From Kineococcus rhizosphaerae (GTDB lineage: Bacteria; Actinomycetota; Actinomycetes; Actinomycetales; Kineococcaceae): a stretch of DNA of 64,000 nt. Where the stretch lies: positions 186,001-250,000 of the forward strand of contig NZ_PVZF01000004.1 of assembly GCF_003002055.1 (NCBI RefSeq). The letters run 5' to 3'. A program made the translations under genes and the position numbers. Under the pieces are notes generated by a model that was not told the DNA's origin, did not search any database, and saw nothing but the letters and a program-made list of their open reading frames with translations. Below are positions 1-64,000 of the stretch, in pieces; position 1 is the stretch's first letter, and every line of letters starts with the position of its first letter.

Positions 1-180
1 GCCGTTGACGACGTCGCGCCGGGCCAGGGCGCCGCTGCGGTCGGTGGCCAGCACGGTGACGTCGAACTCCCCGGTGGCCGCCAGCCGGCGGGTGATCTCG
101 GCGACGTGCGTCTCCAGACCACCCATCTCGGGGAAGTAGCGCTGCACGACGTGCAGGACGCGGGGTCGACGGACGCTCAC
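1..180 (-). CDS. Glycosyltransferase family 4, N-terminal fragment
   Basis: The 60 residues seen are the N-terminus of a gene that runs off the left edge. The start RVLHVVQRYFPEMGGLETHV is typical of the donor-independent first Rossmann half of GT4 enzymes, with the Gly-Gly-x-Glu-x-H motif that follows the first beta strand. Its GTG start overlaps the stop of the next upstream gene by 4 bp (GTGA), so it is the third gene of a coupled unit after the flippase fusion and a membrane protein. A role in polysaccharide assembly on the cytoplasmic face follows from this context. The sugar and linkage cannot be told because the donor-binding domain is outside the window. Confidence 0.85.
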   Translation of the reverse strand, partial: MSVRRPRVLHVVQRYFPEMGGLETHVAEITRRLAATGEFDVTVLATDRSGALARRDVVNG

Positions 181-938
181 CGGTTCACCACCAGGGTTCG
201 CAGGGGCTGGACCTGCCCGGGGTTGTTGACGGTCACCAGCACCCGCCCCCGGACGGGGACGACGACCGTGGTCCGCACGGTGCCGCCGGCGGGGACGCTC
301 AGCAGGGGGTAGGTGACGACGGACCCGTCACCGGGGTCGGTGCGCAGCTCCAGGGGGCCGGTGGCGTCACCGCTCGACACCTCGACGACGGCCTCGGCGC
401 CGTCGAGGGAGGCCAGCGACATCTGCAGCGGCGGGGTCGAGCTGTCCTGGACGCTGCGCACGGACACGACGAGCGCCGCCACCACGACCACGACCGCGGC
501 GAGCGCCCACGGCGACGTGCGCAGCACCGCCCGGCGCACGGACCCCTCGGCCCGGGGCGCCGGCGGGGACGACGGCTCGTGGGCGCGGCCGGCACCGACG
601 GCACGCACGCCGAGGGCGAGGAGAGCGGTCGCGCCCAGCCCGATCGCCCACGTGCGCGGCCGCAACCCGACACCGCTCACCCCCAGGGCGACCCCCACCA
701 GGACGAGGGCCACCAGGACGCCGCCGACCCCGGCCAGCACGCGGTCCACGACGCTGCGCCGCCACCCCCACCCGGCCAGGGGCACGGCCGTGGCGACCGC
801 GGCGAGCAGCACCAGCGGGGCACGCACCGCCACCGGCGCGTCCAGCAGCACGGCCGCGACGGCGGCGACGACCAGGACGCCCGCTGCGGCGAGCAGGGGC
901 AGGCCGGTCCGGCGCCGGCCGGGGAGCGGAGGGGTCAC
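177..938 (-). CDS. Multi-pass membrane protein of unknown function
   Basis: I do not recognise this 253-residue protein. About four hydrophobic helices fill residues 12-120. A charged, Pro-rich linker follows, then a further helix near 142-162. After that comes a soluble tail of about 90 residues rich in Val, Thr and Gly that looks like a small beta domain and probably faces outside. The GTG start overlaps the stop of the flippase fusion by 4 bp and its own stop overlaps the next glycosyltransferase start, so the three genes are translationally coupled. That makes a role in polysaccharide export or modification likely, but this is inference from position only. Confidence 0.75.
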   Translation of the reverse strand: MTPPLPGRRRTGLPLLAAAGVLVVAAVAAVLLDAPVAVRAPLVLLAAVATAVPLAGWGWRRSVVDRVLAGVGGVLVALVLVGVALGVSGVGLRPRTWAIGLGATALLALGVRAVGAGRAHEPSSPPAPRAEGSVRRAVLRTSPWALAAVVVVVAALVVSVRSVQDSSTPPLQMSLASLDGAEAVVEVSSGDATGPLELRTDPGDGSVVTYPLLSVPAGGTVRTTVVVPVRGRVLVTVNNPGQVQPLRTLVVNR

Positions 939-3900
939 CGGGACAGCTCCGAAAGGTCGTAGACGGCGATGGCGCCGTTGTCGTAGACGCGGTCGACGCC
1001 GGGGACGTCGTCGAACTTCTGCAGCGCGGCCGCCGGGACGGGCGCGGTCCGGTCCTGGCCCCCGAACTCACCGCTCTCGATGTAGACGCCCTGGTTGGGC
1101 AGCCCGTTGGCGTCCCGGCGGTCCACGACGAGGTAGCGGATGCCGGCCCGGCGGATGAGGTCGACGTCGTCCTGGCCGAACTCCGGGTCGAGGATCAGGC
1201 GGGAGGCGTCGATGCCGGTGCTGATGTGCCGGACCGTGAACATCCCGCCGTCGGCCGCCACGAGCAGGCCGCTGACGCGGTCGGCGTAGACCCGGGTCTC
1301 CGGCGGCAGGGTCCGGCCCATCCAGTCGGCGGCGGCGATGTTGTCCGCGTCGACGCTGCGGGCGTCGGCGGAGACGAGGAACGGACCGGGCAGCTGCGCG
1401 CTGACCGTCCCCGACCCCAGGACCACGCCCCCGAGGAACGCCACCGTGGCGGCCGCCCCGAACAGGCCCGCGGCCCGCCGGGACGCCGCGCGGCGCACCA
1501 GCCACCAGGCCACGACGAAGCCGACGCCGAGGAACACGAAGCCCGCGGCCCGGTCCCCGACCTCCGAGGTCGCCCGCGCGACGTGGCCGCCGGGCACGAG
1601 GGGCCACAGCACGGCCGTCAGCACCAGGACGACGGCCAGGGGGACGCGGACCCGGACCCACGCCCTGGCCGCCCAGAGGGAGGGGACGAGGGCCGCCGCG
1701 GTGATGACCAGCCCGCCGAGCAGCAGCCCCTGCTCCCACCAGGCCGGGCCGACGCCGGCGGTGTTCGCGAACAGCGCCTTGGTCTGGCGGCCCTCGAAGA
1801 AGGCGCCGAGGTCGCTGGAGGAGCTGGTGACGATGGAGCCGAGGTAGCTGCCCAGGGTGTTGCCGGGGTTGAGCAGCGTCGCGGCGAAGCAGACGGCACC
1901 GACGAGCGTCATGACCGCCAGGGCCCGCGCGTCGCTGCCCGGCGGCACGGCCACCACCCCCCCGACCTGCTCGGACCCGCCGGCCGCGCGGCGACGCACC
2001 CGGGCCAGGAGGGCGTCGACGACGGTCCAGACGGCCAGCGCGACGAGCAGCAGGACCGCGGTCACGTGGTGGGTGATGACGACCGCGCCGAGCGCGGCGA
2101 GCGGGAGCAGCAGACCCCGCAGCGATCCCCGCCGCCGCGAGGCGAAGAGCGCCACGGTCAGCACCGCCAGCGGCAGGGCCAGGGTCTGGTAGCTGAACTG
2201 GGAGTTGAAGAAGAGCATCTGCGGGTTGCAGGCGTAGACGACGACGGCCACGGCACCCGCCCGGTGCGAGCGGGTCAGCCGGGTCACGACCGCCACGATC
2301 GCCAGGCTCAGGACGACCCGGGCGGCCAGCAGCAGCAGCACGGCGCTGGTGTGCTGGGACAGGCCCGTCAGGTCGCCGACGCCGTCGGTGGCCACCTCCA
2401 GGCCGGGGTAGTAGGCCGTGATGGGCAGCAGGGGGTTGACCCCGAAGAGCTGACCCGTGTCGGAGATCTGCCGCAGCAGGTTCGCGTGCAGCAGCTCGTC
2501 GTGGAACATGAAGCGCGTCGGGTACAGCACGACCCGGCTGAGCTGGAGCGCGACGGCCGCGGTCACCGCCGTCCAGACGCGCACGGTCCCACTGGTGCGC
2601 GGCCAGGTCGCCAAGAGGGCCGCGGGGGCGACGATCAGGACCAGCCCGGCCTCCCAGAGCAGCTGGGTGAGGCCGCCGTCGTCGCCCGTGGTGCGCGCCC
2701 GCCCGGCCGCCAGGGCCATGGCGAGCAGGCCCAGGGCGATCGCCAGCAGGGCCGGTCCCAGGCCCCGCGAACCGCGTCGCGACGGCGCCGGGTCGACGAC
2801 GGAGGCGACCGCCGGCTCCTGCTCGAGCACGTCCACCACGTCGTCCCCCCCGCTCGTCCGCACCTGTCCGCCGTCGCCGCTCCGGTCGCCGTCCCCCGAC
2901 CTCGTCCCGTCCCGAGCCCCGTCCTCGTCCGCTCGCGCGCCGGCGCCCTCGGGCCGGTGCTCGCGTCCGCCGCCGTCGGGACCGGCGAGCTCCTGCTCGC
3001 GGGTCCGGGTGACGAACCGGCGCCGCGCCCGCACGAGCGGGACCGCGAGCAGCACCGCCTCCAGGACCAGCACGAGGACCCAGGCGGCGCTCAGGCCCTC
3101 GACGCCGCCGAGGTGGGCCCCGATGAGTGCGGCCACCAGCTCGGCGGCGGTGCAGACGACCAGCACGAGCGTCGCGCTGCCGGTGCGGCCCTGCACCCGG
3201 CGCAACGCGACGAAGTGGTCCTTGACGACGAAGGGCAACCCGGCCAGGACGAGGATCCGCAGGACGTCGGCACCGTCCTCGGCGTAGGAGGCGCCGAACA
3301 CCCGCAGCACGTACGGGGCCAGGGGCCACAACGCCAGGTTGGCGGCCAGGCTCACGCCGAGCCCCAGGGGCAGGGTCACCCGCATTCGCCGCAGGACCTC
3401 GCCGTCGTCGCCCTCGGCCGCGGCGAAGAGCCCCACGGACAGCGCGTAGGGCAGGGCGAAGACGAAACCGGTCAGCTGCAGCGCGGCACCGAACGGCGCG
3501 TTCGCCGCGGCGGACACCGTCGCGGTGACGATGACCGGCAGGAGCATCAACGGGCTCTGCAGCGTGGTGTTCAGCGCGTGGTGGCTCAGCGCCCGCCGGC
3601 CCAGGCCGCGCATCGAGGACAGGTCGACCAGGCGACGGTGGCGCTGCAGCGGGCGGCCCCCGCGGGTCCGGTGGGCCACGACGGGCAACGAGACCAGCGT
3701 CCCGACGGCCCAGGCGGCGAAGACGGCCATCCCGTCGGTGGCGCCGGCGGCCGCGAGCCCCAGCAGGACGACGACCTTCGTGGCGCTCGCCGTGACGTTG
3801 CGTTCCAGCTGCAGGTTGCCCGACCCGATGACCAACACGGCCTGGTCCAGCACCAGGGCCAGGGCGGCGAGGCCGGTGCCGACGGCGAACAGGGCCGCGT

Positions 3901-4324
3901 GCCCGGGTGAGCCCGCGATGGGACTCAGGTTGCCCAGCCCCAGGAGGTGCACGGCGACGAAGGGGACCACGACGGCCAGCAGCGTGCCGGCGACGCCGGA
4001 CACGGCCAGCGCGGTGCGGACGGTCACGCGGCGCACCCCCTGCTCGGTGCCCGGCAGCAGGGAGATCAGCAGGGTGCCCAGCCCCAGCGTCCCGAGGGCC
4101 CCGAGCAGGCCCATCGCGGAGACGGCGGCGTTCGCGACCCCGAACTCCTCCCGGGTGAACCCGCGGGAGGCGATGGCCCAGAAGAGCAGGCCCAGGACGC
4201 TGGTGGCGGCCTGCGTGGTGACGAGGGAGGCCGAGATGCGCAGGATGCGCTGCAGGCCGGGCGGGATGCTGCGGTCGCGGGGCGGACCTGCCGTGCTCGG
4301 GGTGCTGGTCGCTCCCGGGGTCAT
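935..4324 (-). CDS. Flippase fused to a GT-C-like multi-pass membrane domain
   Basis: This 1129-residue protein has two membrane halves. Residues about 20-435 look like a Wzx/MATE-type polysaccharide flippase, with 12 or more helices and an early FTREEFG loop typical of the family. Residues about 436-520 form a hydrophilic linker rich in Gly, Asp and Arg. Residues about 525-990 are again multi-pass and contain MFHDELLHANLL in the first large loop, like the acidic loop of GT-C glycosyltransferases. The last 130 residues are a soluble tail. The usual Wzx length is 400-500 residues, so this is a fusion. The start is supported by GAGGAG 4 nt before the ATG. It is the first gene of a coupled unit with the two following genes. 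Confidence 0.8.
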   Translation of the reverse strand: MTPGATSTPSTAGPPRDRSIPPGLQRILRISASLVTTQAATSVLGLLFWAIASRGFTREEFGVANAAVSAMGLLGALGTLGLGTLLISLLPGTEQGVRRVTVRTALAVSGVAGTLLAVVVPFVAVHLLGLGNLSPIAGSPGHAALFAVGTGLAALALVLDQAVLVIGSGNLQLERNVTASATKVVVLLGLAAAGATDGMAVFAAWAVGTLVSLPVVAHRTRGGRPLQRHRRLVDLSSMRGLGRRALSHHALNTTLQSPLMLLPVIVTATVSAAANAPFGAALQLTGFVFALPYALSVGLFAAAEGDDGEVLRRMRVTLPLGLGVSLAANLALWPLAPYVLRVFGASYAEDGADVLRILVLAGLPFVVKDHFVALRRVQGRTGSATLVLVVCTAAELVAALIGAHLGGVEGLSAAWVLVLVLEAVLLAVPLVRARRRFVTRTREQELAGPDGGGREHRPEGAGARADEDGARDGTRSGDGDRSGDGGQVRTSGGDDVVDVLEQEPAVASVVDPAPSRRGSRGLGPALLAIALGLLAMALAAGRARTTGDDGGLTQLLWEAGLVLIVAPAALLATWPRTSGTVRVWTAVTAAVALQLSRVVLYPTRFMFHDELLHANLLRQISDTGQLFGVNPLLPITAYYPGLEVATDGVGDLTGLSQHTSAVLLLLAARVVLSLAIVAVVTRLTRSHRAGAVAVVVYACNPQMLFFNSQFSYQTLALPLAVLTVALFASRRRGSLRGLLLPLAALGAVVITHHVTAVLLLVALAVWTVVDALLARVRRRAAGGSEQVGGVVAVPPGSDARALAVMTLVGAVCFAATLLNPGNTLGSYLGSIVTSSSSDLGAFFEGRQTKALFANTAGVGPAWWEQGLLLGGLVITAAALVPSLWAARAWVRVRVPLAVVLVLTAVLWPLVPGGHVARATSEVGDRAAGFVFLGVGFVVAWWLVRRAASRRAAGLFGAAATVAFLGGVVLGSGTVSAQLPGPFLVSADARSVDADNIAAADWMGRTLPPETRVYADRVSGLLVAADGGMFTVRHISTGIDASRLILDPEFGQDDVDLIRRAGIRYLVVDRRDANGLPNQGVYIESGEFGGQDRTAPVPAAALQKFDDVPGVDRVYDNGAIAVYDLSELSR

Positions 4325-4372
4325 CGGACTCCTCGAATCGGCGGCGGGTACCGCTGCTCCGCGGGCTCTCGA

Positions 4373-4378
4373 AGTCTA
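4373..4378 (-). promoter_or_regulatory. Candidate -10 hexamer of the flippase-fusion unit
   Basis: TAGACT on the minus strand lies about 48 nt before the ATG of the flippase fusion. No convincing -35 is visible, so this is only a candidate. Confidence 0.25.
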
Positions 4379-4512
4379 AGGAGCGCACGGGGCCCACCGG
4401 GACCGCCGAGGGGCCCGAGCGGGCATCCGGGCGGACCCTTCACCGGATCGGCCCGAACAGCTCATACGCAGCGCGAGGAACCGGGCACGGGCGGTGAGGA
4501 CCCGGGACGCAC

Positions 4513-4545
4513 GAAGGGCGGGCCCCCCGAGGGGGCCCGCCCTTC
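4513..4545. terminator. Perfect 15-bp hairpin after the bS22 gene
   Basis: GAAGGGCGGGCCCCC pairs perfectly with GGGGGCCCGCCCTTC across a 3-nt loop. It lies 6 bp after the stop of the bS22 gene and can end transcripts of that gene. No U-tract follows, as is common in GC-rich actinobacteria. Confidence 0.8.
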
Positions 4546-4551
4546 AGCGCA

Positions 4552-4650
4552 TCACTTCTTGTTGCGACGCTGGTGACGCGTGCGGCGGAGCAGCTTGCGG
4601 TGCTTCTTCTTCGCCATGCGCTTGCGACGCTTCTTGATGACAGAGCCCAA
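4552..4650 (-). CDS. Small ribosomal protein bS22 (AURKAIP1/COX24 family)
   Basis: The product is 32 residues and very basic, beginning GSVIKKRRKRMAKKKHRKLL and ending NKK. This matches the tiny actinobacterial 30S protein found near the decoding centre in mycobacterial ribosomes (called bS22 or bTHXc). I chose the TTG start at 4650 because family members begin at this Gly-Ser-Val and GAGGA lies 4 nt upstream. An in-frame GTG five codons earlier (4665) is the alternative and would add SEDP-like residues. It lies after the excisionase-like HTH gene and before a strong hairpin, the same order as Rv0500A-Rv0500B. Genes this short are often missed. Confidence 0.9.
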   Translation of the reverse strand: MGSVIKKRRKRMAKKKHRKLLRRTRHQRRNKK

Positions 4651-4808
4651 GGGGTCCTCGCTCACTCGATACGGCTGGTTGCTGCCGGCCCACCGGCGGA
4701 CCGGCGACCGACGTGCCGCTCCACGAGCGGCAGACCGTCGTCGAGTCTACCCGTCCCGCCCGACCCCCCGGACACCCGCAGTGTCGAGGAAGTTCACGGG
4801 CCGTGCGC

Positions 4809-5015
4809 TCAGGCGGTGTCGATGAAGGACTGGCGCAGGTACTCGTGCACCGCGTCCTCGGGCACCCGGAAGGAGCGACCGACGCGGACCGCGGGCAGCT
4901 CGCCGTTGTGCACGAGCCGGTACACGGTCATCTTGGACACGCGCATCATCGACGCGACCTCGGCCACGGTCAGGAACCGGACCTCCGACAGCGGGCGATC
5001 CTCAGGCATCCCCAC
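4809..5015 (-). CDS. Excisionase-family (BldC-like) HTH DNA-binding protein
   Basis: The 68-residue product is almost entirely one winged HTH of the MerR/excisionase class. FLTVAEVASMMRVSKMTVYR forms the helix-turn-helix, and VGRSFRVPEDAVHEYL completes the wing and last helix. It resembles mycobacterial Rv0500A in sequence and in position, between proC and the bS22 gene. It probably acts as a transcription factor; the target genes are unknown. Start is GTG at 5015, with AAGGG 4 nt before it. An ATG two codons later (5009) is also possible. A promoter-like pair lies about 75-100 bp upstream, so it is probably expressed apart from acuC. Confidence 0.88.
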   Translation of the reverse strand: MGMPEDRPLSEVRFLTVAEVASMMRVSKMTVYRLVHNGELPAVRVGRSFRVPEDAVHEYLRQSFIDTA

Positions 5016-5087
5016 AGCACCCTTCAGTTGGCGCGCCTTGATGCACCGTCCCCCGCGGACGGCCCGGTGGGGGCGCGTTCACAGACC

Positions 5088-5117
5088 ACTGTAGGGGCAC
5101 GTGTGACGTGCGTGGAA
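5088..5117 (-). promoter_or_regulatory. Candidate sigma70-type promoter of the HTH gene
   Basis: On the minus strand TTCCAC (5112-5117) and TACAGT (5088-5093) are separated by 18 bp. The expected start point near 5081 would give a 5' leader of about 65 nt. The surrounding 100 bp is clearly less GC-rich than the genes on either side. Confidence 0.4.
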
Positions 5118-5198
5118 GATCTCCGTGTCCAAAAAGTCACGCTGCGTGATCTAAACAGCCCGTGACCAGCACTTACGCTCTGTAAATCCGCTGGGAGA

Positions 5199-6371
5199 TC
5201 AGTCGAAGTCCGGGTCCAGACCGTGCAGCGGGAACGCCGCGCGACGGGTCGCGAGGATCGCGCGGTCCACGGCGTCGTCCGGGTCGTACCCGGACTCCCA
5301 CCCCGCGAACGTCGCGGGTTCACCGTCCGTCATCGCCGACGGCGCGTCCCGGCCGAACGTCGCGCGCACGTGCTCGCGCCACGCCGCCGGCAGCGGCGTC
5401 GAGGGGTCCAGCGGCTGCTGCGACGCCTCCGCGACCAGGTGCGCCCACGTCCGCGGCACCACGTCGACGACCTCGTACCCGCCCCCGCCCAGGGCCAGCC
5501 ACCGCCCGGCCGCCGCCTCGTGCGCCAGCGCGTGCATCGACGCCGCCGCCACCCGCTGCGCGTCGACGGAGACCTGCAGGTGCCCCAACGGGTCCAGGGC
5601 GTGGGTGTCGCACCCGTGCTGCGTCACCAGCACGTCGGGGGCGAAGGAGCGCACGAGCTGCGGGACGACGGCGTGCACCGCGCGCAGCCACCCCGCGTCG
5701 CCCGTGCGCGCCGGCAGCGCCAGGTTCACCGCACCGCCCAGGGCCCGCGGGCCGCCGAGCTCGTCGGCGAAGCCCGTCCCCGGGAACAGCGTCGTGCCCG
5801 ACTCGTGGACGCTGACCGTCAGCACCCGCGGGTCGTCCCAGAACACCGCCTCCGTGCCGTCGCCGTGGTGGCAGTCCAGGTCCACGTACACGATCCGCTC
5901 CGCGCCGTCGCGCAGCATCGCCACGATGGCCGCGGCCGCGTCGTTGTAGACGCAGAACCCGCTCGCGCAGCCCGGCTTGGCGTGGTGCATCCCGCCGCAG
6001 AAGTTCACGCCGTGCTGCGCGCGGCCCGCCACGAGCGCGCGCCCCAGGTCCACCGAGCCGCCCACGATCCGGGCCGCGGCCTCGTGCATCCCCGGGAACG
6101 CCGGGTCGTCCTCGGTGCCGAGCCCGAAGACCGCCTGCGCCTGCCGCGGATCGGCCGAGGCCGCCTTGACGGCCTCCACGTACGCGCGGTCGTGGACGGT
6201 CGCCAGGAGCTCGTCGTCGGCCGGTTCGGCACCCACGACGCGCACCCCGGGGCGCTCGAACAGCCCGAGCTGCTCGCACAGCCGCGCCGTCAGGTCCAGC
6301 CGGACCGGGGCCATGGGGTGCCAGCGGCCGAAGTCGTAGCCCGTGAACGCCTGGTCCCAGACGACCTGCAC
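5199..6371 (-). CDS. acuC: AcuC-type histone deacetylase family protein
   Basis: A zinc-dependent deacetylase of the arginase/deacetylase fold, likely removing acetyl groups from protein lysines such as those on acetyl-CoA synthetase. Visible motifs are GGMHHAKPGCASGFC (the active-site His-His pair), YVDLDCHHGDGTEAVF (metal ligands Asp and His) and the Gly-Gly-Gly-Tyr near the end. I chose GTG at 6371, giving 390 residues, because GAGGAG lies 9 nt before it and the next residues QVVWDQAFTGYDFGRWHPM are where the family begins. A GTG at 6536 is in frame and would add a low-complexity Pro/Gly/Arg-rich stretch of 55 residues. It would then start 1 bp after the proC stop. It is last in the ppx-isomerase-proC-acuC unit. 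Confidence 0.85.
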   Translation of the reverse strand: MQVVWDQAFTGYDFGRWHPMAPVRLDLTARLCEQLGLFERPGVRVVGAEPADDELLATVHDRAYVEAVKAASADPRQAQAVFGLGTEDDPAFPGMHEAAARIVGGSVDLGRALVAGRAQHGVNFCGGMHHAKPGCASGFCVYNDAAAAIVAMLRDGAERIVYVDLDCHHGDGTEAVFWDDPRVLTVSVHESGTTLFPGTGFADELGGPRALGGAVNLALPARTGDAGWLRAVHAVVPQLVRSFAPDVLVTQHGCDTHALDPLGHLQVSVDAQRVAAASMHALAHEAAAGRWLALGGGGYEVVDVVPRTWAHLVAEASQQPLDPSTPLPAAWREHVRATFGRDAPSAMTDGEPATFAGWESGYDPDDAVDRAILATRRAAFPLHGLDPDFD

Positions 6372-6537
6372 GACGTCCGACTCCTCGGACTCCTCGCGGC
6401 GCTCGGGGTGGTGGTCGGACACCGCCGCCGGGCACGGCCCCGGTCCACCGCGTGGGGCACCCGCCGCCTCGTCCGGCGCCGCGCCCGGCGGCGTCGTCCG
6501 GCCGCCACCGCGCCGTTCGTCGTCCTCGTGACTCACC

Positions 6538-7335
6538 TCAGCCCCCCGAGAGCTGCTTCGAGCGGGCCGCAGCCGCTTCCACGGCCGAGACGAGCGCCGC
6601 CCGCACCCCGGAGTCGTCGAGCTGGCGCAGCGCGGCCGCCGTCGTCCCCGCCGGGGACGTGACCTGCTCGCGCAGGACCGTCGGGTGCTGGCCCGTCTCG
6701 CGCAGCATCGCGCCCGCGCCCACGACGGTCTGCACGACCAGCTCGGTCGCCGTCGCCCGCGGCAGGCCCAGCAGCACCCCCGCCTCGACCATGGCCTCCA
6801 CGACGTAGAACACGTACGCGGGACCGGACCCGCTCAGCGCCGTTACCGCGTCGAGGTGCTTCTCGGCGAGCACGACGGCCTTGCCGCACGAGCGCATCAG
6901 GTCCTCGGCCTCGGCGAGCTGGGAGTCCGCGCACGCGGACCCGGCGGCCAGCCCGGCCATCCCCTCGTCGACCAGGGACGGCGTGTTCGGCATGACGCGC
7001 ACCACCGCCGTCCCGGCGGGGACCCGGGCCTCGATGGCGGCCGTGGTGACCCCCGCGGCCAGCGAGACGAGCAGCACGTCGGGGGCCAGGTGCGCGGCGA
7101 TGGAGTCCAGCAGCGCCGGCAGGTCCTGGGGCTTGACCGCGAGCAGCACGGTCTTCGCCGACGCGACGGCGGTGACGTCCTCCACGACGCGGACGCCGAA
7201 CCGCTCGTGCAGTTCCTGGCCCCGGCCCGCGCGGCGGTCCACGACGAGGACGTCGGCGGCGTCGCGGCCGGCGCGCAGCAGACCGCCGAGCAGCGTCTGC
7301 CCCATCACCCCGGCACCGATGAGCGCGAGCGTCAC
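6538..7335 (-). CDS. proC: Pyrroline-5-carboxylate reductase
   Basis: Catalyses the last step of proline synthesis, reducing pyrroline-5-carboxylate with NAD(P)H. At 265 residues it has normal length. The N-terminal Rossmann motif [14 protein letters not shown] and the C-terminal signature [19 protein letters not shown] are intact. The GTG start overlaps the stop of the sugar isomerase gene by 4 bp. The same ppx, isomerase, proC order is found in mycobacteria (Rv0496-Rv0500). Confidence 0.95.
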
Positions 7336-8159
7336 GACGTCACCCCCGTCGTCCCCGTCGTCTCGGTGACCGCCAGGTGGGTGCGGGCGAACTCGAGCGT
7401 GCGGGCCAGCGCGACCTCGCGCGCGCGTCGGCCCTTCGCCTTGCGGGTGTTCACCTCGGCCACCACCGTCCCTCGGAATCCGTTGCGGGCCAACTCGTTC
7501 AACGCCTCGGCGACGGGCTGGGAACCGTCACCGGGCACCAGGTGCTCGTCCTTGGCCGACCCCGTCCCGTCGCACAGGTGCACGTGCGCGAGCCGGTCGC
7601 CGAAGGCCCGGGTGAGCTCCGCGCAGTCCTGCCCGGACGTCGCCGCGTGCGAGTAGTCGAGGGTGAGGTTGCGGTACCCCAGGTGGGTCGGGTCCCAGCC
7701 CGGCGCGTACATGACCAGCTCCCGCCCGCGGGCGCGCCACGGGAACATGTTCTCCACCGCCATCGTGACGCCCGTGCGGTCCTCCAGGGCCTCGATGCCG
7801 GCGACGAAACCCGCCGCGTACTCGCGCTGCCAGCGGAACGGCGGGTGCACGACGACGGTGCCCGCCCCCAGCGACGCCGCGAGCTCGGCGGACTTCTCGA
7901 GCTTGCCCCACGGGTCGCGGCCCCAGGTGCCCTGCGTCAGCAGCAGCGTCGGGGCGTGGACCGACAGCACGGGGACGCCGTAGTGGTCCACGAGCCGGTG
8001 CAGCGCCGCCGCGTCCTGGCTGACGGGGTCGGTCCACACGAGGACCTCCACGCCGTCGTAGCCGAGCCGCGAGGCGATCTCGAAGGCGGCCGTCGTCGAC
8101 TCCGGGTAGGAGCACGACGTCGACAGGCCGACCGGGATCCCGCTCTCGACGGCGCCCAC
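7332..8159 (-). CDS. Sugar phosphate isomerase/epimerase family TIM barrel
   Basis: The 275-residue protein belongs to the xylose-isomerase-like TIM-barrel family (AP endonuclease 2 fold). Typical strand ends carry metal and substrate ligands: [58 protein letters not shown] and VVAEVNT. It corresponds to mycobacterial Rv0498. The substrate is not known for this subgroup. It starts 1 bp after the ppx stop and overlaps proC by 4 bp, so the three genes form one transcript, probably driven from the leaderless ppx promoter. Confidence 0.85.
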
Positions 8160-8160
8160 G

Positions 8161-9117
8161 TCAGCTCGCCACCCGGACGTCGGCGCCCTGGACGGTGATG
8201 GCGTCCAGGCGGCGCAGGATGAGGCCCTCGCGCAGCGCCCACGGGCCCACGAGGGCCTCCTCGACGCCCAGCAGCTCGAACGCGGCCTCGGCGACCAGCG
8301 CCCCGGCCAGCAGCTGCGGCGCCCGCTCGGCGCTGACCCCGGGCAGGCCCGCGCGCTGCTCGCACGTCATCCCCGCCAGTCGCGGCACCCACGGCGACAG
8401 GTCCTCGCGGCGCAGGACCCGGCGCACGGCCGGCCCGGCCTCGGCGGGGGCCGCACCCGTCAGCCGGGCCAGGCTGCGGAACGTCTTGGACGTCACGACG
8501 ACCCGGTCCGGCGTCCCGGCGCGCGTCACGTCGCGGACGCGGGAGGCGATCTGCTGGCGCACGTGGCGGCGCACCTCGCGCACCGCGTCGGCGGCCGGCG
8601 GGTCCCCCGCCAGCCGGTCCCGGGTCAGCCGACCGGCGCCCAGCGGCAGGGAGAACGAGACGTCGGGGGTCTCGTCGAGCCCGGCGGCGACCTCCAGGGA
8701 CCCGCCGCCGATGTCGAGCACGAGGAGGCGACCGGCCGACCAGCCGAACCAGCGCCGGACGGCCAGGAAGGTCAGGTCGGCCTCGGCCGTGCCCGGCAGC
8801 ACCTGCAGCCGGACGCCGGTGCGCTCCTCGACGTGGTCGAGCACGTCCTCGCCGTTGACGGCCTCGCGCACGGCGGACGTCGCGAAGGCCAGCAGCTCCT
8901 CGACCCCGGCGTCCTCGGCGGCGGCGGCCGCGGCCGTGACGGCGTCGGTCAGGGCGGCGACTCCCGCCGCGTCGACGGCCCCGTCGGGGGTGAGGTGCTC
9001 GGCGAGCCGCAGCAGCCGGCGCGTCGAGTGGGCCGCCAGGGGCTGGGCCCCCGGGTGGGCGTCGACGACGAGCAGGTGGACAGTGTTGCTGCCCACGTCC
9101 AGGACACCCAAGCGCAC
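8161..9117 (-). CDS. Ppx/GppA-family exopolyphosphatase
   Basis: The 318-residue protein has the ASKHA phosphatase fold. [18 protein letters not shown] is the first phosphate loop, [14 protein letters not shown] follows the expected position, and [13 protein letters not shown] is the second phosphate loop. Length and position match the short mycobacterial enzyme Rv0496 (PPX1), which acts on short-chain polyphosphate, so that role is inferred here rather than pppGpp hydrolysis. It is the first gene of the ppx-isomerase-proC-acuC unit. The GTG start lies 6 nt after TAGGGT, so the transcript is probably leaderless. Confidence 0.88.
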
Positions 9118-9123
9118 CCCGCG

Positions 9124-9129
9124 ACCCTA
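9124..9129 (-). promoter_or_regulatory. Leaderless -10 hexamer for ppx
   Basis: TAGGGT on the minus strand ends 6 nt before the GTG of ppx, which places the transcript start on the start codon. No Shine-Dalgarno sequence is present. Confidence 0.55.
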
Positions 9130-9160
9130 CTGTCCGCGCCGAGGTGCTCCGGCACGTGCT

Positions 9161-9166
9161 TACCCT
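9161..9166 (+). promoter_or_regulatory. Leaderless -10 hexamer for the Cys-rich protein gene
   Basis: TACCCT ends 6 nt before the GTG at 9173. With the ppx hexamer it makes a divergent pair inside only 55 bp of intergenic DNA. Confidence 0.55.
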
Positions 9167-9172
9167 TCACCG

Positions 9173-9985
9173 GTGAGCGTCGAGACCCCGCTGGACACCG
9201 CCCGCCTGTGGCTGGAGTTCCCCGACCCGACCGACGTCGCGGACGCGATCGACCCCGAGCACCAGCCGGAGACGGTCTACCGCGTCGACCTGACCTGGCT
9301 CACGAGCGACTACACCTGCATCTTCGGCAACGGCTGCCCGGGCATCTACGCCGACCGGCCCGACGTCGGCTGCTGCGCCCTGGGGGCCCACTTCACCGAG
9401 AAGGCCGACCAGAAGCGCGTCGCGAAGGTCGTCGCGCGCCTGACGCCGGAGGTGTGGCAGTTCCACGCCGAGGGTCACGCCGGCGGCTGGACCGAGCTGG
9501 AGGACGGCGCCCGCAAGACCCGCGTGCACGAGGGCGGCTGCATCCTGGCCAACCGCCCGGGGTTCCCCGCCGGCGCGGGCTGCGCGCTGCACCTGCAGGC
9601 CCTGCGCGACGGCGTCGACCCGCTGACCTACAAGCCCGACGTGTGCTGGCAGCTGCCGCTCAAGCGCTCCTACCGCACGGTCACGCGCGGCGACGGCTCG
9701 ACGTACCTGGAGGTCAGCATCGGCGAGTACGACCGCCGCGGCTGGGGCGAGGGCGGCCACGACCTGGACTGGTACTGCACGGGCAACCCCGCCGCCCACG
9801 TCGGCGAGCGCCCGGTGTTCCGCAGCTGCGAGAACGAGCTGCGGGAGATGATCGGCGACGCCCCCTACGAGGAGCTCGCGCGGCACTGCGAAGCGCTGGT
9901 GGCGAGGACGCGCGGGGGGTCGGCGCACCGGCGCCTGCTGCCGCTGACCGTCCACCCCGCCGACCGCACCCGCGCGGGCCTGTGA
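9173..9985 (+). CDS. Cys-rich conserved protein (Rv0495c family)
   Basis: The 270-residue protein has a cysteine pattern suited to metal binding: [44 protein letters not shown] and later single cysteines. This fits the zinc- or iron-chelating YkgJ/DUF3109-like class. It sits divergent from ppx exactly as Rv0495c does in mycobacteria. The biochemical role is unknown. I placed the start at GTG 9173 because the hexamer TACCCT precedes it at leaderless spacing and the open frame upstream is antisense to ppx. Confidence 0.85.
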
Positions 9986-9986
9986 C

Positions 9987-10226
9987 GACGCGCACGACGA
10001 TCGGCGCGGTGGGGGTCCGGGGACGGCGACGCGCCGACGGAGTCGCTGCGCGGGGCCGGCCCCGGGCCGCCACCCCGGGCGCCGTGAGGAGTGCGCGCAG
10101 GTGGGTGACGCGCACGACGATCGGCGCGGTGGGGGTCCGGGGGCGGCGACGCGCCGACGCAGTCGCTGCGCGGGGCCGGCCCCGGGCCGCCACCCCGGGC
10201 GCCGTGAGGAGTGCGTGCCGGTGAGC
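9987..10226 (+). repeat. Two tandem copies of a 120-bp repeat
   Basis: Copy one (about 9987-10106) and copy two (about 10107-10226) line up at exactly 120 bp with only a few differences. Each contains a CGGGGCCGGCCCCGG palindrome and ends with GTGAGGAGTGCG. In copy two that end serves as the ribosome binding site of the methyltransferase gene, whose first codons overlap the repeat. The region between the Cys-rich gene and the methyltransferase is otherwise empty. Confidence 0.9.
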
Positions 10227-10907
10227 ACCGTGATCCCGAGCCCGAACGTCTGGGACTCCCCCGACGTCTACGAGCTGGAGAACCTCGCCGTCGACCGCGG
10301 GCAGCAGATCGAGGCGCGCGTGCGCGAGGTCCACGACTGGGCCGGGCTGGACGTCCTCGACGTCGGCTGCGGCACGGGGTTCCACCTCCCCCGGTTCGCG
10401 GTGGACGCCCGCTCGGTGACCGGGGTCGAACCGCACCCGCCGCTGCTGCGAAGGGCGCTGCGACGGGTCGCGGGGCTGGGCAACGTCCGCGTCCTGCACG
10501 GCGAGGCGGGGGCGCTGCCGCTGCCGCCGGCGAGCGTCGACGTCGTCCACGCCCGCTGGGCGTACTTCTTCGGGCCCGGCTGCGAACCCGGCCTGGCCGA
10601 GCTGGACCGCGTCGTGCGCCGCGGCGGGACGGCGTTCGTGGTCGACAACGACGCGACGCGCTCGACGTTCGGCCGGTGGTTCGCCCGGTCGCTGCCGGCG
10701 TACGACCCCGTCGCGGTCGACCGGTTCTTCGCCCGCCGCGGCTGGACGACGGACCGGCTCGAGGTGGCGTGGGAGTTCGACGCCCGGGCCGACCTCGAGG
10801 CCGTCGTGCGGATCGAGTTCACGCCCCGGCAGGCCGAGGCGATCCTCGCCGAGCACGCCGGGACGGTCGTCGACTACGCCGTCGTGCTGCGCCACCGCAC
10901 GTTCTGA
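10221..10907 (+). CDS. Class I SAM-dependent methyltransferase
   Basis: The 228-residue protein has motif I LDVLDVGCGTGFHLP at about residues 39-53, an acidic strand-2 end (TGVEPHP) and the later motif SVDVVHARWAYFFGPG, all typical of type 11 methyltransferases. The substrate is not known. GTG at 10221 has GAGGAG 9 nt upstream, supplied by the second copy of the 120-bp repeat. A GTG at 10215 is in frame but too close to that site. The 3' end overlaps the convergent EAL gene by 34 bp. Confidence 0.85.
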   Translation: MSTVIPSPNVWDSPDVYELENLAVDRGQQIEARVREVHDWAGLDVLDVGCGTGFHLPRFAVDARSVTGVEPHPPLLRRALRRVAGLGNVRVLHGEAGALPLPPASVDVVHARWAYFFGPGCEPGLAELDRVVRRGGTAFVVDNDATRSTFGRWFARSLPAYDPVAVDRFFARRGWTTDRLEVAWEFDARADLEAVVRIEFTPRQAEAILAEHAGTVVDYAVVLRHRTF

Positions 10908-12631
10908 CGCAGGTGCTCGTGCGCCGCGTCCTCGCTGAGCGGTCGCGCGAAGTGGTACCCCTGCCCCCACGTGCAGCCGGCCCGGGCGACGAGCTCGCGG
11001 ACGCGGTCGGTCTCGATGCCCTCGGCCACCGTGAGGAGCCCGAGGGCGCCGGCGAGGGAGGCGATGCCGGCCAGCACCGCGACGCCGTGGCCCCCGCCGG
11101 CCCCGCCCCGCTCGTCGGCCAGGTCGTCGAGGAACGACTTGTCGATCTTGAGGATGTCGACGGGAAGCCGCCGCAGGTACGACAGCGAGGAGTACCCCGT
11201 CCCGAAGTCGTCCAGGGCGGTGCGCACGCCGAGGGAGCGCAACCCCTGCAACGTGTCCCGGGCCGCGGACAGGTCGGCGACGGCCGCGCTCTCGGTCACC
11301 TCCAGGCACAGCCGGGCCGGGTCGACGTCGTGCCGGCGCAGGGCGCGCGCGACGAGGTCCTCGATGCCCGGTTGCTGCAGCTGGTGGCCGGACAGGTTGA
11401 CGCTGACCTCGGGGGACGTCCCGGCCGTGGTGCGGAAGCGGGCCGCGGCGGCGAGGGCGGAGTCCAGCACGAACTCACCGAGCTGCAGGATCGTCTCGGA
11501 CTCCTCGGCCAGCGGCACGAACACGGCCGGCGGGACGTTCCCGCGCTGCGGGTGCTGCCAGCGCACGAGGGCCTCGAAGCCGACGGTGCCGCCGCGGGCG
11601 AGGTCGACGAGGGGCTGGTAGGCGACGTGCAGCTCCCCGGCGGCGACGGCCTGGCGCAGGTCGGCGGCGAGTTCGGCGCGTTCGTGCGCGGCGTCGAGCA
11701 GCGCCCGGGAGAACGGGACGCAGCGGTCGCGGCCGCGGGCCTTCGCCGCGCCGAGGGCGGTGTCGGCGCGCCGGAACACCTCGCGCGGGTCCTCGTGCCC
11801 CGCAGCCGGTTCCCGGACGGCCGACCCCGCGCTGAGCGTCACGCGGACCGAGCGGCCGGCCACCGTCACGGGGTCGCGGGCGATCCGCAGGACGCGGTCG
11901 GCCAGGACCGCCAGGGAACGGCCGACGGCCGCCTCCTCGCCCTGGACGAGCACCGCGAACTCGTCGCCGTCGAGGCGGGCCACCACGCCGTCGGACCCCA
12001 CGACGTCGGTGAGCCGCCCGGCGAGCCGGCGCACGACCTCGTCGCCGGCGTCGTGGCCGAGCCGGTCGTTGACGGCCTTCAGCCCGTCGAGGTCCAGCAG
12101 CAGGAGCCCGCAGCCGGTCCCGGCGGCGGGGAAGGCGTCGAAGAGGCGGCGCCGGTTGGGCAGCCCGGTGAGGGAGTCGTGGGTGGCGCTGTGGCGCAGC
12201 GCCTCCAGGGCGCGACGCTCCTCGGTGGTGTCGCGGCAGTTCCAGACGACCCCGCGCACCCCGGCCACCGCGCGGGCGTCGCTGAAGCGGGCCCGGCACC
12301 AGCGCACCTCGCCCGTGGCGCGCACGAGGTAGCGGTGGTCGCTGTCGACGGGGACGGCACCGGGGGCGCACGCCCGGGCCAGGAGGGCGCGGGCGCCGGC
12401 GCGGTCGTCGGGGTGGACCCAGTCGAACGCGTCGCGCCCGACCAGGGCCCACCGGTCGAGGTTCCAGCGGCGGCTGAAGGACGGGCTGAGGAAGCGGACG
12501 CGGCCGTGCTCGTCGGTGACGAGCACCTCGTCGCTGGCCTCGCGGGCCAGGGCCTCGTAGCTCGGGGAGACGGCCGGCAGGCCCAGCCCGCGCAGCTGCT
12601 CGCCGAGCCGCGTCCACCGGGCGCGGCTCAC
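10874..12631 (-). CDS. PAS-GGDEF-EAL protein, predicted c-di-GMP phosphodiesterase
   Basis: The 585-residue cytosolic protein has a PAS domain with PAC tail (about 20-145), a GGDEF domain (about 150-315) and an EAL domain (about 325-575). The GGDEF signature reads ARLDGDEFAVL, with Asp in place of the first Gly, so cyclase activity is doubtful. The EAL side is intact: GFEALVRWQHP, SVNLSGHQL, LEVTESA, LDDFGTGYSSLSYL, LKIDKSFL and VAEGIET. It therefore probably breaks down c-di-GMP under control of the PAS sensor. The GTG start overlaps the stop of the GGEEF gene by 4 bp, coupling a cyclase to a phosphodiesterase. Confidence 0.9.
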   Translation of the reverse strand: MSRARWTRLGEQLRGLGLPAVSPSYEALAREASDEVLVTDEHGRVRFLSPSFSRRWNLDRWALVGRDAFDWVHPDDRAGARALLARACAPGAVPVDSDHRYLVRATGEVRWCRARFSDARAVAGVRGVVWNCRDTTEERRALEALRHSATHDSLTGLPNRRRLFDAFPAAGTGCGLLLLDLDGLKAVNDRLGHDAGDEVVRRLAGRLTDVVGSDGVVARLDGDEFAVLVQGEEAAVGRSLAVLADRVLRIARDPVTVAGRSVRVTLSAGSAVREPAAGHEDPREVFRRADTALGAAKARGRDRCVPFSRALLDAAHERAELAADLRQAVAAGELHVAYQPLVDLARGGTVGFEALVRWQHPQRGNVPPAVFVPLAEESETILQLGEFVLDSALAAAARFRTTAGTSPEVSVNLSGHQLQQPGIEDLVARALRRHDVDPARLCLEVTESAAVADLSAARDTLQGLRSLGVRTALDDFGTGYSSLSYLRRLPVDILKIDKSFLDDLADERGGAGGGHGVAVLAGIASLAGALGLLTVAEGIETDRVRELVARAGCTWGQGYHFARPLSEDAAHEHLRQNVRWRSTTA

Positions 12632-13869
12632 GTCGCCGCTCCCGGCGCGCTCGCCTGCAGCACGCGGTCGCGGCCCGACGCCTTGGCCGCGTAGACGGCC
12701 CCGTCGGCCTGCGCGAACGCGGCCTCCCACGGGCCGACGGCGGCCCCGGCGCTGACCGTGACGACACCCCCGTCGGGGTGGGGCAGCCCCAGGGCGCGCA
12801 CGGCGGCGCGCAGCCGCTCCCCGGCGGCGCCGACACCGCCGAGCCCGTCCGCGCCCCCGTCCCCGTCCCCGTCCCCGTCCCCGTCCCCGTCCCCGTCCCC
12901 GAACACGTCGTCGAACACGTCGTCGAACAGCACCACGACGAACTCCTCTCCGCCGAGGCGGGCCACCACGTCGTCCGGGCGCGCGTGCGCGGCGAGCGCT
13001 CCCGCCACCAGCGTGAGGCACCGGTCCCCCTCGAGGTGGCCGAACCGGTCGTTGTAGTGCTTGAAGTGGTCGACGTCGAGCACGAGGACGCCCACGGACC
13101 GGCCCGCCGGGGCGCGGGCGGCGAGGCGCTCGAACAGGCCGCGCCGGTTGAGCAGACCCGTGAGCTCGTCGCGGACGGCGGTCTCGGCGAGCGCGGCGAT
13201 GAGCCGTTCCCGCTCGGCGGCCAGGACGCGCTCGCGGCGCTCGGCGGCGAAGCGGGCGCGGTCGCCGAGCTCGACGCTGCGGGCCATGACGAGCCCGAAG
13301 AACCCGGCGACGGCGACGGCGAGCAGGGCCGCCACCCCCAGGGCCCCGGCGTCGGCGTCGACGAGGGCCTGCCCCCAGGCGAAGCCGGCGAGCATCGCCG
13401 TCAGCACGGCCGCCGCGCCCCGCACGTCGGAGCGCAGCAGGGTCACGAAGAACACCACGACGACGAAGGCGCCCGCGAAGTAGGCCCCGCCGAGGGCGTC
13501 GGGCGCGCTGCGCTGGACGAGGGCCAGGACCACGACCACGAGGAGGGCGGCCGCCCCGGTGAGGAACCCGTCGAGGTCGCCGGCGGGGTCGCGGCGCAGC
13601 CGGCGCGAGCGCAGGACCAGCCCGGCCGCGACCAGGGGCGTGACGAGGCCGAGGCGCAGCAGCAGGGACAGCACGAGCACCTGCGGGGCCAGGGCGAGGT
13701 CGACGAGGACGTAGGCGTCGAAGAAGGCCAGACCGAGCACGGCGGTGGGTGTGAACCAGCGCGAGCGCGCGGCGGTGCGGGCGACCCGGTACTCCCGCTC
13801 GACGCCGGCGTCGAAGAGGGCGGGGAAGACCGGCTGCAGGGTCGGTCGCCGGGCCGGTCGAGGGGTCAC
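12628..13869 (-). CDS. Membrane-bound diguanylate cyclase with Asp-Gly repeat insert
   Basis: The 413-residue protein has about six hydrophobic helices (40-205), a short coiled linker and a GGDEF domain (about 235-405). The signature ARLGGEEFVVVLF is the active GGEEF variant and FGHLEGD is present upstream, so it should make c-di-GMP. Right after the signature strand there is an insert of FDDVFDDVF followed by seven or more Gly-Asp pairs, encoded by simple DNA repeats. The insert lies where the fold normally has a short loop. GTG start at 13869. The following EAL gene overlaps by 4 bp. Confidence 0.9.
   Translation of the reverse strand: MTPRPARRPTLQPVFPALFDAGVEREYRVARTAARSRWFTPTAVLGLAFFDAYVLVDLALAPQVLVLSLLLRLGLVTPLVAAGLVLRSRRLRRDPAGDLDGFLTGAAALLVVVVLALVQRSAPDALGGAYFAGAFVVVVFFVTLLRSDVRGAAAVLTAMLAGFAWGQALVDADAGALGVAALLAVAVAGFFGLVMARSVELGDRARFAAERRERVLAAERERLIAALAETAVRDELTGLLNRRGLFERLAARAPAGRSVGVLVLDVDHFKHYNDRFGHLEGDRCLTLVAGALAAHARPDDVVARLGGEEFVVVLFDDVFDDVFGDGDGDGDGDGDGDGGADGLGGVGAAGERLRAAVRALGLPHPDGGVVTVSAGAAVGPWEAAFAQADGAVYAAKASGRDRVLQASAPGAAT
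12855..12924. repeat. Hexamer and dodecamer tandem repeats inside the GGEEF gene
   Basis: Seven perfect copies of CCCCGT (12855-12896) are followed by two copies of GAACACGTCGTC (12901-12924). On the coding strand they encode the Gly-Asp run and the FDDV duplication. Both units are multiples of 3, so copy changes keep the frame. Confidence 0.9.
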
Positions 13870-14019
13870 CCCCTGCGTGTCGGCGGGCCGGGCGGCGGCC
13901 AGGAGGGTGCGTCACCCGCGTGGCGCAGGTGCCCGGCCCCGCCCGGGCCGCCACCCGGCTCACCACCCGGCTCGCCACCTGGGTCGCCGCGGGGGGGCCG
14001 GAGCGTGGATGATGGGGGC

Positions 14020-14382
14020 ATGAGCGCGCACACCACCCCGGCCCGACACGAGGAACAGCGGGCGATCGCCCCGATCCGCTGGCCCCGCCCCAGCAGCGGC
14101 ACCGTCGTCGCGCTGGTCATCTGGCTCGTGGGCGTGCTCGTCTCGGCGATCGTGCCGCTGGCGCTGCTCGGCGCCGACCCGTACTCGGCGGCCCCGGGCG
14201 GGCGGATCGCGGTGGGCCTGACGTTCACCCTCGTCGGCGCGCTGATCATGGTCTTCTCCGCCTACCTGCTGTACCGCAAGAGCGGCAGCATCGGTGCGGC
14301 GATCCTGGCCTTCGTGCCGAGCTTCGTCATGGCCGTCCTCGGCATCCTCATGGCGACCATGAAGGTCCTGTACGGCGTCTGA
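14020..14382 (+). CDS. Small three-helix membrane protein
   Basis: I do not recognise this 120-residue protein. It has a polar N-terminus of about 28 residues, then three hydrophobic helices near 29-50, 66-85 and 93-115, with a YRKSGS turn between the last two. ATG at 14020 is preceded by GGGGG directly upstream. It is a single gene: the neighbour upstream is on the other strand and a strong hairpin follows 17 bp after its stop. Confidence 0.75.
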   Translation: MSAHTTPARHEEQRAIAPIRWPRPSSGTVVALVIWLVGVLVSAIVPLALLGADPYSAAPGGRIAVGLTFTLVGALIMVFSAYLLYRKSGSIGAAILAFVPSFVMAVLGILMATMKVLYGV

Positions 14383-14399
14383 CCCCCTCCCGCTCCGCC

Positions 14400-14433
14400 A
14401 CGACCCCCGCACCGGCCCCGGTGCGGGGGTCGT
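14400..14433. terminator. 16-bp hairpin between a membrane gene and radA
   Basis: ACGACCCCCGCACCGG pairs perfectly with CCGGTGCGGGGGTCGT across 2 nt. It ends the small membrane protein gene just upstream of the radA promoter. Confidence 0.8.
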
Positions 14434-14448
14434 GTCGTACCCGGCGCC

Positions 14449-14454
14449 TACGGT
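14449..14454 (+). promoter_or_regulatory. Candidate leaderless -10 hexamer for radA
   Basis: TACGGT ends 6 nt before GTG 14461. No Shine-Dalgarno sequence is visible. Confidence 0.4.
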
Positions 14455-14460
14455 GTCGTG

Positions 14461-15891
14461 GTGCCTGCCAAGACCACCGGTCGTTCCCGTCCCGCCTACA
14501 AGTGCTCCGAGTGCGGGTGGACGACGGCCAAGTGGGTCGGCCGCTGCGGGGAGTGCCAGGCCTGGGGCACGGTCGACGAGGTCGCGGGGGCGACCAAGGT
14601 CGTGGGGCTGAAGTCGTCCTCGACGGGCACGGCCCCCGTGCGTCCCGCCCGGCGCATCTCGGAGATCTCGCGCACGCAGGTGGGCAACCGGCTGAGCACG
14701 GGGCTGGCGGAGTTCGACCGAGTCCTGGGCGGCGGGCTGGTCGCCGGTCAGGTGCTGCTGCTGTCCGGGGAGCCCGGGGCCGGCAAGAGCACGCTGCTGC
14801 TGACGACGGCGAACAGCGTCGCCGCCTCGACCCGCCGGCCGGTGCTGTACGTCTCCGGGGAGGAGTCCGTCGAGCAGATCGCGACCCGCGCCCACCGCAT
14901 CGGCGCGACGTCCGAGCACCTGTTCCTGGCCGACACGAACGACCTGGCCGAGGCCATCGGGCACCTCGACGCCCTCGGGGACGACGTGGCGCTGGTCATC
15001 GTGGACTCGGTGCAGACCATGGCCTCGGCGGACGTCGAGGGCCGCGCGGGAGGCGTCTCGCAGGTCATGGAGGTCGCGGGGACGCTGACCCGCCTGGCCA
15101 AGGCGCGCGGCGTCGCGCACTGCCTCGTGGGGCAGGTCACCAAGGAGTCGACGGTCGCCGGCCCGCGCGCGCTCGAGCACGTCGTGGACACGACGCTGGC
15201 CCTGGAGGGCGACCGGCACACGACGCTGCGGCTGCTGCGGGCGGTCAAGAACCGCTACGGCGCGGCGGAGGAGATCGCCTGCTTCGAGCAGACCGACGCC
15301 GGGATGGTGGAGGTCCCCGACCCCAGCGTGCTCTTCCGCGCCTCCCGGGAGGCGCCCATCCCGGGGACGTGCCTGGCGGTGACGATCGAGGGCCGGCGGC
15401 CGCTGATCACCGAGATGCAGGCCCTCGTCTCGCACACCAAGGCCCCCAACCCGCGCCGGGGCGTCACGGGCCTGGACTCGGCCCGGGTGAACATGCTCGT
15501 CGCGGTCACCGACAACCAGTCCGGGCTGAAGCTGTGGGAGCAGGACGTCTACGCCGCGACCGTGGGCGGGTTGCGCTCCACCGACCCCGGCGGGGACCTC
15601 GCGGTGTGCCTGGCGATCGCGTCCGCCTCGGCGGGTTTCCCCGTGCCGCTGGACGTCGCGGCCATCGGGGAGGTGTCGCTGTCCGGGGACATCCGGCGCG
15701 TGACGATGCTGGGGCAGCGCATCGCCGAGGCGGCGCGGCTGGGGCAGCGCCGGATCCTGGCCCCGCCCGGGGCCCGCGACGCCGTCTCGCACGAGAAGGT
15801 GAAGGCCGAGATCGTCGAGGTCGCGACGCTCCTCGACGCCGTCCGCGCCGTCCGGAAGTGGGCTCCGCGCGAGCCGGCGGACGGGCGCTGA
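14461..15891 (+). CDS. radA: DNA repair and recombination protein RadA
   Basis: RadA is a hexameric helicase that drives branch migration of recombination intermediates. The 476-residue protein has the N-terminal C4 zinc finger (CSECGW and CGECQAW), a RecA-like core with Walker A SGEPGAGKSTLL, the RadA-specific KNRYG motif, and a C-terminal Lon-protease-like domain with the expected GGLRSTDPGGDLA and SGDIR segments. Two adjacent GTG codons (14458 and 14461) could start it. I prefer 14461 from the spacing to TACGGT. disA follows on the same strand after 96 bp, the same order as Rv3585-Rv3586. Confidence 0.95.
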   Translation: MPAKTTGRSRPAYKCSECGWTTAKWVGRCGECQAWGTVDEVAGATKVVGLKSSSTGTAPVRPARRISEISRTQVGNRLSTGLAEFDRVLGGGLVAGQVLLLSGEPGAGKSTLLLTTANSVAASTRRPVLYVSGEESVEQIATRAHRIGATSEHLFLADTNDLAEAIGHLDALGDDVALVIVDSVQTMASADVEGRAGGVSQVMEVAGTLTRLAKARGVAHCLVGQVTKESTVAGPRALEHVVDTTLALEGDRHTTLRLLRAVKNRYGAAEEIACFEQTDAGMVEVPDPSVLFRASREAPIPGTCLAVTIEGRRPLITEMQALVSHTKAPNPRRGVTGLDSARVNMLVAVTDNQSGLKLWEQDVYAATVGGLRSTDPGGDLAVCLAIASASAGFPVPLDVAAIGEVSLSGDIRRVTMLGQRIAEAARLGQRRILAPPGARDAVSHEKVKAEIVEVATLLDAVRAVRKWAPREPADGR

Positions 15892-15987
15892 CCCGGGGCC
15901 GACCCCTGCGAACCACGCGTCCCACCGGTACCCCGCTAGACTCCGCGCCAGGATCAGGTCGCGACGCAGAGTTCTCGGAGGTGCCCG

Positions 15988-17067
15988 GTGGTCGATCGGA
16001 GCCCCGAGGAGGTCCTCCGGGCGACCCTGGCGACGGTCGCCCCCGGCACGGAACTGCGCGACGGTCTCGAGCGCATCCTGCGCGGGCGCACCGGCGCCCT
16101 CATCGTCCTCGGTTTCGACCGGGTGGTGGACTCGTTGTCCACCGGGGGTTTCGCCCTCGACGTGGAGTTCTCCGCGACCCGCCTGCGGGAGCTGGCGAAG
16201 ATGGACGGCGCGATCGTCCTGGACCGCGACGTCTCGCGGATCGTGCGGGCCGCCGTGCAGCTCGTGCCCGACTCCTCCATCGAGACCAGCGAGTCCGGGA
16301 CCCGGCACCGCACGGCCGAACGCGTCGCCAAGCAGACCGGTTTCCCCGTCATCTCGGTGTCGCAGTCGATGCGGATCGTCGCCGTCTACACGGGCAACCG
16401 CCGCTACGTGCTGGAGGGCTCGGACGCGATCCTGGGCCGGGCCAACCAGGCCCTGCAGACGCTGGAGCGCTACCGCGCGCGCCTCGACGAGGTGACCGGC
16501 ACGTTGTCGGCCCTGGAGATCGAGGACCTGGTGACCGTCCGCGACGTCTGCTCGGTCGTGCAGCGCATCGAGATGGTCTCCCGCATCGCCGACGAGATCT
16601 CCGGGTACGTCGTGGAACTCGGCGTCGACGGCCGCCTGCTGTCGCTGCAGCTCGACGAGCTCGTCGGGGGCGTGGGCCCGGACCGCGAACTCGTCGTGCG
16701 CGACTACCTGGAGGCCTCCCGCCACGAGGGGCCGCTGGAGGTCGTGCTGGAGAACCTGGCCGGGCTGCACTCGGCGGACCTGGTGGACCTGGCGTCCGTG
16801 GCCCGGGTCCTGGGTTTCTCCGTGGGCGGCGACTCCCTCGACTCCGCCGTGTCCCCCAAGGGTTTCCGGCTGCTGAACCGCGTCCCCCGGCTGCCGGGGG
16901 CCATCGTCGAGCGCCTCGTGGACCAGTTCGGGGACCTGCAGAAACTCCTCGCGGCGAGCATCGACGACCTCATGACGGTCGACGGCGTCGGCGAGCAGCG
17001 CGCCCGCGCCGTGCGCGAGGGGCTGTCCCGGCTGGCCGAGAGCTCGATCCTCGAACGCTACGTCTGA
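15988..17067 (+). CDS. disA: Diadenylate cyclase DisA
   Basis: DisA makes c-di-AMP from two ATP and scans DNA for recombination intermediates as an octamer. The 359-residue protein has the DAC domain with catalytic MDGAIVLD and [10 protein letters not shown], a helical spine, and a C-terminal helix-hairpin-helix DNA-binding domain around [15 protein letters not shown]. Length is normal. GTG start with GGAGG 7 nt upstream. Its place after radA fits the known functional link, as RadA inhibits DisA in Bacillus. Confidence 0.95.
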
Positions 17068-17211
17068 CGGTCCGCCGGGTCAGCGCGGCAGCCGGACCTC
17101 GTCCCGGCGACGGCGCGATGCGCAGCCGGCCGAGGCGCCCCGAGCGGTCCTCGGAGCCCAGGAACCGCTCCACCGGGGCCGTGGTGGTCACCACCGACGC
17201 CAGGCCCCAGG

Positions 17212-17352
17212 TCAGCGGCTGGCCCGTGACCCCGGCCCGGGAGCACCGAGCCAGCCGCAGGCCAGCCAGGCGCCCGCGATCCCGGCGATGCAGGTGACGG
17301 CGACGACGGTCCGGACCGCCTCGCGGTGCCGTCCGCCGTCCCTGTCGTGCAC
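17212..17352 (-). CDS. Doubtful 46-residue single-helix protein
   Basis: A GTG-started frame encodes a basic N-terminus, then one clear hydrophobic helix (TVVAVTCIAGIAGAWLACGW) and a short tail. GGAGGG lies only 2 nt before the GTG, which is too close to be a good ribosome site. The compact hydrophobic helix is what suggests it could be real. No family is recognised. Confidence 0.25.
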   Translation of the reverse strand: MHDRDGGRHREAVRTVVAVTCIAGIAGAWLACGWLGAPGPGSRASR

Positions 17353-17389
17353 GGCCCTCCATCGACCGGCGACGCGGGCGGCTGCGGCG

Positions 17390-17410
17390 CCGGACGGCCG
17401 TGCCGTCCGG
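17390..17410. terminator. 9-bp hairpin after the Rv3587c-like gene
   Basis: CCGGACGGC pairs with GCCGTCCGG across 3 nt, about 20 bp after the stop of the minus-strand gene. Confidence 0.5.
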
Positions 17411-17429
17411 TCGGGTGAGAGCAGCCGGG

Positions 17430-18125
17430 TCAGCTCGTCAGCGTGATGGTGACGGGCTGGGCGTCCATCCCGTTCCAGGAACCGCCGATCGTGTAGTTCC
17501 CGGCCGCGACGGCCTCCTGGCCCGTGGGGCAGCCCGGCGCGGAACGCTGCCGGGACCAGACCGTCGACATGGACCGGGTCCCGCCGGGGTCGAGCTGATA
17601 GGTCTGCGAGGCGGTCTGGCTCTGGCAGTCGGCGCTGGACCACACCTGGGTCCCGCCGCTGCTCGCGGTGAACGTGCGCACGGCCGTGCCGATCTCCACC
17701 GAGCACGCCGCCTGCGACGTGTTCTTCACCGTCAGGACCAGCTTGGGGGTCTTGCCCGGGCCGTAGGCGGAGTACTCCGACGTCAGGGTCAGGTTCAGCG
17801 ACTGCGTGGAGCACGCCGCGCCGGCGGCCTGGGTGCCGGTCTGGGTGCCGGTCGCCGTGGCGGTGCCCGTCGCCGTGTCCGTCCCCGAGGCGGTGGGGGT
17901 CCCCGTGGGGGTCCCGGCCGGGGTCGTCGTGGGGCTGGGGGTGGTGGCGACCGTGCTGGGGTCGAGCTTCGTCGGCTGCTGGGCGTTGGCGTCCGGGCTG
18001 GCCAGCGCGCGGACCCCGAGGGCCACCAGGACCACGACGACCACGAGCGCGAGCACCACGACCAGGCGACGTCGCCAGTAGGTGCCCTTGTCCTCCGGTC
18101 CGACGGGGTGCAGGACGCTGCTCAC
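17430..18125 (-). CDS. Membrane-anchored extracellular protein (Rv3587c position)
   Basis: The 231-residue protein has a short cytoplasmic start, one helix (about 20-42), a Thr/Pro/Gly-rich linker of about 55 residues made of TGT-like repeats, and a C-terminal domain of about 120 residues with five cysteines that may form disulfides outside the cell. It sits between disA and mutY, facing the other way, as the conserved membrane protein Rv3587c does. Function is unknown. The C-terminal part resembles small Ig-like domains of lipoproteins. GTG start lies 7 nt after TACCTT. Confidence 0.75.
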   Translation of the reverse strand: MSSVLHPVGPEDKGTYWRRRLVVVLALVVVVVLVALGVRALASPDANAQQPTKLDPSTVATTPSPTTTPAGTPTGTPTASGTDTATGTATATGTQTGTQAAGAACSTQSLNLTLTSEYSAYGPGKTPKLVLTVKNTSQAACSVEIGTAVRTFTASSGGTQVWSSADCQSQTASQTYQLDPGGTRSMSTVWSRQRSAPGCPTGQEAVAAGNYTIGGSWNGMDAQPVTITLTS

Positions 18126-18132
18126 CGTCGCG

Positions 18133-18138
18133 AAGGTA
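18133..18138 (-). promoter_or_regulatory. Candidate leaderless -10 hexamer (Rv3587c-like gene)
   Basis: TACCTT on the minus strand ends 7 nt before the GTG. Confidence 0.35.
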
Positions 18139-18190
18139 GGCGTCCGGCCGGAGTCGGCGGTGGAGGCGCGCCGTGCGACGATCCTGCGCG

Positions 18191-19090
18191 ATGAACGCCC
18201 CGTTCCCCCCCGACCTGCGCCCGGAGCTGCACCGGCGGGTGCTCGACTGGTACGCCGACCACGCCCGCGTCCTGCCCTGGCGCGAGCCCGGCTGCTCCCC
18301 GTGGGGGGTGCTGGTCAGCGAGGTCATGCTGCAGCAGACCCCCGTCGCGCGGGTGCTGCCGCAGTGGGAGGCGTGGACGGCCCGCTGGCCGACCCCCTCC
18401 GACCTCGCCGCCGACGCACCGGGTGAGGCGGTGCGGATGTGGAACCGGCTGGGCTACCCACGCCGGGCCCTGCGCCTGCACGCGGCGGCCGTCGCGATCC
18501 GCGACGAGCACGGCGGGCAGGTCCCCGACGACCACGCGGCGCTGCTGGCGCTGCCCGGCATCGGCGCCTACACCGCGGCGGCCGTCGCCTCGTTCGCCTT
18601 CGGGCAGCGGCACGCCGTCGTCGACACCAACGTGCGCCGCGTCCACGCCCGCGCGGTGACCGGCGACGCCGAGCCCGCCGCGGCGCTGACGGCGGCGGAG
18701 AACCGGCTGGCCGTCGCGCTGCTGCCCGACGACGAGGCCACCGCGGCGCGGTGGGCGGTGGCCGTCATGGAGCTCGGCGCGCTCGTCTGCACGGCCCGCG
18801 CGCCGCGCTGCGACGACTGCCCGCTGCTGGAGCGCTGCGCCTGGGTCCTGGCCGGCCGCCCCCCGCACACGGGCCCCGCCCGGCGCGGGCAGGCCTGGGC
18901 CGGGACCGACCGGCAGGTGCGGGGCAGGCTGCTCGCTGTGCTGCGCGAGAGCCCCGACCCGGTGACGGCCGAGGGGCTGGCGGCGTGCTGGGCCGACGCG
19001 GGGCAGCGGGACCGGTGCCTGGACGGCCTCGTCGCCGACGGCCTCGTCGAGCCCCTCGACGACGGGCGGTTCGCCCTCCCGCGCACCTGA
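18191..19090 (+). CDS. mutY: A/G-specific adenine glycosylase MutY, short form
   Basis: Removes adenine mispaired with 8-oxoguanine. The 299-residue protein has the catalytic Glu44 in VSEVMLQQTPV, the helix-hairpin-helix LPGIGAYTAAAV with Asp145 in HAVVDTNVRR, and the iron-sulfur ligands in CTARAPRCDDCPLLERC. After the cluster only about 60 residues remain, so the usual MutT-like C-terminal domain that recognises 8-oxoguanine is missing or replaced by a small winged-helix-like tail. Start ATG 18191. An upstream extension of six residues is open but unlikely. Its place near radA and disA matches Rv3589. Confidence 0.92.
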   Translation: MNAPFPPDLRPELHRRVLDWYADHARVLPWREPGCSPWGVLVSEVMLQQTPVARVLPQWEAWTARWPTPSDLAADAPGEAVRMWNRLGYPRRALRLHAAAVAIRDEHGGQVPDDHAALLALPGIGAYTAAAVASFAFGQRHAVVDTNVRRVHARAVTGDAEPAAALTAAENRLAVALLPDDEATAARWAVAVMELGALVCTARAPRCDDCPLLERCAWVLAGRPPHTGPARRGQAWAGTDRQVRGRLLAVLRESPDPVTAEGLAACWADAGQRDRCLDGLVADGLVEPLDDGRFALPRT

Positions 19091-19098
19091 CCCGTCCC

Positions 19099-19206
19099 GC
19101 GATCGAGGGAGTCCCCACCGCGATCGAGGAATCTCACGGCGCGGCCGGATCCTCGATCGCGGTGGGGACTCCCTCGATCGCGGTGGGGACTTCCTCGATC
19201 GCGGGG
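19099..19206. repeat. GATCGCGG-family repeats after mutY
   Basis: Five copies of a roughly 20-bp unit with core CCTCGATCGCGGTGGGGA fill the gap between mutY and arfB. The first two copies are inverted relative to the last three. The same core recurs at 57634-57830. Confidence 0.85.
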
Positions 19207-19626
19207 TCAGTCCTCGGTGCTGCGGCGCAGCCGCTTCGTCTGGCCCCGGCGGCTCTTGGCCTCCAGGCGGCGGCGCTGCGAACCCCGTGTGGGCCGGGTC
19301 GGGCGGCGGGCGGCCGGCCCGGGGGCGAAGGCCTCGGCCAGCAGGACCCGCAGGCGCTCGGCGGCGGTGGCGCGGTTGCGCAGCTGGGCGCGGTGCTCGG
19401 AGGCGACCACCGTGACGACACCGTCGACGAGCCGGCCCCGCAGCCGCTCCAGCGCCCGCTCACGCAAGTCGTCGGGCACCGACGGCGAACGCTGCAGGTC
19501 GAAGAGGAGCTCGACGCGGGAGTCGGTCGTGTTGACGCCCTGGCCGCCCGGCCCGCTCGACCGGGAGAACCGCTCGAACAGCTCGGCCTCGGGGATCGTC
19601 ACCCGGCGGTTCACGACGAGGTCCAC
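19207..19626 (-). CDS. arfB: Ribosome rescue hydrolase ArfB
   Basis: Rescues ribosomes stalled without a stop codon by hydrolysing the peptidyl-tRNA. The 139-residue protein has the catalytic GGQ in SRSSGPGGQGVNTTDSRVEL and a strongly basic C-terminal tail (SQRRRLEAKSRRGQTKRLRR) that inserts into the empty mRNA channel. It has no codon-recognition domain, which separates it from RF1/RF2. GTG start is 10 bp after the gntP stop, so it is probably cotranscribed with the gluconate genes, an unexpected pairing. Confidence 0.93.
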   Translation of the reverse strand: MDLVVNRRVTIPEAELFERFSRSSGPGGQGVNTTDSRVELLFDLQRSPSVPDDLRERALERLRGRLVDGVVTVVASEHRAQLRNRATAAERLRVLLAEAFAPGPAARRPTRPTRGSQRRRLEAKSRRGQTKRLRRSTED

Positions 19627-19636
19627 GACCCGCCCC

Positions 19637-21082
19637 TCACACGACCACGCTCAGCAACAGCACCCCCAGCAGACCGCACACCGAGATGACGGTCTCCATG
19701 ACCGACCAGCTCTTCAGCGTCTGCCCCACGGTCAGCCCGAAGTACTGCTTCACGAGCCAGAACCCGACGTCGTTGACGTGGGAGAAGAACAGCGACCCGG
19801 CGCCGATCGAGAGCGCCAGGAGCGCGAGGTGGTTGGCGCTGAGGTCCCCGGCGAGGGGGGCGACGATGCCGGCCGCGGTGATGGTGGCGACGGTCGCGGA
19901 CCCGGTCGCGAGCCGGATGAAGACGGCGACGAGCCAGCCGAGGACGAGCGGCGACAGGGCGAGCGCGGCCGCCTGCGCACCCACGAGCTGACCGACGCCG
20001 GCGTCGATGAGGACCTGCTTGAACCCGCCGCCGGCGGCGATGATGAGCAGCGTCGAGGCGATCGGCGGCAGCGAGGCGTCGATGGTGGCGCCGATCGTGC
20101 GGCGGTCCATGCCGACGCCCGCCCCCAGCAGCACGATCGCGACCAGCGCGCCGATGAGCAGCGCCACCAGCGGGGTCCCCAGCGCGTACAGCAGGTCGTG
20201 GACCGCGTTGCCCTTCTCCGAGACGATCTCGGCGACGGCGCGGGCCAGCATGAGGACGACGGGCAGCAGCACGACGGTGAGCACCGCGATCAGCTTCGGG
20301 CGGCGGGCGTGCTCCTGGTCCCCGCCGAGGTCTCCGCCGGACGTCGGCAGGTGCTCGGCGTCCTGCGGGCCGAAGCGGGAGACCAGCGGCGCCAGCAGCG
20401 GCCCGGCGATGACCACCGTCGGGATCGCCAGCAGCAGCCCGAACCCGAGCGTGAGGCCCAGGTCGGCCTTGAGGCTCGCGATGGCCACCAGCGGGCCGGG
20501 GTGCGGGGGCACGAACCCGTGCAGGACGGACAGCCCGGCCAGGGCGGGGATGCCGAGCGCCAGGACGGGCCGGCCCGTCCGCTTGACGACGAGCAGCACG
20601 ATCGGGACGAGCAGGACCAGCCCGATCTCGAAGAACATCGGCAGCCCGACGAGGGCGGCGGCCCCGGCCAGCGCCCACGGCAGCGCCTTGCCGTGGACGC
20701 GGTCGACGATCCGGTCGACGATCTCGTTCGCCCCGCCGGAGTCGGCGAGGAACCGGCCGAGGACCGCGCCGAGGGCGACGAGGATCCCGACGTCCGCGAA
20801 CGTCTTGCCCGCACCGCCCGCGGCCCCGTCGGCGTCACCGAGCCCGATGGAGAACGAGGTGACGATGTCGCTGACCGACAGCCCGCCCACCAGGCCGAGG
20901 ACGGCCGAGCCGAGCAGCAGGGCGATGAACGCGTTGAGCTTGGCCCAGGAGACGGTGACGACGACGACGGCGATGCCGAGCAGCGCCGCGACCACCAGCC
21001 GCGTGTCGTGACCGGTCCAGGCGGCGGCCTGGGCCGCGGCCGGGACGACCCCCGGCACGGACAGGGGGACGGACACGGGCAT
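19637..21082 (-). CDS. gntP: Gluconate:H+ symporter, GntP family
   Basis: The 481-residue inner-membrane protein has about 12-14 helices and family motifs such as GAVLGRFLADSGGANEIVDR near residue 105 and GLPMFFEIGLVLLVPI. HGFVPPHPGPLVAIASLKAD is the GntP signature. It imports gluconate for the kinase encoded just upstream (17 bp gap). ATG at 21082 with GGAGG about 9 nt before it. Confidence 0.93.
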   Translation of the reverse strand: MPVSVPLSVPGVVPAAAQAAAWTGHDTRLVVAALLGIAVVVVTVSWAKLNAFIALLLGSAVLGLVGGLSVSDIVTSFSIGLGDADGAAGGAGKTFADVGILVALGAVLGRFLADSGGANEIVDRIVDRVHGKALPWALAGAAALVGLPMFFEIGLVLLVPIVLLVVKRTGRPVLALGIPALAGLSVLHGFVPPHPGPLVAIASLKADLGLTLGFGLLLAIPTVVIAGPLLAPLVSRFGPQDAEHLPTSGGDLGGDQEHARRPKLIAVLTVVLLPVVLMLARAVAEIVSEKGNAVHDLLYALGTPLVALLIGALVAIVLLGAGVGMDRRTIGATIDASLPPIASTLLIIAAGGGFKQVLIDAGVGQLVGAQAAALALSPLVLGWLVAVFIRLATGSATVATITAAGIVAPLAGDLSANHLALLALSIGAGSLFFSHVNDVGFWLVKQYFGLTVGQTLKSWSVMETVISVCGLLGVLLLSVVV

Positions 21083-21099
21083 GGGCGGCTACCTCCGGG

Positions 21100-21597
21100 T
21101 CAGAGGTGGCGCAGCACCTCGTCGAGAACTTGGGCGGGTCCACCCTGCACCCGGACCCGGAAGCCCCGCTCGTCGGGGTGCAGGTCCTCGAGGGTGTCGA
21201 GCTGGCTGCGCAGCAGCGAGGCGGGCATGTAGTGGCCCTCGCGGTGGGCGAGCCGGTCCTCGAGCACCTCGTCGGGCACCTTCAGCTCGCAGAAGACGAC
21301 GGAGGGGTTGTCCTGCGCGAGCAGGTCCCGGTAGGCGCGCTTGAGCGCGGAGCACGTGACGACGGCCGACTCCCCCGCCTCCTCGCGCTCGCCGATCCAC
21401 GCGGCGATGGAGCGCAGCCAGGGCCAGCGGTCGGAGTCGGTCAAGGGGTGCCCGGAGCGCATCTTCTCGACGTTGGCCGCGCTGTGGAAGTCGTCGCCCT
21501 CGGCGTACGTCCACCCCTTGGCCTTCGACAGGTCCTGGGCGAGCGTCGTCTTCCCGCTGCCCGAGACGCCCATGACGATGACGGTGGTGGTGCTCAC
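21100..21597 (-). CDS. gntK: Gluconokinase
   Basis: Phosphorylates gluconate to 6-phosphogluconate, feeding the pentose phosphate or Entner-Doudoroff routes. The 165-residue protein has Walker A VMGVSGSGKTTLAQDL at the N-terminus, the substrate segment GDDFHSAANVEKM and SALKRAYRDLL, all typical of GntK. GTG at 21597 overlaps the stop of the acetyltransferase by 4 bp. gntP follows after 17 bp. Confidence 0.95.
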   Translation of the reverse strand: MSTTTVIVMGVSGSGKTTLAQDLSKAKGWTYAEGDDFHSAANVEKMRSGHPLTDSDRWPWLRSIAAWIGEREEAGESAVVTCSALKRAYRDLLAQDNPSVVFCELKVPDEVLEDRLAHREGHYMPASLLRSQLDTLEDLHPDERGFRVRVQGGPAQVLDEVLRHL

Positions 21598-22112
21598 GCG
21601 TTTCCTCCTGTGAGCCGCAGCATGCGGCTGTTGCCCAACGTGTTCGGTTTGACGCGGGCGAGGTCGAGGAACTCGGCGACCCCCTCGTCGTGGCTGCGCA
21701 GCATCTCGGCGTAGACCTCCGGCTCGACCGGGGTCCCCTCGATCTCGACGAACCCGTGCCGTTCGAAGAACGCCGTCTCGAAGGTGAGGCAGAACAGCCG
21801 GGTGACGCCGAGGTCGTCGGCCCGGCGCAGCAGCGCGGACAGGATGAGGTGCCCCGTCCCCGTCCCGCGCACGCTCGGGTCGACGGCGAGGGTGCGCACC
21901 TCGGCGAGGTCCTCCCAGAGCACGTGCAGCGCACCGCACCCCACGACGTGGCCCTCGAACTCGGCGACGACGAACTCCTGCACGGCCTCGTAGAGGGTGA
22001 TGAGCTCCTTGCCCAGCAGGATGCGCTGCCGCGCGTACTCCTCCACGAGGCTGCGGACGGCGCGGACGTCGCCCGTGCGGGCGGGACGGACCGTGATGTC
22101 GGGGCGCGGCAT
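21594..22112 (-). CDS. Short ArgA-type amino-acid N-acetyltransferase
   Basis: The 172-residue GNAT protein carries the acetyl-CoA loop VDPSVRGTGTGHLILSALL and the family stretch TFETAFFERHGFVEIEG. It resembles mycobacterial Rv2747, an L-glutamate N-acetyltransferase for arginine synthesis that lacks the kinase-like domain of E. coli ArgA, so that activity is inferred. ATG at 22112 has GGAGGA 7 nt upstream. An ATG ten codons earlier lacks a ribosome site and lies in the repeat hairpin. It is the first gene of a unit with gntK, gntP and arfB. Confidence 0.85.
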   Translation of the reverse strand: MPRPDITVRPARTGDVRAVRSLVEEYARQRILLGKELITLYEAVQEFVVAEFEGHVVGCGALHVLWEDLAEVRTLAVDPSVRGTGTGHLILSALLRRADDLGVTRLFCLTFETAFFERHGFVEIEGTPVEPEVYAEMLRSHDEGVAEFLDLARVKPNTLGNSRMLRLTGGNA

Positions 22113-22137
22113 CCCGTGATCCTCCCAGACCCGTACC

Positions 22138-22257
22138 GGCACGTTGCCTCCCCGGTCGCTTTCATCGGGACCGGGGAGGCAACGTGCCCGAACGCGCCCA
22201 CGGCCCCGGGACGCAGAACGGCCCGGCCCCCGCGAACGGGAGCCGGGCCGTGGGGCC
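22138..22257. repeat. Composite two-hairpin intergenic element, copy 1
   Basis: A 20-bp stem (GGCACGTTGCCTCCCCGGTC, 22138-22157, with 22169-22188) and an 11-nt loop containing TTTCAT is followed by a spacer with CCCGGGACGCAG and a second hairpin. The same arrangement occurs at 47831-48015. Both copies end 7-10 bp after the stop of a minus-strand gene. Confidence 0.85.
22218..22251. terminator. Hairpin after clpC
   Basis: ACGGCCCGGC pairs with GCCGGGCCGT across a 14-nt loop. It is the clpC-proximal half of the composite element and probably ends the clpC transcript. Confidence 0.65.
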
Positions 22258-22264
22258 TGCGAGG

Positions 22265-24769
22265 TCAGTCCTCGGTGGGCACGTCCCCGACGGGGACGGT
22301 CACCGGGAGGTCCTCCTTCGAGGTGCCCTCGAAGGTGAACGTCTGCTCCGAGCCCTCGCCGACGGTGTCGACGGAGACGATCTGGCCGGCGCGCAGGTCG
22401 CCGAACAGGATCTTCTCGGACAGGACGTCCTCGATGTCGCGCTGGATGGTGCGGCGCAACGGGCGGGCGCCCAGGACCGGGTCGTAGCCCTTGGTCGCCA
22501 GCAGCACCTTGGCCGAGGGCGTGAGCTCGATGCCCATGTCCTTGTCCTTGAGGCGGTCGTCGAGGCGCTTGAGGAACAGGTCGACGATCTGGATGATCTC
22601 GTCCTGCGTCAGCTGCGGGAACACGACGATGTCGTCGACGCGGTTGAGGAACTCGGGCCGGAAGTGCTGCTTGAGCTCCTCGTTGACCTTCGACTTCATC
22701 CGCTCGTAGTTCGTCAGCGCGGTCTGCGACCCCGCGGCGAACCCGGTGCCGACGCCCTTGGAGATGTCCCGGGTGCCGAGGTTCGTGGTCATGATGATCA
22801 CGGTGTTCTTGAAGTCGACCATGCGGCCCTGGGAGTCGGTCAAGCGACCGTCCTCCAGGATCTGCAGGAGCGAGTTGAAGATGTCCGGGTGGGCCTTCTC
22901 GACCTCGTCGAACAGGACGACCGAGAACGGCTTGCGGCGCACCTTCTCCGTCAGCTGGCCGCCCTCCTCGTACCCGACGTAGCCGGGGGGCGAGCCGAAC
23001 AGCCGCGAGACGGTGTGCTTCTCGGAGAACTCGCTCATGTCGAGCTGGATGAGCGCGTCCTCCTCGCCGAAGAGGAACTCCGCGAGCGCCTTGGCGAGCT
23101 CGGTCTTCCCGACGCCGGTGGGGCCGGCGAAGATGAACGACCCGCCCGGGCGCTTGGGGTCCTTCAGACCCGCACGCGTGCGCCGGATGGCCTGCGACAG
23201 CGCCTTGATGGCGTCGTTCTGGCCGATGACGCGCTTGTGCAGCTCGTCCTCCATGTGGAGCAGCCGGGTGGACTCCTCCTCGGTCAGCCGGACGACCGGG
23301 ATGCCCGTGGCCGTGGCCAGGACCTCCGCGATCAGCTCCTCGTCGACCTCGGCGACGACGTCCATGTCACCGGACTTCCACTGCTTCTCGCGCTCGCCCT
23401 TCTGCGCCAGGAGCTTCTTCTCCTTGTCGCGCAGGGAGGCCGCCTTCTCGAAGTCCTGCGCGTCGATCGCGCTCTCCTTCTCGCGGCGGACGTCGGCGAT
23501 GCGCTCGTCGAACTCGCGCAGGTCCGGCGGTGCGGTCATGCGGCGGATGCGCAGTCGCGCGCCCGCCTCGTCGATGAGGTCGATCGCCTTGTCCGGCAGG
23601 TACCGGTCGTTGACGTAGCGGTCGGCCAGCGTCGCGGCGGCCACCAGCGCGGCGTCGGTGATCGAGACGCGGTGGTGCGCCTCGTACCGGTCGCGCAGAC
23701 CCTTGAGGATCTCGATGGCGTGGGCGAGGGTGGGCTCGGGGACCTGGATCGGCTGGAAGCGCCGTTCGAGGGCCGGGTCCTTCTCGATGTGCTTGCGGAA
23801 CTCGTCCAGGGTGGTGGCCCCGACGGTCTGCAGCTCCCCGCGGGCCAGCATGGGCTTGAGGATGCTGGCGGCGTCGATCGCGCCCTCGGCGGCACCGGCC
23901 CCGACGAGCGTGTGGATCTCGTCGATGAACAGGATGATGTCGCCGCGGGTGCGGATCTCCTTGAGGACCTTGCGCAGCCGCTCCTCGAAGTCACCGCGGT
24001 AGCGGGAACCGGCGACGAGGGCGCCGAGGTCGAGGGTGTAGATCTGCTTGTCCTTGAGCGTCTCGGGCACCTCGCCGCGCACGACGGCCTGCGCGAGGCC
24101 CTCGACGACGGCGGTCTTCCCGACGCCCGGTTCACCGATGAGGATCGGGTTGTTCTTGGTGCGCCGCGACAGGACCTGCATGACGCGCTCGATCTGCGGG
24201 TCGCGGCCGATGACCGGGTCCAGCTTGCCCTCGCGGGCGGCCTGGGTGAGGTTGCGGCCGAACTGGTCGAGCACGAGCGAGCCGGAGGGGGTGCCCTCCT
24301 GGGGGCCGCCGGCGGTCGCGGGCTCCTTGCCCTGGTAGCCGGACAGCAGCTGGATGACCTGCTGACGGACCCGGTTCAGGTCGGCGCCGAGCTTGACGAG
24401 CACCTGCGCGGCGACGCCTTCACCCTCGCGGATGAGGCCGAGCAGGATGTGCTCGGTCCCGATGTAGTTGTGTCCGAGCTGCAGCGCTTCGCGCAGCGAC
24501 AGCTCCAGGACCTTCTTGGCGCGGGGGGTGAAGGGGATGTGACCGGACGGGGCCTGCTGGCCCTGACCGATGATCTCCTGGACCTGCTCGCGGACGGCGT
24601 CCAAGGAGATGCCCAGCGACTCGAGGGCCTTGGCGGCGACGCCTTCCCCCTCGTGGATCAGGCCGAGCAGGATGTGCTCGGTCCCGATGTAGTTGTGGTT
24701 GAGCATCCGGGCCTCTTCTTGGGCCAGGACGACGACCCGTCGGGCGCGGTCGGTGAACCTCTCGAACAT
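22265..24769 (-). CDS. clpC: ATP-dependent Clp protease ATPase ClpC
   Basis: Hsp100 unfoldase that feeds substrates to ClpP. The 834-residue protein has two N-terminal Clp repeats (both with [14 protein letters not shown]), AAA domain 1 with Walker [14 protein letters not shown], a UVR-type middle segment near [23 protein letters not shown] domain 2 with Walker [15 protein letters not shown], and the C-terminal D2-small domain. I start it at ATG 24769 ([11 protein letters not shown]), with GAGGAG 6 nt upstream. The open frame runs further upstream but has no family similarity. Essential in mycobacteria. A ClgR-like dyad lies about 190 bp upstream. Confidence 0.97.
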
Positions 24770-24955
24770 GCGGCGCTCCTCGCGGGTGGTCGGGCCCGGA
24801 CTGCACGGGGGGCAATCCCCCGACCGGACCATTCCGATGCTAGTCCCGAGCCCCGACACTCTCACTCCCACCAGCGTCGCCGCAGTGGTCGTGAGCCGAT
24901 CGTGACCCGGTTGTCCTGACCAACCTGCGCCCAGGACGGGGTGTTCCGCCAGTTC

Positions 24956-24973
24956 GTTCGCCGTCGGCGCAAC
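24956..24973. promoter_or_regulatory. Candidate ClgR-type operator upstream of clpC
   Basis: GTTCGCC-GTC-GGCGCAAC is an imperfect dyad that resembles the GTTCGC/GCG sites bound by ClgR, the actinobacterial activator of clp genes. It lies 187-204 bp before the clpC start. The match is not exact. Confidence 0.3.
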
Positions 24974-25015
24974 GGCTCAGGTCCGGCCCCGCCCTGCCGC
25001 GCCCACCCGCTCGCA

Positions 25016-25048
25016 GCCCGCTCACCGCCCGCTCACCGCCCGCTCAAC
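25016..25048. repeat. Three 11-bp repeats at the end of the citrate synthase gene
   Basis: GCCCGCTCACC occurs twice and a third, altered copy overlaps the stop codon of the minus-strand citrate synthase. Confidence 0.7.
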
Positions 25049-26147
25049 GGCGGGGTTCGGGCCCCACGTACCGCGCCGAGGGCCGGATGATCCGCGGGTC
25101 GGTGGCCTGCTCGAGGACGTTGGCGGTCCAGCCCACGACGCGGCTCGTGGCGAAGGTCGGCGTGAACAGGGACGGCTCCAGCCCGCACAGCGACATGACG
25201 ACGCCCGCGTAGTACTCGACGTTGGCGTGCAGCCGGCGCCCCGGCTTCAGCTCCGTGAGCGTCTGGACCACCCGCTGCTCGACGTCGACGGCGAGCTCGA
25301 CGAGCGGGCCGCCGAGGGCGAGCGCCGTCTCGCGCAGCAGCACCGAGCGCGGGTCCTCGGTCCGGTAGACGGCGTGCCCGAAGCCCATGACCCGCCCGCC
25401 CGCCGCGAGCTGGGCGCGCACCCACGCCGGGGCCCGCTCGGGCGTGCCGATCTCCTCCAGCGCGGCCAGCGCCCGGTCCGGGGCCCCGCCGTGCAGCGGG
25501 CCGGAGAAGGCGCCGAGGGCCGCGACGACGGCCGAGACCACGTCGGCGCCGGTGGAGGCGACGACGCGGGCGGTGAACGTGGAGGCGTTGAAGCCGTGGT
25601 CGACGGTGGCGACGAGGTAGCGGCGCAGCGCCGCGACGTGCTCGTCGTCGGGCAGCCGCCCGTGCAGCACCCACAGCCAGTTCGCGGCGGCGTCGAGGTC
25701 GTCGCGCGGGGCGAGGGGGTCGAGCCCGGAGCGGACCCGGTGCAGGGCCGCGAGGACCGTGGGGGTCAGCGCGCACACCCGCAGGGCGTCGGCGGCCCGC
25801 TCCTCGACGGACGCGTCGTAGACGGGCCGGCCGCCGAGGAGCGACAGGGCGGTGCGCAGCCCGGCCAGCGGCGGGAGCCCGGCCAGGGCCGGCAGCAGGT
25901 CGACGACGGCCGTCGGCAGCGCCCGGGCCGCCGCGACCTCGGCCCGGAACGCGTCGAGCTCGGCGGGCGAGGGCAGCCGGCCGCGGTGCAGGAGGAACCA
26001 GACGTCCTCCAGCGAGCGGGTCCGGGCCAGCTCGACGGCGGAGTGCTGGCGGTAGTGGAAGAACCCCTCCTCGCCGCGGACGTCGCCGAGCTCGGTCGTC
26101 GTGACGACCACGCCCTTCAGGCCCGGGGGAACCATCGTCTCGGTCAT
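25044..26147 (-). CDS. Citrate synthase family protein
   Basis: The 367-residue protein has the citrate synthase fold: VDHGFNASTFTARVVASTGAD, FSGPLHGGAPDR (first catalytic His), MGFGHAVYRTEDPR (second catalytic His) and LHANVEYYAGVVM. At the third catalytic position it has Glu in NVEYY where classical enzymes have Asp in NVDFY. Condensation of acetyl-CoA or propionyl-CoA with oxaloacetate is therefore likely but not certain. ATG at 26147. The frame stays open across the repeat array of the neighbour, but that is antisense. It is divergent from an HTH-fused paralogue, and an operator-like double dyad lies between them. Confidence 0.85.
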   Translation of the reverse strand: MTETMVPPGLKGVVVTTTELGDVRGEEGFFHYRQHSAVELARTRSLEDVWFLLHRGRLPSPAELDAFRAEVAAARALPTAVVDLLPALAGLPPLAGLRTALSLLGGRPVYDASVEERAADALRVCALTPTVLAALHRVRSGLDPLAPRDDLDAAANWLWVLHGRLPDDEHVAALRRYLVATVDHGFNASTFTARVVASTGADVVSAVVAALGAFSGPLHGGAPDRALAALEEIGTPERAPAWVRAQLAAGGRVMGFGHAVYRTEDPRSVLLRETALALGGPLVELAVDVEQRVVQTLTELKPGRRLHANVEYYAGVVMSLCGLEPSLFTPTFATSRVVGWTANVLEQATDPRIIRPSARYVGPEPRR

Positions 26148-26164
26148 GCCCGCAGCGTCAGCGG

Positions 26165-26198
26165 GTTGACGGGCCCGGTCAACGTTGATCGGATCAAC
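26165..26198. promoter_or_regulatory. Double dyad between the two citrate synthase genes
   Basis: GTTGAC-N7-GTCAAC (26165-26183) abuts GTTGATC-N1-GATCAAC (26184-26198). All four half-sites share GTTGA, in alternating orientation. The second dyad ends 1 bp before the GTG of the HTH-fused gene. This is a good candidate operator for its HTH domain. Confidence 0.55.
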
Positions 26199-26199
26199 C

Positions 26200-27516
26200 G
26201 TGGACGAGTCGAGCACCCCGGGGACGAGCGCCCGGGAGATCGGCGCCCGGGAGATCGGCGCCCGGGAGATCGGCGCCCGGGAGATCGGCGCCCGGGAGAT
26301 CGGCGCCCGGGAGATCGGCGCCCGGGAGATCGGCGCCCGGGAGATCGGCGCCCGGGAGATCGGCGCCCGGGAGATCGGCGCCCGGGAGATCGGCACCCGG
26401 GAGATCGGCACCCGGGAGGCCGCCCACCGGCTGGGGGTGAAGACGGCGACCCTGTACGCGTACGTGAGCCGGGGCCTGATCACCGCGCGGCGCACCCCCG
26501 GGGGCAGCCGCTTCGACGCGGCCCAGGTCGCGGCGCTCGCCGCGCGCGGGCGCAGCCGTCCGGCCGGCGCGGTCGAGACGGTCGCGAGCGAGCTCACGTC
26601 GCTCGACGGGGACCGCCTGCGCTACCGCGGGCGGGACGCGGTGGAGCTGTCGCGGACGACGTCGTTCGAGGAGGTCGCCCGCCTGCTGTGGTCGGGGACG
26701 GCGACGGCGGGGCCGTTGCGCCGCGACGAGGACCTGACCCGGCGGGTGGGGGACGTGCTGGCCGGGCTGCCCGCGGCCACGCGCCCCCCGGCCCGGCTGC
26801 GGGTGGCGGTCGCGGTCGCGGGGGCGCTGGCCCCGGCCGCTCCCGAGGCCGGTCCCGAGGCCGGTGCCGATCCCGAGCCCCTGCTGGCCGCGGTCCTGGG
26901 CGTGCGGACCTCGGTGGCCGAGGCCGTCGACGAGGCGCTGGGGGCGCCGGGCCGCTGGGGCCCGGCGCTGGTCCTGCTGGCCGACCACGGCCTGGCCGTC
27001 TCGACGGTCGCGGCGCGCGTGGCGGCCAGCGCCCGCGCTCCCCTGCCGTCGGCGCTGTCGGCGGCCCTGGGCGCGGCGGGCGGTCCGCTGCACGCCGGCG
27101 CCGCCGCGGCCGCGCACCGCTTCCTGGAGCAGGTCCTCACGGACGGGCCGGCGCGGGCGGTTGCCGCGCGCCGCCTGTCGCAGGACGGCGTGCCGGGTTT
27201 CGGTCACGTCGTGCACACCGCACGCGACCCGCGCGCCGAGGAGCTGCTGGACGCGCTGCCGCCCGGGCCGGTGGCCGACGTCGTCGGGCCCCTCGTCGAG
27301 CAGGTGGTCCGCGCGCACGGGGCGCGGGCGTTCCCGAACGTCGACCTGGCCCTGGCCGCGCACGCCCTGGCCCACGGCCTGCCCGCCGACGCCGGGGAGT
27401 TCGTGTTCGAGGTGGCCCGCACGGCGGGGTGGATCGCGCACGCCCTGGAGGAGTACCACGCCCCGGGTCTGCGCTTCCGCGTCCGGGGACTGCAGCAGAC
27501 CTCCCACGGGACGTGA
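26200..27516 (+). CDS. Citrate synthase family protein with N-terminal HTH and REIGA repeats
   Basis: The protein has about 438 residues. Residues 12-71 are twelve copies of a pentapeptide, ten REIGA and two REIGT. A MerR/excisionase-like HTH follows (REAAHRLGVKTATLYAYVSR, then GGSRFDAAQVAALA). The rest, from about residue 125, is a citrate synthase-like domain with GGPLHAGAAAAAH and GVPGFGHVVHTARDPR (both catalytic His) and AFPNVDLALAAHA (catalytic Asp kept). It lacks the Arg of the usual GHRVYK. HTH-fused citrate synthases are known in actinobacteria; the repeat is unusual. GTG 26200 is my choice. A TTG at 26185 would place the start inside the operator dyad. It may sense a CoA ester or oxaloacetate and regulate the divergent pair (inference). 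Confidence 0.82.
   Translation: MDESSTPGTSAREIGAREIGAREIGAREIGAREIGAREIGAREIGAREIGAREIGAREIGAREIGTREIGTREAAHRLGVKTATLYAYVSRGLITARRTPGGSRFDAAQVAALAARGRSRPAGAVETVASELTSLDGDRLRYRGRDAVELSRTTSFEEVARLLWSGTATAGPLRRDEDLTRRVGDVLAGLPAATRPPARLRVAVAVAGALAPAAPEAGPEAGADPEPLLAAVLGVRTSVAEAVDEALGAPGRWGPALVLLADHGLAVSTVAARVAASARAPLPSALSAALGAAGGPLHAGAAAAAHRFLEQVLTDGPARAVAARRLSQDGVPGFGHVVHTARDPRAEELLDALPPGPVADVVGPLVEQVVRAHGARAFPNVDLALAAHALAHGLPADAGEFVFEVARTAGWIAHALEEYHAPGLRFRVRGLQQTSHGT
26233..26412 (+). repeat. Twelve tandem 15-bp repeats encoding REIG(A/T)
   Basis: The unit CGGGAGATCGGCGCC is repeated ten times without change, followed by two copies with one base changed (A to T residue). The start of the HTH (CGGGAGGCCGCC) looks like a thirteenth, diverged unit, so the array may have grown out of the HTH coding sequence. 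Confidence 0.95.
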
Positions 27517-27689
27517 AGGTGCTGGACGCTCCGAGCCACCTCACCGGGTGGTTCCGGTGAGCGTCGAGGGTGAGCGTCGAGGTCGAGGACGGCCGCGCGG
27601 CGCTCGGGCCGCTGACGTCGCTGCGCCGACCGTCCGGGGAGCCGGGACGGTCCGGCTCCCGCTGGACCCGCACGACCCCGGAACGACGG

Positions 27690-27724
27690 CGACCCGCCGG
27701 TCGCACCTCGCGACCGGCGGGTCG
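27690..27724. terminator. 15-bp hairpin between convergent genes
   Basis: CGACCCGCCGGTCGC pairs perfectly with GCGACCGGCGGGTCG across 5 nt. It lies between the HTH-citrate synthase and the convergent ABC permease and can serve both. The rest of the 257-bp gap shows nothing clear. Confidence 0.8.
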
Positions 27725-27773
27725 TCCACCTGCCCGGACCCGTCGTCCGGGCCTCGTCGGGCCGAGCGCCGCC

Positions 27774-28601
27774 TCAGACGTCCCGCGACTTCAGCGTCAG
27801 GACCGCCAGCGCGCCCAGGAGCACGATCCAGCCGGCGAAGGCCGCGATCCCCGGGCCGATCTCGAGGTAGGCCGGCGAAGCGGTCAGGGTGCCGAAGTTG
27901 GCGACCGTGTTCGTCAGGAAGAACTCGTTGATCTTGTCCCCGCCCCAGGAGTCGGGGACGAGCCCCAGCAGCGGTGGCACGACGAACAGGGCGGCGACCA
28001 CCGTGACGATCGCCCCGGCGGAGTTGCGCAGCAGCGCCCCGACGGCCAGCCCGATGAGGGCGACGCCGACGATCGTGACGATGGTGCCGACGAGGGCCCG
28101 CAGGACGTGGTCGTCACCGATCGAGACGCCGAGGTCGCGGGTGTTCAGGACGGCCTGCCCCAGGAAGAACGAGACGAACACCGCCAGCCCCTGCAGCACC
28201 AGCACGTTGGCCGCCAGGACCACGGCCTTGGCGGCCAGGACGCCGACCCGGCCCGGGGCGGTGACGAACGATGTGCGGACCATGCCCGTCGAGAACTCAC
28301 CGGCGATGATGATCACGCCGAGCGCGGCGACGACGAGGGACGCGAACTGGGCGCCCATCATGTTGAAGGCGAACCCGTTCACCCCGGCCTGCGCCTCGGG
28401 CGGGCCCGAGGTCAGGGCCGTGCGCGCGGCGAGGGAGAACAGCACGCCGATCCCGACCGTGGCGACCACGGACGCGAGCATCGTGACGACGACGGAGCGC
28501 ACGCTCCAGAACTTGATCCACTCGGAGCGGACGAGCCCGCCGAACGTCACCCGGTGCTGCACCGGCCGGAACTGCTGGACCTCGACGGTCGTCGCGCTCA
28601 T
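27774..28601 (-). CDS. ABC-2 type transporter permease
   Basis: The 275-residue protein has six hydrophobic helices arranged as in ABC-2 exporters, with a short cytoplasmic start (VRSEWIKFWSVRS before helix 1) typical of the family. The ATG overlaps the stop of the ATPase gene by 4 bp and GAGGAGG lies 7 nt upstream. The pair makes a complete exporter with homodimeric permease. Substrate unknown; many such pairs export antibiotics or lipids. Confidence 0.88.
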   Translation of the reverse strand: MSATTVEVQQFRPVQHRVTFGGLVRSEWIKFWSVRSVVVTMLASVVATVGIGVLFSLAARTALTSGPPEAQAGVNGFAFNMMGAQFASLVVAALGVIIIAGEFSTGMVRTSFVTAPGRVGVLAAKAVVLAANVLVLQGLAVFVSFFLGQAVLNTRDLGVSIGDDHVLRALVGTIVTIVGVALIGLAVGALLRNSAGAIVTVVAALFVVPPLLGLVPDSWGGDKINEFFLTNTVANFGTLTASPAYLEIGPGIAAFAGWIVLLGALAVLTLKSRDV

Positions 28602-29575
28602 CGCGCGACCTCCTCTCGCACGGGGGATCCCGGGACGCCGGGTTCGGGGACGACCACCGCGGCGGCACCGGCGCTCTGCGCCTGGTACTCCACGGCGTTG
28701 GCGGTGAGCTCCATGAAGGCCTCCTCCAGGGACGCCTTGACGGTGGTGAGCTCGTGCAGGGCGACCCCGCGGCGGGCCGCCGCGTCGCCGATGCGCTCGG
28801 CGGACAGGTCGCGGACGTCGAAGCTGCCGTCGTCCATCACGGCCAGCGAGCCGCCCTCGGCGGCGACGATCTCCCGCAGCTCCGCCGGCTGCGGTGAGCG
28901 CACCGTCACCCCGCGCGGCTGGACGCGGTCGACGAACGCCGCGACGCTCTCGTCGGCGATGAGCCGGCCCTTGCCGATGACGACGAGGTGCTCGGCGGTC
29001 AGCGCCATCTCGCTCATGAGGTGCGAGGACACGAACACCGCCCGCCCCTGACGGGCCAGTTCCTTCATGAGGTTGCGGATCCACAGGATGCCGTCGGGGT
29101 CCAGGCCGTTGACGGGTTCGTCGAACATCACGGTCGACGGGTCGCCCAGCAGGGCCGAGGCGATGCCGAGGCGCTGCCCCATGCCCAGGGAGAACCCGCC
29201 GGCCCGCTTGCGGGCGACCTCGCCGAGGCCGACGAGGTCGATGACCTCGTCCACCCGGGAGTTCGGGATGCCGGCCGTGGCGGCCATGGCCTGCAGGTGC
29301 TTGTACGCCGAGCGGCCCGTGTGGACCGCCTTGGCGTCCAGCAGCGCGCCGACGGTCGACAGCGGGGCGCGGTGCGCCGTGAACGGCCGGCCGTCGACGA
29401 GCACCTGACCGGCGGTGGGCCGGTCGAGCCCGACGATCATCCGCATGGTCGTGGACTTGCCGGACCCGTTGGGTCCGAGGAACCCGGTGACGATGCCCGG
29501 GCGCACGGTGAAGCTGAGGTCGTGCACGGCCACCTTCTTGCCGTAGACCTTGCGCAGGCCGACCGCCTCGATCAT
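28598..29575 (-). CDS. ABC transporter ATP-binding protein (ABC-2 exporter)
   Basis: The 325-residue ATPase has Walker A LGPNGSGKSTTMRMI, signature FSLGMGQRLGIAS (an altered LSGGQ), Walker B TVMFDEPVNGLDPDG and the switch His in SSHLMSE. A C-terminal extension of about 90 residues is typical of DrrA/CcmA-type exporters. ATG 29575 (MIEAVGLRKVYG) has AAGGG 7 nt upstream. The open frame before it has no similarity. It is followed directly by the permease gene. Confidence 0.92.
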   Translation of the reverse strand: MIEAVGLRKVYGKKVAVHDLSFTVRPGIVTGFLGPNGSGKSTTMRMIVGLDRPTAGQVLVDGRPFTAHRAPLSTVGALLDAKAVHTGRSAYKHLQAMAATAGIPNSRVDEVIDLVGLGEVARKRAGGFSLGMGQRLGIASALLGDPSTVMFDEPVNGLDPDGILWIRNLMKELARQGRAVFVSSHLMSEMALTAEHLVVIGKGRLIADESVAAFVDRVQPRGVTVRSPQPAELREIVAAEGGSLAVMDDGSFDVRDLSAERIGDAAARRGVALHELTTVKASLEEAFMELTANAVEYQAQSAGAAAVVVPEPGVPGSPVREEVAR

Positions 29576-29765
29576 GAGGAGCCCTTCGGTGAGTGGTGGG
29601 TCGAACGGGGACGAGGACGCCGGGGGCCCTCGGACGGGGCCCCGCAGCGGAACGTCCCGATCGTCACGCACCGTGCCCGGCGGCCGCATCCGTCGTTGGG
29701 CGCACCCGCCGTCGGAAGGAGGGATGGTCCCCTCCCCCCTGCGGTGCCCCCGCGGGCCACCCCCC

Positions 29766-29801
29766 GCACGACGAACGGCACGACGAACGGCACGACGGAC
29801 G
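29766..29801. repeat. Three 12-bp repeats upstream of the ABC exporter
   Basis: GCACGACGAACG is present twice, then once with one change, in the gap between lsr2 and the ATPase gene. Confidence 0.75.
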
Positions 29802-29816
29802 AGGCGGGAACGACGA

Positions 29817-29848
29817 AGGGCCCGACCACCGGGTGGTGGTCGGGCCCT
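29817..29848. terminator. 14-bp hairpin after lsr2
   Basis: AGGGCCCGACCACC pairs perfectly with GGTGGTCGGGCCCT across GGGT, 12 bp after the lsr2 stop. Confidence 0.85.
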
Positions 29849-29860
29849 GCGTGGGTGGGG

Positions 29861-30217
29861 TCAGTGCGCGGCGTCGAACGCCTGCAGCACCTCGGCGGAG
29901 ATCCGGCCGCGGTCGGAGACCGTGTAGCCGTTCTCGCGGGCCCAGGTGCGGACCTCGGTGGTGTCCCGCTCCGGACCGCCGGCGGCGCGGGCGGCCGGCT
30001 TCGGGGCCGCGGCGGCGGTCTTGCGGCTCGCACCGGTGCGGCCGCCGACGCGGCGGGCGTGCCCGACCCACGGGGCGAAGGCCTCGCGCAGGGCGGCGGC
30101 GTGCTCGTCGGAGAGGTCGATCTCGTAGTTGACCCCGTCGAGGGAGAAGGTCAGCGTCTCCGTCGCCTCACCGGCGTCGATGTCGTCGACGAGGAGGACC
30201 TGCACCTTCTGCGCCAT
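29861..30217 (-). CDS. lsr2: Nucleoid-associated protein Lsr2
   Basis: Lsr2 bridges DNA and silences AT-rich and horizontally acquired genes. The 118-residue protein has the N-terminal dimerisation domain (KVQVLLVDDIDAGEATETL, then SLDGVNYEIDLS), a basic Ala/Pro linker, and the C-terminal DNA-binding domain with the AT-hook-like RGR in ENGYTVSDRGRISAEVLQ. Start ATG 30217 (MAQKVQVLL) with AAAGGA upstream. Neighbours clpC and lysS match Rv3596c-Rv3598c. Confidence 0.96.
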   Translation of the reverse strand: MAQKVQVLLVDDIDAGEATETLTFSLDGVNYEIDLSDEHAAALREAFAPWVGHARRVGGRTGASRKTAAAAPKPAARAAGGPERDTTEVRTWARENGYTVSDRGRISAEVLQAFDAAH

Positions 30218-30274
30218 CAGGGTCTTTCCTTTCACAAAAGTGGACGACCGGCGTGGGTGCACCGGGCGAAGAAC

Positions 30275-30304
30275 ACTCTGGCGCATTCGTGAGCGCGGGG
30301 TCAA
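30275..30304 (-). promoter_or_regulatory. Candidate promoter of lsr2
   Basis: On the minus strand TTGACC (30299-30304) is followed 18 bp later by CAGAGT (30275-30280). The transcript would have a leader of about 50 nt that includes the AAAGGA ribosome site. Confidence 0.45.
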
Positions 30305-30337
30305 ATCACCCGGGAAAGGAAAAGCCGTGTCGCGACT

Positions 30338-30505
30338 TCAGGAAGGGCCGTCGGTCGGGGCGCTTTCGGCGGAAGCGCGTCGTTCGGCGCGCACGCGGGC
30401 CGCGGCGGCCCGTTCCCGGCGGTCGGCGTGCAGGATGGAACGCATCAGGAGGACGAACAGCACGGCCAGTCCCGCGGAGGGCAGGAGAGCGGCGAGGTAT
30501 TCCAC
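30338..30505 (-). CDS. Small single-helix membrane protein between lysS and lsr2
   Basis: The 55-residue product starts VEYLAALLPSAGLAVLFVLL, a membrane helix reached within three residues of the start. A strongly basic amphipathic stretch (ADRRERAAAARVRAERR) and a short polar tail follow. Small membrane proteins of this kind sit between lysS and lsr2 in other actinobacteria. Function unknown. The GTG is 6 nt after TACCCT, so the message is likely leaderless. Confidence 0.75.
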   Translation of the reverse strand: MEYLAALLPSAGLAVLFVLLMRSILHADRRERAAAARVRAERRASAESAPTDGPS

Positions 30506-30511
30506 CCGACC

Positions 30512-30517
30512 AGGGTA
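30512..30517 (-). promoter_or_regulatory. Leaderless -10 hexamer for the small membrane protein
   Basis: TACCCT on the minus strand ends 6 nt before the GTG at 30505. Confidence 0.5.
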
Positions 30518-30550
30518 CGTCGCCGCCGTCCTGCTCCCGCGGTGAGCGGC

Positions 30551-32065
30551 TCAGCGGGGCTTGACCAGCGGGAACGTGATGGTCTCGCGGATCCCGAGCC
30601 CCGTCAGGGCCATGAGCAGGCGGTCGATCCCCATCCCCATGCCCCCCGTGGGCGGCATCCCGTGCTCCTGGGCGCGCAGGAAGTCCTCGTCGATGCGCAT
30701 GGCCTCGTCGTCGCCGAGGTCGGCCAGCTTCGCCTGCTCCACGAAGCGCTGGCGCTGCACGACGGGGTCGACGAGCTCGGAGTACCCGGTGGCGAGCTCG
30801 AATCCGCGCACGTACAGGTCCCACTTCTCCACCACACCCGGCACGGAACGGTGCGCCCGCACCAGCGGGGACGTTTCCACGGGGAAGTCGCGCACGAAGG
30901 TCGGGGAATCCAGGGAATCGCCCAGCCGGTGTTCCCAGAGTTCTTCCACGAGCTTGCCGCCGGTCCAGCGCACCTCGTCGACGCCGATGTCCAGCTTCTT
31001 CGCGATCTCCAGCAGGTGGGCCCGCGGGGTTTCCGGTGTGATCTCCTCGCCGAGGGATTCCGACAGCGACGGGTACATGGAGATCTGCTTCCACTCCCCG
31101 CCGAGGTCGTACTCGGTCCCGTCGGCCCACGTGACCACGTGGGAGCCGAAGGCGGCCTGCGCGGCCTCCTGGACGATCGTCCTCGTCAGGTCGGCGATGG
31201 TGTCGTAGTCGCCCCAGGCCTGGTACGCCTCGAGCATGGCGAACTCGGGCGAGTGGGTGGAGTCGGCGCCCTCGTTGCGGAAGTTCCGGTTGATCTCGAA
31301 GACGCGCTCCATGCCGCCGACGACGAGCCGCTTGAGGAACAGCTCGGGCGCGATGCGCAGGTACAGGTCGGTGTCGAAGGCGTTCGAGTGCGTCACGAAC
31401 GGGCGCGCGCTGGCTCCGCCGTGCAGGGTCTGCAGCATCGGCGTCTCGACCTCGAGGAACCCGCGGTCCTCCAGGGTGCGGCGCACCTGGCGCACGACGG
31501 TCGAGCGGGCGCGCACGTTCGACCGGGCCGCCTCGCGCACGATGAGGTCGACGTAGCGCTGCCGGACGCGCGTCTCCTCGGACAGTTCCTTGTGCAGGAC
31601 GGGCAACGGGCGCAACGACTTCGACGCCATCCGCCAGCTGTCGGCGAGCACCGACAGCTCACCGCGCTTGGAGGAGATCACGGTCCCGTGGACGAACACG
31701 ACGTCGCCGAGGTCGACGTCGGACTTCCAGCCCGCGAGGGCCTCCTCGCCGACGCCGTCGCGCGAGACCATGGCCTGCAGCCGGGTCCCGTCGCCCTCCT
31801 GCAGGGTCGCGAACACCAGTTTCCCGGTGCCGCGCAGGAACACGACGCGCCCCGTGACGCCGACCTCGTCGGTCGTCTCCTCCCCGGCCTCCAGGTGCGC
31901 GTACGCCGTGCGCAGGTCGGCCAGCGAGGTCGTGCGCGGGACCGAGACCGGGTACGCCTCGCCGCCGGAGGCGAGGATCCGGTCGCGCTTCTCCCGGCGG
32001 ACCCGGACCTGCTCGGGCAGGTCCTCGAACTCGTCCTCGGGCAGGTCGGGCGTCTGTTCACTCAC
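30551..32065 (-). CDS. lysS: Lysyl-tRNA synthetase, class II
   Basis: Charges tRNA-Lys. The 504-residue protein has an N-terminal OB-fold anticodon domain (about 60-170) and the class II catalytic domain with motif 2 [20 protein letters not shown] and motif 3 [15 protein letters not shown] near the C-terminus. Length is normal. GTG start at 32065 has no clear ribosome site, but TAACCT lies 7 nt before it. panC ends 19 bp upstream. Confidence 0.97.
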
Positions 32066-32072
32066 CCGGTAG

Positions 32073-32078
32073 AGGTTA
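32073..32078 (-). promoter_or_regulatory. Candidate leaderless -10 hexamer for lysS
   Basis: TAACCT on the minus strand ends 7 nt before the lysS GTG, in the 19-bp gap after panC. Confidence 0.4.
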
Positions 32079-32084
32079 GTGGGG

Positions 32085-32963
32085 TCAGTCGACGCCCCGC
32101 CCCACCACGAGGGGGACGTTGTCGATCAGCCGGGTCGAGCCGACCCTGGCCGCGACCGCCAGCAGCGCCTCGCCGTGGTGGTGCTCGGGGACGTCGGCCA
32201 GGTCGTGGGGGTCGACGAGGGCGAGGTAGTCGACGCGGGCGGCGGGTTCGGCGACCAGGACGTCGCGCGCGGCGCGGCGCACGGCCGACGGCCCCTCCGA
32301 GGCGGCCCGGCGCCCGGCCTCCAGGGCGCGCTGCAGGACGAGGGCGACCTCGCGGTCGAACGGCGTGAGGTAGCGGTTGCGGCTGGACATCGCCAGGCCG
32401 TCGTCCTCGCGGACCGTCGGCACGGCGACGACCTCCACGCCGAGGTCGAGGTCGCGGACCATGCGGCGCACGAGCAGCAGCTGCTGGGCGTCCTTCTGCC
32501 CGAAGAACGCCAGGTCGGCGCGGGTGAGGTGCAGCAGCTTGGCGACGACCGTCAGGACGCCGTCGAAGTGCCCGGGCCGGCTCGCGCCCTCGAGGACCTG
32601 CCCGAGCGGGCCGGCCGCGATCCGCACCCCGGGGTCGCCGTCGGGGTAGACGACGTCCGGCCCGGGGGCGAAGACGACGTCGGCGCCGTGCCCGGCGGCG
32701 AGGGCGAGGTCGTCGTCGAGGGTGCGGGGGTAGCGGGCGAGGTCCTCGTTCGGCCCGAACTGCAGGGGGTTGAGGAAGATCGTCACGAGCACGGAGGCGG
32801 CGCGGCGGCGGGCCTCGCGGATGAGCTCGGCGTGCCCGGCGTGCAGGGCGCCCATCGTCATGACGACGGCGACGGGACCGGTCAGGCCGGCGCGCGCGGC
32901 GGCGAGCTCGGTGCGGGTGCGGGTGACGACGAGGGCTGCGGACTCGGGGGCGGACGGGCTCAC
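32085..32963 (-). CDS. panC: Pantothenate synthetase
   Basis: Joins pantoate and beta-alanine with ATP to make pantothenate, the CoA precursor. The 292-residue protein has TMGALHAGH (HIGH-like), [29 protein letters not shown] and [10 protein letters not shown] (KMSKS-like), all intact. The start overlaps the stop of the DUF2520 gene by 4 bp. Same order as Rv3602c-Rv3603c. Confidence 0.96.
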
Positions 32964-33841
32964 GGTTCTCCTGCGGTGGGGGCGGCGAGGGCGGCGCGGA
33001 CGGCCTGCGCCGCGGGGTCGGTCAGGCGGCCGGTGCCGGACGCGCGGTCGACGGCGACGGCGGCGAGCTGGGCGTAGGTCCGCGCCGTGGCGGGGTCCTG
33101 CCCGGCCAGGACGCGCAGGTGGGTGGCGACGGTCCCGGCGTCACCGCGGGCGACGGGACCGGTCAGCGCCGCGTCCCCGTCGCGCAGGGCGTTGTCGAGC
33201 GCGGCCTGCAGCAGCGGTCGCAGCACCCGCTCGGCGTCCTCGCCCACCGCGGCGCGCGCGGCGTCGAGGGCCTGGGCGACGAGCGTGACGAGGTGGTTCG
33301 AGCCGTGGGCCAGGGCCGCGTGGTAGAGCGGGCGGTCGGCGTCGGCGACGACGACGGGCGTCGCGCCCCACTCGCGGACGAGGGCGTCGGCGACGGGGGC
33401 CAGCACGGGCGGGCTCGTGACCGCGACCGCCGCCCCGAGCAGGCGCTGCAGGTCCAGCGACGTGCCGGTGAACGTCATGGCCGGGTGCAGCGCCAGCGGC
33501 AGGGCGCCGCGCGCGGCGGCGGGGTCCAGGACCCCGAGGCCGTGCAGGCCGCAGGTGTGGACGACGAGCTGGCCGGCCCGCACGTTCGGGGCGAGGTCGG
33601 CCACGAGGGGGCCGAGGACGTCGTCGGGCACGGCGAGCAGGACGAGGTCGGCGGCGAAGGCGTCGGCCGCCTCGACCCAGGGCACGTCGGGCAGGAGGGC
33701 CTCGACGCGTTCGGCGTCCTGCCGGGACCGCGCGGCGATCCCGGTGAGGCGGTGCCCCGCGGCCCGCAACGCGGCCCCCAGGACCGGGCCGACGCGCCCG
33801 GCTCCGACGACCGCCACGTCGAGCCTGCCCGCGGAGTTCAC
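32960..33841 (-). CDS. Rossmann-like and DUF2520 domain protein
   Basis: The 293-residue protein starts with an NAD(P)-binding motif ([17 protein letters not shown]), followed by a ketopantoate-reductase-like helical domain (DUF2520) with [10 protein letters not shown] and [17 protein letters not shown]. It precedes panC as Rv3603c does. It may supply a reduction step for pantothenate, for example of ketopantoate, as no panE is seen here (inference). GTG at 33841 follows TAGGGT by 7 nt. A start at 33868 would run into the palindromic repeat. Confidence 0.85.
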
Positions 33842-33848
33842 GTCCGGA

Positions 33849-33854
33849 ACCCTA
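33849..33854 (-). promoter_or_regulatory. Leaderless -10 hexamer for the DUF2520-panC unit
   Basis: TAGGGT on the minus strand ends 7 nt before GTG 33841. Confidence 0.45.
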
Positions 33855-33861
33855 ACCCGAA

Positions 33862-33965
33862 CGCGCAAAGCACACTCCGGACCCCTCCTCCGGGCCGCTG
33901 AGGGCTCGAAGTGTGCGCCGGACCCTCGGGAGGGGCCGTGCGGGGCGCGAAGTGTGCTTTGCGCG
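33862..33965. repeat. Long intergenic inverted repeat with AGTGTGC motifs
   Basis: CGCGCAAAGCACACT (33862-33876) is perfectly repeated in inverse orientation at 33951-33965. ACCCCTCC/GGAGGGG segments lie inside and can extend the stem. A third AGTGTGC is at 33911. The element fills the gap between the DUF2520 promoter and the 3' end of the SAF-domain gene. Confidence 0.8.
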
Positions 33966-33989
33966 GTGGTGCGGTGGAGCGGGGTTGTC

Positions 33990-35279
33990 TCAGCGCGCGA
34001 GGAGCGCGGCCTGCTCGGCGCGCAGGGCGTCGATGAGCCGGCCCTCGGGCAGGATCACGTCGTCGTACGTCAGGACCTGGTCCTTCTGCACGGCGTGCTT
34101 GAGGACGCAGCCCTCGGCGACGCCCATCGGCAGCAGGTTCTGCGCCTTCGTGGCCGCGTACGTCTCGGCCACGCCGTAGGAGTCGTACCCGCCGAGGCGG
34201 TCGATCTCCTTGCCCGCGGCGAGGTCGGTCTTGGCCGTCGTGACGACCTCCACCTTCACCTCGTCCCCGGGCACGATCGCGGCGTCGCCGAAGATCACCG
34301 CGCGGGCGACGGTCAGCGGCACCTCGAAGTGGCACAGGTGGTACGGCGTGTAGAACGAGTACAGCGGCCCGGTGCCGAGCTTGTACAGGTTCAGGTAGTG
34401 CTGCTGCTTGGGGTCGTCGTGGGTGCCGAGCACGTAGACGCCCGGGCCCGGCTTGGACCCGACGACGTAGTCCACGACGCCACCGAGTTCCTTGAGCTGG
34501 TCCACGTCGTACATCGTCGTCAGCTCGTCGACGTGACCGCGGTGGTCGGCGCCGCGCATGCCGCGCTTCTCCACGCTGAAGCCCGCCGCGTTGGCGACGA
34601 GGGCCTGCTCGAACGACACCTTCGTGCCGTCGGCGAAGCTCGTCACCATGTAAGGGTCCTGCCCCCACTGCTTGGCGAAACCCTCCTGGGTGGTGGGGTT
34701 GCGGTACTCGTCCTGCAGGCCCTTGATGTTCCCCGAGACCAGCGGCGTGACGCCGATGGAGCGCACGAAGCGGATGAGGTTCATCTGCACGCCGGGCTGG
34801 TCGCCGTCGCAGCCGGTGTAGATCACACCGGCCTTCTCGGCGCGCGTGCGCAGCGCCAGGCCGGCGGTGCCGTCGACCTCGGCGTTGAGCAGGACGATGT
34901 GCTTGCCCTGCTCGATGGCCCGGACGACGACGTGGGCGCCGTACTCGGTGTTGCCCGTCGCCTCGACGACGGCCTCGACCTGGCCCGCGTCGACGACGGC
35001 CTCGTAGGAGGCCGACACGACCGGCTTGCCCTGCGCGATGGCCTTGTCGACCGCCGCCGCGGAGTCGGCCTCGACGACGCCGGTGAGCCCGGCCTGCTCG
35101 TAGGCGTCGACCGCCTTGGAGACGGTCCGGTTGGCGATGGCGACGAGCTCCATGCCGGGCACGGAGTTCACGACCTGGTTGACGAAGCCGCGGCCCATGA
35201 ACCCCGCGCCCACGAGCGCGACGCGGATCGGGCGACCCTCGGCCTGACGCTGCTGCAGCGCCTTGTCGACGATGATCAC
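33990..35279 (-). CDS. SAF-domain homoserine dehydrogenase-like oxidoreductase
   Basis: The 429-residue protein begins with a dinucleotide motif (VALVGAGFMGRGFVNQV), continues with a homoserine-dehydrogenase-like domain (AVVEATGNTEYG, CDGDQPGVQMNLIRFV) and ends with an SAF-like domain (DVILPEGRLIDALRAEQ). Proteins of this kind occur in surface-sugar clusters, where their substrate is not established. GTG overlaps the stop of the epimerase gene by 4 bp. It is last in the coupled unit rfbF, SDR epimerase, 3,5-epimerase, dehydrogenase. Confidence 0.82.
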   Translation of the reverse strand: MIIVDKALQQRQAEGRPIRVALVGAGFMGRGFVNQVVNSVPGMELVAIANRTVSKAVDAYEQAGLTGVVEADSAAAVDKAIAQGKPVVSASYEAVVDAGQVEAVVEATGNTEYGAHVVVRAIEQGKHIVLLNAEVDGTAGLALRTRAEKAGVIYTGCDGDQPGVQMNLIRFVRSIGVTPLVSGNIKGLQDEYRNPTTQEGFAKQWGQDPYMVTSFADGTKVSFEQALVANAAGFSVEKRGMRGADHRGHVDELTTMYDVDQLKELGGVVDYVVGSKPGPGVYVLGTHDDPKQQHYLNLYKLGTGPLYSFYTPYHLCHFEVPLTVARAVIFGDAAIVPGDEVKVEVVTTAKTDLAAGKEIDRLGGYDSYGVAETYAATKAQNLLPMGVAEGCVLKHAVQKDQVLTYDDVILPEGRLIDALRAEQAALLAR

Positions 35280-35821
35280 GACAGGTCGGCCCCGTCCGCC
35301 AGGAGGGTCCAGCTCTTGTCCTTGTCGCTGATGACCGCGACCTCGCGCGCCCAGGGCAGGGCGAGGTCGGGGTCGTCGTGGCGCAGGCCGCGCTCGGTGC
35401 CCGGGGTGTAGCTCTGGGACACCTGGTAGACGACCTCGGCGCCGTCGGTCAGCGTCAGGTAGCCGTGCGCGAAGTACTCCGGCACGTACAGCGCCGTGCG
35501 GTTCTCGGCGGTCAGCTCCACCGCGACGTGCTGGAACCGCGTGGGCGAGTCCGGGCGCAGGTCGACGATGATGTCCTGGATCGCACCGGCGGTGCAGCGC
35601 ACCAGCTTGGCCTCGGGCGCGGGGTCGACCTGCGTGTGCATGCCGCGCAGCGTCCCGGCCTTGTGGTTGTAGGACAGGTTGCACTGCTCGACGGCCGGGT
35701 TCAGGCCGGCGGCCAGGAACTCGTCGCGGCAGAACGTGCGGGCGAAGAAGCCGCGGTCGTCCGCGCGCTCCTCGAGCTCGACGATGGCGACGCCCTCGAT
35801 GTGGGTCGTGGTGATCTTCAC
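35276..35821 (-). CDS. dTDP-4-dehydrorhamnose 3,5-epimerase-like protein
   Basis: The 181-residue RmlC-type cupin has the catalytic His in LSYNHKAGTLRGMHTQ (the RGxHxQ motif), the RCTAGAIQDIIVDLR strand and the Tyr-containing EYFAHGYLTLTDGAEVVYQV. It probably epimerises C3 and/or C5 of a nucleotide 4-keto sugar. With a cytidylyltransferase in the same unit, the substrate is likely CDP-linked rather than dTDP-linked (inference). Overlaps both neighbours by 4 bp. Confidence 0.88.
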   Translation of the reverse strand: MKITTTHIEGVAIVELEERADDRGFFARTFCRDEFLAAGLNPAVEQCNLSYNHKAGTLRGMHTQVDPAPEAKLVRCTAGAIQDIIVDLRPDSPTRFQHVAVELTAENRTALYVPEYFAHGYLTLTDGAEVVYQVSQSYTPGTERGLRHDDPDLALPWAREVAVISDKDKSWTLLADGADLS

Positions 35822-36867
35822 TTGGCGATCCCACTGGTCGGCGGGACCGTCCAGAACAGCTCCTTGTCGAGCTGACCGGTGCGGATGAGGTGCTCGAGCT
35901 GCTTGAGGCGGGTGTGCCCGCGGCCCGTGAACGTCGCCTCGTCGAGGTCGATGTTCTTGAAGACGTCGACGAGCTGCTGGGCGCCCTTGTCGGCGTTCCA
36001 GTCGCAGCGGAACCCCTCCAGCGTGGAGTGGATCTTGTCGAAGTTCACCTTGTACGAGCGGTTGTCGCCGTTGTTGGACTCGCCGAAGGTGATCTCGGCC
36101 TCGGGCAGCGCCCGGCCGACGGCCTCGGCGATCTCGCGGACGCGGTAGACCTGCTCGGAGTCGCCCACGTTGAAGATCTGGTTGTGGACGGCCTCGCGCG
36201 GGGCGTCGAGGACGGCGCGGATCGACTTGGCGATGTCCAGGCCGTGGACCAGCGGGCGCCAGGGCGACCCGTCGGAGGTCATGGCGATCTTGCCGGTGGT
36301 CCAGGCCACGCCCGCGAGGTTGTTCAGCACGATGTCGAAGCGCTGGCGCGGCGAGGCGCCGTACGCGGTGGCGTTGCGCATGAACGTCGGGGAGAAGTCG
36401 TCGTCGGCCAGCAGCGCGACGTCGCGCTCGACGAGCGCCTTGCACTCGGCGTAGGCGGTCTGCGGGTTCACCGCCGACGTCTCGTCGACGGTGTCCTCGG
36501 CCACGCCGTAGACCGAGCAGCTCGACATGTAGACGAACTTCTGCACGCCGGCCTGCTTGGCGACCTCGGCGAGGCGCACCGAGCCCTTGTGGTTCACGAC
36601 GTAGGTGACGTCGGGGATGAGCTCGCCCAGCGGGTCGTTGGACAGCTCGGCCATGTGCACGACGGCGTCGGCCCCGGCGAGGTCCTCGGCGGTCACGTGG
36701 CGGATGTCCTTGGCCAGCGTCTCGACGGAGGCGGTGACACCGTTGTAGAGCCAGCCCTGCTTGTAGTAGCCGGTGTCGATGCCCAGCACCGAGTGGCCGG
36801 ACTCGAGCAGGGTGGGGGCGAGCAGGGCACCGAGGTAACCCTCGGTCCCGGTGACGACGATCTTCAC
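35818..36867 (-). CDS. NAD-dependent epimerase/dehydratase (extended SDR)
   Basis: The 349-residue protein has the NAD motif VTGTEGYLGALLAPTL, the active-site MSSCSVYG and YAECK (YxxxK) and the downstream MRNATAYGASPRQRFDIVLN. It belongs to nucleotide-sugar SDRs. It could be the 4-ketoreductase or epimerase of the CDP-sugar route. It does not obviously look like a CDP-glucose 4,6-dehydratase. GTG at 36867 with GGAGAA 7 nt upstream. It begins 26 bp after the cytidylyltransferase stop. Confidence 0.88.
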   Translation of the reverse strand: MKIVVTGTEGYLGALLAPTLLESGHSVLGIDTGYYKQGWLYNGVTASVETLAKDIRHVTAEDLAGADAVVHMAELSNDPLGELIPDVTYVVNHKGSVRLAEVAKQAGVQKFVYMSSCSVYGVAEDTVDETSAVNPQTAYAECKALVERDVALLADDDFSPTFMRNATAYGASPRQRFDIVLNNLAGVAWTTGKIAMTSDGSPWRPLVHGLDIAKSIRAVLDAPREAVHNQIFNVGDSEQVYRVREIAEAVGRALPEAEITFGESNNGDNRSYKVNFDKIHSTLEGFRCDWNADKGAQQLVDVFKNIDLDEATFTGRGHTRLKQLEHLIRTGQLDKELFWTVPPTSGIAK

Positions 36868-36893
36868 AGCTGTTCTCCGGTTCTCGGGGGGTC

Positions 36894-37721
36894 TCAGTCT
36901 TCCCAGGTCTTCCACGGGGCCTTGCCGGAGTCCCAGAGCTTGTTGAACTCGGTCCACTCCCGGAAGGTGTCCATGCCCAGCCAGTAGCCCTCGTGCTGCG
37001 AGACGGTCAGCTGGCCGTCGCGCGCCACCGTCTGCAGCGGCTTCTGCTCGAGCATCATGTCGGGGTCGTCCTCGAGGTACTTGTCCGCGAAGGCGCGGTC
37101 GAAGACGAAGAACCCGCCGTTGACCCAGCCGTCGGCCAGGGTCGGCTTCTCGTTGAACTCGGTGACGGTGTCGCCCGTGACGTGCATCTCGCCGTAGCGG
37201 GAGCTGGGGTGCACGGCGGTGACGGTGGCCAGGCGGCCGCCGGCCTCGTGGTCGCGCAGCGTCTTGAGGATGTCGACGTCGCCGAGCCCGTCGCCGTAGG
37301 TCAGCACGAACTTGTCGGCGGTCAGGTGCTGCTCGACGCGCTTGATGCGGGCCGCGGTCGCGGTCGTCAGGCCGGTCTCGACGAAGGTCACGTCCCAGTC
37401 CTCCTGCACACCGTTGGTGTGGAAGGTCGGGGCGTCCTGGGTCGACAGGTTCAGCGTGAAGTCGCCGGCGTTGATCCGGTAGTCGAGGAAGTAGCGCTTG
37501 ATGAGGTCGCTCTTGTACCCCAGGCACAGGACGAACTTGCGGAAGCCGTACGAGCTGTAGAGCTTCATGATGTGCCACAGGATGGGACGGCCCCCGATGT
37601 CGACGAGCGGCTTGGGCAGCTTCTCGCTGGCCTCGCGCAGTCGGGTCCCCATGCCACCGCAGAGGATGACGACGGGGATCTCGGAGACGGGCGTCCCGCC
37701 GGGAGCAACGGACTCGGTCAT
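36894..37721 (-). CDS. rfbF: Glucose-1-phosphate cytidylyltransferase
   Basis: Makes CDP-glucose from CTP and glucose 1-phosphate. The 275-residue protein has the nucleotidyltransferase loop VILCGGMGTRLREASEKLPK, LPKPLVDIGGRPILWHIM, the metal-binding YGDGLGDVD and GWVNGGFFVFDR, all as in RfbF. ATG at 37721 (MTESVAPGG) with AGGG upstream; earlier starts are open but lack a ribosome site. It heads the CDP-sugar unit of four genes. The 249 bp upstream carry no gene. Confidence 0.93.
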   Translation of the reverse strand: MTESVAPGGTPVSEIPVVILCGGMGTRLREASEKLPKPLVDIGGRPILWHIMKLYSSYGFRKFVLCLGYKSDLIKRYFLDYRINAGDFTLNLSTQDAPTFHTNGVQEDWDVTFVETGLTTATAARIKRVEQHLTADKFVLTYGDGLGDVDILKTLRDHEAGGRLATVTAVHPSSRYGEMHVTGDTVTEFNEKPTLADGWVNGGFFVFDRAFADKYLEDDPDMMLEQKPLQTVARDGQLTVSQHEGYWLGMDTFREWTEFNKLWDSGKAPWKTWED

Positions 37722-37970
37722 GTCTTCCCTCACTCGAACCTGGATCGGTCGGATCTCGTCGGCCCGGACGGGGAACCCGGCCAGGACCACACGTGGGGGA
37801 ACGCAGCACCCGTCGATGACCGGGCGATCTCACCGGTGGCGGTCCGAACCCCCCACGAATCCGAGCCACCGGTTTCCCCGTCGAGGTGCTGCCGCGAGGC
37901 TACTACAGCGGCACGATCACGGAGCGTGAGGTTGGGCAGAGCGGGTGAAAAGGAACCCCACTCCACCCAA

Positions 37971-39125
37971 TTAGCTACGGATGGTGAACAACAGGTCGCG
38001 CAACGGAGTCATCGCGGACTCCCACGAGAAACCGCGACCGACCTCGGCCCCCGCCGCGGCGAGCGCGCGGACCTGCGCGGGGTTCTGCAGCAGGTCCACG
38101 AGCGCGTCCGCGAAGGGTTCGGCGCCGTCGGCCGTGCGCACCGCGGCCGCGTGCTCCTCCAGGCCCTCCAGCCCCAGGGACGTGCTGACGACGGCACGAC
38201 CCCGCGACAGGGCCTCCACGAGCTTGATCTTCGTGCCGCCGCCGGACAGCAGCGGGACGACGCAGATGTCGGCCGCGTCGTAGAAGGGGTCGACCGCGGC
38301 GACGTCGGAGTGGAACTCGACCCCCGCCGGCTCCCCCGCCGGGCGCGGGTGCGAGGCGGCCAGGCCGCGGCCCACGACGTCGAACCGGGCGTCCGGGACG
38401 CGGCGCAGCACCAGCGGCCACACCTCGTCGAGGAACCAGCGCAGCGACGCCTTGTTCGGGCCGTAGTCCATCGCGCCCACGAACAGCACCCGCCCTTCGC
38501 CCCGCAGGGGCACCGGGTCGGCGCTCGCGCCGGTCAGCACGCCGTTCGGCACGAACGTGCTGTCGACGCCGGCGGCGGCCAGCACCTCCTGGTCGCGCCG
38601 CGAGCAGGCCGTGACCCGGCGCGCCCGGCGGGCCTGGGCGAACTCGAACCGGCGGAACCGGGCGACCTCCAGCGCCAGCGCGGGACGCAACCGCGGGTGC
38701 TCCGAGCGCAGCCGGCGTTCCAGCAGGTCGGACTCGATGTTGTGCAGGTCCAGGACGTCGACCTGGACGTCGGCCGGGACGTTCACCGCCATCTGCGGGA
38801 AGTCGACGTGCACCACGTCGCCGGCCCGGACACCGACCGAGAGCATCCGCTGGATCTGCGGGGAGAACCACTTCCCCGCGAACACCGAACCGCGCAGGAC
38901 CGCGCCGGGCCGCGGGGCGGGCGAGGCCACCTCGTGCACCCGCACGTGCGCCGGCAGCTGGGTGTCCCGCTGCGGCCAGGCGCCGAACCCGACGACGTGG
39001 ACCTCGTCGAACACCGCCGCGTACGCGTCGATCACCGCGCGGGTGCGCTGGCGCCCCCCGGAGTCCGTCGTCGCCGGGAGCTGCTTGGCGACCACCCACG
39101 CCGTCGTCCGCTGCCCGCTGCTCAC
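37971..39125 (-). CDS. Glycosyltransferase family 4
   Basis: The 384-residue enzyme has a GT-B fold. The N-half begins with AWVVAKQLPATTDSGGRQRT, and the C-half has VLFVGAMDYGPNKASLRWFL, PFYDAADICVVPLLSGGGTKIKLVEAL (the Glu that binds the nucleotide) and a final helix. It adds a sugar to a lipid-linked intermediate at the cytoplasmic side; donor and linkage unknown. I chose GTG 39125. GTG 39134 is also possible. It is convergent with nothing and stands alone between rfbF and the divergent GT2 gene. Confidence 0.85.
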   Translation of the reverse strand: MSSGQRTTAWVVAKQLPATTDSGGRQRTRAVIDAYAAVFDEVHVVGFGAWPQRDTQLPAHVRVHEVASPAPRPGAVLRGSVFAGKWFSPQIQRMLSVGVRAGDVVHVDFPQMAVNVPADVQVDVLDLHNIESDLLERRLRSEHPRLRPALALEVARFRRFEFAQARRARRVTACSRRDQEVLAAAGVDSTFVPNGVLTGASADPVPLRGEGRVLFVGAMDYGPNKASLRWFLDEVWPLVLRRVPDARFDVVGRGLAASHPRPAGEPAGVEFHSDVAAVDPFYDAADICVVPLLSGGGTKIKLVEALSRGRAVVSTSLGLEGLEEHAAAVRTADGAEPFADALVDLLQNPAQVRALAAAGAEVGRGFSWESAMTPLRDLLFTIRS

Positions 39126-39340
39126 GTCGCCCACGTTCCCCCCGTCAACCGTCCGACCAGCCACCACCCGTCCAGCATGGACCACGGCCGCAGCGGCGCG
39201 ACACCTCCGGGGGGACCGAGCGCCCGGGAAGCCTCACCCGGGTGCACCCGTACGTGTGGGTTCCGTCGCCGCACCGCGGAGAACCACTCGCACAGCAGTC
39301 TGGCAGGTCGCGTTCCATGTTCACCACGGTTCCACGCGGG

Positions 39341-39346
39341 TAACCT
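39341..39346 (+). promoter_or_regulatory. Leaderless -10 hexamer for the GT2 gene
   Basis: TAACCT ends 6 nt before GTG 39353. Confidence 0.55.
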
Positions 39347-39352
39347 TGTGCC

Positions 39353-40261
39353 GTGCGCGACGTCGAACTCGTCCTGGTCAGCTACAAGAGCGCCCACCAG
39401 ATCTCCGGACTGCTCGCCGGACTGCCCGCCGACCTGCCCGTTGTCGTCGTCGACAACGCCCGGAACTCCGACGGGGTCCGCGAGGTCGTCGAGGCACGCC
39501 CGCTGGGCCGGTACGTCGACTCCGGCGGCGGCAAGGGTTTCGCGAAGGCGGCGAACATGGGTGCCCGCAGCTCCACCCACGAGTTCGTGGTGTTCGGCAA
39601 CCCCGACTCGCGGCCGACCCTCGACGTCCTGTCCGCGCTCGTCGAGGACGTCGCCACGGACGCCGACTGCGCCGCCAGCGCCGCCACCATGGTCGGCGTG
39701 GACGGGCACGTCGAACTGGGCGTCGGAGGCTGGGAACCGACCGTCACCCGGGCCCTCGTGCACTCGAGCGGGCTGCACAAGATCCTGCCCAGGGCGGGGG
39801 TGTACGCCAAGCCCCGGCCGCACGAGGACATCGACGTCGACTGGACGACGGGGGCCTGCATGGCGGTGCGCCGCAGCACGTTCCTCGAACTGGGCGGTTT
39901 CGACGAGGACTTCTACGTCTACAACGAGGACATGGCGTTCGGCCGCGCCGCCCGCGAGCGCGGGATGCACGAACGGCTGCGCACCGACCTGCTCGTCCCC
40001 CACTCCGCGGGCGGTTCGGGGGCTCCCTCGCTGGAGATGCTGCAGCTGCGCGGGGCGGCCATGTCGCGCTACCTCTCCCGGCACCACTCCCCCGCGACGC
40101 ACAAGCTCCTGACGCTGGCCCTGGCCAGCGGTTACGCGGTGCGCACGGTGCAGCGCCGGGCGTTGAAGCAGACCGACCGGGCCGAGCAGCACTGGGCCTA
40201 CGTGCGCGGGGTGCTGACCGGGACGGCGACCGTGGCCGGCCAGGTGGTCATGTCGCGCTGA
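39353..40261 (+). CDS. Glycosyltransferase family 2, rhamnosyltransferase-like
   Basis: The 302-residue GT-A enzyme has VELVLVSYKSA, the strand ending VVVVDNA, GGGKGFAKAANMGA, FGNPDSRPTLDVL (the DxD-like motif is reduced to NPDS) and DVDWTTGACMAVRRSTFLEL with DEDFYVYNEDMAFGRAAR. The WxTGA and ED motifs place it with rhamnosyl- and galactofuranosyl-type enzymes that extend surface glycans. A 19-bp hairpin follows the gene. Confidence 0.88.
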   Translation: MRDVELVLVSYKSAHQISGLLAGLPADLPVVVVDNARNSDGVREVVEARPLGRYVDSGGGKGFAKAANMGARSSTHEFVVFGNPDSRPTLDVLSALVEDVATDADCAASAATMVGVDGHVELGVGGWEPTVTRALVHSSGLHKILPRAGVYAKPRPHEDIDVDWTTGACMAVRRSTFLELGGFDEDFYVYNEDMAFGRAARERGMHERLRTDLLVPHSAGGSGAPSLEMLQLRGAAMSRYLSRHHSPATHKLLTLALASGYAVRTVQRRALKQTDRAEQHWAYVRGVLTGTATVAGQVVMSR

Positions 40262-40281
40262 GGACGCGTGCGGGTACGCGG

Positions 40282-40323
40282 ACGTCGAAGGGCCCCGGGG
40301 GAAACCCCGGGGCCCTTCGACGT
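40282..40323. terminator. 19-bp hairpin with GAAA tetraloop
   Basis: ACGTCGAAGGGCCCCGGGG pairs perfectly with CCCCGGGGCCCTTCGACGT across GAAA. It lies between convergent glycosyltransferase genes and can serve both. Confidence 0.9.
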
Positions 40324-40333
40324 GGACGGGTCG

Positions 40334-41446
40334 TCAGCGCTCGGGTTTGTCCCACCGCAGCACGCGGTCACCGCGCAGGTACCGGCGCATGCCGCCGAAG
40401 GCCACGAGCTGCAGGTACAGGACCTGGGCGACGACGCGACCGGGCAGGGGGACGCGCACCCCCTTCTCCTGGGCCACGAGGGCGGCAGCGCCGACGGCGT
40501 GACCGGCCAGGAACAGGCGGGCGGTGCGACTGCGACGGACCGAGGCCGTCGCGACGCCGAGCAGGGCGAGGTGGGAGACCGGACCGAGGGTCGAGCGCCA
40601 CAGCTTGTGGCCCCACAGTTCGGCGCTGACCAGACCGCGTCGCGGGTCCAGGAGGTGACGCTTGCGCGACATGACGTGCAGGCCCCCGCCCAGGACGCGC
40701 GTCTTGCGTTCCCAGGACAGGTTGAACGCCCCGATGGACGGTTCGGTCATGAGGGCGCGCGGTTCGTAGGCGACGGCCCACCCGCGGTCCATCTGGTCGA
40801 GCGCGATCCAGAAGTCGTCGTTGGAGATGTCCTGCGGGATCGGCTGCCAGGCTTCGCGACGGACGGCGCACAGGCCCCCGTCCAGGCCCAGGGTCGTGCC
40901 GAGCCGGGCCTCGTTGCGCTTGATCCAGGACTCGAAGCGCCAGTAGGCGAGTTCGCCCCCGGTCCCTTCGAGCTTCTCGCCCGCGACGGCTCCGGTCCCC
41001 TCGACGACGAGGCGCGACACGAGGTAGGCGAGGGCGTCGTACTCCAGCTCGGAGTTCGCGTCGGAGATGACGACGAGGTCGTGCGAGGCGGCGGCCATCC
41101 CCTTGTTGAGGGCCTGGGACTTGCCGTGGCGTTCCTCCAGCAGCAGGACCCGGGCGCCGGCCTCGCGGGCGACGGCGGCCGTCCGCGGGTCCCCGTCGGC
41201 CACGACGAGGATCTCGAGCTCGCCCTGGTAGCCGTTCTTCTCGACGTTGGCGATCTTGGCGGCGATGACCCCGGCCTCGAGGTAGGCGGGCACGAGCACC
41301 GTGACCGCGGGCCACTGCTCGGGCGCGGGCACGGGCTCGTCCGTGCGCCGACGGGCGGCTGCGGCCACCGCGAGCGGGTAGACGACGTGGCCGACGGCGG
41401 CCGACAGGCCCAGCGCGACGGCCAGCACGGATCGTTTGGTCGCCAT
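40334..41446 (-). CDS. Membrane glycosyltransferase family 2 protein
   Basis: The 370-residue protein has an N-terminal helix, then a GT-A domain with VTVLVPAYLEAGVIAAKIAN, LVVADGDPRT, SQALNKGMAAA, VISDANSELEYDAL (the DxN variant of DxD), EKLEGTGGELAYWRFESW and a QxxRW-like ERKTRVL region. Two or three helices end it. This layout is that of processive or polymer-extending synthases of the hyaluronan/cellulose type, though the C-terminal membrane part is short. ATG at 41446 with GGGGAG upstream. Confidence 0.87.
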   Translation of the reverse strand: MATKRSVLAVALGLSAAVGHVVYPLAVAAAARRRTDEPVPAPEQWPAVTVLVPAYLEAGVIAAKIANVEKNGYQGELEILVVADGDPRTAAVAREAGARVLLLEERHGKSQALNKGMAAASHDLVVISDANSELEYDALAYLVSRLVVEGTGAVAGEKLEGTGGELAYWRFESWIKRNEARLGTTLGLDGGLCAVRREAWQPIPQDISNDDFWIALDQMDRGWAVAYEPRALMTEPSIGAFNLSWERKTRVLGGGLHVMSRKRHLLDPRRGLVSAELWGHKLWRSTLGPVSHLALLGVATASVRRSRTARLFLAGHAVGAAALVAQEKGVRVPLPGRVVAQVLYLQLVAFGGMRRYLRGDRVLRWDKPER

Positions 41447-41668
41447 GCGACTCCCCCCAACATCGACGGACGGTGACCGTCCGGCTCGTTCCCCCGGACC
41501 GTCGATCTCCCCACCGGGCCCCCGCCCGACATCGCAGTCCGTGGTCAGGGTAGCGGCGCAGAGCACTGCGGGGAAGCGCAGGTGGACCCAGGTGGCGCAA
41601 CGATTTCGGAGAGATCACACGTCATCACTCTGAGTGAGAAAAGGGGGCGGGAGTCACCCCACGACGAC

Positions 41669-41702
41669 GAACGGGCCAGGACCCGCAGGTCCTGACCCGT
41701 TC
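41669..41702. terminator. 15-bp hairpin after the malectin-GH26 gene
   Basis: GAACGGGCCAGGACC and GGTCCTGACCCGTTC pair with one mismatch across 4 nt, 30 bp after the GH26 stop. Confidence 0.75.
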
Positions 41703-41731
41703 CACCGTTCAGCTCACAGGGGGTGCGCCGC

Positions 41732-43300
41732 TCAGAAGACCTCGCGGTACTTCGCCGCCGAGTTCGGCATCTTGGTGCCGTCGGTGATCAGCCAGCGGTG
41801 GTTGTCGATGTCCACGTTGAAGTAGACCTCGTACGCCACCTTGCCCGGGGCGTTGCCCGCGTTGGCCTGGAAGAAATCGTGCATGCCCTGGATGAAGGCC
41901 GGCGAGTCGCCGTTCTCCGCGTGACCGGCCCACTCGGAGACGACCAGCGGCAGACCGACGCTCTTGGCGTACGCCAGGTGGGTGGCCAGGCCCTTGGGGG
42001 CGCCGTACCCGTCGGTCTCCTGGATGGAGGAGTTGAAGACGGCCGCGGTGCCCGCGTACGGGTACTGGTTGTAGTAGTCGACCCCCATGGCGTCGACGTA
42101 CTGCGCACCCGGGAAGGTCTGGCGCCAGTCCATGCCGTTGCCGACCGACTCGCGGTTGACGCTGAAGACCAGCTTGGAGGCCGGGAAGATCTGCTGCTGC
42201 AACGCGCGGTAGCGCTTCCAGCCGGCGATGAAGTCCGCCGAGTTCGACTTGTTGACCGACCAGGCGTACCAGTTGCCGTTCATCTCGTGCGCGAACCGGA
42301 TGTACGGAGTGCCGGAGCGGTTGCCCCACTTGGCCTTCAGCGTGGTCAGGGACGCGGCCCAGCGGGCGTCGTACGCACCCTTGGCGGCGTTCGACCAGGA
42401 CTCCCCGGAGCCGAGGGCGCCGACGGCGATGTCCAGGTCCTGGTTCCAGCTGCCGAACTCCGCACCCTTGTCGAGCTGCCAGAAGTTCGCCGCCGCGGTC
42501 GGGTTGTCGGCCCAGGTCGAGGAGACCTGCAGGGCCTGGCCGCGCCAGCTGCCGGCCTGGCCGCTGGTCGCACCGACGCCGGACATGCCGGACTTCCAGG
42601 TGCCGGCCGTGGCGGGGGTGCTGGGCGCGGGCGCCGGGGTCGTGGGCGCAGGGGTCGTGGGGGCCGGGGCCGGGGTGGTCGGCGCCGGGACGCTCGGGGT
42701 CGGCGTCGGCTGCGTCGGACGCGGGTTCGGCGTCACGACCGGGGTGCTGCCCGTGGAACCGACCGACTGCACGAGGATCCCGTCGACCTTGGCGTTGTTC
42801 TTCGTGGCGGAGAAACCGAGGTCGATCGACCCGTCGGTGACCTTGACCTGGAACTTCTTGTCCACCGCGGCGTTCTTGCCGGCCGCGGCGAACAGGTCGA
42901 GGTCGCCGACGACCCTCTGCCCCTCGGCGGTCACGGAGAAGACGCGGATGTTCTTGCCGGAGAAGTAGGTCTCGGCCATCTTCAGCGTGACGTCGTAGGT
43001 GCCGTTCGGGACCTGCGCGCTCCACTTCGACATGCCCCAGTGCTCGTTCTGGTAGAGCGGGGAGGCGTCGGTGCCGGCGATGCCCGCGGACGTGACGTTC
43101 GACACCTGGTAGCCGCCGACGAAGCCGCTGTCCTTCTTCCAGACGTTGCCGGCCGGGTCGGTGTAGTCGGCCTTGGCGGTGCCCTGGCGGATCGTGACGC
43201 CGCCCTCGGCCGAGGCGGAGGAGACGCCGGCCGTGGTGAGGCCGGCGGCGACGGTGGCGACGGCGGCGGCGGAGAGGAGGAACTTCGAAACCTTGGACAT
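41732..43300 (-). CDS. Secreted malectin-like and GH26 glycoside hydrolase
   Basis: The 522-residue protein has a signal peptide (basic start, hydrophobic 8-24, Ala-x-Ala near 28-31), a malectin-like carbohydrate-binding domain (about 35-182, including GTYDVTLKMAETYFSGKNIR), a Pro/Thr linker (186-232) and a GH26 domain. The acid/base is Glu339 in YIRFAHEMNGNWYAW and the nucleophile is Glu456 in LVVSEWAGH. GH26 members cut beta-mannan or related beta-glycans. Within a biosynthetic locus it may trim or release the cell's own polymer (inference). ATG at 43300. Confidence 0.9.
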   Translation of the reverse strand: MSKVSKFLLSAAAVATVAAGLTTAGVSSASAEGGVTIRQGTAKADYTDPAGNVWKKDSGFVGGYQVSNVTSAGIAGTDASPLYQNEHWGMSKWSAQVPNGTYDVTLKMAETYFSGKNIRVFSVTAEGQRVVGDLDLFAAAGKNAAVDKKFQVKVTDGSIDLGFSATKNNAKVDGILVQSVGSTGSTPVVTPNPRPTQPTPTPSVPAPTTPAPAPTTPAPTTPAPAPSTPATAGTWKSGMSGVGATSGQAGSWRGQALQVSSTWADNPTAAANFWQLDKGAEFGSWNQDLDIAVGALGSGESWSNAAKGAYDARWAASLTTLKAKWGNRSGTPYIRFAHEMNGNWYAWSVNKSNSADFIAGWKRYRALQQQIFPASKLVFSVNRESVGNGMDWRQTFPGAQYVDAMGVDYYNQYPYAGTAAVFNSSIQETDGYGAPKGLATHLAYAKSVGLPLVVSEWAGHAENGDSPAFIQGMHDFFQANAGNAPGKVAYEVYFNVDIDNHRWLITDGTKMPNSAAKYREVF

Positions 43301-43513
43301 GGGGGTGGATCAACCTCGCTGTGGTCAGGGTCCCAGCCGCAGGAGGGGGGCGGCGGAACCGGTAAGGCCCGTTCGGGGTGACACAGGAGTCATCGGGCCC
43401 GGGCCGCGAGGCCTTGAGGAAAAAGTTCCGGCGAACCTGTAACGCGGGGTCCTCACCCAGCGATAGGTGTGCCCTCCGTGATCACTTCACCCCTCCGGGT
43501 GACCGGCGGTCGC

Positions 43514-43519
43514 TACGAT
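43514..43519 (+). promoter_or_regulatory. Leaderless -10 hexamer for the putative GT gene
   Basis: TACGAT ends 6 nt before GTG 43526. Confidence 0.55.
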
Positions 43520-43525
43520 CGGGGG

Positions 43526-44356
43526 GTGAGAATCCACGTCGTCTACCGCTCGCACGGCGGGGAGAACAGCAAGGCCCGGCCGGACTGGTACTCCAAGCTC
43601 GTGGGTCTGCAGTCGTTCTGCCGCGCGGTGGAGACGCTGGCGTCCCAGCGACCCGCCGCCGGCCCCGAGGTCGTCTTCCTCAACGACGGGCCGATCCCCC
43701 GGGACCGGGCGCAGCTCATGGCGGCCTGGGGCGACCCGGTGACCATCTCGGCCGGCTCCAACCGCAGGAGCTACCTCACGGGACTGTCCCTGGCTCGGCG
43801 GCGGGGGTGGGACGTCCACGACCTCGTGCTGCTGGCCGAGGACGACTACCTCTGGCGGCCCGAGACCCTCGTCAGCCTCCTCGACGCCGCCTGCGACCCG
43901 CGCTCGGCCCGCGCGGACTACTTCGCCCCCTACGCCGAGCCCGTCCCCGACGACGGCCGGCCCGCCCGGTGGGGGCCCGTGGAGTCCACGACCAGCACCT
44001 TCGCCGTCCGGGTGGGGGCCCTCCTGCAGGACGAGCGGTTGCTGCAGCTGTGCGCCTACTCCGGCGGGGACTTCGACTACGCCAGCTGCCTGACGCTGCA
44101 GGGCCGGCGACGCTTCAGCCTGCGCGAACTCGTCTCCCACCACGCCGAGGACGGCGGCTCCTCGCCGCTGCGCGCCCTCGCGCGCGGCGCGTACCTCACG
44201 GGGATGCGCTCGGCGGTGAACCTGCGCTCGCTGCGGCGGCCGTCGCGCCGGCGCGTGCTGCTGGGCGCGCAGCCGGCGCTGGCCACGCACATGGAGGAGG
44301 GCTGGATCTCCCCCGGCCCCTGGGAGCGGATCGCGCGGGACGCGGCCGACGTCTGA
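43526..44356 (+). CDS. Putative glycosyltransferase
   Basis: The 276-residue protein begins RIHVVYRSHGGENSKARPDW. A GT-A-like layout follows: VVFLNDGPIPRD, SAGSNRRSYLTGLSLARR, then LVLLAEDDYLWRPETL, where EDD could be the metal-binding motif, and ARADYFAPYAEP. Similarity to named families is weak, so the assignment rests on these motifs and on the neighbours. The gene faces the malectin-GH26 gene across 225 bp and converges on the chain-length regulator. Confidence 0.65.
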   Translation: MRIHVVYRSHGGENSKARPDWYSKLVGLQSFCRAVETLASQRPAAGPEVVFLNDGPIPRDRAQLMAAWGDPVTISAGSNRRSYLTGLSLARRRGWDVHDLVLLAEDDYLWRPETLVSLLDAACDPRSARADYFAPYAEPVPDDGRPARWGPVESTTSTFAVRVGALLQDERLLQLCAYSGGDFDYASCLTLQGRRRFSLRELVSHHAEDGGSSPLRALARGAYLTGMRSAVNLRSLRRPSRRRVLLGAQPALATHMEEGWISPGPWERIARDAADV

Positions 44357-44371
44357 GCCGCGGGGCGGGCC

Positions 44372-44437
44372 GGGGTCCGGCTCGTGGACGCATCGCGCCA
44401 AACCTATTGGCGCGATGCGTCCACGAGCCCGGACCCC
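44372..44437. repeat. 30-bp-stem hairpin between convergent genes
   Basis: A 30-nt left arm starting GGGGTCCGGCTCGTGGACGC pairs with 44407-44437, with a single bulged base and a 5-nt loop. It starts 15 bp after the stop of the putative glycosyltransferase and stands next to a second, perfect palindrome. Confidence 0.85.
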
Positions 44438-44450
44438 GAGCCACCCCCGG

Positions 44451-44500
44451 ACGCACGAGGAGGGGCACCCCGCAGCTGCGGGGTGCCCCTCCTCGTGCGT
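44451..44500. terminator. Perfect 50-bp palindrome after the chain-length regulator
   Basis: The 25 bases 44451-44475 (ACGCACGAGG to CCCCGCAG) are perfectly inverted at 44476-44500, centred on GCAGCTGC. It lies 10 bp after the stop of the minus-strand gene. Confidence 0.85.
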
Positions 44501-44510
44501 GTCGGGTGCG

Positions 44511-46007
44511 TCAGCCTCGGCGGCCGGCCACCTCGGGGGACGGCTGCGGGGTGCCGCCGGCCGGACGCGACCGCTGCTCGAGGCGGTGGTTCTCCCCGCC
44601 CCCCGAGCTGGACGTGTCACCGACGACGACCTGCGCCACGACGTCCGGTGCGGCGATGGACAGCTGCGCGAGCGTCTTGCTGACGACCTCGGCGCGCGGG
44701 TCGGCCTCGACCTGGACGAGCACGGCGTCGACCTCACCGGCGACCGCGAAGGCCACCGGGCTGGAGACGACCGAGCCACCCACGAAGATCACCAGGTACC
44801 CGGCCTCGACGAGGTGGCGGACACCGGAGCCGACGGCGTGCGGCTGCAGCGCCCGGGCGTCCAGCGGCAGGACGCCGACGACGGCACCGCCCCCGACGAC
44901 CCACGGGCGGATCTCCTCGCTCCAGCGGCCCTGCGGGACGCTGGCGGCGGCCTCGGCGACCGGGGCGCCGAACATCGCCAGCCGGCTGCCCGACTCGTCG
45001 GCGTCGACCATCACGACGCGACGGCCGGAGCGGGCCGCGGAGGCGGCAAGGCCCAGGGCGAGCGCACCGGCGTTGCCCGACGCGGCGGTGACCAGCACGG
45101 AGCTGACCTCCAGCCGCGGCGTGCGCAGGTGACCCAGGTGCTGCAGACCGACGAGCACGACGCCCGTCGACCGGCTCGGCTCGCTCAGCGGGTCGCTCAG
45201 GGAGCGGAACGACGGCAGCGTGTTCCAGCGGGCCAGCTCCGCGACGCCCCCCAGCGGCGGAGCCGTGACGCGCTGCTTGAGGTGCGCGGCCCACGCGACG
45301 GCACCGGCGGCCGCCAGCAGGCCGACGATCCCGGCGACCAGGGCGATCTGCCACGGGTACGGGGCGGCGGCCGTGGTCGGGACGAACGCCGCGTCGATGC
45401 TCGCCACCCCCGAGCCGTAGGTCGTGGCCGCGAGGTTGATCTGCTGGATCGTCGCGGTGTCGGTGCGCTCGACGTTCGCCAGGGCGGCGTCGCGGGCCGC
45501 CGTGACGCCCTGGGCCGCGAGAGCGCGGTAGGCGTACGCGACGGCGTCGGCGGTGTCCGCCGCGTCCTGCGCGCGGGAGGCCGAGCTGGTCACCGTGATC
45601 TGGTTGGTGTCCGTCTTGGCCGTGACCGTCAGGCCGTCGCGGAAGGTGTCGGCGTCGGCGGCCGGGACCTGCACCGTGCCCGTGCCCGTGCCCGTCGCCA
45701 CCGGGGCGGTGGCCGCCTCGAGGACGGCGCTGGACTGCACGACCGCGGCCTGCAGGGCCGCCCACTGCGTGGGGTCACCGAGCTGGGCGCCGTTGTTGCC
45801 CGTCGCGGTCGCGTCGAACGGGCGGTCCTTGGACAGCGTGATCGTCGTCGTCGCCGTGTAGACCGGCGGGATGAGGTTCGCGGCTCCGAGGTAGCCGGCC
45901 ACCGCCATGACGACGGCGACCACGAGCACCTTCCAGCGGTGCCGGAACACGGCCGCCCAGGCCCCCGGGCCGCTCCGTTCCGTCGTCCCCATCGTCGTCG
46001 CCGCCAC
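44511..46007 (-). CDS. Wzz/BY-kinase-like chain-length regulator with degenerate P-loop
   Basis: The 498-residue protein has a helix near residues 25-45, an extracytoplasmic Wzz-like region with predicted helices, a second helix (WQIALVAGIVGLLAAAGAVA near 255-275) and a cytoplasmic ATPase-like domain from about 330. In that domain Walker A' (VVMVDADESGS) is present, but the first loop reads TAASGNAGALAL, with no Lys, where BY-kinases have GEGKST. The C-terminal tail has no tyrosine cluster. It is likely a polysaccharide co-polymerase without kinase activity. GTG 46007 has AGGAGGG 6 nt upstream. It is divergent from the Wzy-like gene. Confidence 0.82.
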   Translation of the reverse strand: MAATTMGTTERSGPGAWAAVFRHRWKVLVVAVVMAVAGYLGAANLIPPVYTATTTITLSKDRPFDATATGNNGAQLGDPTQWAALQAAVVQSSAVLEAATAPVATGTGTGTVQVPAADADTFRDGLTVTAKTDTNQITVTSSASRAQDAADTADAVAYAYRALAAQGVTAARDAALANVERTDTATIQQINLAATTYGSGVASIDAAFVPTTAAAPYPWQIALVAGIVGLLAAAGAVAWAAHLKQRVTAPPLGGVAELARWNTLPSFRSLSDPLSEPSRSTGVVLVGLQHLGHLRTPRLEVSSVLVTAASGNAGALALGLAASAARSGRRVVMVDADESGSRLAMFGAPVAEAAASVPQGRWSEEIRPWVVGGGAVVGVLPLDARALQPHAVGSGVRHLVEAGYLVIFVGGSVVSSPVAFAVAGEVDAVLVQVEADPRAEVVSKTLAQLSIAAPDVVAQVVVGDTSSSGGGENHRLEQRSRPAGGTPQPSPEVAGRRG

Positions 46008-46316
46008 TCGAGTCCCTCCTGGTTTCCTCGGATGTCCCCCACCCGGCCCGGCCGTCCGTCGACGAACCGTCGCGTCACTATCCCACCCGCCCACCGGTCC
46101 GGGCTCCCTCGCGGAGGGCGCGGAGCGCGGTGCAACCCGTCCGGAGCAGCAGTTCGTCACTCCGATCGGGTGAAGCGGTCACCCAGCGCGCACGATGTGG
46201 GGATCCGCCGCTGATCCGGCCCCCCGACCGACGCACCGCGACCTACCATTGCACGCACGGCGCCGTCCTCGACCGCCGTTCACAGATCCCCTACCTCCGA
46301 CTCCGGGAGCGGCCGC
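46008..46316. other. Divergent region between chain-length regulator and Wzy gene
   Basis: No gene is visible in these 309 bp. TACCAT at 46247-46252 could be a -10 for the Wzy gene with a leader of about 60 nt, but I see no -35. Confidence 0.35.
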
Positions 46317-47717
46317 GTGACGACGACCACCGACGTACCGACGCCGGGTGGGCCCGCGCGCCCGGGCCGCACCGCGGCCGGGGCGAGCACCGTCGCCGAC
46401 CGGCGCGTGCTCGCGGTGGTGACGGTCGTCATCGTCTCCATCACGCTCCTGCAGCGCATCGGGCTCCCCCTCGGCGGGACCCAGCTGTCGGTCAGCGTCC
46501 CCGTCGCGATCGGCGGCCTCGCCTACCTGCTCTACCACGGCGACGCCGTGGAGAACCCGCGCGCGACCCGCGTCTTCGTCGTCGCGATGGCCGTGGCGTT
46601 CCTCGTCGCCGGCATCGCCCTGTGGCGCGACGGGACCGGGGCGCTGACGTCCCTGATCTACCTCCCGCTCATCTGGGGGGTGTTCTGCTTCCGGCTGCAC
46701 CCGGCCCGTCACCACTTGTACGAACGCGTCGTCGACCGGTTCGAGACCCTGATGGCCGTCCTCGGCGGCATCGGCGTCCTGCAGACCGCGACCCAGGCCG
46801 TGGGCCTGTGGTCCTACGTCGACGTCGTCAAGCAGGTCGTCCCCAGCACGTTCCTGTTCCTGGGGTACAACACCTCCTACCCCATCCAGTACGGCTCCCC
46901 GATCATCAAGGCCAACGGGTTCGTGTTCGTGGAGCCCTCGGTCTACGCGCAGTTCCTGGCCCTGGCGATCCTGTCGACGCTGGTCCGCCGGGCGGGCACG
47001 TTCCGCGCGATCGTCATGGCGATCGCCCTGGTGTGCACCATCTCCGGGACCGGGATCCTGTTCCTGGCCTTCGGGATCGCGGTCCTGGCCGTGCGCCGCG
47101 GTGGGCGCTGGACGGCCCGCATCGTCGCCTTCGTCGTCGTCATCGGCGGCGGTGCGCTGCTCACGCCGTTCGGCAAGATCATCCTCAGCCGCACGACCGA
47201 GACGTCGGAGACGAACTCCTCCGGCAGCCTGCGCTTCGTGCAGCCGTACGAACGGATCGTGGAGCAGTGGGGGAACGATCCCCTCAGCGTGCTCATCGGC
47301 CGGGGCGCCGGTTCCGCGGACCGGCTGGCCGACCAGATCTTCAAGGCCACCGGTCTGCCCATCAACTTCTCGGGCCTGGCCAAGCTCCTCATGGAGTACG
47401 GCATCCCGGCCACGGTCCTGTTCTGCGTGTTCGTGGCGTTCGCCGTCACCACGCGCTCCCCGTCGCCCACGCTGGCCCTGGCGTCGGTGTTCGCCAGCGC
47501 GTTCCTCACCGGGTCCCTGCTGCAGCCGCAGGTCCTGTACGTGATGCTGCCGCTGTGCTCGCTGTTCCTCGGGTACCGGTTCGAGGCCGAACGCGACCGC
47601 GAGCGCCGCACGTACCGGCTGGAGCACCAGCACCACCGGGAAGCCCGGCCGGTGACGGGTCCGGTGCCCGTCACCGTGCCGCCCGCCTCGCCGGACGGCG
47701 GTCTGCGCCGCCGCTGA
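46317..47717 (+). CDS. O-antigen polymerase/ligase-like membrane protein (Wzy)
   Basis: The 466-residue protein has about 11-12 hydrophobic helices from residue 30 to 440 and one large extracytoplasmic loop (about 285-345) with RTTETSETNSSGSLRFVQPY, as in the Wzy/WaaL superfamily, followed by GRGAGSAD. It should join repeat units outside the membrane after export by the flippase at 48025. GTG start with GGGAG 7 nt upstream. The last 50 residues are polar and cytoplasmic. Confidence 0.82.
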   Translation: MTTTTDVPTPGGPARPGRTAAGASTVADRRVLAVVTVVIVSITLLQRIGLPLGGTQLSVSVPVAIGGLAYLLYHGDAVENPRATRVFVVAMAVAFLVAGIALWRDGTGALTSLIYLPLIWGVFCFRLHPARHHLYERVVDRFETLMAVLGGIGVLQTATQAVGLWSYVDVVKQVVPSTFLFLGYNTSYPIQYGSPIIKANGFVFVEPSVYAQFLALAILSTLVRRAGTFRAIVMAIALVCTISGTGILFLAFGIAVLAVRRGGRWTARIVAFVVVIGGGALLTPFGKIILSRTTETSETNSSGSLRFVQPYERIVEQWGNDPLSVLIGRGAGSADRLADQIFKATGLPINFSGLAKLLMEYGIPATVLFCVFVAFAVTTRSPSPTLALASVFASAFLTGSLLQPQVLYVMLPLCSLFLGYRFEAERDRERRTYRLEHQHHREARPVTGPVPVTVPPASPDGGLRRR

Positions 47718-47735
47718 GCCCGGCCGTCAGGTCTC

Positions 47736-47765
47736 GAGGGGTCCCGCCCGCAGGCGGGGCCCCTC
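47736..47765. terminator. 13-bp hairpin after the Wzy-like gene
   Basis: GAGGGGTCCCGCC pairs with GGCGGGGCCCCTC through one G-U pair across 4 nt, 18 bp after the stop. Confidence 0.75.
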
Positions 47766-47830
47766 GTCGCGTTCCGGGGCCCCGGCGCGCGTTCGGGCAC
47801 GTTGTCCGGCGCTGGGCGCCGGCTCCATCC

Positions 47831-48015
47831 ACGGTCGCTCTCATTGGGACCGGGGAGGCAGCGTGCTCGAACGCGTGCGAGCGGGGGTACCGGCACGTTG
47901 ACTCACCGGTCGCTTTCATCGCGACCGCGGAGTCAACGTGCCGATACCCCGCCCCCGATGCGCTGGGCCCGGGACGCAGGACGGGCCGGCCCCGCGAGGG
48001 GACCGGGCCGTGGCG
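47831..48015. repeat. Composite two-hairpin intergenic element, copy 2 plus a half copy
   Basis: A decayed right arm (GGGACCGGGGAGGCAGCGTG, near 47846) matches copy 1 at 22138. It is followed by a full hairpin with 30-bp arms (47884-47913 and 47921-47950, 27 of 30 paired) around TTTCATC. A spacer with CCCGGGACGCAG and a second, imperfect GC hairpin follow. The element ends about 10 bp after the stop of the minus-strand flippase gene. Confidence 0.8.
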
Positions 48016-48024
48016 GGGCGGACG

Positions 48025-49329
48025 TCAGGCGTGCGGAGCGGCGGGTTCGCCCACCTCGTCGGGGCGGGGGGCGACGGCCTCGGCGGACCGGCGCACGTGG
48101 CGGCGGGCGGCCAGGAACCACCACGGGACGGTGAACCAGAACGCGCCGGCCATCCCCCAGGCCGTCCCGACCGCGCCCCAGAGCACGGCGCCCAGGGTCG
48201 ACAGGCCGATGAGCAGGATCGCGTAGACCGTGTGCAGCCGGATGGTGACCTTGGCCCCCTCGCTGGCGTAGAGCACGGCGGCGGGGCCGACGGACAACGC
48301 CGACCCGGCCTGCCCGACGATGATCGGGACCAGCACCTCCCGGGTGCCGGCCCAGGAGTCGCCCAGGACGTACAGCCCCACGGAGTCGGGCAGCATCAGG
48401 AACAGCGAACCCCACACCACGCCGGTGGTGGCGACGAGCCCGGAGATGACCCAGGCCGCCACCGTCCACTGCCGCAGCGAGGTGCGTGCGCGCCGGCGGG
48501 CGAGCTCGGGGACGGCGAACGACATGAGCCCGGTGGACAGGATGGTCGCCGGGACGGTCAGCATGTTCGCGCCGCGCAGCGAGCCGGCGGCGGCGGTGCC
48601 CGCGACGGCGGCGACCACGAGGATCGCGATCTGGGCCCCGGACTGCAGCAGGACGTACTCGGGGACGAGGTAGCGCGTGAGCGAGGACTGCTCCCGCAGC
48701 CACGTCAGCGCGGCGGCGGGCCGGGGCCGGGTGCGCATCGAGGCGAACCCGACGAAGGAGGCCGCGAGCGCGGCCCCGCCCCAGGCCACGACGTACGCCG
48801 ACACCGAGCTGACCCCCTGGGCGAACAGCAGCAGGACGGCGACGAGCTGGAGGACGCCCCAGGTGCCGTCGAGCAGGCAGGCCGCGGCCGGGCGCAGCCG
48901 GGCGAACAGGACCTGGCGCCAGGCGTCCTGCAGCAGCAGGCCGGGCAGGATGACGCCGAGGGCGATGAGCGAGTGCCCCAGGACGGTCGGGAACGGGTAG
49001 AGGAGCCCAGCGGCGACGAGGACCAGGCCGAGCAGGACGCTGCCCGTGAAGGTCAGGCCCACCGAGGCGGACGTGACGCGGCCGAACTCACGGTCGTCGG
49101 CGTCGGCGAACCGCATCCCGAGGGGTGTCGTCGACAGTGCGCGGAAGAACCCGATGGCGACGGAGAAGATCGAGAAGACGATGGCGAAGGTGCCGAAGTC
49201 GTCGTCGCTCACGGACTTCGCGATGACGATCTGCACCAGGAAGTTGTTGCCGCTGGAGATCAGCTGGTCGCCGATGTTCCAGAGGCTGCGGGTCATGCCC
49301 CCGCTGCGCAGTTTGGCGAGCAGCCCCAC
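48025..49329 (-). CDS. Polysaccharide flippase (Wzx/MATE-like)
   Basis: The 434-residue protein has about 12 helices and the N-terminal pattern NIGDQLISSGNNFLVQIVIAKSVSDDDFGTF, which is typical of Wzx-type flippases (amphipathic start, then a DDFG/EEFG loop). It should move lipid-linked repeat units across the membrane for the Wzy-like polymerase. GTG start. The polar C-terminal tail is short. It starts 69 bp from the stop of the upstream GH26 gene. Confidence 0.88.
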   Translation of the reverse strand: MGLLAKLRSGGMTRSLWNIGDQLISSGNNFLVQIVIAKSVSDDDFGTFAIVFSIFSVAIGFFRALSTTPLGMRFADADDREFGRVTSASVGLTFTGSVLLGLVLVAAGLLYPFPTVLGHSLIALGVILPGLLLQDAWRQVLFARLRPAAACLLDGTWGVLQLVAVLLLFAQGVSSVSAYVVAWGGAALAASFVGFASMRTRPRPAAALTWLREQSSLTRYLVPEYVLLQSGAQIAILVVAAVAGTAAAGSLRGANMLTVPATILSTGLMSFAVPELARRRARTSLRQWTVAAWVISGLVATTGVVWGSLFLMLPDSVGLYVLGDSWAGTREVLVPIIVGQAGSALSVGPAAVLYASEGAKVTIRLHTVYAILLIGLSTLGAVLWGAVGTAWGMAGAFWFTVPWWFLAARRHVRRSAEAVAPRPDEVGEPAAPHA

Positions 49330-49398
49330 CGTCGTTCCCCCTCCGATCCGCCGGTGCGACCAGCAGGCACCCGGCGTCCCCCTCGACGTTACCCTGCG

Positions 49399-50550
49399 TC
49401 AGGAACCGTCCGGGACCACGTCACCCGATGCGCCGAAGCGCTTCAGGAACGCCTCGGACCCGTTCGGGGCGTCGGCCAGGGTCATGCCCACACCGCCGTC
49501 GGGGGTGTTGAAGTAGGCCTGGTAGCGCAGGTTCGCGGCCTTCATGACGTCGGCCATCTGGTTGACGAACTCGGGGCTGTCCCCGCCGCCCTGGGTGCTG
49601 CCGGAGGCGACCATGGCCCACTCGGGGAAGCTCACGGGCTTGTCGCGGCTGGCCGCGAAGTCGACGACGGCCGAGATGCTGTTGACCTTCTCGTCCTTGG
49701 CCTGCCAGCGGGCGGTGGGGTCGATCGGGGAGATGTAGGAGTCGTAGACGTCGACGCCGATGACGTCGACGTAGTCGTCCCCCGGGTAGAGGTCCTCGAT
49801 GGAGACGGAGTTCTGCGGGCCCTCGGCGATGTTGAAGTCGACCTCGAAGTTCGACCCCTCGACCTCCATGGCCTTGACGATGCGGCGGAAGTACTCCTTC
49901 CACTGCTCGCGCTTGTCGGCCGTGTCGCCGACGTAGTGCGTGGCGTACCACTTGCCGTTGAGCTCCCACCCGATGCGCACGATCGAGGAGCCGAGGCCGG
50001 CGTCGACGAGGTTCTGGCCGAACTTCACCCAGTGCTCGTCGTACTCCCCCGCCGCGCCACGGGCGCGCCAGTCGTCGTCGGGGTTCTTGGGGACCATGGC
50101 GGTGGAGATCACCAGGGTGTGGTTGTCGGGGTCGTCGCGGACCCACTGCGCCCAGTCCTGGCCCTGCGGGGCGTCGATGGCGAACCAGGGCCCTTCGATG
50201 GCGGGCCAGTCGGTCTCGGCGCCGAAGACGACGACGCAGTTCAGCGGGCGTCCGAGGTAGTCCTCGAACTGCTGGGCGACGGCGACGTCGTGGGTCTGCA
50301 CGCCGATCCACTTGGAGTCCAGGTCCGCGGCGGGCACGTGGGCCCGGGGCTGCCAGGTGTGCGGGGTGGGCTGCGGCGCGGCGGGCGTGGCGGGCCCGGA
50401 CGTGTCGCGCGTGCCCCACCAGACGCCGGCTCCCGCCGCCGCGGCGGCGAGCACGCCGACGCCCGCGCCGATGACCTTGCGCCGGCCGTGCTTGCGCGGC
50501 GGCTTCGGCCCACCGGTCGCGGGGCTCTCCTGGTGCGTCGTGTCCACCAC
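49399..50550 (-). CDS. Membrane-anchored GH26 glycoside hydrolase
   Basis: The 383-residue protein has a basic cytoplasmic start, one helix (about 25-46) without a clear cleavage site, a short Pro-rich linker and a GH26 domain. The acid/base is Glu196 in IVRIGWELNGKWYATHY and the nucleophile is Glu310 in KPVSFPEWAMVAS. It resembles the second half of the malectin-GH26 protein at 41732 but stays on the membrane. It may edit the polymer during export (inference). GTG start at 50550; a second GTG follows directly. Confidence 0.88.
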   Translation of the reverse strand: MVDTTHQESPATGGPKPPRKHGRRKVIGAGVGVLAAAAAGAGVWWGTRDTSGPATPAAPQPTPHTWQPRAHVPAADLDSKWIGVQTHDVAVAQQFEDYLGRPLNCVVVFGAETDWPAIEGPWFAIDAPQGQDWAQWVRDDPDNHTLVISTAMVPKNPDDDWRARGAAGEYDEHWVKFGQNLVDAGLGSSIVRIGWELNGKWYATHYVGDTADKREQWKEYFRRIVKAMEVEGSNFEVDFNIAEGPQNSVSIEDLYPGDDYVDVIGVDVYDSYISPIDPTARWQAKDEKVNSISAVVDFAASRDKPVSFPEWAMVASGSTQGGGDSPEFVNQMADVMKAANLRYQAYFNTPDGGVGMTLADAPNGSEAFLKRFGASGDVVPDGS

Positions 50551-50815
50551 TGCGCGAGTCCGCCTTCCCCCTCGGACAGGGGTGACCGGTCGCGTCGACC
50601 CCCGTCACCCTCGACCGCACCGCCCCCCGGCCGTGCGAGCCCCTCGTCACGAGGCGCTGGGCACGACTGTAGGTGAGATCCGCCAACTTTGACGCAACGT
50701 GAGAGTGGCCGTTCACGGAATCTTCGACCGCGTGGGCGAGCGTCGTGACCCACCGTCTCGCAACCAGTACCGCCAGTGAGGGAAGTGGTGGCGGGCGCGG
50801 TGTTCACCGTGATCG

Positions 50816-50821
50816 TAGGCT
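50816..50821 (+). promoter_or_regulatory. Leaderless -10 hexamer for a methyltransferase gene
   Basis: TAGGCT ends 6 nt before GTG 50828. Confidence 0.55.
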
Positions 50822-50827
50822 GCCGCC

Positions 50828-51535
50828 GTGGGTCGATTCGAGAACGTCGCGAACCTCGCCGCCATCGCGGAGGGGTCGACCGCCCTCGACCTGGCGTGCG
50901 GGGCGGGCCGCACCACCCGGGCCCTGCTGGCGGCCGGGCCGCGCCTCGTGCACGCCGTCGACGTCGGCGCGACCCTCGACGACGACCTGCTGCTCGACCC
51001 CCGCGTCCGCACGCACATCGCCGAGCTCGACAGCCTGCCGCTCGAGGACGGCAGCGTCGACCACGCCGTGACCCTCAACGCCGTCGAGCACCTCGCCGAC
51101 GTCGGCGCCCACCTGCACGAGGTGCACCGCGTCCTGCGCCCCGGGGGCACCGCCGTCCTCGCGCACTCGGACTGGGACACCGCCCTGTTCACCAGCGACG
51201 ACGACGAGCTGACGCGCGAGCTGCTCGACCGGTTCGTCGCGCACGTGCCCGCCGAGGGCGCCCGCACCGACGGGTTCGCGGGGCGCAAGCTCCTGCGGCA
51301 CGCCGCGGCGAGCCCCTTCACCGTCGAGTCGGTGCACTCCTGGGCCGACCCGCACCGCCGCTTCGACGAGACGTCGGTCGCGTGGAAGGTCGCGGCGGGC
51401 GTCCTCGCCGCCGTCGGCGACGACCCCGACCTCGCCGCCCGGGCCGCGGGCTGGGTCGAGGGGCTGCGCCGGCACGCGCGGGCCGGGACGTTCCTGTTCG
51501 CCGTCACCGACGTCGCGGTCGTCCTGCGCAAGTAG
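50828..51535 (+). CDS. Class I SAM-dependent methyltransferase (type 11)
   Basis: The 235-residue protein has motif I TALDLACGAGRTTRALL, the strand-2 acid in VHAVDVGA, SVDHAVTLNAVEHL and HRVLRPGGTAVLAHSDW, as in UbiE/type 11 methyltransferases. Ala replaces the usual second Gly-adjacent residue in motif I, which is common. Substrate unknown. It is the first gene to the right of the polysaccharide island. Confidence 0.85.
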   Translation: MGRFENVANLAAIAEGSTALDLACGAGRTTRALLAAGPRLVHAVDVGATLDDDLLLDPRVRTHIAELDSLPLEDGSVDHAVTLNAVEHLADVGAHLHEVHRVLRPGGTAVLAHSDWDTALFTSDDDELTRELLDRFVAHVPAEGARTDGFAGRKLLRHAAASPFTVESVHSWADPHRRFDETSVAWKVAAGVLAAVGDDPDLAARAAGWVEGLRRHARAGTFLFAVTDVAVVLRK

Positions 51536-51610
51536 TGCGAAACCCCCGCGGCCGGTGCACCGTTGGACCCCACGAGGACGAACGTGCACGACGAGACCGA
51601 GGAGGCAGAC

Positions 51611-51778
51611 GTGGCAGGGCTGGTCGGCAAGCTGGGAGCGTTCCTGAAGTCCCCCGAGGGCAAGCGGCTGAGCCAGCAGGTGCAGCGCGCGGCCAAGGAC
51701 CCCGCGACGCGCAGGAAGCTGACGGACGCCGTCGCGCAGCTGCGGGGCAAGGGCACCACCGGCCGCTCCCCGCGGTGA
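51611..51778 (+). CDS. Small basic protein of unknown function
   Basis: The 55-residue product (AGLVGKLGAFLKSPEGKRLS then QQVQRAAKDPATRRKLTDAV) is rich in Lys and Arg and probably helical. I chose GTG 51611 because GAGGAGG lies 5 nt upstream. A TTG at 51563 would add 16 residues. Similar short proteins are annotated as hypothetical in actinobacteria. Function unknown. Confidence 0.6.
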   Translation: MAGLVGKLGAFLKSPEGKRLSQQVQRAAKDPATRRKLTDAVAQLRGKGTTGRSPR

Positions 51779-51808
51779 CCGGGTGCTGACCGGGTGCTGA
51801 CCGGGTGA
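51776..51808. repeat. Three 11-bp repeats at the stop codon of the small basic protein
   Basis: TGACCGGGTGC occurs twice and then once with a changed last base. The first copy contains the stop codon. Confidence 0.75.
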
Positions 51809-51811
51809 GTC

Positions 51812-51835
51812 CCGCGCCCGCGGGAGCGGGCGCGG
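51812..51835. terminator. 10-bp hairpin before the SulP gene
   Basis: CCGCGCCCGC pairs with GCGGGCGCGG across GGGA. Confidence 0.65.
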
Positions 51836-51869
51836 TCCTCCGTGGGCACCACGCACTCTGACGCTTGGT

Positions 51870-51875
51870 TAGAGT
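51870..51875 (+). promoter_or_regulatory. Leaderless -10 hexamer for the SulP gene
   Basis: TAGAGT ends 6 nt before GTG 51882. Confidence 0.55.
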
Positions 51876-51881
51876 TCGCCG

Positions 51882-53360
51882 GTGACCTCCGCCCTCCCGC
51901 TGCCCGGTGCTGCCCTGCGCCGGCCGCCGTGGCTGCGGTCCTTCACCGTCCTGCGCACCGAGGTCCTCGCCGGTCTCGTCGTCGCGCTGGCCCTGGTGCC
52001 CGAGGCCATCTCGTTCTCGATCGTCGCGGGCGTCGACCCCCGCGTCGGCCTCATCTCCTCCTTCGTCATGGGGGTCACCACCTCGTTCGTCGGGGGCCGG
52101 CCCGCGATGATCTCGGCCGCCACCGGGGCCGTCGCCCTCGTCGTGGCCCCCCTCTCGCACGCCCACGGGGTCGGGTACCTCATCGCCGCGATCCTGCTGG
52201 CCGGGCTGCTGCAGATCGCGCTCGGCCTGCTCGGGGTCGCGCGGCTCATGCGGTTCGTCCCGCGCAGCGTCACGACGGGCTTCGTCAACGCGCTCGCCAT
52301 CTCGATCTTCCTGGCCCAGCTGCCCAACCTGCGCGGCGCCGGGCCCACCGGGTACGCCGTGCTGGCGGCGGGGCTCGTGCTGCTCGTCGTGCTGCCGCGC
52401 TTCGTGAAGTCGATCCCGGCGCCGCTGATCACCGTCGCGCTCCTGACGGTCGTGACCGTGCTCACCCACGCGGGCGTCCGCACCGTCGGCGACGACGGCG
52501 CCCTGCCGCACACGCTGCCCTCCCTCGGGCTGCCCGACGTGCCGCTCACCCTCGACACGCTGCGGACCATCGCGCCGTTCTCCGTCGGGGTCGCGCTCGT
52601 GGGGCTCATGGAATCGCTCATGACGGCCCAGCTTGTCGACGAGCTCACCGACACCCGCTCCAGCAAGACCCGCGAGTGCGTCGGGCAGGGCACCGCGCAG
52701 ATCGTCACCGGCCTGTTCGGCGGGATGGGCGGCTGCGCCGTCATCGGCCAGACGATGATCAACGTCAAGGTCTCCGGCGCCCGCACCCGCCTGTCGACGT
52801 TCCTCGCCGGGGCGCTGCTGCTCGTGCTCGTCGTCGGGTTCGGCGACGTCGTCGCGCAGATCCCGATGGCCGCGCTCGTCGCCGTCATGTTCATCGTCTG
52901 CCACGGCGCCTTCGACTGGCACAGCATCCGCCCCGCGACGCTGAAGGCCATGCCGCGCAGCGAGACCGCCGTCATGGTCGTCACCGTCGTCATCGTCCTG
53001 CTGACCCACAACCTGGCCTACGGCGTCCTCGGCGGGACCCTCCTGGCGTGCGTGCTGTTCGCCCGCCGCGTCGCCCACCTCGTCGAGGTCCGCGGGAGCG
53101 GCGGGGCCTACACCGTCCACGGGCAGGTGTTCTTCGCCTCCTCCGGGGACCTCGTCACGCAGTTCGACTACGCGGGCGACCCGGCCGAGGTGAGCATCGA
53201 CTTCAGCGACGCGCACGTGTGGGACGCCAGCTCCGTCGCCGCCCTGGACGCCGTGAGCCGCAAGTACGCCGAGCACGGCAAGCACGCCGAGATCGTCGGG
53301 ATGAACCCGACCACCGCGGCGTTCTACGACCGGCTCGCCGGGCGGGTCAGCGCGGACTGA
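51882..53360 (+). CDS. SulP-family anion transporter with STAS domain
   Basis: The 492-residue inner-membrane protein has about 11-14 helices with the SulP core motifs LALVPEAISFSIVAGVDPR and GGRPAMISAATGAVA, then VGLMESLMTAQLVDEL and GLFGGMGGCAVIGQTMINVK. A C-terminal STAS domain (about 405-490) carries SIDFSDAHVWDASSVAALD. It carries an anion such as sulfate or bicarbonate; the sequence does not decide which. No carbonic anhydrase or sulfate gene is next to it. Confidence 0.9.
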   Translation: MTSALPLPGAALRRPPWLRSFTVLRTEVLAGLVVALALVPEAISFSIVAGVDPRVGLISSFVMGVTTSFVGGRPAMISAATGAVALVVAPLSHAHGVGYLIAAILLAGLLQIALGLLGVARLMRFVPRSVTTGFVNALAISIFLAQLPNLRGAGPTGYAVLAAGLVLLVVLPRFVKSIPAPLITVALLTVVTVLTHAGVRTVGDDGALPHTLPSLGLPDVPLTLDTLRTIAPFSVGVALVGLMESLMTAQLVDELTDTRSSKTRECVGQGTAQIVTGLFGGMGGCAVIGQTMINVKVSGARTRLSTFLAGALLLVLVVGFGDVVAQIPMAALVAVMFIVCHGAFDWHSIRPATLKAMPRSETAVMVVTVVIVLLTHNLAYGVLGGTLLACVLFARRVAHLVEVRGSGGAYTVHGQVFFASSGDLVTQFDYAGDPAEVSIDFSDAHVWDASSVAALDAVSRKYAEHGKHAEIVGMNPTTAAFYDRLAGRVSAD

Positions 53361-53476
53361 CCCCGGCAGGTCCGCGCGCCGGGTCAACCCGGCCCCGCGG
53401 TGTGCCGATGAGCTCCGGGGGGGACCGACCCGCCCGCTCCTCCTGCGAGGGGCACCACCGCTCGTGAGGAGCAGCC

Positions 53477-54355
53477 GTGCCGCGACGACGCACGACCCCG
53501 TTCTCGGTGGCGCTCACCGCCGGCGCGGCCACCGGTGCCCTGCTCCTGGGCGGCTGCGGGGGCGACGCGACCGCGGACCCGGCCCCCGCCCCGACCCCGC
53601 CGGCCACCTCCGCCTACCACCTGCTCACCCCGGGCACGCTCACGTTCGCCCTGGACGTGAGCTACCCGCCGTTCGAGTACGTGGAGAACGGCCGGCCGAC
53701 CGGGGTCGACGTCGAGCTGGACACCGACCTCGCCCACCGCCTCGGGCTCGAGCCGGTCTTCGTGAACACGCCCTTCGACGACCTCATCGCGACGGTCGAC
53801 GCCGGGAAGGCGGACGTCATCTCCTCGACCATGACCGACCGCGCGGGGCGGCAGGAGAAGGTCGACTTCGTCGACTACTTCATCGCCGGCACCCAGGCGA
53901 TGGTCGCCGGGGGCAACCCGCTGGGCATCGCCGGCGCCTCGACCTGGTGCGGGCACCGGATCGCCACCCACGCCGGGACCACGAACGGGGACCTGGTGAC
54001 GGCCCAGTCCGCGGCGTGCGTCGCCGCCGGACAGGCCCCGGTGACCCTGGTGGACACGGCCAACGGCCAGAGCCAGGACGCCGTCCTGTCCGGTGCGGCC
54101 GACATCGGCCTGGAGGACTACCCGTCGGCGGTGCTGACCGCCGCGCAGTCGTCGGGGAAGGTGGCCACCGCCGGCGACCAGCTCCAGCCCGCCCCCTACG
54201 GGTACGGCCTGGCCAAGCGGAACACCGCGCTGCGCGACGCGCTGCAGCGGGCGCTGCAGGAGTCCATCGCGGACGGCACCTACGACGCGATCTTGAAGAA
54301 GTACGACGTCGAGGCCGGGGCGCTGAGGACGACGGCCCTCAACGGCGGGGCCTGA
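53477..54355 (+). CDS. Solute-binding lipoprotein, family 3
   Basis: The 292-residue protein has a lipoprotein signal peptide ending at the lipobox LLLGGC (Cys about 28), a Pro/Ala spacer and a two-lobe periplasmic binding fold: LTFALDVSYPPFEYVENG, FDDLIATVDAGKADVISSTM and VDFVDYFIAG. Family 3 proteins bind polar amino acids or related compounds. No permease or matching ATPase lies beside it. GTG with GAGGAG 5 nt upstream. Convergent with the PH-domain gene after 25 bp. Confidence 0.9.
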   Translation: MPRRRTTPFSVALTAGAATGALLLGGCGGDATADPAPAPTPPATSAYHLLTPGTLTFALDVSYPPFEYVENGRPTGVDVELDTDLAHRLGLEPVFVNTPFDDLIATVDAGKADVISSTMTDRAGRQEKVDFVDYFIAGTQAMVAGGNPLGIAGASTWCGHRIATHAGTTNGDLVTAQSAACVAAGQAPVTLVDTANGQSQDAVLSGAADIGLEDYPSAVLTAAQSSGKVATAGDQLQPAPYGYGLAKRNTALRDALQRALQESIADGTYDAILKKYDVEAGALRTTALNGGA

Positions 54356-54380
54356 GCAGGACCCGTCCCCGGCCCGGACC

Positions 54381-55844
54381 TCAGCGGCCGGTCATCCACC
54401 GCTCGGGGCCGGACCCGGCGCGGGCGGCGCGGGCCCGGGCGGTCTGCTCGCGCAGCAGCAGCGCCGCGACGTGCTCGTCGAGGTGGTCGACGCGGGGCGA
54501 GACCTTGCCCGGCGTGGAGTGCAGGCGCACGCTCGCCAGCCCGAGCCGACGCTGCCACGGCCCCTGCGTCAGCCCCAGCGACTGGGTGCGGGCGTGCGGG
54601 ACGACGTCCAGGCCCCGCACGACCCGCCCGTTGCGCGAGAGGAACGCGTGGTCGGTGACGAGGTAGCCGCGGCGGCGCCAGCTGATCCAGTCCAGCCAGC
54701 GCGCCTGCCGCGGGACCGGGGTGAACCCCCCGTCCGTGCCCGACCCCGTGAGCCCGGCGCGCACGACGTCCAGCGGCGACGCCTCGGAGGTCCCCAGGTC
54801 CGGCAGCACGATGGCCAGGACGTGGCCGAGCTCGTCGACGGTGCCCACGGGCAGCAGCGTCGTGCTCTGCTCCGCCCCCTTGCCGCTCTCCCCGGAGTAC
54901 CCGGCGACGTTGACCTCGACCTTCCACCACCCCTTGCCGCGCCACAGCAGCGGCTGGGTGATCCGCAACGCCTGCACCCGGCCCGGAGGGACCGTCTGGG
55001 CGCGCTGCTCGAGCAGGCCGTGGGTCATCCGCAGCCCGTCCGGGGAGTCGCCGACGGTGAAGTTGAACCCCGTGTTGAACCGCTGCCACACGGCCGAGAC
55101 GCCCCCCAGGACCGCTGCGGCGGAGCCGAACAGCGGGGCGAAGCTCTTGGCGAACCAGCACCCGACGCCGATCCCGACGACGGCCAGGACGACCCAGATC
55201 GTCAGCCCCGAGCGCAGCGTCGAGACGATCAGCCGCGTCGCGGGGACCTGGACGACCTCGCGCTCGGGGGCCTCCGGAGCGTCCTCGCCCTCGGCGACGA
55301 CGACGCCCGCGGACGCCGCGAGGAGGGCGTTGCGCACCCGCTGCGCCTCCTCCTCCTTCAAGTACGCCAGGGACACCCGCGACCCCGACCCGCCGGCGAC
55401 CTCCAGCCGCAGCTCGGCCAGGCCGAACAACCGCCCCAGCAGCGGGCGCACCACGTCGACGGCCTGCAGCCGGTCCAGCTGCGCGCGCCGCTGCTGGCGC
55501 CACAGGATGCCGCGTTCGACGTGGACGGCCTCGGCGTCGATCCGGTACCGCATCCTGCGCCAGGCCAGCGCGCTGTAGACCGCGCCGACGAGCGCCAGCG
55601 CGAGCAGCCCGCCGAGGACGCTCAGCGTCAGCACCCACCCCGGCAGCTCCAGGCGCAGGATGTCGTCGACGTTCTGCCCCACCACGACGGCCACGACCGC
55701 GGCGACGACCTTCCACGCCCGCAGGACCGGGGTGACCGGGTGCAGCTTGCGCCAGCCCGGGTCCGCCAGGACCGCGCGGGTCGGGGCGTCGAGCCGGACC
55801 GCGACCTCGTCGGGGACCGCCTCGACCGCCGGTTCCTCGCTCAC
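54381..55844 (-). CDS. Membrane protein with two bacterial PH (DUF304) domains
   Basis: The 487-residue protein has two pairs of helices (about 45-95 and 210-255), each followed by a bPH2/DUF304 domain: RYRIDAEAVHVERGILWRQQ and later FTVGDSPDGLRMTHGLLEQR. A third PH-like stretch (WRRRGYLVTDHAFLSRNGRV) follows. This is the YdbT layout. Function is unclear; such genes often come in pairs, the small one YdbS-like, and in Bacillus confer resistance to some antimicrobials. GTG overlaps the stop of the upstream PH gene by 4 bp. Confidence 0.85.
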   Translation of the reverse strand: MSEEPAVEAVPDEVAVRLDAPTRAVLADPGWRKLHPVTPVLRAWKVVAAVVAVVVGQNVDDILRLELPGWVLTLSVLGGLLALALVGAVYSALAWRRMRYRIDAEAVHVERGILWRQQRRAQLDRLQAVDVVRPLLGRLFGLAELRLEVAGGSGSRVSLAYLKEEEAQRVRNALLAASAGVVVAEGEDAPEAPEREVVQVPATRLIVSTLRSGLTIWVVLAVVGIGVGCWFAKSFAPLFGSAAAVLGGVSAVWQRFNTGFNFTVGDSPDGLRMTHGLLEQRAQTVPPGRVQALRITQPLLWRGKGWWKVEVNVAGYSGESGKGAEQSTTLLPVGTVDELGHVLAIVLPDLGTSEASPLDVVRAGLTGSGTDGGFTPVPRQARWLDWISWRRRGYLVTDHAFLSRNGRVVRGLDVVPHARTQSLGLTQGPWQRRLGLASVRLHSTPGKVSPRVDHLDEHVAALLLREQTARARAARAGSGPERWMTGR

Positions 55845-56353
55845 AGCCCCGCCAGCCGGGCCTCGCCCCGGGCGGCCAGCCGGTCGCGCAACCGGGCCGC
55901 CTCCTCCGGGCGCAGCCCGGGGATCGCGGCGTCGGTGTCCGAGCTCGCCGTGTGCAGCTGGACGGTGGCCAGCCCGAACCTGCGGTCGACCGGACCGGCC
56001 TCGACGTCGACGTACTGCAGGCGCCCGTAGGGAACGACGACGAGCGAGCGGAACATGATCCCCTTGACCACGAGCAGGTCGTCGTCGCGCTCGGCGTAGC
56101 CCCACGCCTTCACGCGCCGGCCGTCCCAGACGAAGTCCCACAGCCACAGCGGGACGACCACGACCAGCGCCGTCCAGACCCACGGGGTCACCAGGACCGC
56201 GAGCACGACCGCGACCACGACGAGGACCGCCGCGACGATCGCGCCCACCAGGCGCTGGGCGGTGGCCCACTTCGGGTCGATCCGCTGCCAGACGACGTCG
56301 GCGGGCGCGAAGGGTTCGTCGAGAGCCGTGGGCTGGGGGTCGACGCTGGCCAT
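55841..56353 (-). CDS. Small PH-domain (DUF304) membrane protein
   Basis: The 170-residue protein has two helices (about 35-75) and a bPH2 domain with VKGIMFRSLVVVPYGRLQYV and GLATVQLHTASSDTDA, the YdbS-like partner of the larger protein that follows. ATG at 56353 with GGTGGAG just upstream. The two genes overlap by 4 bp and are divergent from the OpuCA-type ATPase gene. Confidence 0.87.
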   Translation of the reverse strand: MASVDPQPTALDEPFAPADVVWQRIDPKWATAQRLVGAIVAAVLVVVAVVLAVLVTPWVWTALVVVVPLWLWDFVWDGRRVKAWGYAERDDDLLVVKGIMFRSLVVVPYGRLQYVDVEAGPVDRRFGLATVQLHTASSDTDAAIPGLRPEEAARLRDRLAARGEARLAGL

Positions 56354-56452
56354 GTGCTCCACCTTGTCAGACCGGCCCCGCCGGCACCGTCCGACGAACG
56401 TCTCGGACGACCCGCGTTGCCGATCCCCGCCGCCGTCGGCGAGGCTGGCGAG

Positions 56453-57613
56453 GTGATCACCGACAGCGAGGAGCTGGACACCGGCATCGACGACGTCATC
56501 CGCTTCGAGAACGTCGTCAAGCGCTACGGCCGCCGCGACGCCCCCGCCGTCACCGACCTCACGTTCTCCGTGCGCCGCGGCGAGCTCGTCGCCCTCGTCG
56601 GCCCGTCCGGCTGCGGGAAGTCGACGATCCTGCGGATGGTCAACCGCCTCGTCGAACCCACCGGCGGCCGCGTCGTCGTCGACGGCCGCGACACCTCCCA
56701 CGTCGACGTCGTCGACCTGCGCCGCGGCATCGGCTACGTCATCCAGGCCGGCGGCCTGCTGCCGCACCGCACGATCCGGCAGAACGTCGCCACCGTCCCC
56801 CGGCTGCTCGGCTGGGACGCCTCCGCCCAGCAGCGCCGCGTCGACGAACTGCTCGACCTCGTCGGCCTGGACCCCGCGACCTACGGGGACCGCTACCCCG
56901 CGCAGCTGTCCGGCGGCCAGCAGCAACGCGTCGGCGTCGCCCGCGCCCTGGCCGCCGACCCGCCCGTCCTGCTCATGGACGAACCGTTCGGGGCCGTCGA
57001 CCCCGTCGTGCGCGACCGGCTGCAGACGCAGTTCCGCCGCATCCAGACCGACCTGCGCAAGACCGTCCTGTTCGTCACCCACGACCTCGACGAAGCCGTC
57101 CGGATCGCCGACCGCATCGCGCTGTTCTCCGCCGGCGGCGTCCTGGAGCAGTTCGCCGACCCCCGCACGCTGCTGTCCGCGCCCGCCACGGAGTTCGTCG
57201 TCGAGTTCACCGGCTCCGACCGCGGGCTGCGCCGGCTGGCCGTCACCCCCCTGCACGTGGAGGACCTCGCCAAACCCCTCGTGCTCGCCCCCGGCGACGG
57301 CGCCGCGTACGCCGCGACCGCCCTCGACGTCGACCGCGGGGACGTGGCCGTCGTGGTCTCGGACGGGCGGGTGCTGGGCTGGGTCGCCCGCGGCCGGCTG
57401 CGCGAGGCGGCCCGTTCGCGCGACGCCCGCGTGCGCGACGTCGTCCAGCCCTTCACCGCCACCGTCTCGGTGCGCGACGGCCTGCGGGGCGCGTTCTCGG
57501 CGCTGCTCGCCCAGGACGCCCCGCTGCTGCCCGTCCTGGACGGCGACCGGTACGTCGGGGCCCTGACCCCCGACGTCGTGCACGACGCGCTGCGCCGCGA
57601 CGTCGACGCCTGA
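56453..57613 (+). CDS. OpuCA-type ABC ATPase with CBS domains
   Basis: The 386-residue protein has Walker A VGPSGCGKSTILRMV, signature QLSGGQQQRVGVARAL, Walker B VLLMDEPFGAVDPVV and the switch His in FVTHDLDEA. Residues about 260-385 form two CBS motifs (VAVVVSDGRVLGWVARGRL and APLLPVLDGDRYVGALTPD). This is the layout of glycine betaine/osmoprotectant importer ATPases gated by ionic strength. No permease or betaine-binding gene lies beside it in this window, so it is an orphan here. GTG 56453. Confidence 0.9.
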   Translation: MITDSEELDTGIDDVIRFENVVKRYGRRDAPAVTDLTFSVRRGELVALVGPSGCGKSTILRMVNRLVEPTGGRVVVDGRDTSHVDVVDLRRGIGYVIQAGGLLPHRTIRQNVATVPRLLGWDASAQQRRVDELLDLVGLDPATYGDRYPAQLSGGQQQRVGVARALAADPPVLLMDEPFGAVDPVVRDRLQTQFRRIQTDLRKTVLFVTHDLDEAVRIADRIALFSAGGVLEQFADPRTLLSAPATEFVVEFTGSDRGLRRLAVTPLHVEDLAKPLVLAPGDGAAYAATALDVDRGDVAVVVSDGRVLGWVARGRLREAARSRDARVRDVVQPFTATVSVRDGLRGAFSALLAQDAPLLPVLDGDRYVGALTPDVVHDALRRDVDA

Positions 57614-57633
57614 CCCCGCACCCCGCACCCCGC

Positions 57634-57830
57634 CGCGATCGAGGAAACCCCCACCGCGATCGAGGACGACTGGGTCCTCGATCGACATGGCCGTTTCCTT
57701 GATCGCGGTGGGTGTCCTTGATCGCGGTGGGTGTCCTTGATCGCGGTGGGTGTCCTTGATCGCGGTGGGTGTCCTTGATCGCGGTGGGTGTCCTTGATCG
57801 CGGTGCGGGTTTCCTCGACCGCGGTGGGGT
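57634..57830. repeat. GATCGCGG-family tandem repeat array
   Basis: Five perfect 19-bp copies of TCCTTGATCGCGGTGGGTG (57696-57790) are followed by one copy with changes and one more diverged copy. Three copies before 57690 are partly inverted and separated by unique bases. The core is shared with 19099-19206. There are no spacers, so it is not CRISPR. It fills most of the 319-bp gap before the GT4 gene. Confidence 0.9.
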
Positions 57831-57920
57831 GGGGACCCTACGCCGGGGGTACGCACCACGGGACCGGCGTCCCGTCGTGAACGGTTCCCCGGGCCGATGC
57901 CCCGGACCCCCTCGCGGCGG

Positions 57921-57926
57921 TTCGAT
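57921..57926 (+). promoter_or_regulatory. Candidate leaderless -10 hexamer for the GT4 gene
   Basis: TTCGAT ends 6 nt before ATG 57933 and no ribosome site is present. Confidence 0.35.
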
Positions 57927-57932
57927 CGCAGC

Positions 57933-59159
57933 ATGCGAATCCTCCTCGGAGCCGACACCTACGCCCCCGACGTCAACGGTGCCTCGACGTTCGCGCAACG
58001 TCTCGCCGCCGGCCTGGCCGCCCGCCACGAGGTGCACGTCGTGGCCCCCGGCCGCGGGCTGCGCCCCACGACGGAACGCCTCGCCTCCGGCGTCACCGAG
58101 CACCGCCTGCCCGCCGTCCCCGTCGTCGTCGGCGGCACGGGGTTGCGGTTCTGCCCGCCCGTCGGGCTCGTCCGGCGGGCCACCGCGCTGCTGCGCGCCG
58201 TCCGCCCGGACGTCGTGCACGTCCAGAGCCACTTCCTCGTCGGGCGCGCGCTCGTCACCGCCGCGAACCGGCTGCGGATCCCCGTCGTCGCCACCAACCA
58301 CTTCATGCCCGAGAACCTCACCCACCACGTCCCGCTCGGGCCGGGCGTGCAGCGCCGGCTGCACGCCTGGGCGTGGGCCGACGCGGCCGGGGTGTTCACC
58401 CGCGCCGACGTCGTCACCGCCCCCACCCCCTACGCCGCGGCCCTGGCCGAACGCGCCGGGATCCCCGGCCCCGTCCTGCCGATCTCCTGCGGCATGGACC
58501 TGCGCCGGTTCGCCCCCGACCCCGGCGGCACGCTGCGCCGGGGTTTCCGCGCCCGCTACGGCGTCCCGGACCGGCCCACGATCGGGTACGTCGGCCGGCT
58601 GGCCCCGGAGAAGAACGTCTCCGAGCTCGTCGACGCCCTCGCCCTCGTCCACCGGCTGCGCCCCGAGCTCGACGCCCAGCTGCTGCTCGTCGGCGACGGC
58701 GCGCTGCGCCCCGCGCTGCTGGCGCAGGCCGCCCGGCTCGGGATCGCCGACCGCGTGGTGTCCACCGGTTTCGTCCCCGAGGAGGACCTGCCCGCCGCCT
58801 ACCTGGCCTGCGACGTGTTCGCCAACGCCGGCACCGCGGAACTGCAGTCCCTCGTCGTGCTGGAGGCCATGGCCTGCGGGCTGCCCGTCCTCGGCGTCGA
58901 CGCCTGCGCCCTGCCCCACCTGGTCCGCGACGGCGAGAACGGGTTCCTCTTCCCCCACGCCCGGCCCGCGGCGCTCGCGGCCCGCCTCGCGCTCCTGCTG
59001 GCCGACCCCGGACTGCGCGCGCGGATGGGGTCGCGCAGCAGCCGGATCGCCGCCGAGCACGACGAACGCACGACGCTGGCCCGGTTCGAGGAGCTGTACG
59101 CGCTGCGGACCCCGTCGCGGCCTACGACGGCCCCGGCCCTCACCGCCGGCGCCCTGTAG
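57933..59159 (+). CDS. Glycosyltransferase family 4 (GT1-like mannosyltransferase)
   Basis: The 408-residue GT-B enzyme begins RILLGADTYAPDVNGASTFA, with VVHVQSHFLVGR and TNHFMPENLT in the acceptor half, and IGYVGRLAPEKNVSELVDAL and GTAELQSLVVLEAMACGLPV (E-x7-E motif) in the donor half. It resembles actinobacterial phosphatidylinositol- or diacylglycerol-linked mannosyl/glucosyltransferases. The exact acceptor is not clear. ATG 57933. The EEP gene follows after 12 bp. Confidence 0.9.
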   Translation: MRILLGADTYAPDVNGASTFAQRLAAGLAARHEVHVVAPGRGLRPTTERLASGVTEHRLPAVPVVVGGTGLRFCPPVGLVRRATALLRAVRPDVVHVQSHFLVGRALVTAANRLRIPVVATNHFMPENLTHHVPLGPGVQRRLHAWAWADAAGVFTRADVVTAPTPYAAALAERAGIPGPVLPISCGMDLRRFAPDPGGTLRRGFRARYGVPDRPTIGYVGRLAPEKNVSELVDALALVHRLRPELDAQLLLVGDGALRPALLAQAARLGIADRVVSTGFVPEEDLPAAYLACDVFANAGTAELQSLVVLEAMACGLPVLGVDACALPHLVRDGENGFLFPHARPAALAARLALLLADPGLRARMGSRSSRIAAEHDERTTLARFEELYALRTPSRPTTAPALTAGAL

Positions 59160-59165
59160 CAGAAT
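59160..59165 (+). promoter_or_regulatory. Candidate leaderless -10 hexamer for the EEP gene
   Basis: CAGAAT ends 6 nt before GTG 59172, within the 12-bp gap after the GT4 gene. Confidence 0.35.
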
Positions 59166-59171
59166 GCGGGC

Positions 59172-60206
59172 GTGCCCCCGACGCCGAGCCGGCGCCCGGG
59201 GTGGCGCCGTCCGCTGCGCGACCTCGCGACGGGGTACGGCGTCCTCGCCACCGTCGCCCTGCTCGTCGTCCTGGTGGTCTCCGACGGGCACACCGTCAGC
59301 TACGTGCTGGGCCTGTTCGCCGTGTGGTGGCTGGCCCCCGCGCTGGTGCTCGTCCCCCTCGCGACGGCGTTCCGGTCCTGGCGGACCCTGGCCGCGGCCC
59401 TGGTCCCGGCCGTCGCCGCCGGTGGCCTGCTCGGCCCCTACGCCCTGCACCGCCTCACCTCCGCCCTCGACGCCGACCGGGAACGGCCCGACCTGCGGAT
59501 CGCGACGTTCAACACCTCCACCTGGAAGGGGACGGCCGGTCTGGAACAGCTCGTGCGCGAGCACCACCCCGACGTCCTGGCCCTGCAGGAGATCGCGCCG
59601 CGGCAGCGGACCGGGTACGACCGGGAGTTCGCCGCGCAGTACCCGTACCGCAGCTACACCCCGGCCAGCAGCCAGGGCGACGGCGACGCGGTGTGGTCGA
59701 GGTACCCGATCGTGTCCGTGCAGCCCGTGACGGGACTGCCCGCCGGAGCCCGCCCCAGCGACGTCGTGGTCCTCGACGTCGACGGCCGCCGCCTCGCCGT
59801 GGTCTCGGTGCACCTGGCCTCGCCGTGCCTGTTCTGCTCGCCGAGGGCCGCCGCGAACAGCCCCGCGGGGACGACGGGCGAGGCCGCCCGGGTCCGGGTC
59901 GGGGAGGCCCGCCGGTTCGCCGACCTGGCCTCGGGGTTGCGCTCGGCCGGGGACGCCGTCGTCGTGGCCGGTGACCTGAACTCCGCCGAGCTCAACGAGC
60001 CGCTGCGCGAACTGCGCTCGCACGGCCTCGTCGACGCCCACTGGGCGGTGGGCACCCAGCCCGGGCTGACGCGCGGGTCGTCACCGGGTTTCGCGCGCGT
60101 CGACGTGGTGCTGCTGTCCAGACTGGACCCCGTCGACACGTTCGAGGGGGCACCGGGCGGCAGCACCCACTCCCCCGTCGTCGCCGACGTCGCCTGGCCG
60201 CGCTGA
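59172..60206 (+). CDS. Membrane-anchored endonuclease/exonuclease/phosphatase family protein
   Basis: The 344-residue protein has three N-terminal helices (about 20-95) and an EEP domain outside the membrane: LRIATFNTSTWKG, VLALQEIAP (metal-binding Glu), VVSVHLASP, VVVAGDLNSAELN and a final HSPVVADV (catalytic His). The family includes sphingomyelinase-like and inositol phosphatase enzymes; the target here is unknown. It sits directly after a GT4 gene, perhaps acting on a glycolipid (inference). Confidence 0.87.
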   Translation: MPPTPSRRPGWRRPLRDLATGYGVLATVALLVVLVVSDGHTVSYVLGLFAVWWLAPALVLVPLATAFRSWRTLAAALVPAVAAGGLLGPYALHRLTSALDADRERPDLRIATFNTSTWKGTAGLEQLVREHHPDVLALQEIAPRQRTGYDREFAAQYPYRSYTPASSQGDGDAVWSRYPIVSVQPVTGLPAGARPSDVVVLDVDGRRLAVVSVHLASPCLFCSPRAAANSPAGTTGEAARVRVGEARRFADLASGLRSAGDAVVVAGDLNSAELNEPLRELRSHGLVDAHWAVGTQPGLTRGSSPGFARVDVVLLSRLDPVDTFEGAPGGSTHSPVVADVAWPR

Positions 60207-60237
60207 AAACTCCTGGCCCCGCACCCGGCGGCGGTCC

Positions 60238-60243
60238 TAGCGT
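60238..60243 (+). promoter_or_regulatory. Candidate -10 hexamer for a methyltransferase gene
   Basis: TAGCGT ends 8 nt before GTG 60252, slightly longer than the usual leaderless gap here. Confidence 0.35.
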
Positions 60244-60251
60244 GGTCGGCC

Positions 60252-60977
60252 GTGAGCGGGGACGTGTGGGGCGAGGACGTCGCCCGGACCTACGACGAGG
60301 ACTCGGCGTGGATGTCCACCCCCGAGGTGCTCGGGCCGACGCTGGACGTGCTGGCCGACCTCGCCGGGTCGGACCGGGCGCTGGAGTTCGCGGTCGGGAC
60401 GGGGCGCGTCGCGCTGCCGCTGGCCGCCCGCGGCATCCCCGTCAGCGGGGTCGAACTGTCGGTCCCGATGCTGGACCGGTTGCGCGCCAAGGACGGTGCC
60501 GACGCGCTGGACCTCGTCGAGGGTGACATGGCCCGGACCCGCGTCGACGGGGAGTTCACCCTCGTGTACCTGGTCTACAACACGATCACGAACCTGCTGG
60601 AGCAGGACGAGCAGGTCGCGTGCTTCGTCAACGCCGCCCGCCACCTGGTGCCCGGCGGGTTCTTCCTGATCGAGGTGTTCGTCCCTGACCTGCAGCGCCT
60701 GCCGCCCGGGGAGACCGCCCGGCCCTTCCACCTCAGCGCCGACCACCTCGGGTTCGACAGCTACGACCTGGTGAACTCGCGCCTCACGTCCCACCACTAC
60801 CGGCCCGGGCGCGGGACCGTGGTCGAGTCCCACCACCGCTACGCGTGGCCCGCCGAGTACGACCTCATGGCCCGCATCGCCGGACTCGAACCGCACGCCC
60901 GGTGGGCCGGGTGGGACCGCTCGGAGTTCACGGCCGACTCGCGCTCGCACGTGTCGGTGTGGCGGCGACCGACGTGA
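60252..60977 (+). CDS. SAM-dependent methyltransferase
   Basis: The 241-residue protein has motif I ALEFAVGTGRVALPLAARG, VSGVELSVPML, LVEGDMART and VPGGFFLIEVF. It begins with the DVWGEDVARTYDEDSAW segment seen in small type 11/25 enzymes. Substrate unknown. Its last 50 bp overlap the 3' end of the convergent aminotransferase gene. Confidence 0.85.
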   Translation: MSGDVWGEDVARTYDEDSAWMSTPEVLGPTLDVLADLAGSDRALEFAVGTGRVALPLAARGIPVSGVELSVPMLDRLRAKDGADALDLVEGDMARTRVDGEFTLVYLVYNTITNLLEQDEQVACFVNAARHLVPGGFFLIEVFVPDLQRLPPGETARPFHLSADHLGFDSYDLVNSRLTSHHYRPGRGTVVESHHRYAWPAEYDLMARIAGLEPHARWAGWDRSEFTADSRSHVSVWRRPT

Positions 60978-62136
60978 GGAACGCGCCGATCCGCCGCAAC
61001 CCCTCGGTCAGCTCCTCCCTCGACGCGGCGTACGACAGCCGGACGTGGGTACCGGCCATCGTGGCCGAGAAGTCGCGCCCGGGCGTCAGCGCGACGTGCT
61101 GCTCGGCCAGGGCCCGTTCGCAGAACTCCCACGCGTCCAGGCCCGTGGAGCTCACGTCGACGTAGACGTAGAAGGCGCCGTCGGGTTCGACGGGGACGGG
61201 CAGCCCGAGGGCGGCGAGCCCGTCGAGGACGAGGCGGCGGCGGGCGACGAACTCGCGCCGGCGTTCGGCGCACAACGCCAGCGACGCGGGCGTGAAGCAG
61301 GCCAGCGCGGCGTGCTGCACGGGAGTCGAGGCCGCGATGAAGTAGTTCTGCGCCAGACGTTCCACCGGGGCGACGAGGGCTTCCGGCAGCACCGCCCAGC
61401 CCAGCCGCCAGCCCGTCATGCCGAAGAACTTCGAGAAGCTGTTCACGACGATCGCGTCGGGGTCGGACGCCAGGACCGTGCGCGCGGGCGTCCCGTCGGC
61501 GGCGGGGTCGGACAGGTCGAGGTAGATCTCGTCCACGAGGCGCCACGCGCCGCGCTCGCGGGCCTGCTCGCAGATCCGGGCGAGCTCGCCGGGCGGCACC
61601 GAGGTCCCCGTCGGGTTCGACGGGGACGCGACCATGACGACGCCCGTCCGGTCCGTCCACGCGTCCCGGACGGCGTCGGCGGTGAGCTGGTACCGCTGGG
61701 CGGGCGTCGTCGGCACCGTCAGCGCCCGGCCCCCGAAGGTCGAGATCAGCTGGCGGTTGCACGGGTACGACGGGTCGGCCAGCAGCACGTCGTCGCCCGG
61801 GTCGACGGTCGCGGCCAGCACCAGCAGCAGCGCGGCCGAGGCGCCCGAGGTCACGATCACGCGCGCGGGGTCGACGTCGACGCCGTGGCGGTCGCGGTAG
61901 TCCGCGGCGATGGCCGCGCGCAGCGCCGGCAGGCCCAGCGCCACCGTGTACGGCAGCTCCCGGCCGTCCATCGCGTCCCGCATCGCGGCCCGCACGTCGG
62001 GCGGCGCCCCGAAGTCGGGTTCGCCGATGGACAGCCGCACGACGTGGTGCCCCCGGGCCTGCAGCGCGGCGGCCTGCGCCCCGAAGGCGAGCGCGTGGAA
62101 CGGTTCGGTCGTGGCGGCGCGGGTCGACACCTTCAC
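60928..62136 (-). CDS. PLP-dependent aminotransferase, class I/II
   Basis: The 402-residue fold-type I enzyme has RLSIGEPDFGAPPDVRAAM, TSGASAALLLVLAA, ASPSNPTGTSVPPGEL, the substrate loop VDEIYLDLS and the PLP lysine in VVNSFSKFFGMTGWRLGW. The final Arg that binds the carboxylate is in THVRLSYA. It resembles aspartate/aromatic aminotransferases; the exact amino acid is unknown. GTG overlaps the DUF3180 stop by 4 bp, at the end of the folate gene chain. Confidence 0.9.
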   Translation of the reverse strand: MKVSTRAATTEPFHALAFGAQAAALQARGHHVVRLSIGEPDFGAPPDVRAAMRDAMDGRELPYTVALGLPALRAAIAADYRDRHGVDVDPARVIVTSGASAALLLVLAATVDPGDDVLLADPSYPCNRQLISTFGGRALTVPTTPAQRYQLTADAVRDAWTDRTGVVMVASPSNPTGTSVPPGELARICEQARERGAWRLVDEIYLDLSDPAADGTPARTVLASDPDAIVVNSFSKFFGMTGWRLGWAVLPEALVAPVERLAQNYFIAASTPVQHAALACFTPASLALCAERRREFVARRRLVLDGLAALGLPVPVEPDGAFYVYVDVSSTGLDAWEFCERALAEQHVALTPGRDFSATMAGTHVRLSYAASREELTEGLRRIGAFLTSVAATPTRASASRP

Positions 62137-62600
62137 GCGCGGGCTCCCGTCTGCTCGTCCTCGTCCGGGGGCACCCGGCACCAGCGTTCGACGAGCAGCC
62201 CGGCGACGAGCAGCAGCACCGACACGACGACGTCGGCGACCGCCACGACCGTCTCGCTGCGGCGCGCCGCGATGTGCAGGGTCGGCAGGTAGTGCACGGT
62301 CCAGCCGAGGAAGACACCCACCAGCAGGGCCCCGGCGACCGAGGCCGCCTTGGCCAGGGCGGCGGTGCGCGCCGCGCGCAGGGCGTCGATGCGGCGGGCC
62401 TTGTCGCCGTCGACCCACTGCTTCACGGGCCAGCCGACGCCGAAGACCGCGACGGCGAGCAGGCCGATGGTCAACGTGGTGCGCCACATCAGGTCCGGTT
62501 CGGCGTGGCCCGAGGAGACCCACACCTGCAGCCCCGACCAGGCCAGGACGGCGGCGAGGAACCCCAGCCCGGTGAGCAGCCCGGGACGCGAGGGCCTCAC
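62133..62600 (-). CDS. DUF3180 membrane protein
   Basis: The 155-residue protein has four hydrophobic helices in two pairs (about 8-28 and 41-58, then 84-105 and 118-140). It sits directly after folK, as Rv3605c does in mycobacteria, which is typical for DUF3180. Function unknown. Overlaps both neighbours by 4 bp. Confidence 0.9.
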   Translation of the reverse strand: MRPSRPGLLTGLGFLAAVLAWSGLQVWVSSGHAEPDLMWRTTLTIGLLAVAVFGVGWPVKQWVDGDKARRIDALRAARTAALAKAASVAGALLVGVFLGWTVHYLPTLHIAARRSETVVAVADVVVSVLLLVAGLLVERWCRVPPDEDEQTGARA

Positions 62601-63070
62601 CGCGCGGTCCGGGCGAGCAGGTCCGCGACCCGGCCCTGCGGCAGCTCCGCGTCGGGGTCGAGCTCGAGCCAGGGCCCCAGGACGAACGCCCGTTCGTGGG
62701 CGCGCGGGTGGGGCAGGACGAGACCGTCCTCGTCGAGCTCGACGTCGCCCCCGGAGTCCCGGTAGGCGATGACGTCGACGTCGATGGGCCGGGGCCCGTC
62801 GACGACCTTCGTCGCGCGGTCCAGGCCGAGGGACGCCTCGACGGCGTGGGCCGCGGCGAGCAGGTCGTGGGGCCCGAGGCTCGTCGTCACGAGGACGACG
62901 GCGTTGAGGAAGTCGGGCTGGTCGGGGACGGCGCCGACGGGCGCGGTCTCCACGATCGTCGAGACCGCGTCGACGCTGATCCCCTCGCTCGCGCGCAGGG
63001 CGTCCACCGCGGCGTGCAGCGTCGCGGCGCGGTGCCCGACGTTGGCGCCCAGGGCCAGCACGGCCCTCAC
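62597..63070 (-). CDS. folK: 6-hydroxymethyl-7,8-dihydropterin pyrophosphokinase
   Basis: Transfers pyrophosphate from ATP in folate synthesis. The 157-residue protein has VLALGANVGHRAATLHAAV, ETAPVGAVPDQPDFLNAVV, the metal and pterin motif DGPRPIDVDVIAY and LPHPRAHERAFVLGPW. All key parts are intact. GTG or ATG start overlaps the folB stop by 4 bp. Confidence 0.95.
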   Translation of the reverse strand: MRAVLALGANVGHRAATLHAAVDALRASEGISVDAVSTIVETAPVGAVPDQPDFLNAVVLVTTSLGPHDLLAAAHAVEASLGLDRATKVVDGPRPIDVDVIAYRDSGGDVELDEDGLVLPHPRAHERAFVLGPWLELDPDAELPQGRVADLLARTAR

Positions 63071-63480
63071 GAGCGGGTCCTGCGGATCACCAGTTCCACG
63101 TCGTCGAACGGGACGGGGACCGGGGCCTGCGGCTTGTGGACGACGACGTCGACCGCCTCGACGCGCCCGGAGGCGGCCAGGCAGGTGTCGGCGACGCGCT
63201 GCGCCAGCGTCTCCAGCAGGTCCACCGGGTCGCCGGCGAGGACCTGCTCGAGCTGCTGGGCGAGGGTGCCGTAGTTCACCGTGGCGGTCAGGTCGTCGCC
63301 CGCGGCGGCCTCACGGGTGTCCAGGTGCAGCGCGACGTCGAGACCGAACCGCTGCCCCAGCGCGCGCTCGGGGTCGAGGACGCCGTGGCGGCCGCGGGCG
63401 GACAGACCGCGCAGGACGATGCGGTCCAGGGCGCGGCCGCGGGCGTCGAGGACGGGACCGGCGGTGTCGAGGGAGCTCAC
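63067..63480 (-). CDS. folB: Dihydroneopterin aldolase
   Basis: Cleaves dihydroneopterin. The 137-residue protein has VLRGLSARGRHGVLDPERALGQ (catalytic region), TVNYGTLAQQLEQVL and DLLETLAQRVADTCL with the substrate-binding Glu, and ends in the conserved KPQAPVPVPFDDVELVI. GTG 63480 overlaps the folP stop by 4 bp. An upstream extension of ten residues is open but lies inside folP. Confidence 0.95.
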   Translation of the reverse strand: MSSLDTAGPVLDARGRALDRIVLRGLSARGRHGVLDPERALGQRFGLDVALHLDTREAAAGDDLTATVNYGTLAQQLEQVLAGDPVDLLETLAQRVADTCLAASGRVEAVDVVVHKPQAPVPVPFDDVELVIRRTRS

Positions 63481-64000
63481 GCGGCGCTCCCCCGTCCGGC
63501 GGCCGACCACGCGGCGGCGACCTTCACCGCGGCGACGGTGGAGGGGACGTCGTGCACCCGGACCCCCCAGACCCCCCGCGCCGCGGCCAGGGCGGAGACG
63601 GCGGCCGTCGCGGCGTCCCGGTCCGCGGGGGCGGGGACCTCGCCGCCGGCCGCCAGCAGGGACCCGAGGAAGCGCTTGCGGGAGGCGCCGACGAGCAGCG
63701 GGCAGCCCAGCGCGGCGAGCTCGTCGAGACCGGCGAGCAGCGACCAGTCGTGCTCGGCGGTCTTGGCGAAGCCCAGCCCGGGGTCCAGCACGACCCGGTC
63801 GCGGGCGACCCCGGCGGCCGTCACGGCGGCCAGGCGCCCGGCCAGCTCGGCCCGCACCTCGGCGACCGGGTCGGCGTACACGGCCAGGGAGTTCATGACG
63901 TCGGAGAACCCGCGCCAGTGGCTCAGCACGTACACGCAGTCCAGCCCGGCGACCGTGGCCGCCATGTCCTCGTCGGCCAGGCCGCCGGAGACGTCGTTGA
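63477..64000 (-). CDS. folP: Dihydropteroate synthase, C-terminal part
   Basis: Joins pterin pyrophosphate and p-aminobenzoate; target of sulfonamides. The visible 174 residues start at NDVSGGLADEDMAATV (the conserved IND-SGG region), continue with YVLSHWRGF, the DPGLGFAKTAEHDWSLL segment that binds pterin, VGASRKRFLG (anion-binding Ser-Arg-Lys) and WGVRVHDV near the end. The N-terminal third lies beyond the right edge. First in the chain folP, folB, folK, DUF3180, aminotransferase. Confidence 0.96.
   Translation of the reverse strand, partial: NDVSGGLADEDMAATVAGLDCVYVLSHWRGFSDVMNSLAVYADPVAEVRAELAGRLAAVTAAGVARDRVVLDPGLGFAKTAEHDWSLLAGLDELAALGCPLLVGASRKRFLGSLLAAGGEVPAPADRDAATAAVSALAAARGVWGVRVHDVPSTVAAVKVAAAWSAAGRGSAA

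Follow-up and report, generated by a model that had tools for sequence, protein, structure and literature searches.

A citrate synthase fold joined to a MerR-like helix-turn-helix: a candidate regulator of a neighboring citA gene in actinobacteria

The window, a 64,000-nucleotide stretch of Kineococcus rhizosphaerae DNA, carries a gene annotated as a citrate synthase whose product combines a helix-turn-helix (HTH) with a citrate synthase domain; we refer to it by the shorthand HCS, for HTH-citrate synthase. The reading frame opens with a GTG at 26200 and its stop codon ends at 27516. A second, citA-type citrate synthase gene is divergent from it, with the two start codons 52 bp apart, and the DNA between them contains a putative operator. 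The features of the locus are as follows.

25044–26147, minus strand: citA-type citrate synthase of 367 aa, the divergent partner of HCS (Pfam, PDB match, alignment).
26165–26170, no strand assigned: outer half-site GTTGAC (alignment of genus loci).
26178–26198, no strand assigned: putative operator core GTCAACGTTGATCGGATCAAC, with the palindrome GTTGATCGGATCAAC at 26184–26198, one base before the GTG start.
26200–27516, plus strand: HCS gene, GTG start, 438 aa, comprising an N-tail with a repeat array, a MerR-like winged HTH, a flexible linker and a citrate synthase domain.
26233–26412, plus strand: array of twelve 15-bp units, REIGA ten times and then REIGT twice, residues 12–71 (TRF, sequence).
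26410–26550, plus strand: winged HTH, MerR/HTH_17-like, residues 71–117 (Pfam and AlphaFold2).
26575–27480, plus strand: citrate synthase domain (Pfam, residue alignment, Foldseek).

A sequence-only reading of this DNA had described a protein that joins twelve REIG(A/T) units, a MerR-like HTH and a citrate synthase domain, and the frame, the array coordinates and Pfam all agree with that description. Pfam placed MerR (PF00376) at residues 72–104 with 31.3 bits (cut-off 28.2) and Citrate_synt (PF00285) with 165.8 bits (cut-off 27); HTH_17 and MerR_1 fell just under their cut-offs. Among NCBIfam models, 25 were listed, and all scored below cut-off. In an AlphaFold2 model built with 46 family members (mean pLDDT 89.6), both the winged HTH and the citrate synthase domain were well predicted. 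The HTH block reached pLDDT 93–95 over residues 71–110, with helices at 71–78 and 82–90 and wing strands at 96–99 and 102–106, and the Pfam score and the model together identify it as a winged HTH of the MerR type. The 50 Foldseek matches shown for the model were all citrate or methylcitrate synthases, with E-values down to 1.6e-13. Overall, the model comprises a winged HTH and an entire citrate synthase fold. MerR regulators carry a C-terminal coiled-coil dimerization helix after the HTH; this helix is absent from the HCS model, where the HTH passes through a low-confidence linker (residues 120–124 below 50) into the citrate synthase domain. A plasmid search with the window protein returned no match, and one with a relative returned a single match covering 97%, beneath which no gene was listed, the other 11 of 12 matches covering at most 65%.

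The N-terminal array was the most conspicuous element of the earlier description. As claimed there, units 1–10 are identical in DNA (CGGGAGATCGGCGCC, encoding REIGA); units 11 and 12 differ by one base and encode REIGT. The TRF score of 368 is the second highest among 31 rows in the window. The repeat number was read from a 63-contig assembly and the array is a near-perfect 180 bp, so the exact count is provisional. No in-frame ATG, GTG or TTG occurs inside the 15-bp unit, and the array is therefore translated provided that the gene starts at 26200; start codons of HCS in genus relatives occupy the equivalent place, just behind the operator. Its distribution is narrow. At a tolerance of two mismatches, a 27-base segment of the array is present in one of 11 genus genomes (one genome per species), the window's own, and none of the other N-tails compared across HCS homologs carries it. 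The closest genus relative, 82% identical, has no array and starts MDEIPTAEAAHRLGV straight into the HTH. A contig scan with the full protein, array included, gave 46 loci, nearly all through the low-complexity N-tail, and these were discarded; a regular-expression search of the 46 for at least three consecutive REIG or at least four xEIGx units found none. Pentapeptide repeats of the PF00805 type follow A(D/N)LXX, and this assignment was rejected, as the unit is REIGA and there was no Pfam match to PF00805 up to an E-value of 1.

The earlier reading also took the first HTH codons for a diverged unit and proposed that the array grew out of the HTH. The resemblance holds for the first six bases (CGGGAG) only. 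The closest relative has Ala (GCC) at this place, in TAEAAHRLGV, so that the array seems to run into the HTH and not to have grown from it. Another possibility is that the array itself is what is functionally new, a helical rod of variable length through which slippage would tune spacing or affinity for DNA. Slippage is plausible here, since ten identical units should be prone to it, and AlphaFold2 draws residues 11–63 as a single helix with moderate confidence (block pLDDT 70–87). However, the array is missing from the 10 other genus genomes and the other N-tails compared, a Gly at every fifth position weakens a helix, and each unit adds one Arg and one Glu and hence zero net charge; as a design, the tunable rod is very unlikely. 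N-tails of HCS homologs vary widely in length and composition, and one distant homolog (L166, from genome G545), in which the His320 equivalent is Met, has its own GDSDAT-type tandem repeat before the HTH, which suggests that the N-tail is permissive. The likeliest reading of the REIG array is a recent expansion in such a tail, probably neutral or weakly modulating. As a one-species add-on, it is the least important part of HCS.

Other repeats were observed elsewhere in the window. An element with GATCGCGGTGGG occurs 13 times at up to one mismatch, against 1.9 expected, with about seven tandem 19-bp copies at 57696–57828 and single or inverted copies at 57629–57661, 19114–19187 and 14205; it is possibly a dispersed repeat family. 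Two tandem 120-bp copies, 96% matching, lie at 9987–10223 (TRF).

In contrast to the array, the pairing with citA recurs well beyond the species. The closest PDB match of the window CitA is Bacillus subtilis CitA (2c6x, E 3.7e-84), with which it shares the replacement of the catalytic Asp by Glu; the same Glu is found in all 61 CitA partners that have this column filled, and Asp is kept in 73 of 74 HCS proteins. Among 394 genomes of the class, 59 yielded a retrieved HTH-bearing copy. The 67 HCS loci, less one whose HTH is lost at a contig end (L139), make up the 66 analyzed here, with partial class matches (G130, G182, G259, G273 and G352) left out, and at 56 of the 66 a CitA-type gene scoring above 300 bits lies on the opposite strand. 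Within the genus, a CitA ortholog of 72–100% identity is present in exactly the seven of 11 genomes that have HCS; at a threshold of 1e-60, three of the four genomes without HCS contain only a paralog of 43–47% and one contains nothing. Outside the class, nine of 22 HCS genomes were analyzed, and five of the nine loci carry a CitA gene above 200 bits. Judged from these genomes, HCS proteins form an actinobacterial family whose genes usually diverge from one for a CitA-type citrate synthase. In B. subtilis, CitR is a LysR protein and the divergent regulator beside the secondary citrate synthase CitA. The layout is similar, but HCS is without a LysR domain, with no Pfam match to the LysR HTH or substrate domain up to an E-value of 1.

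The DNA between the two genes holds a conserved site. When the seven genus loci were aligned, the outer TTGAC, GTCAACGTTGATC and ATCAACC were invariant. All seven genus genomes that have HCS contain the palindrome GTTGATCNNATCAAC, each at one place, the four that lack HCS do not, and a reversed-pattern control gave 0; the 21-bp core is unique in the window's genome even when three mismatches are allowed. Across the 66 loci, in counts that are descriptive and not blind, the strict motif and half-site definitions having been set after viewing about 30 loci, and in which related loci are not independent, the strict motif stands mismatch-free upstream of 32 HCS genes versus none of 860 background windows (two of which come within two mismatches), and at least three TTGAY/RTCAA half-sites per 70 bp are found at 64. 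The mean number of half-sites per 70 bp is 4.3 at these loci, compared with 0.6 for shuffled sequence and 0.05 for a coding control, the region counted for the window being the DNA upstream of the array. Many of the 34 loci that miss the strict form have a spacer one base longer; an f38 subgroup and three further loci (L125, L126 and L131) have a different site arrangement, with half-sites still there.

Scanning the class for the strict motif returned 31 sites in 30 of the 394 genomes, and 28 of these, in 27 genomes, adjoin HCS or citA. The other three (in G380, G373 and G322) lie within open frames, and neither HCS nor CitA was present in the 3–5 kb retrieved around them. In one genus (g57), 19 of the 22 genomes that give an HCS match have the strict site, compared with none of the 17 that do not; 18 of the 22 have one site, G258 has two, and G075, G164 and G204 have none, the last of these having a spacing variant. 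A regularly spaced site is also found at six of the nine loci analyzed outside the class. By sequence, the shared element is recognizable across families of the class. MerR operators lie between the −35 and −10 elements, with a spacer of 19–20 bp; a consensus scan around the site for a sigma-70-like promoter, covering spacers of 16–18, found none. The alternative of an RNA hairpin was rejected, as neither strand folded more favorably than its shuffled versions (z −0.84 and +0.16) and only a single base would be left as the loop between the two 7-bp arms, which counts against such a structure.

Alternatively, the palindromes could belong to a global regulator such as GlnR or MtrA, with the HTH of HCS serving another purpose. 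In Streptomyces coelicolor, the DNA separating sco5831 (citA3) from sco5832 (citA4) is bound by MtrA, and late time points show raised levels of the two genes in the mtrA mutant; in Saccharopolyspora erythraea, GlnR negatively controls citA and citA4 (PMC12323332 and PMC10704036, respectively, in the parts of these papers available). A box of this kind should recur through the genome, yet the motif is found roughly once in a genome, and genomes that lack HCS mostly lack the motif as well. Furthermore, the MtrA consensus in the available part of its source is a GTAACC direct repeat, unlike the dyad of the HCS loci (PMC12323332), and the published MtrA site letters had no match in 173 loci. We regard this explanation as quite improbable, and GlnR or MtrA may act at the citA locus in addition. 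The two pairs are citrate synthase genes under common regulation, as proposed here for HCS and citA; the S. coelicolor genes share the MtrA-bound intergenic region, and the accessible text describes both pairs only as citrate synthases. Judged by gene order and names, SCO5831/SCO5832 and citA/citA4 are very probably HCS–citA modules themselves.

Rearranged loci offer natural experiments on the linkage between site and genes. In G258, some 20 kb lie between HCS and citA (loci L150 and L151), and each gene has its own strict site, the only two in that genome; citA was predicted beforehand at the second site and found 75 bp from it. The two element copies look like a region duplicated during the rearrangement. 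At another locus (L165), a beta-lactamase-like open frame, called by eye, separates HCS from citA, and the sole regular site found adjoins citA, 1.1 kb from HCS. The sole two of 66 HCS loci without a half-site cluster, in G075 and G164, are also without an adjacent CitA. The cluster is retained at eight of the 10 HCS loci that lack an adjacent full CitA, and thus citA is not the sole thing maintaining it; autoregulation fits this pattern.

The active site was compared in 74 HCS rows (75 less L136, which is without the citrate synthase part) and 62 CitA rows, and a tree was built from 73 HCS rows, leaving out L136 and L126, which ends at a contig edge. We take H263, H298, H336, R345, D382, R407 and R427 of the window protein to be equivalent to His238, His274, His320, Arg329, Asp375, Arg401 and Arg421' of the pig enzyme. 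The arginines and the His238 equivalent, presumably the oxaloacetate-holding residues of citrate synthases, are almost invariant in HCS: the equivalents of Arg329 and Arg401 are present in 74 of 74, and those of Arg421' and His238 in 73 of 74. The catalytic positions are less uniform. The equivalent of His320, the second catalytic His, is lost in 7/74 HCS versus 0/62 CitA, and one protein (L131) is missing the equivalents of both His274, the first catalytic His, and Asp375; the catalytic His pair is intact in all 62 CitA partners. At the Asn position of the NxST motif, 71 of 74 HCS carry Ala and all 62 CitA carry Asn. On the tree, a catalytic residue is lost in eight of 73 rows, which needs four changes; supported branches force three of these. 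Two of the eight rows (L131 and L166) are long branches of unsure position. Catalytic residue loss apparently happened at least three times in these sequences.

These residues also bear on another explanation, that HCS is a trigger enzyme: it would catalyze citrate (or methylcitrate) synthesis and bind its own operator as well, and turnover itself would report substrate supply. The equivalents of His274, His320 and Asp375 are all retained in the window copy and in 65 of the 73 tree rows, the predicted citrate synthase domain is complete, and most members, HCS of the window included, may be active enzymes as well. On the other side stand the apparent repeated losses with arginines kept and the near-universal change of the NxST Asn to Ala, and we consider a trigger enzyme rather unlikely. 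Ligand residues that are retained where catalysis is dispensable would show the pattern expected of a sensor.

In our assessment, HCS is rather likely to regulate a single locus, its own gene included, probably as a repressor, with the citrate synthase fold serving as the sensor through which citA is controlled. From sequence come the architecture, the conserved and near-unique site, its linkage to both genes, and the ligand residues kept alongside dispensable catalysis. The MerR-like HTH would bind the cluster of inverted TTGAY/RTCAA half-sites between the HCS gene and citA. Since the half-sites cover the region between both genes, repression of HCS itself together with citA is the simplest reading: bound HCS would cover both promoter regions and repress both genes. 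Oxaloacetate, citrate or an acyl-CoA in the active-site cleft could then alter domain closure and release or tighten DNA binding, and the secondary citrate synthase would be made only when the substrate or product level requires it. HCS would dimerize through its citrate synthase domain. We infer the binding of the HTH at the site, the promoter overlap, the sign of regulation, the ligand and this mode of dimerization. The idea in the sequence-only reading that an enzyme fold from central metabolism serves as a ligand-sensing regulator is well supported, with DNA binding and ligand sensing as the parts that we infer; this reading draws on the near-unique site held in common with citA, the co-inheritance of gene, partner and site, and the repeated catalytic losses with substrate residues kept. 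In citrate synthases, the neighboring subunit completes the active site. Mixed dimers of HCS and CitA are thus conceivable, in which the enzyme level itself would be the signal, although this is speculative and unlikely.

Regulators that combine an HTH with an enzyme fold are already known, and the citrate synthase fold in such a role is a new variation. MocR/GabR proteins, in the descriptions available, resemble HCS in having an N-terminal winged HTH linked to a complete enzyme fold that serves as the metabolite sensor, but they use an aminotransferase fold and a GntR HTH, whereas HCS has a citrate synthase fold and a MerR-like HTH. The effector domain of BzdR is shikimate-kinase-like. According to the accessible portion of its description, BzdR is likewise a case of an enzyme-derived effector domain turned regulator (PMC3602430), and it differs from HCS in fold, HTH and target. 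Caulobacter CitA parallels our reading of HCS as a citrate synthase with a catalysis-independent regulatory role, but it acts on CtrA and S-phase entry, and the abstract mentions no DNA-binding domain (PMC7083601). A literature search that covered few subscription papers found no description of a DNA-binding citrate synthase among the papers listed.

More broadly, there is about an even chance that HCS represents a widespread class of transcription factors, as yet without a name, in which a citrate synthase fold senses oxaloacetate, citrate or acyl-CoA and a dedicated citA is the target. If this is true, genes that have been taken as extra citrate synthases in many actinobacteria would be regulators of the adjoining citA. 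Citrate synthase would join the enzyme folds recruited as transcriptional sensors, and which metabolite gates the secondary citrate synthase would become testable. Metabolic models would change, and antibiotic-producing actinomycetes would have a dedicated sensor at the entry to the TCA cycle.
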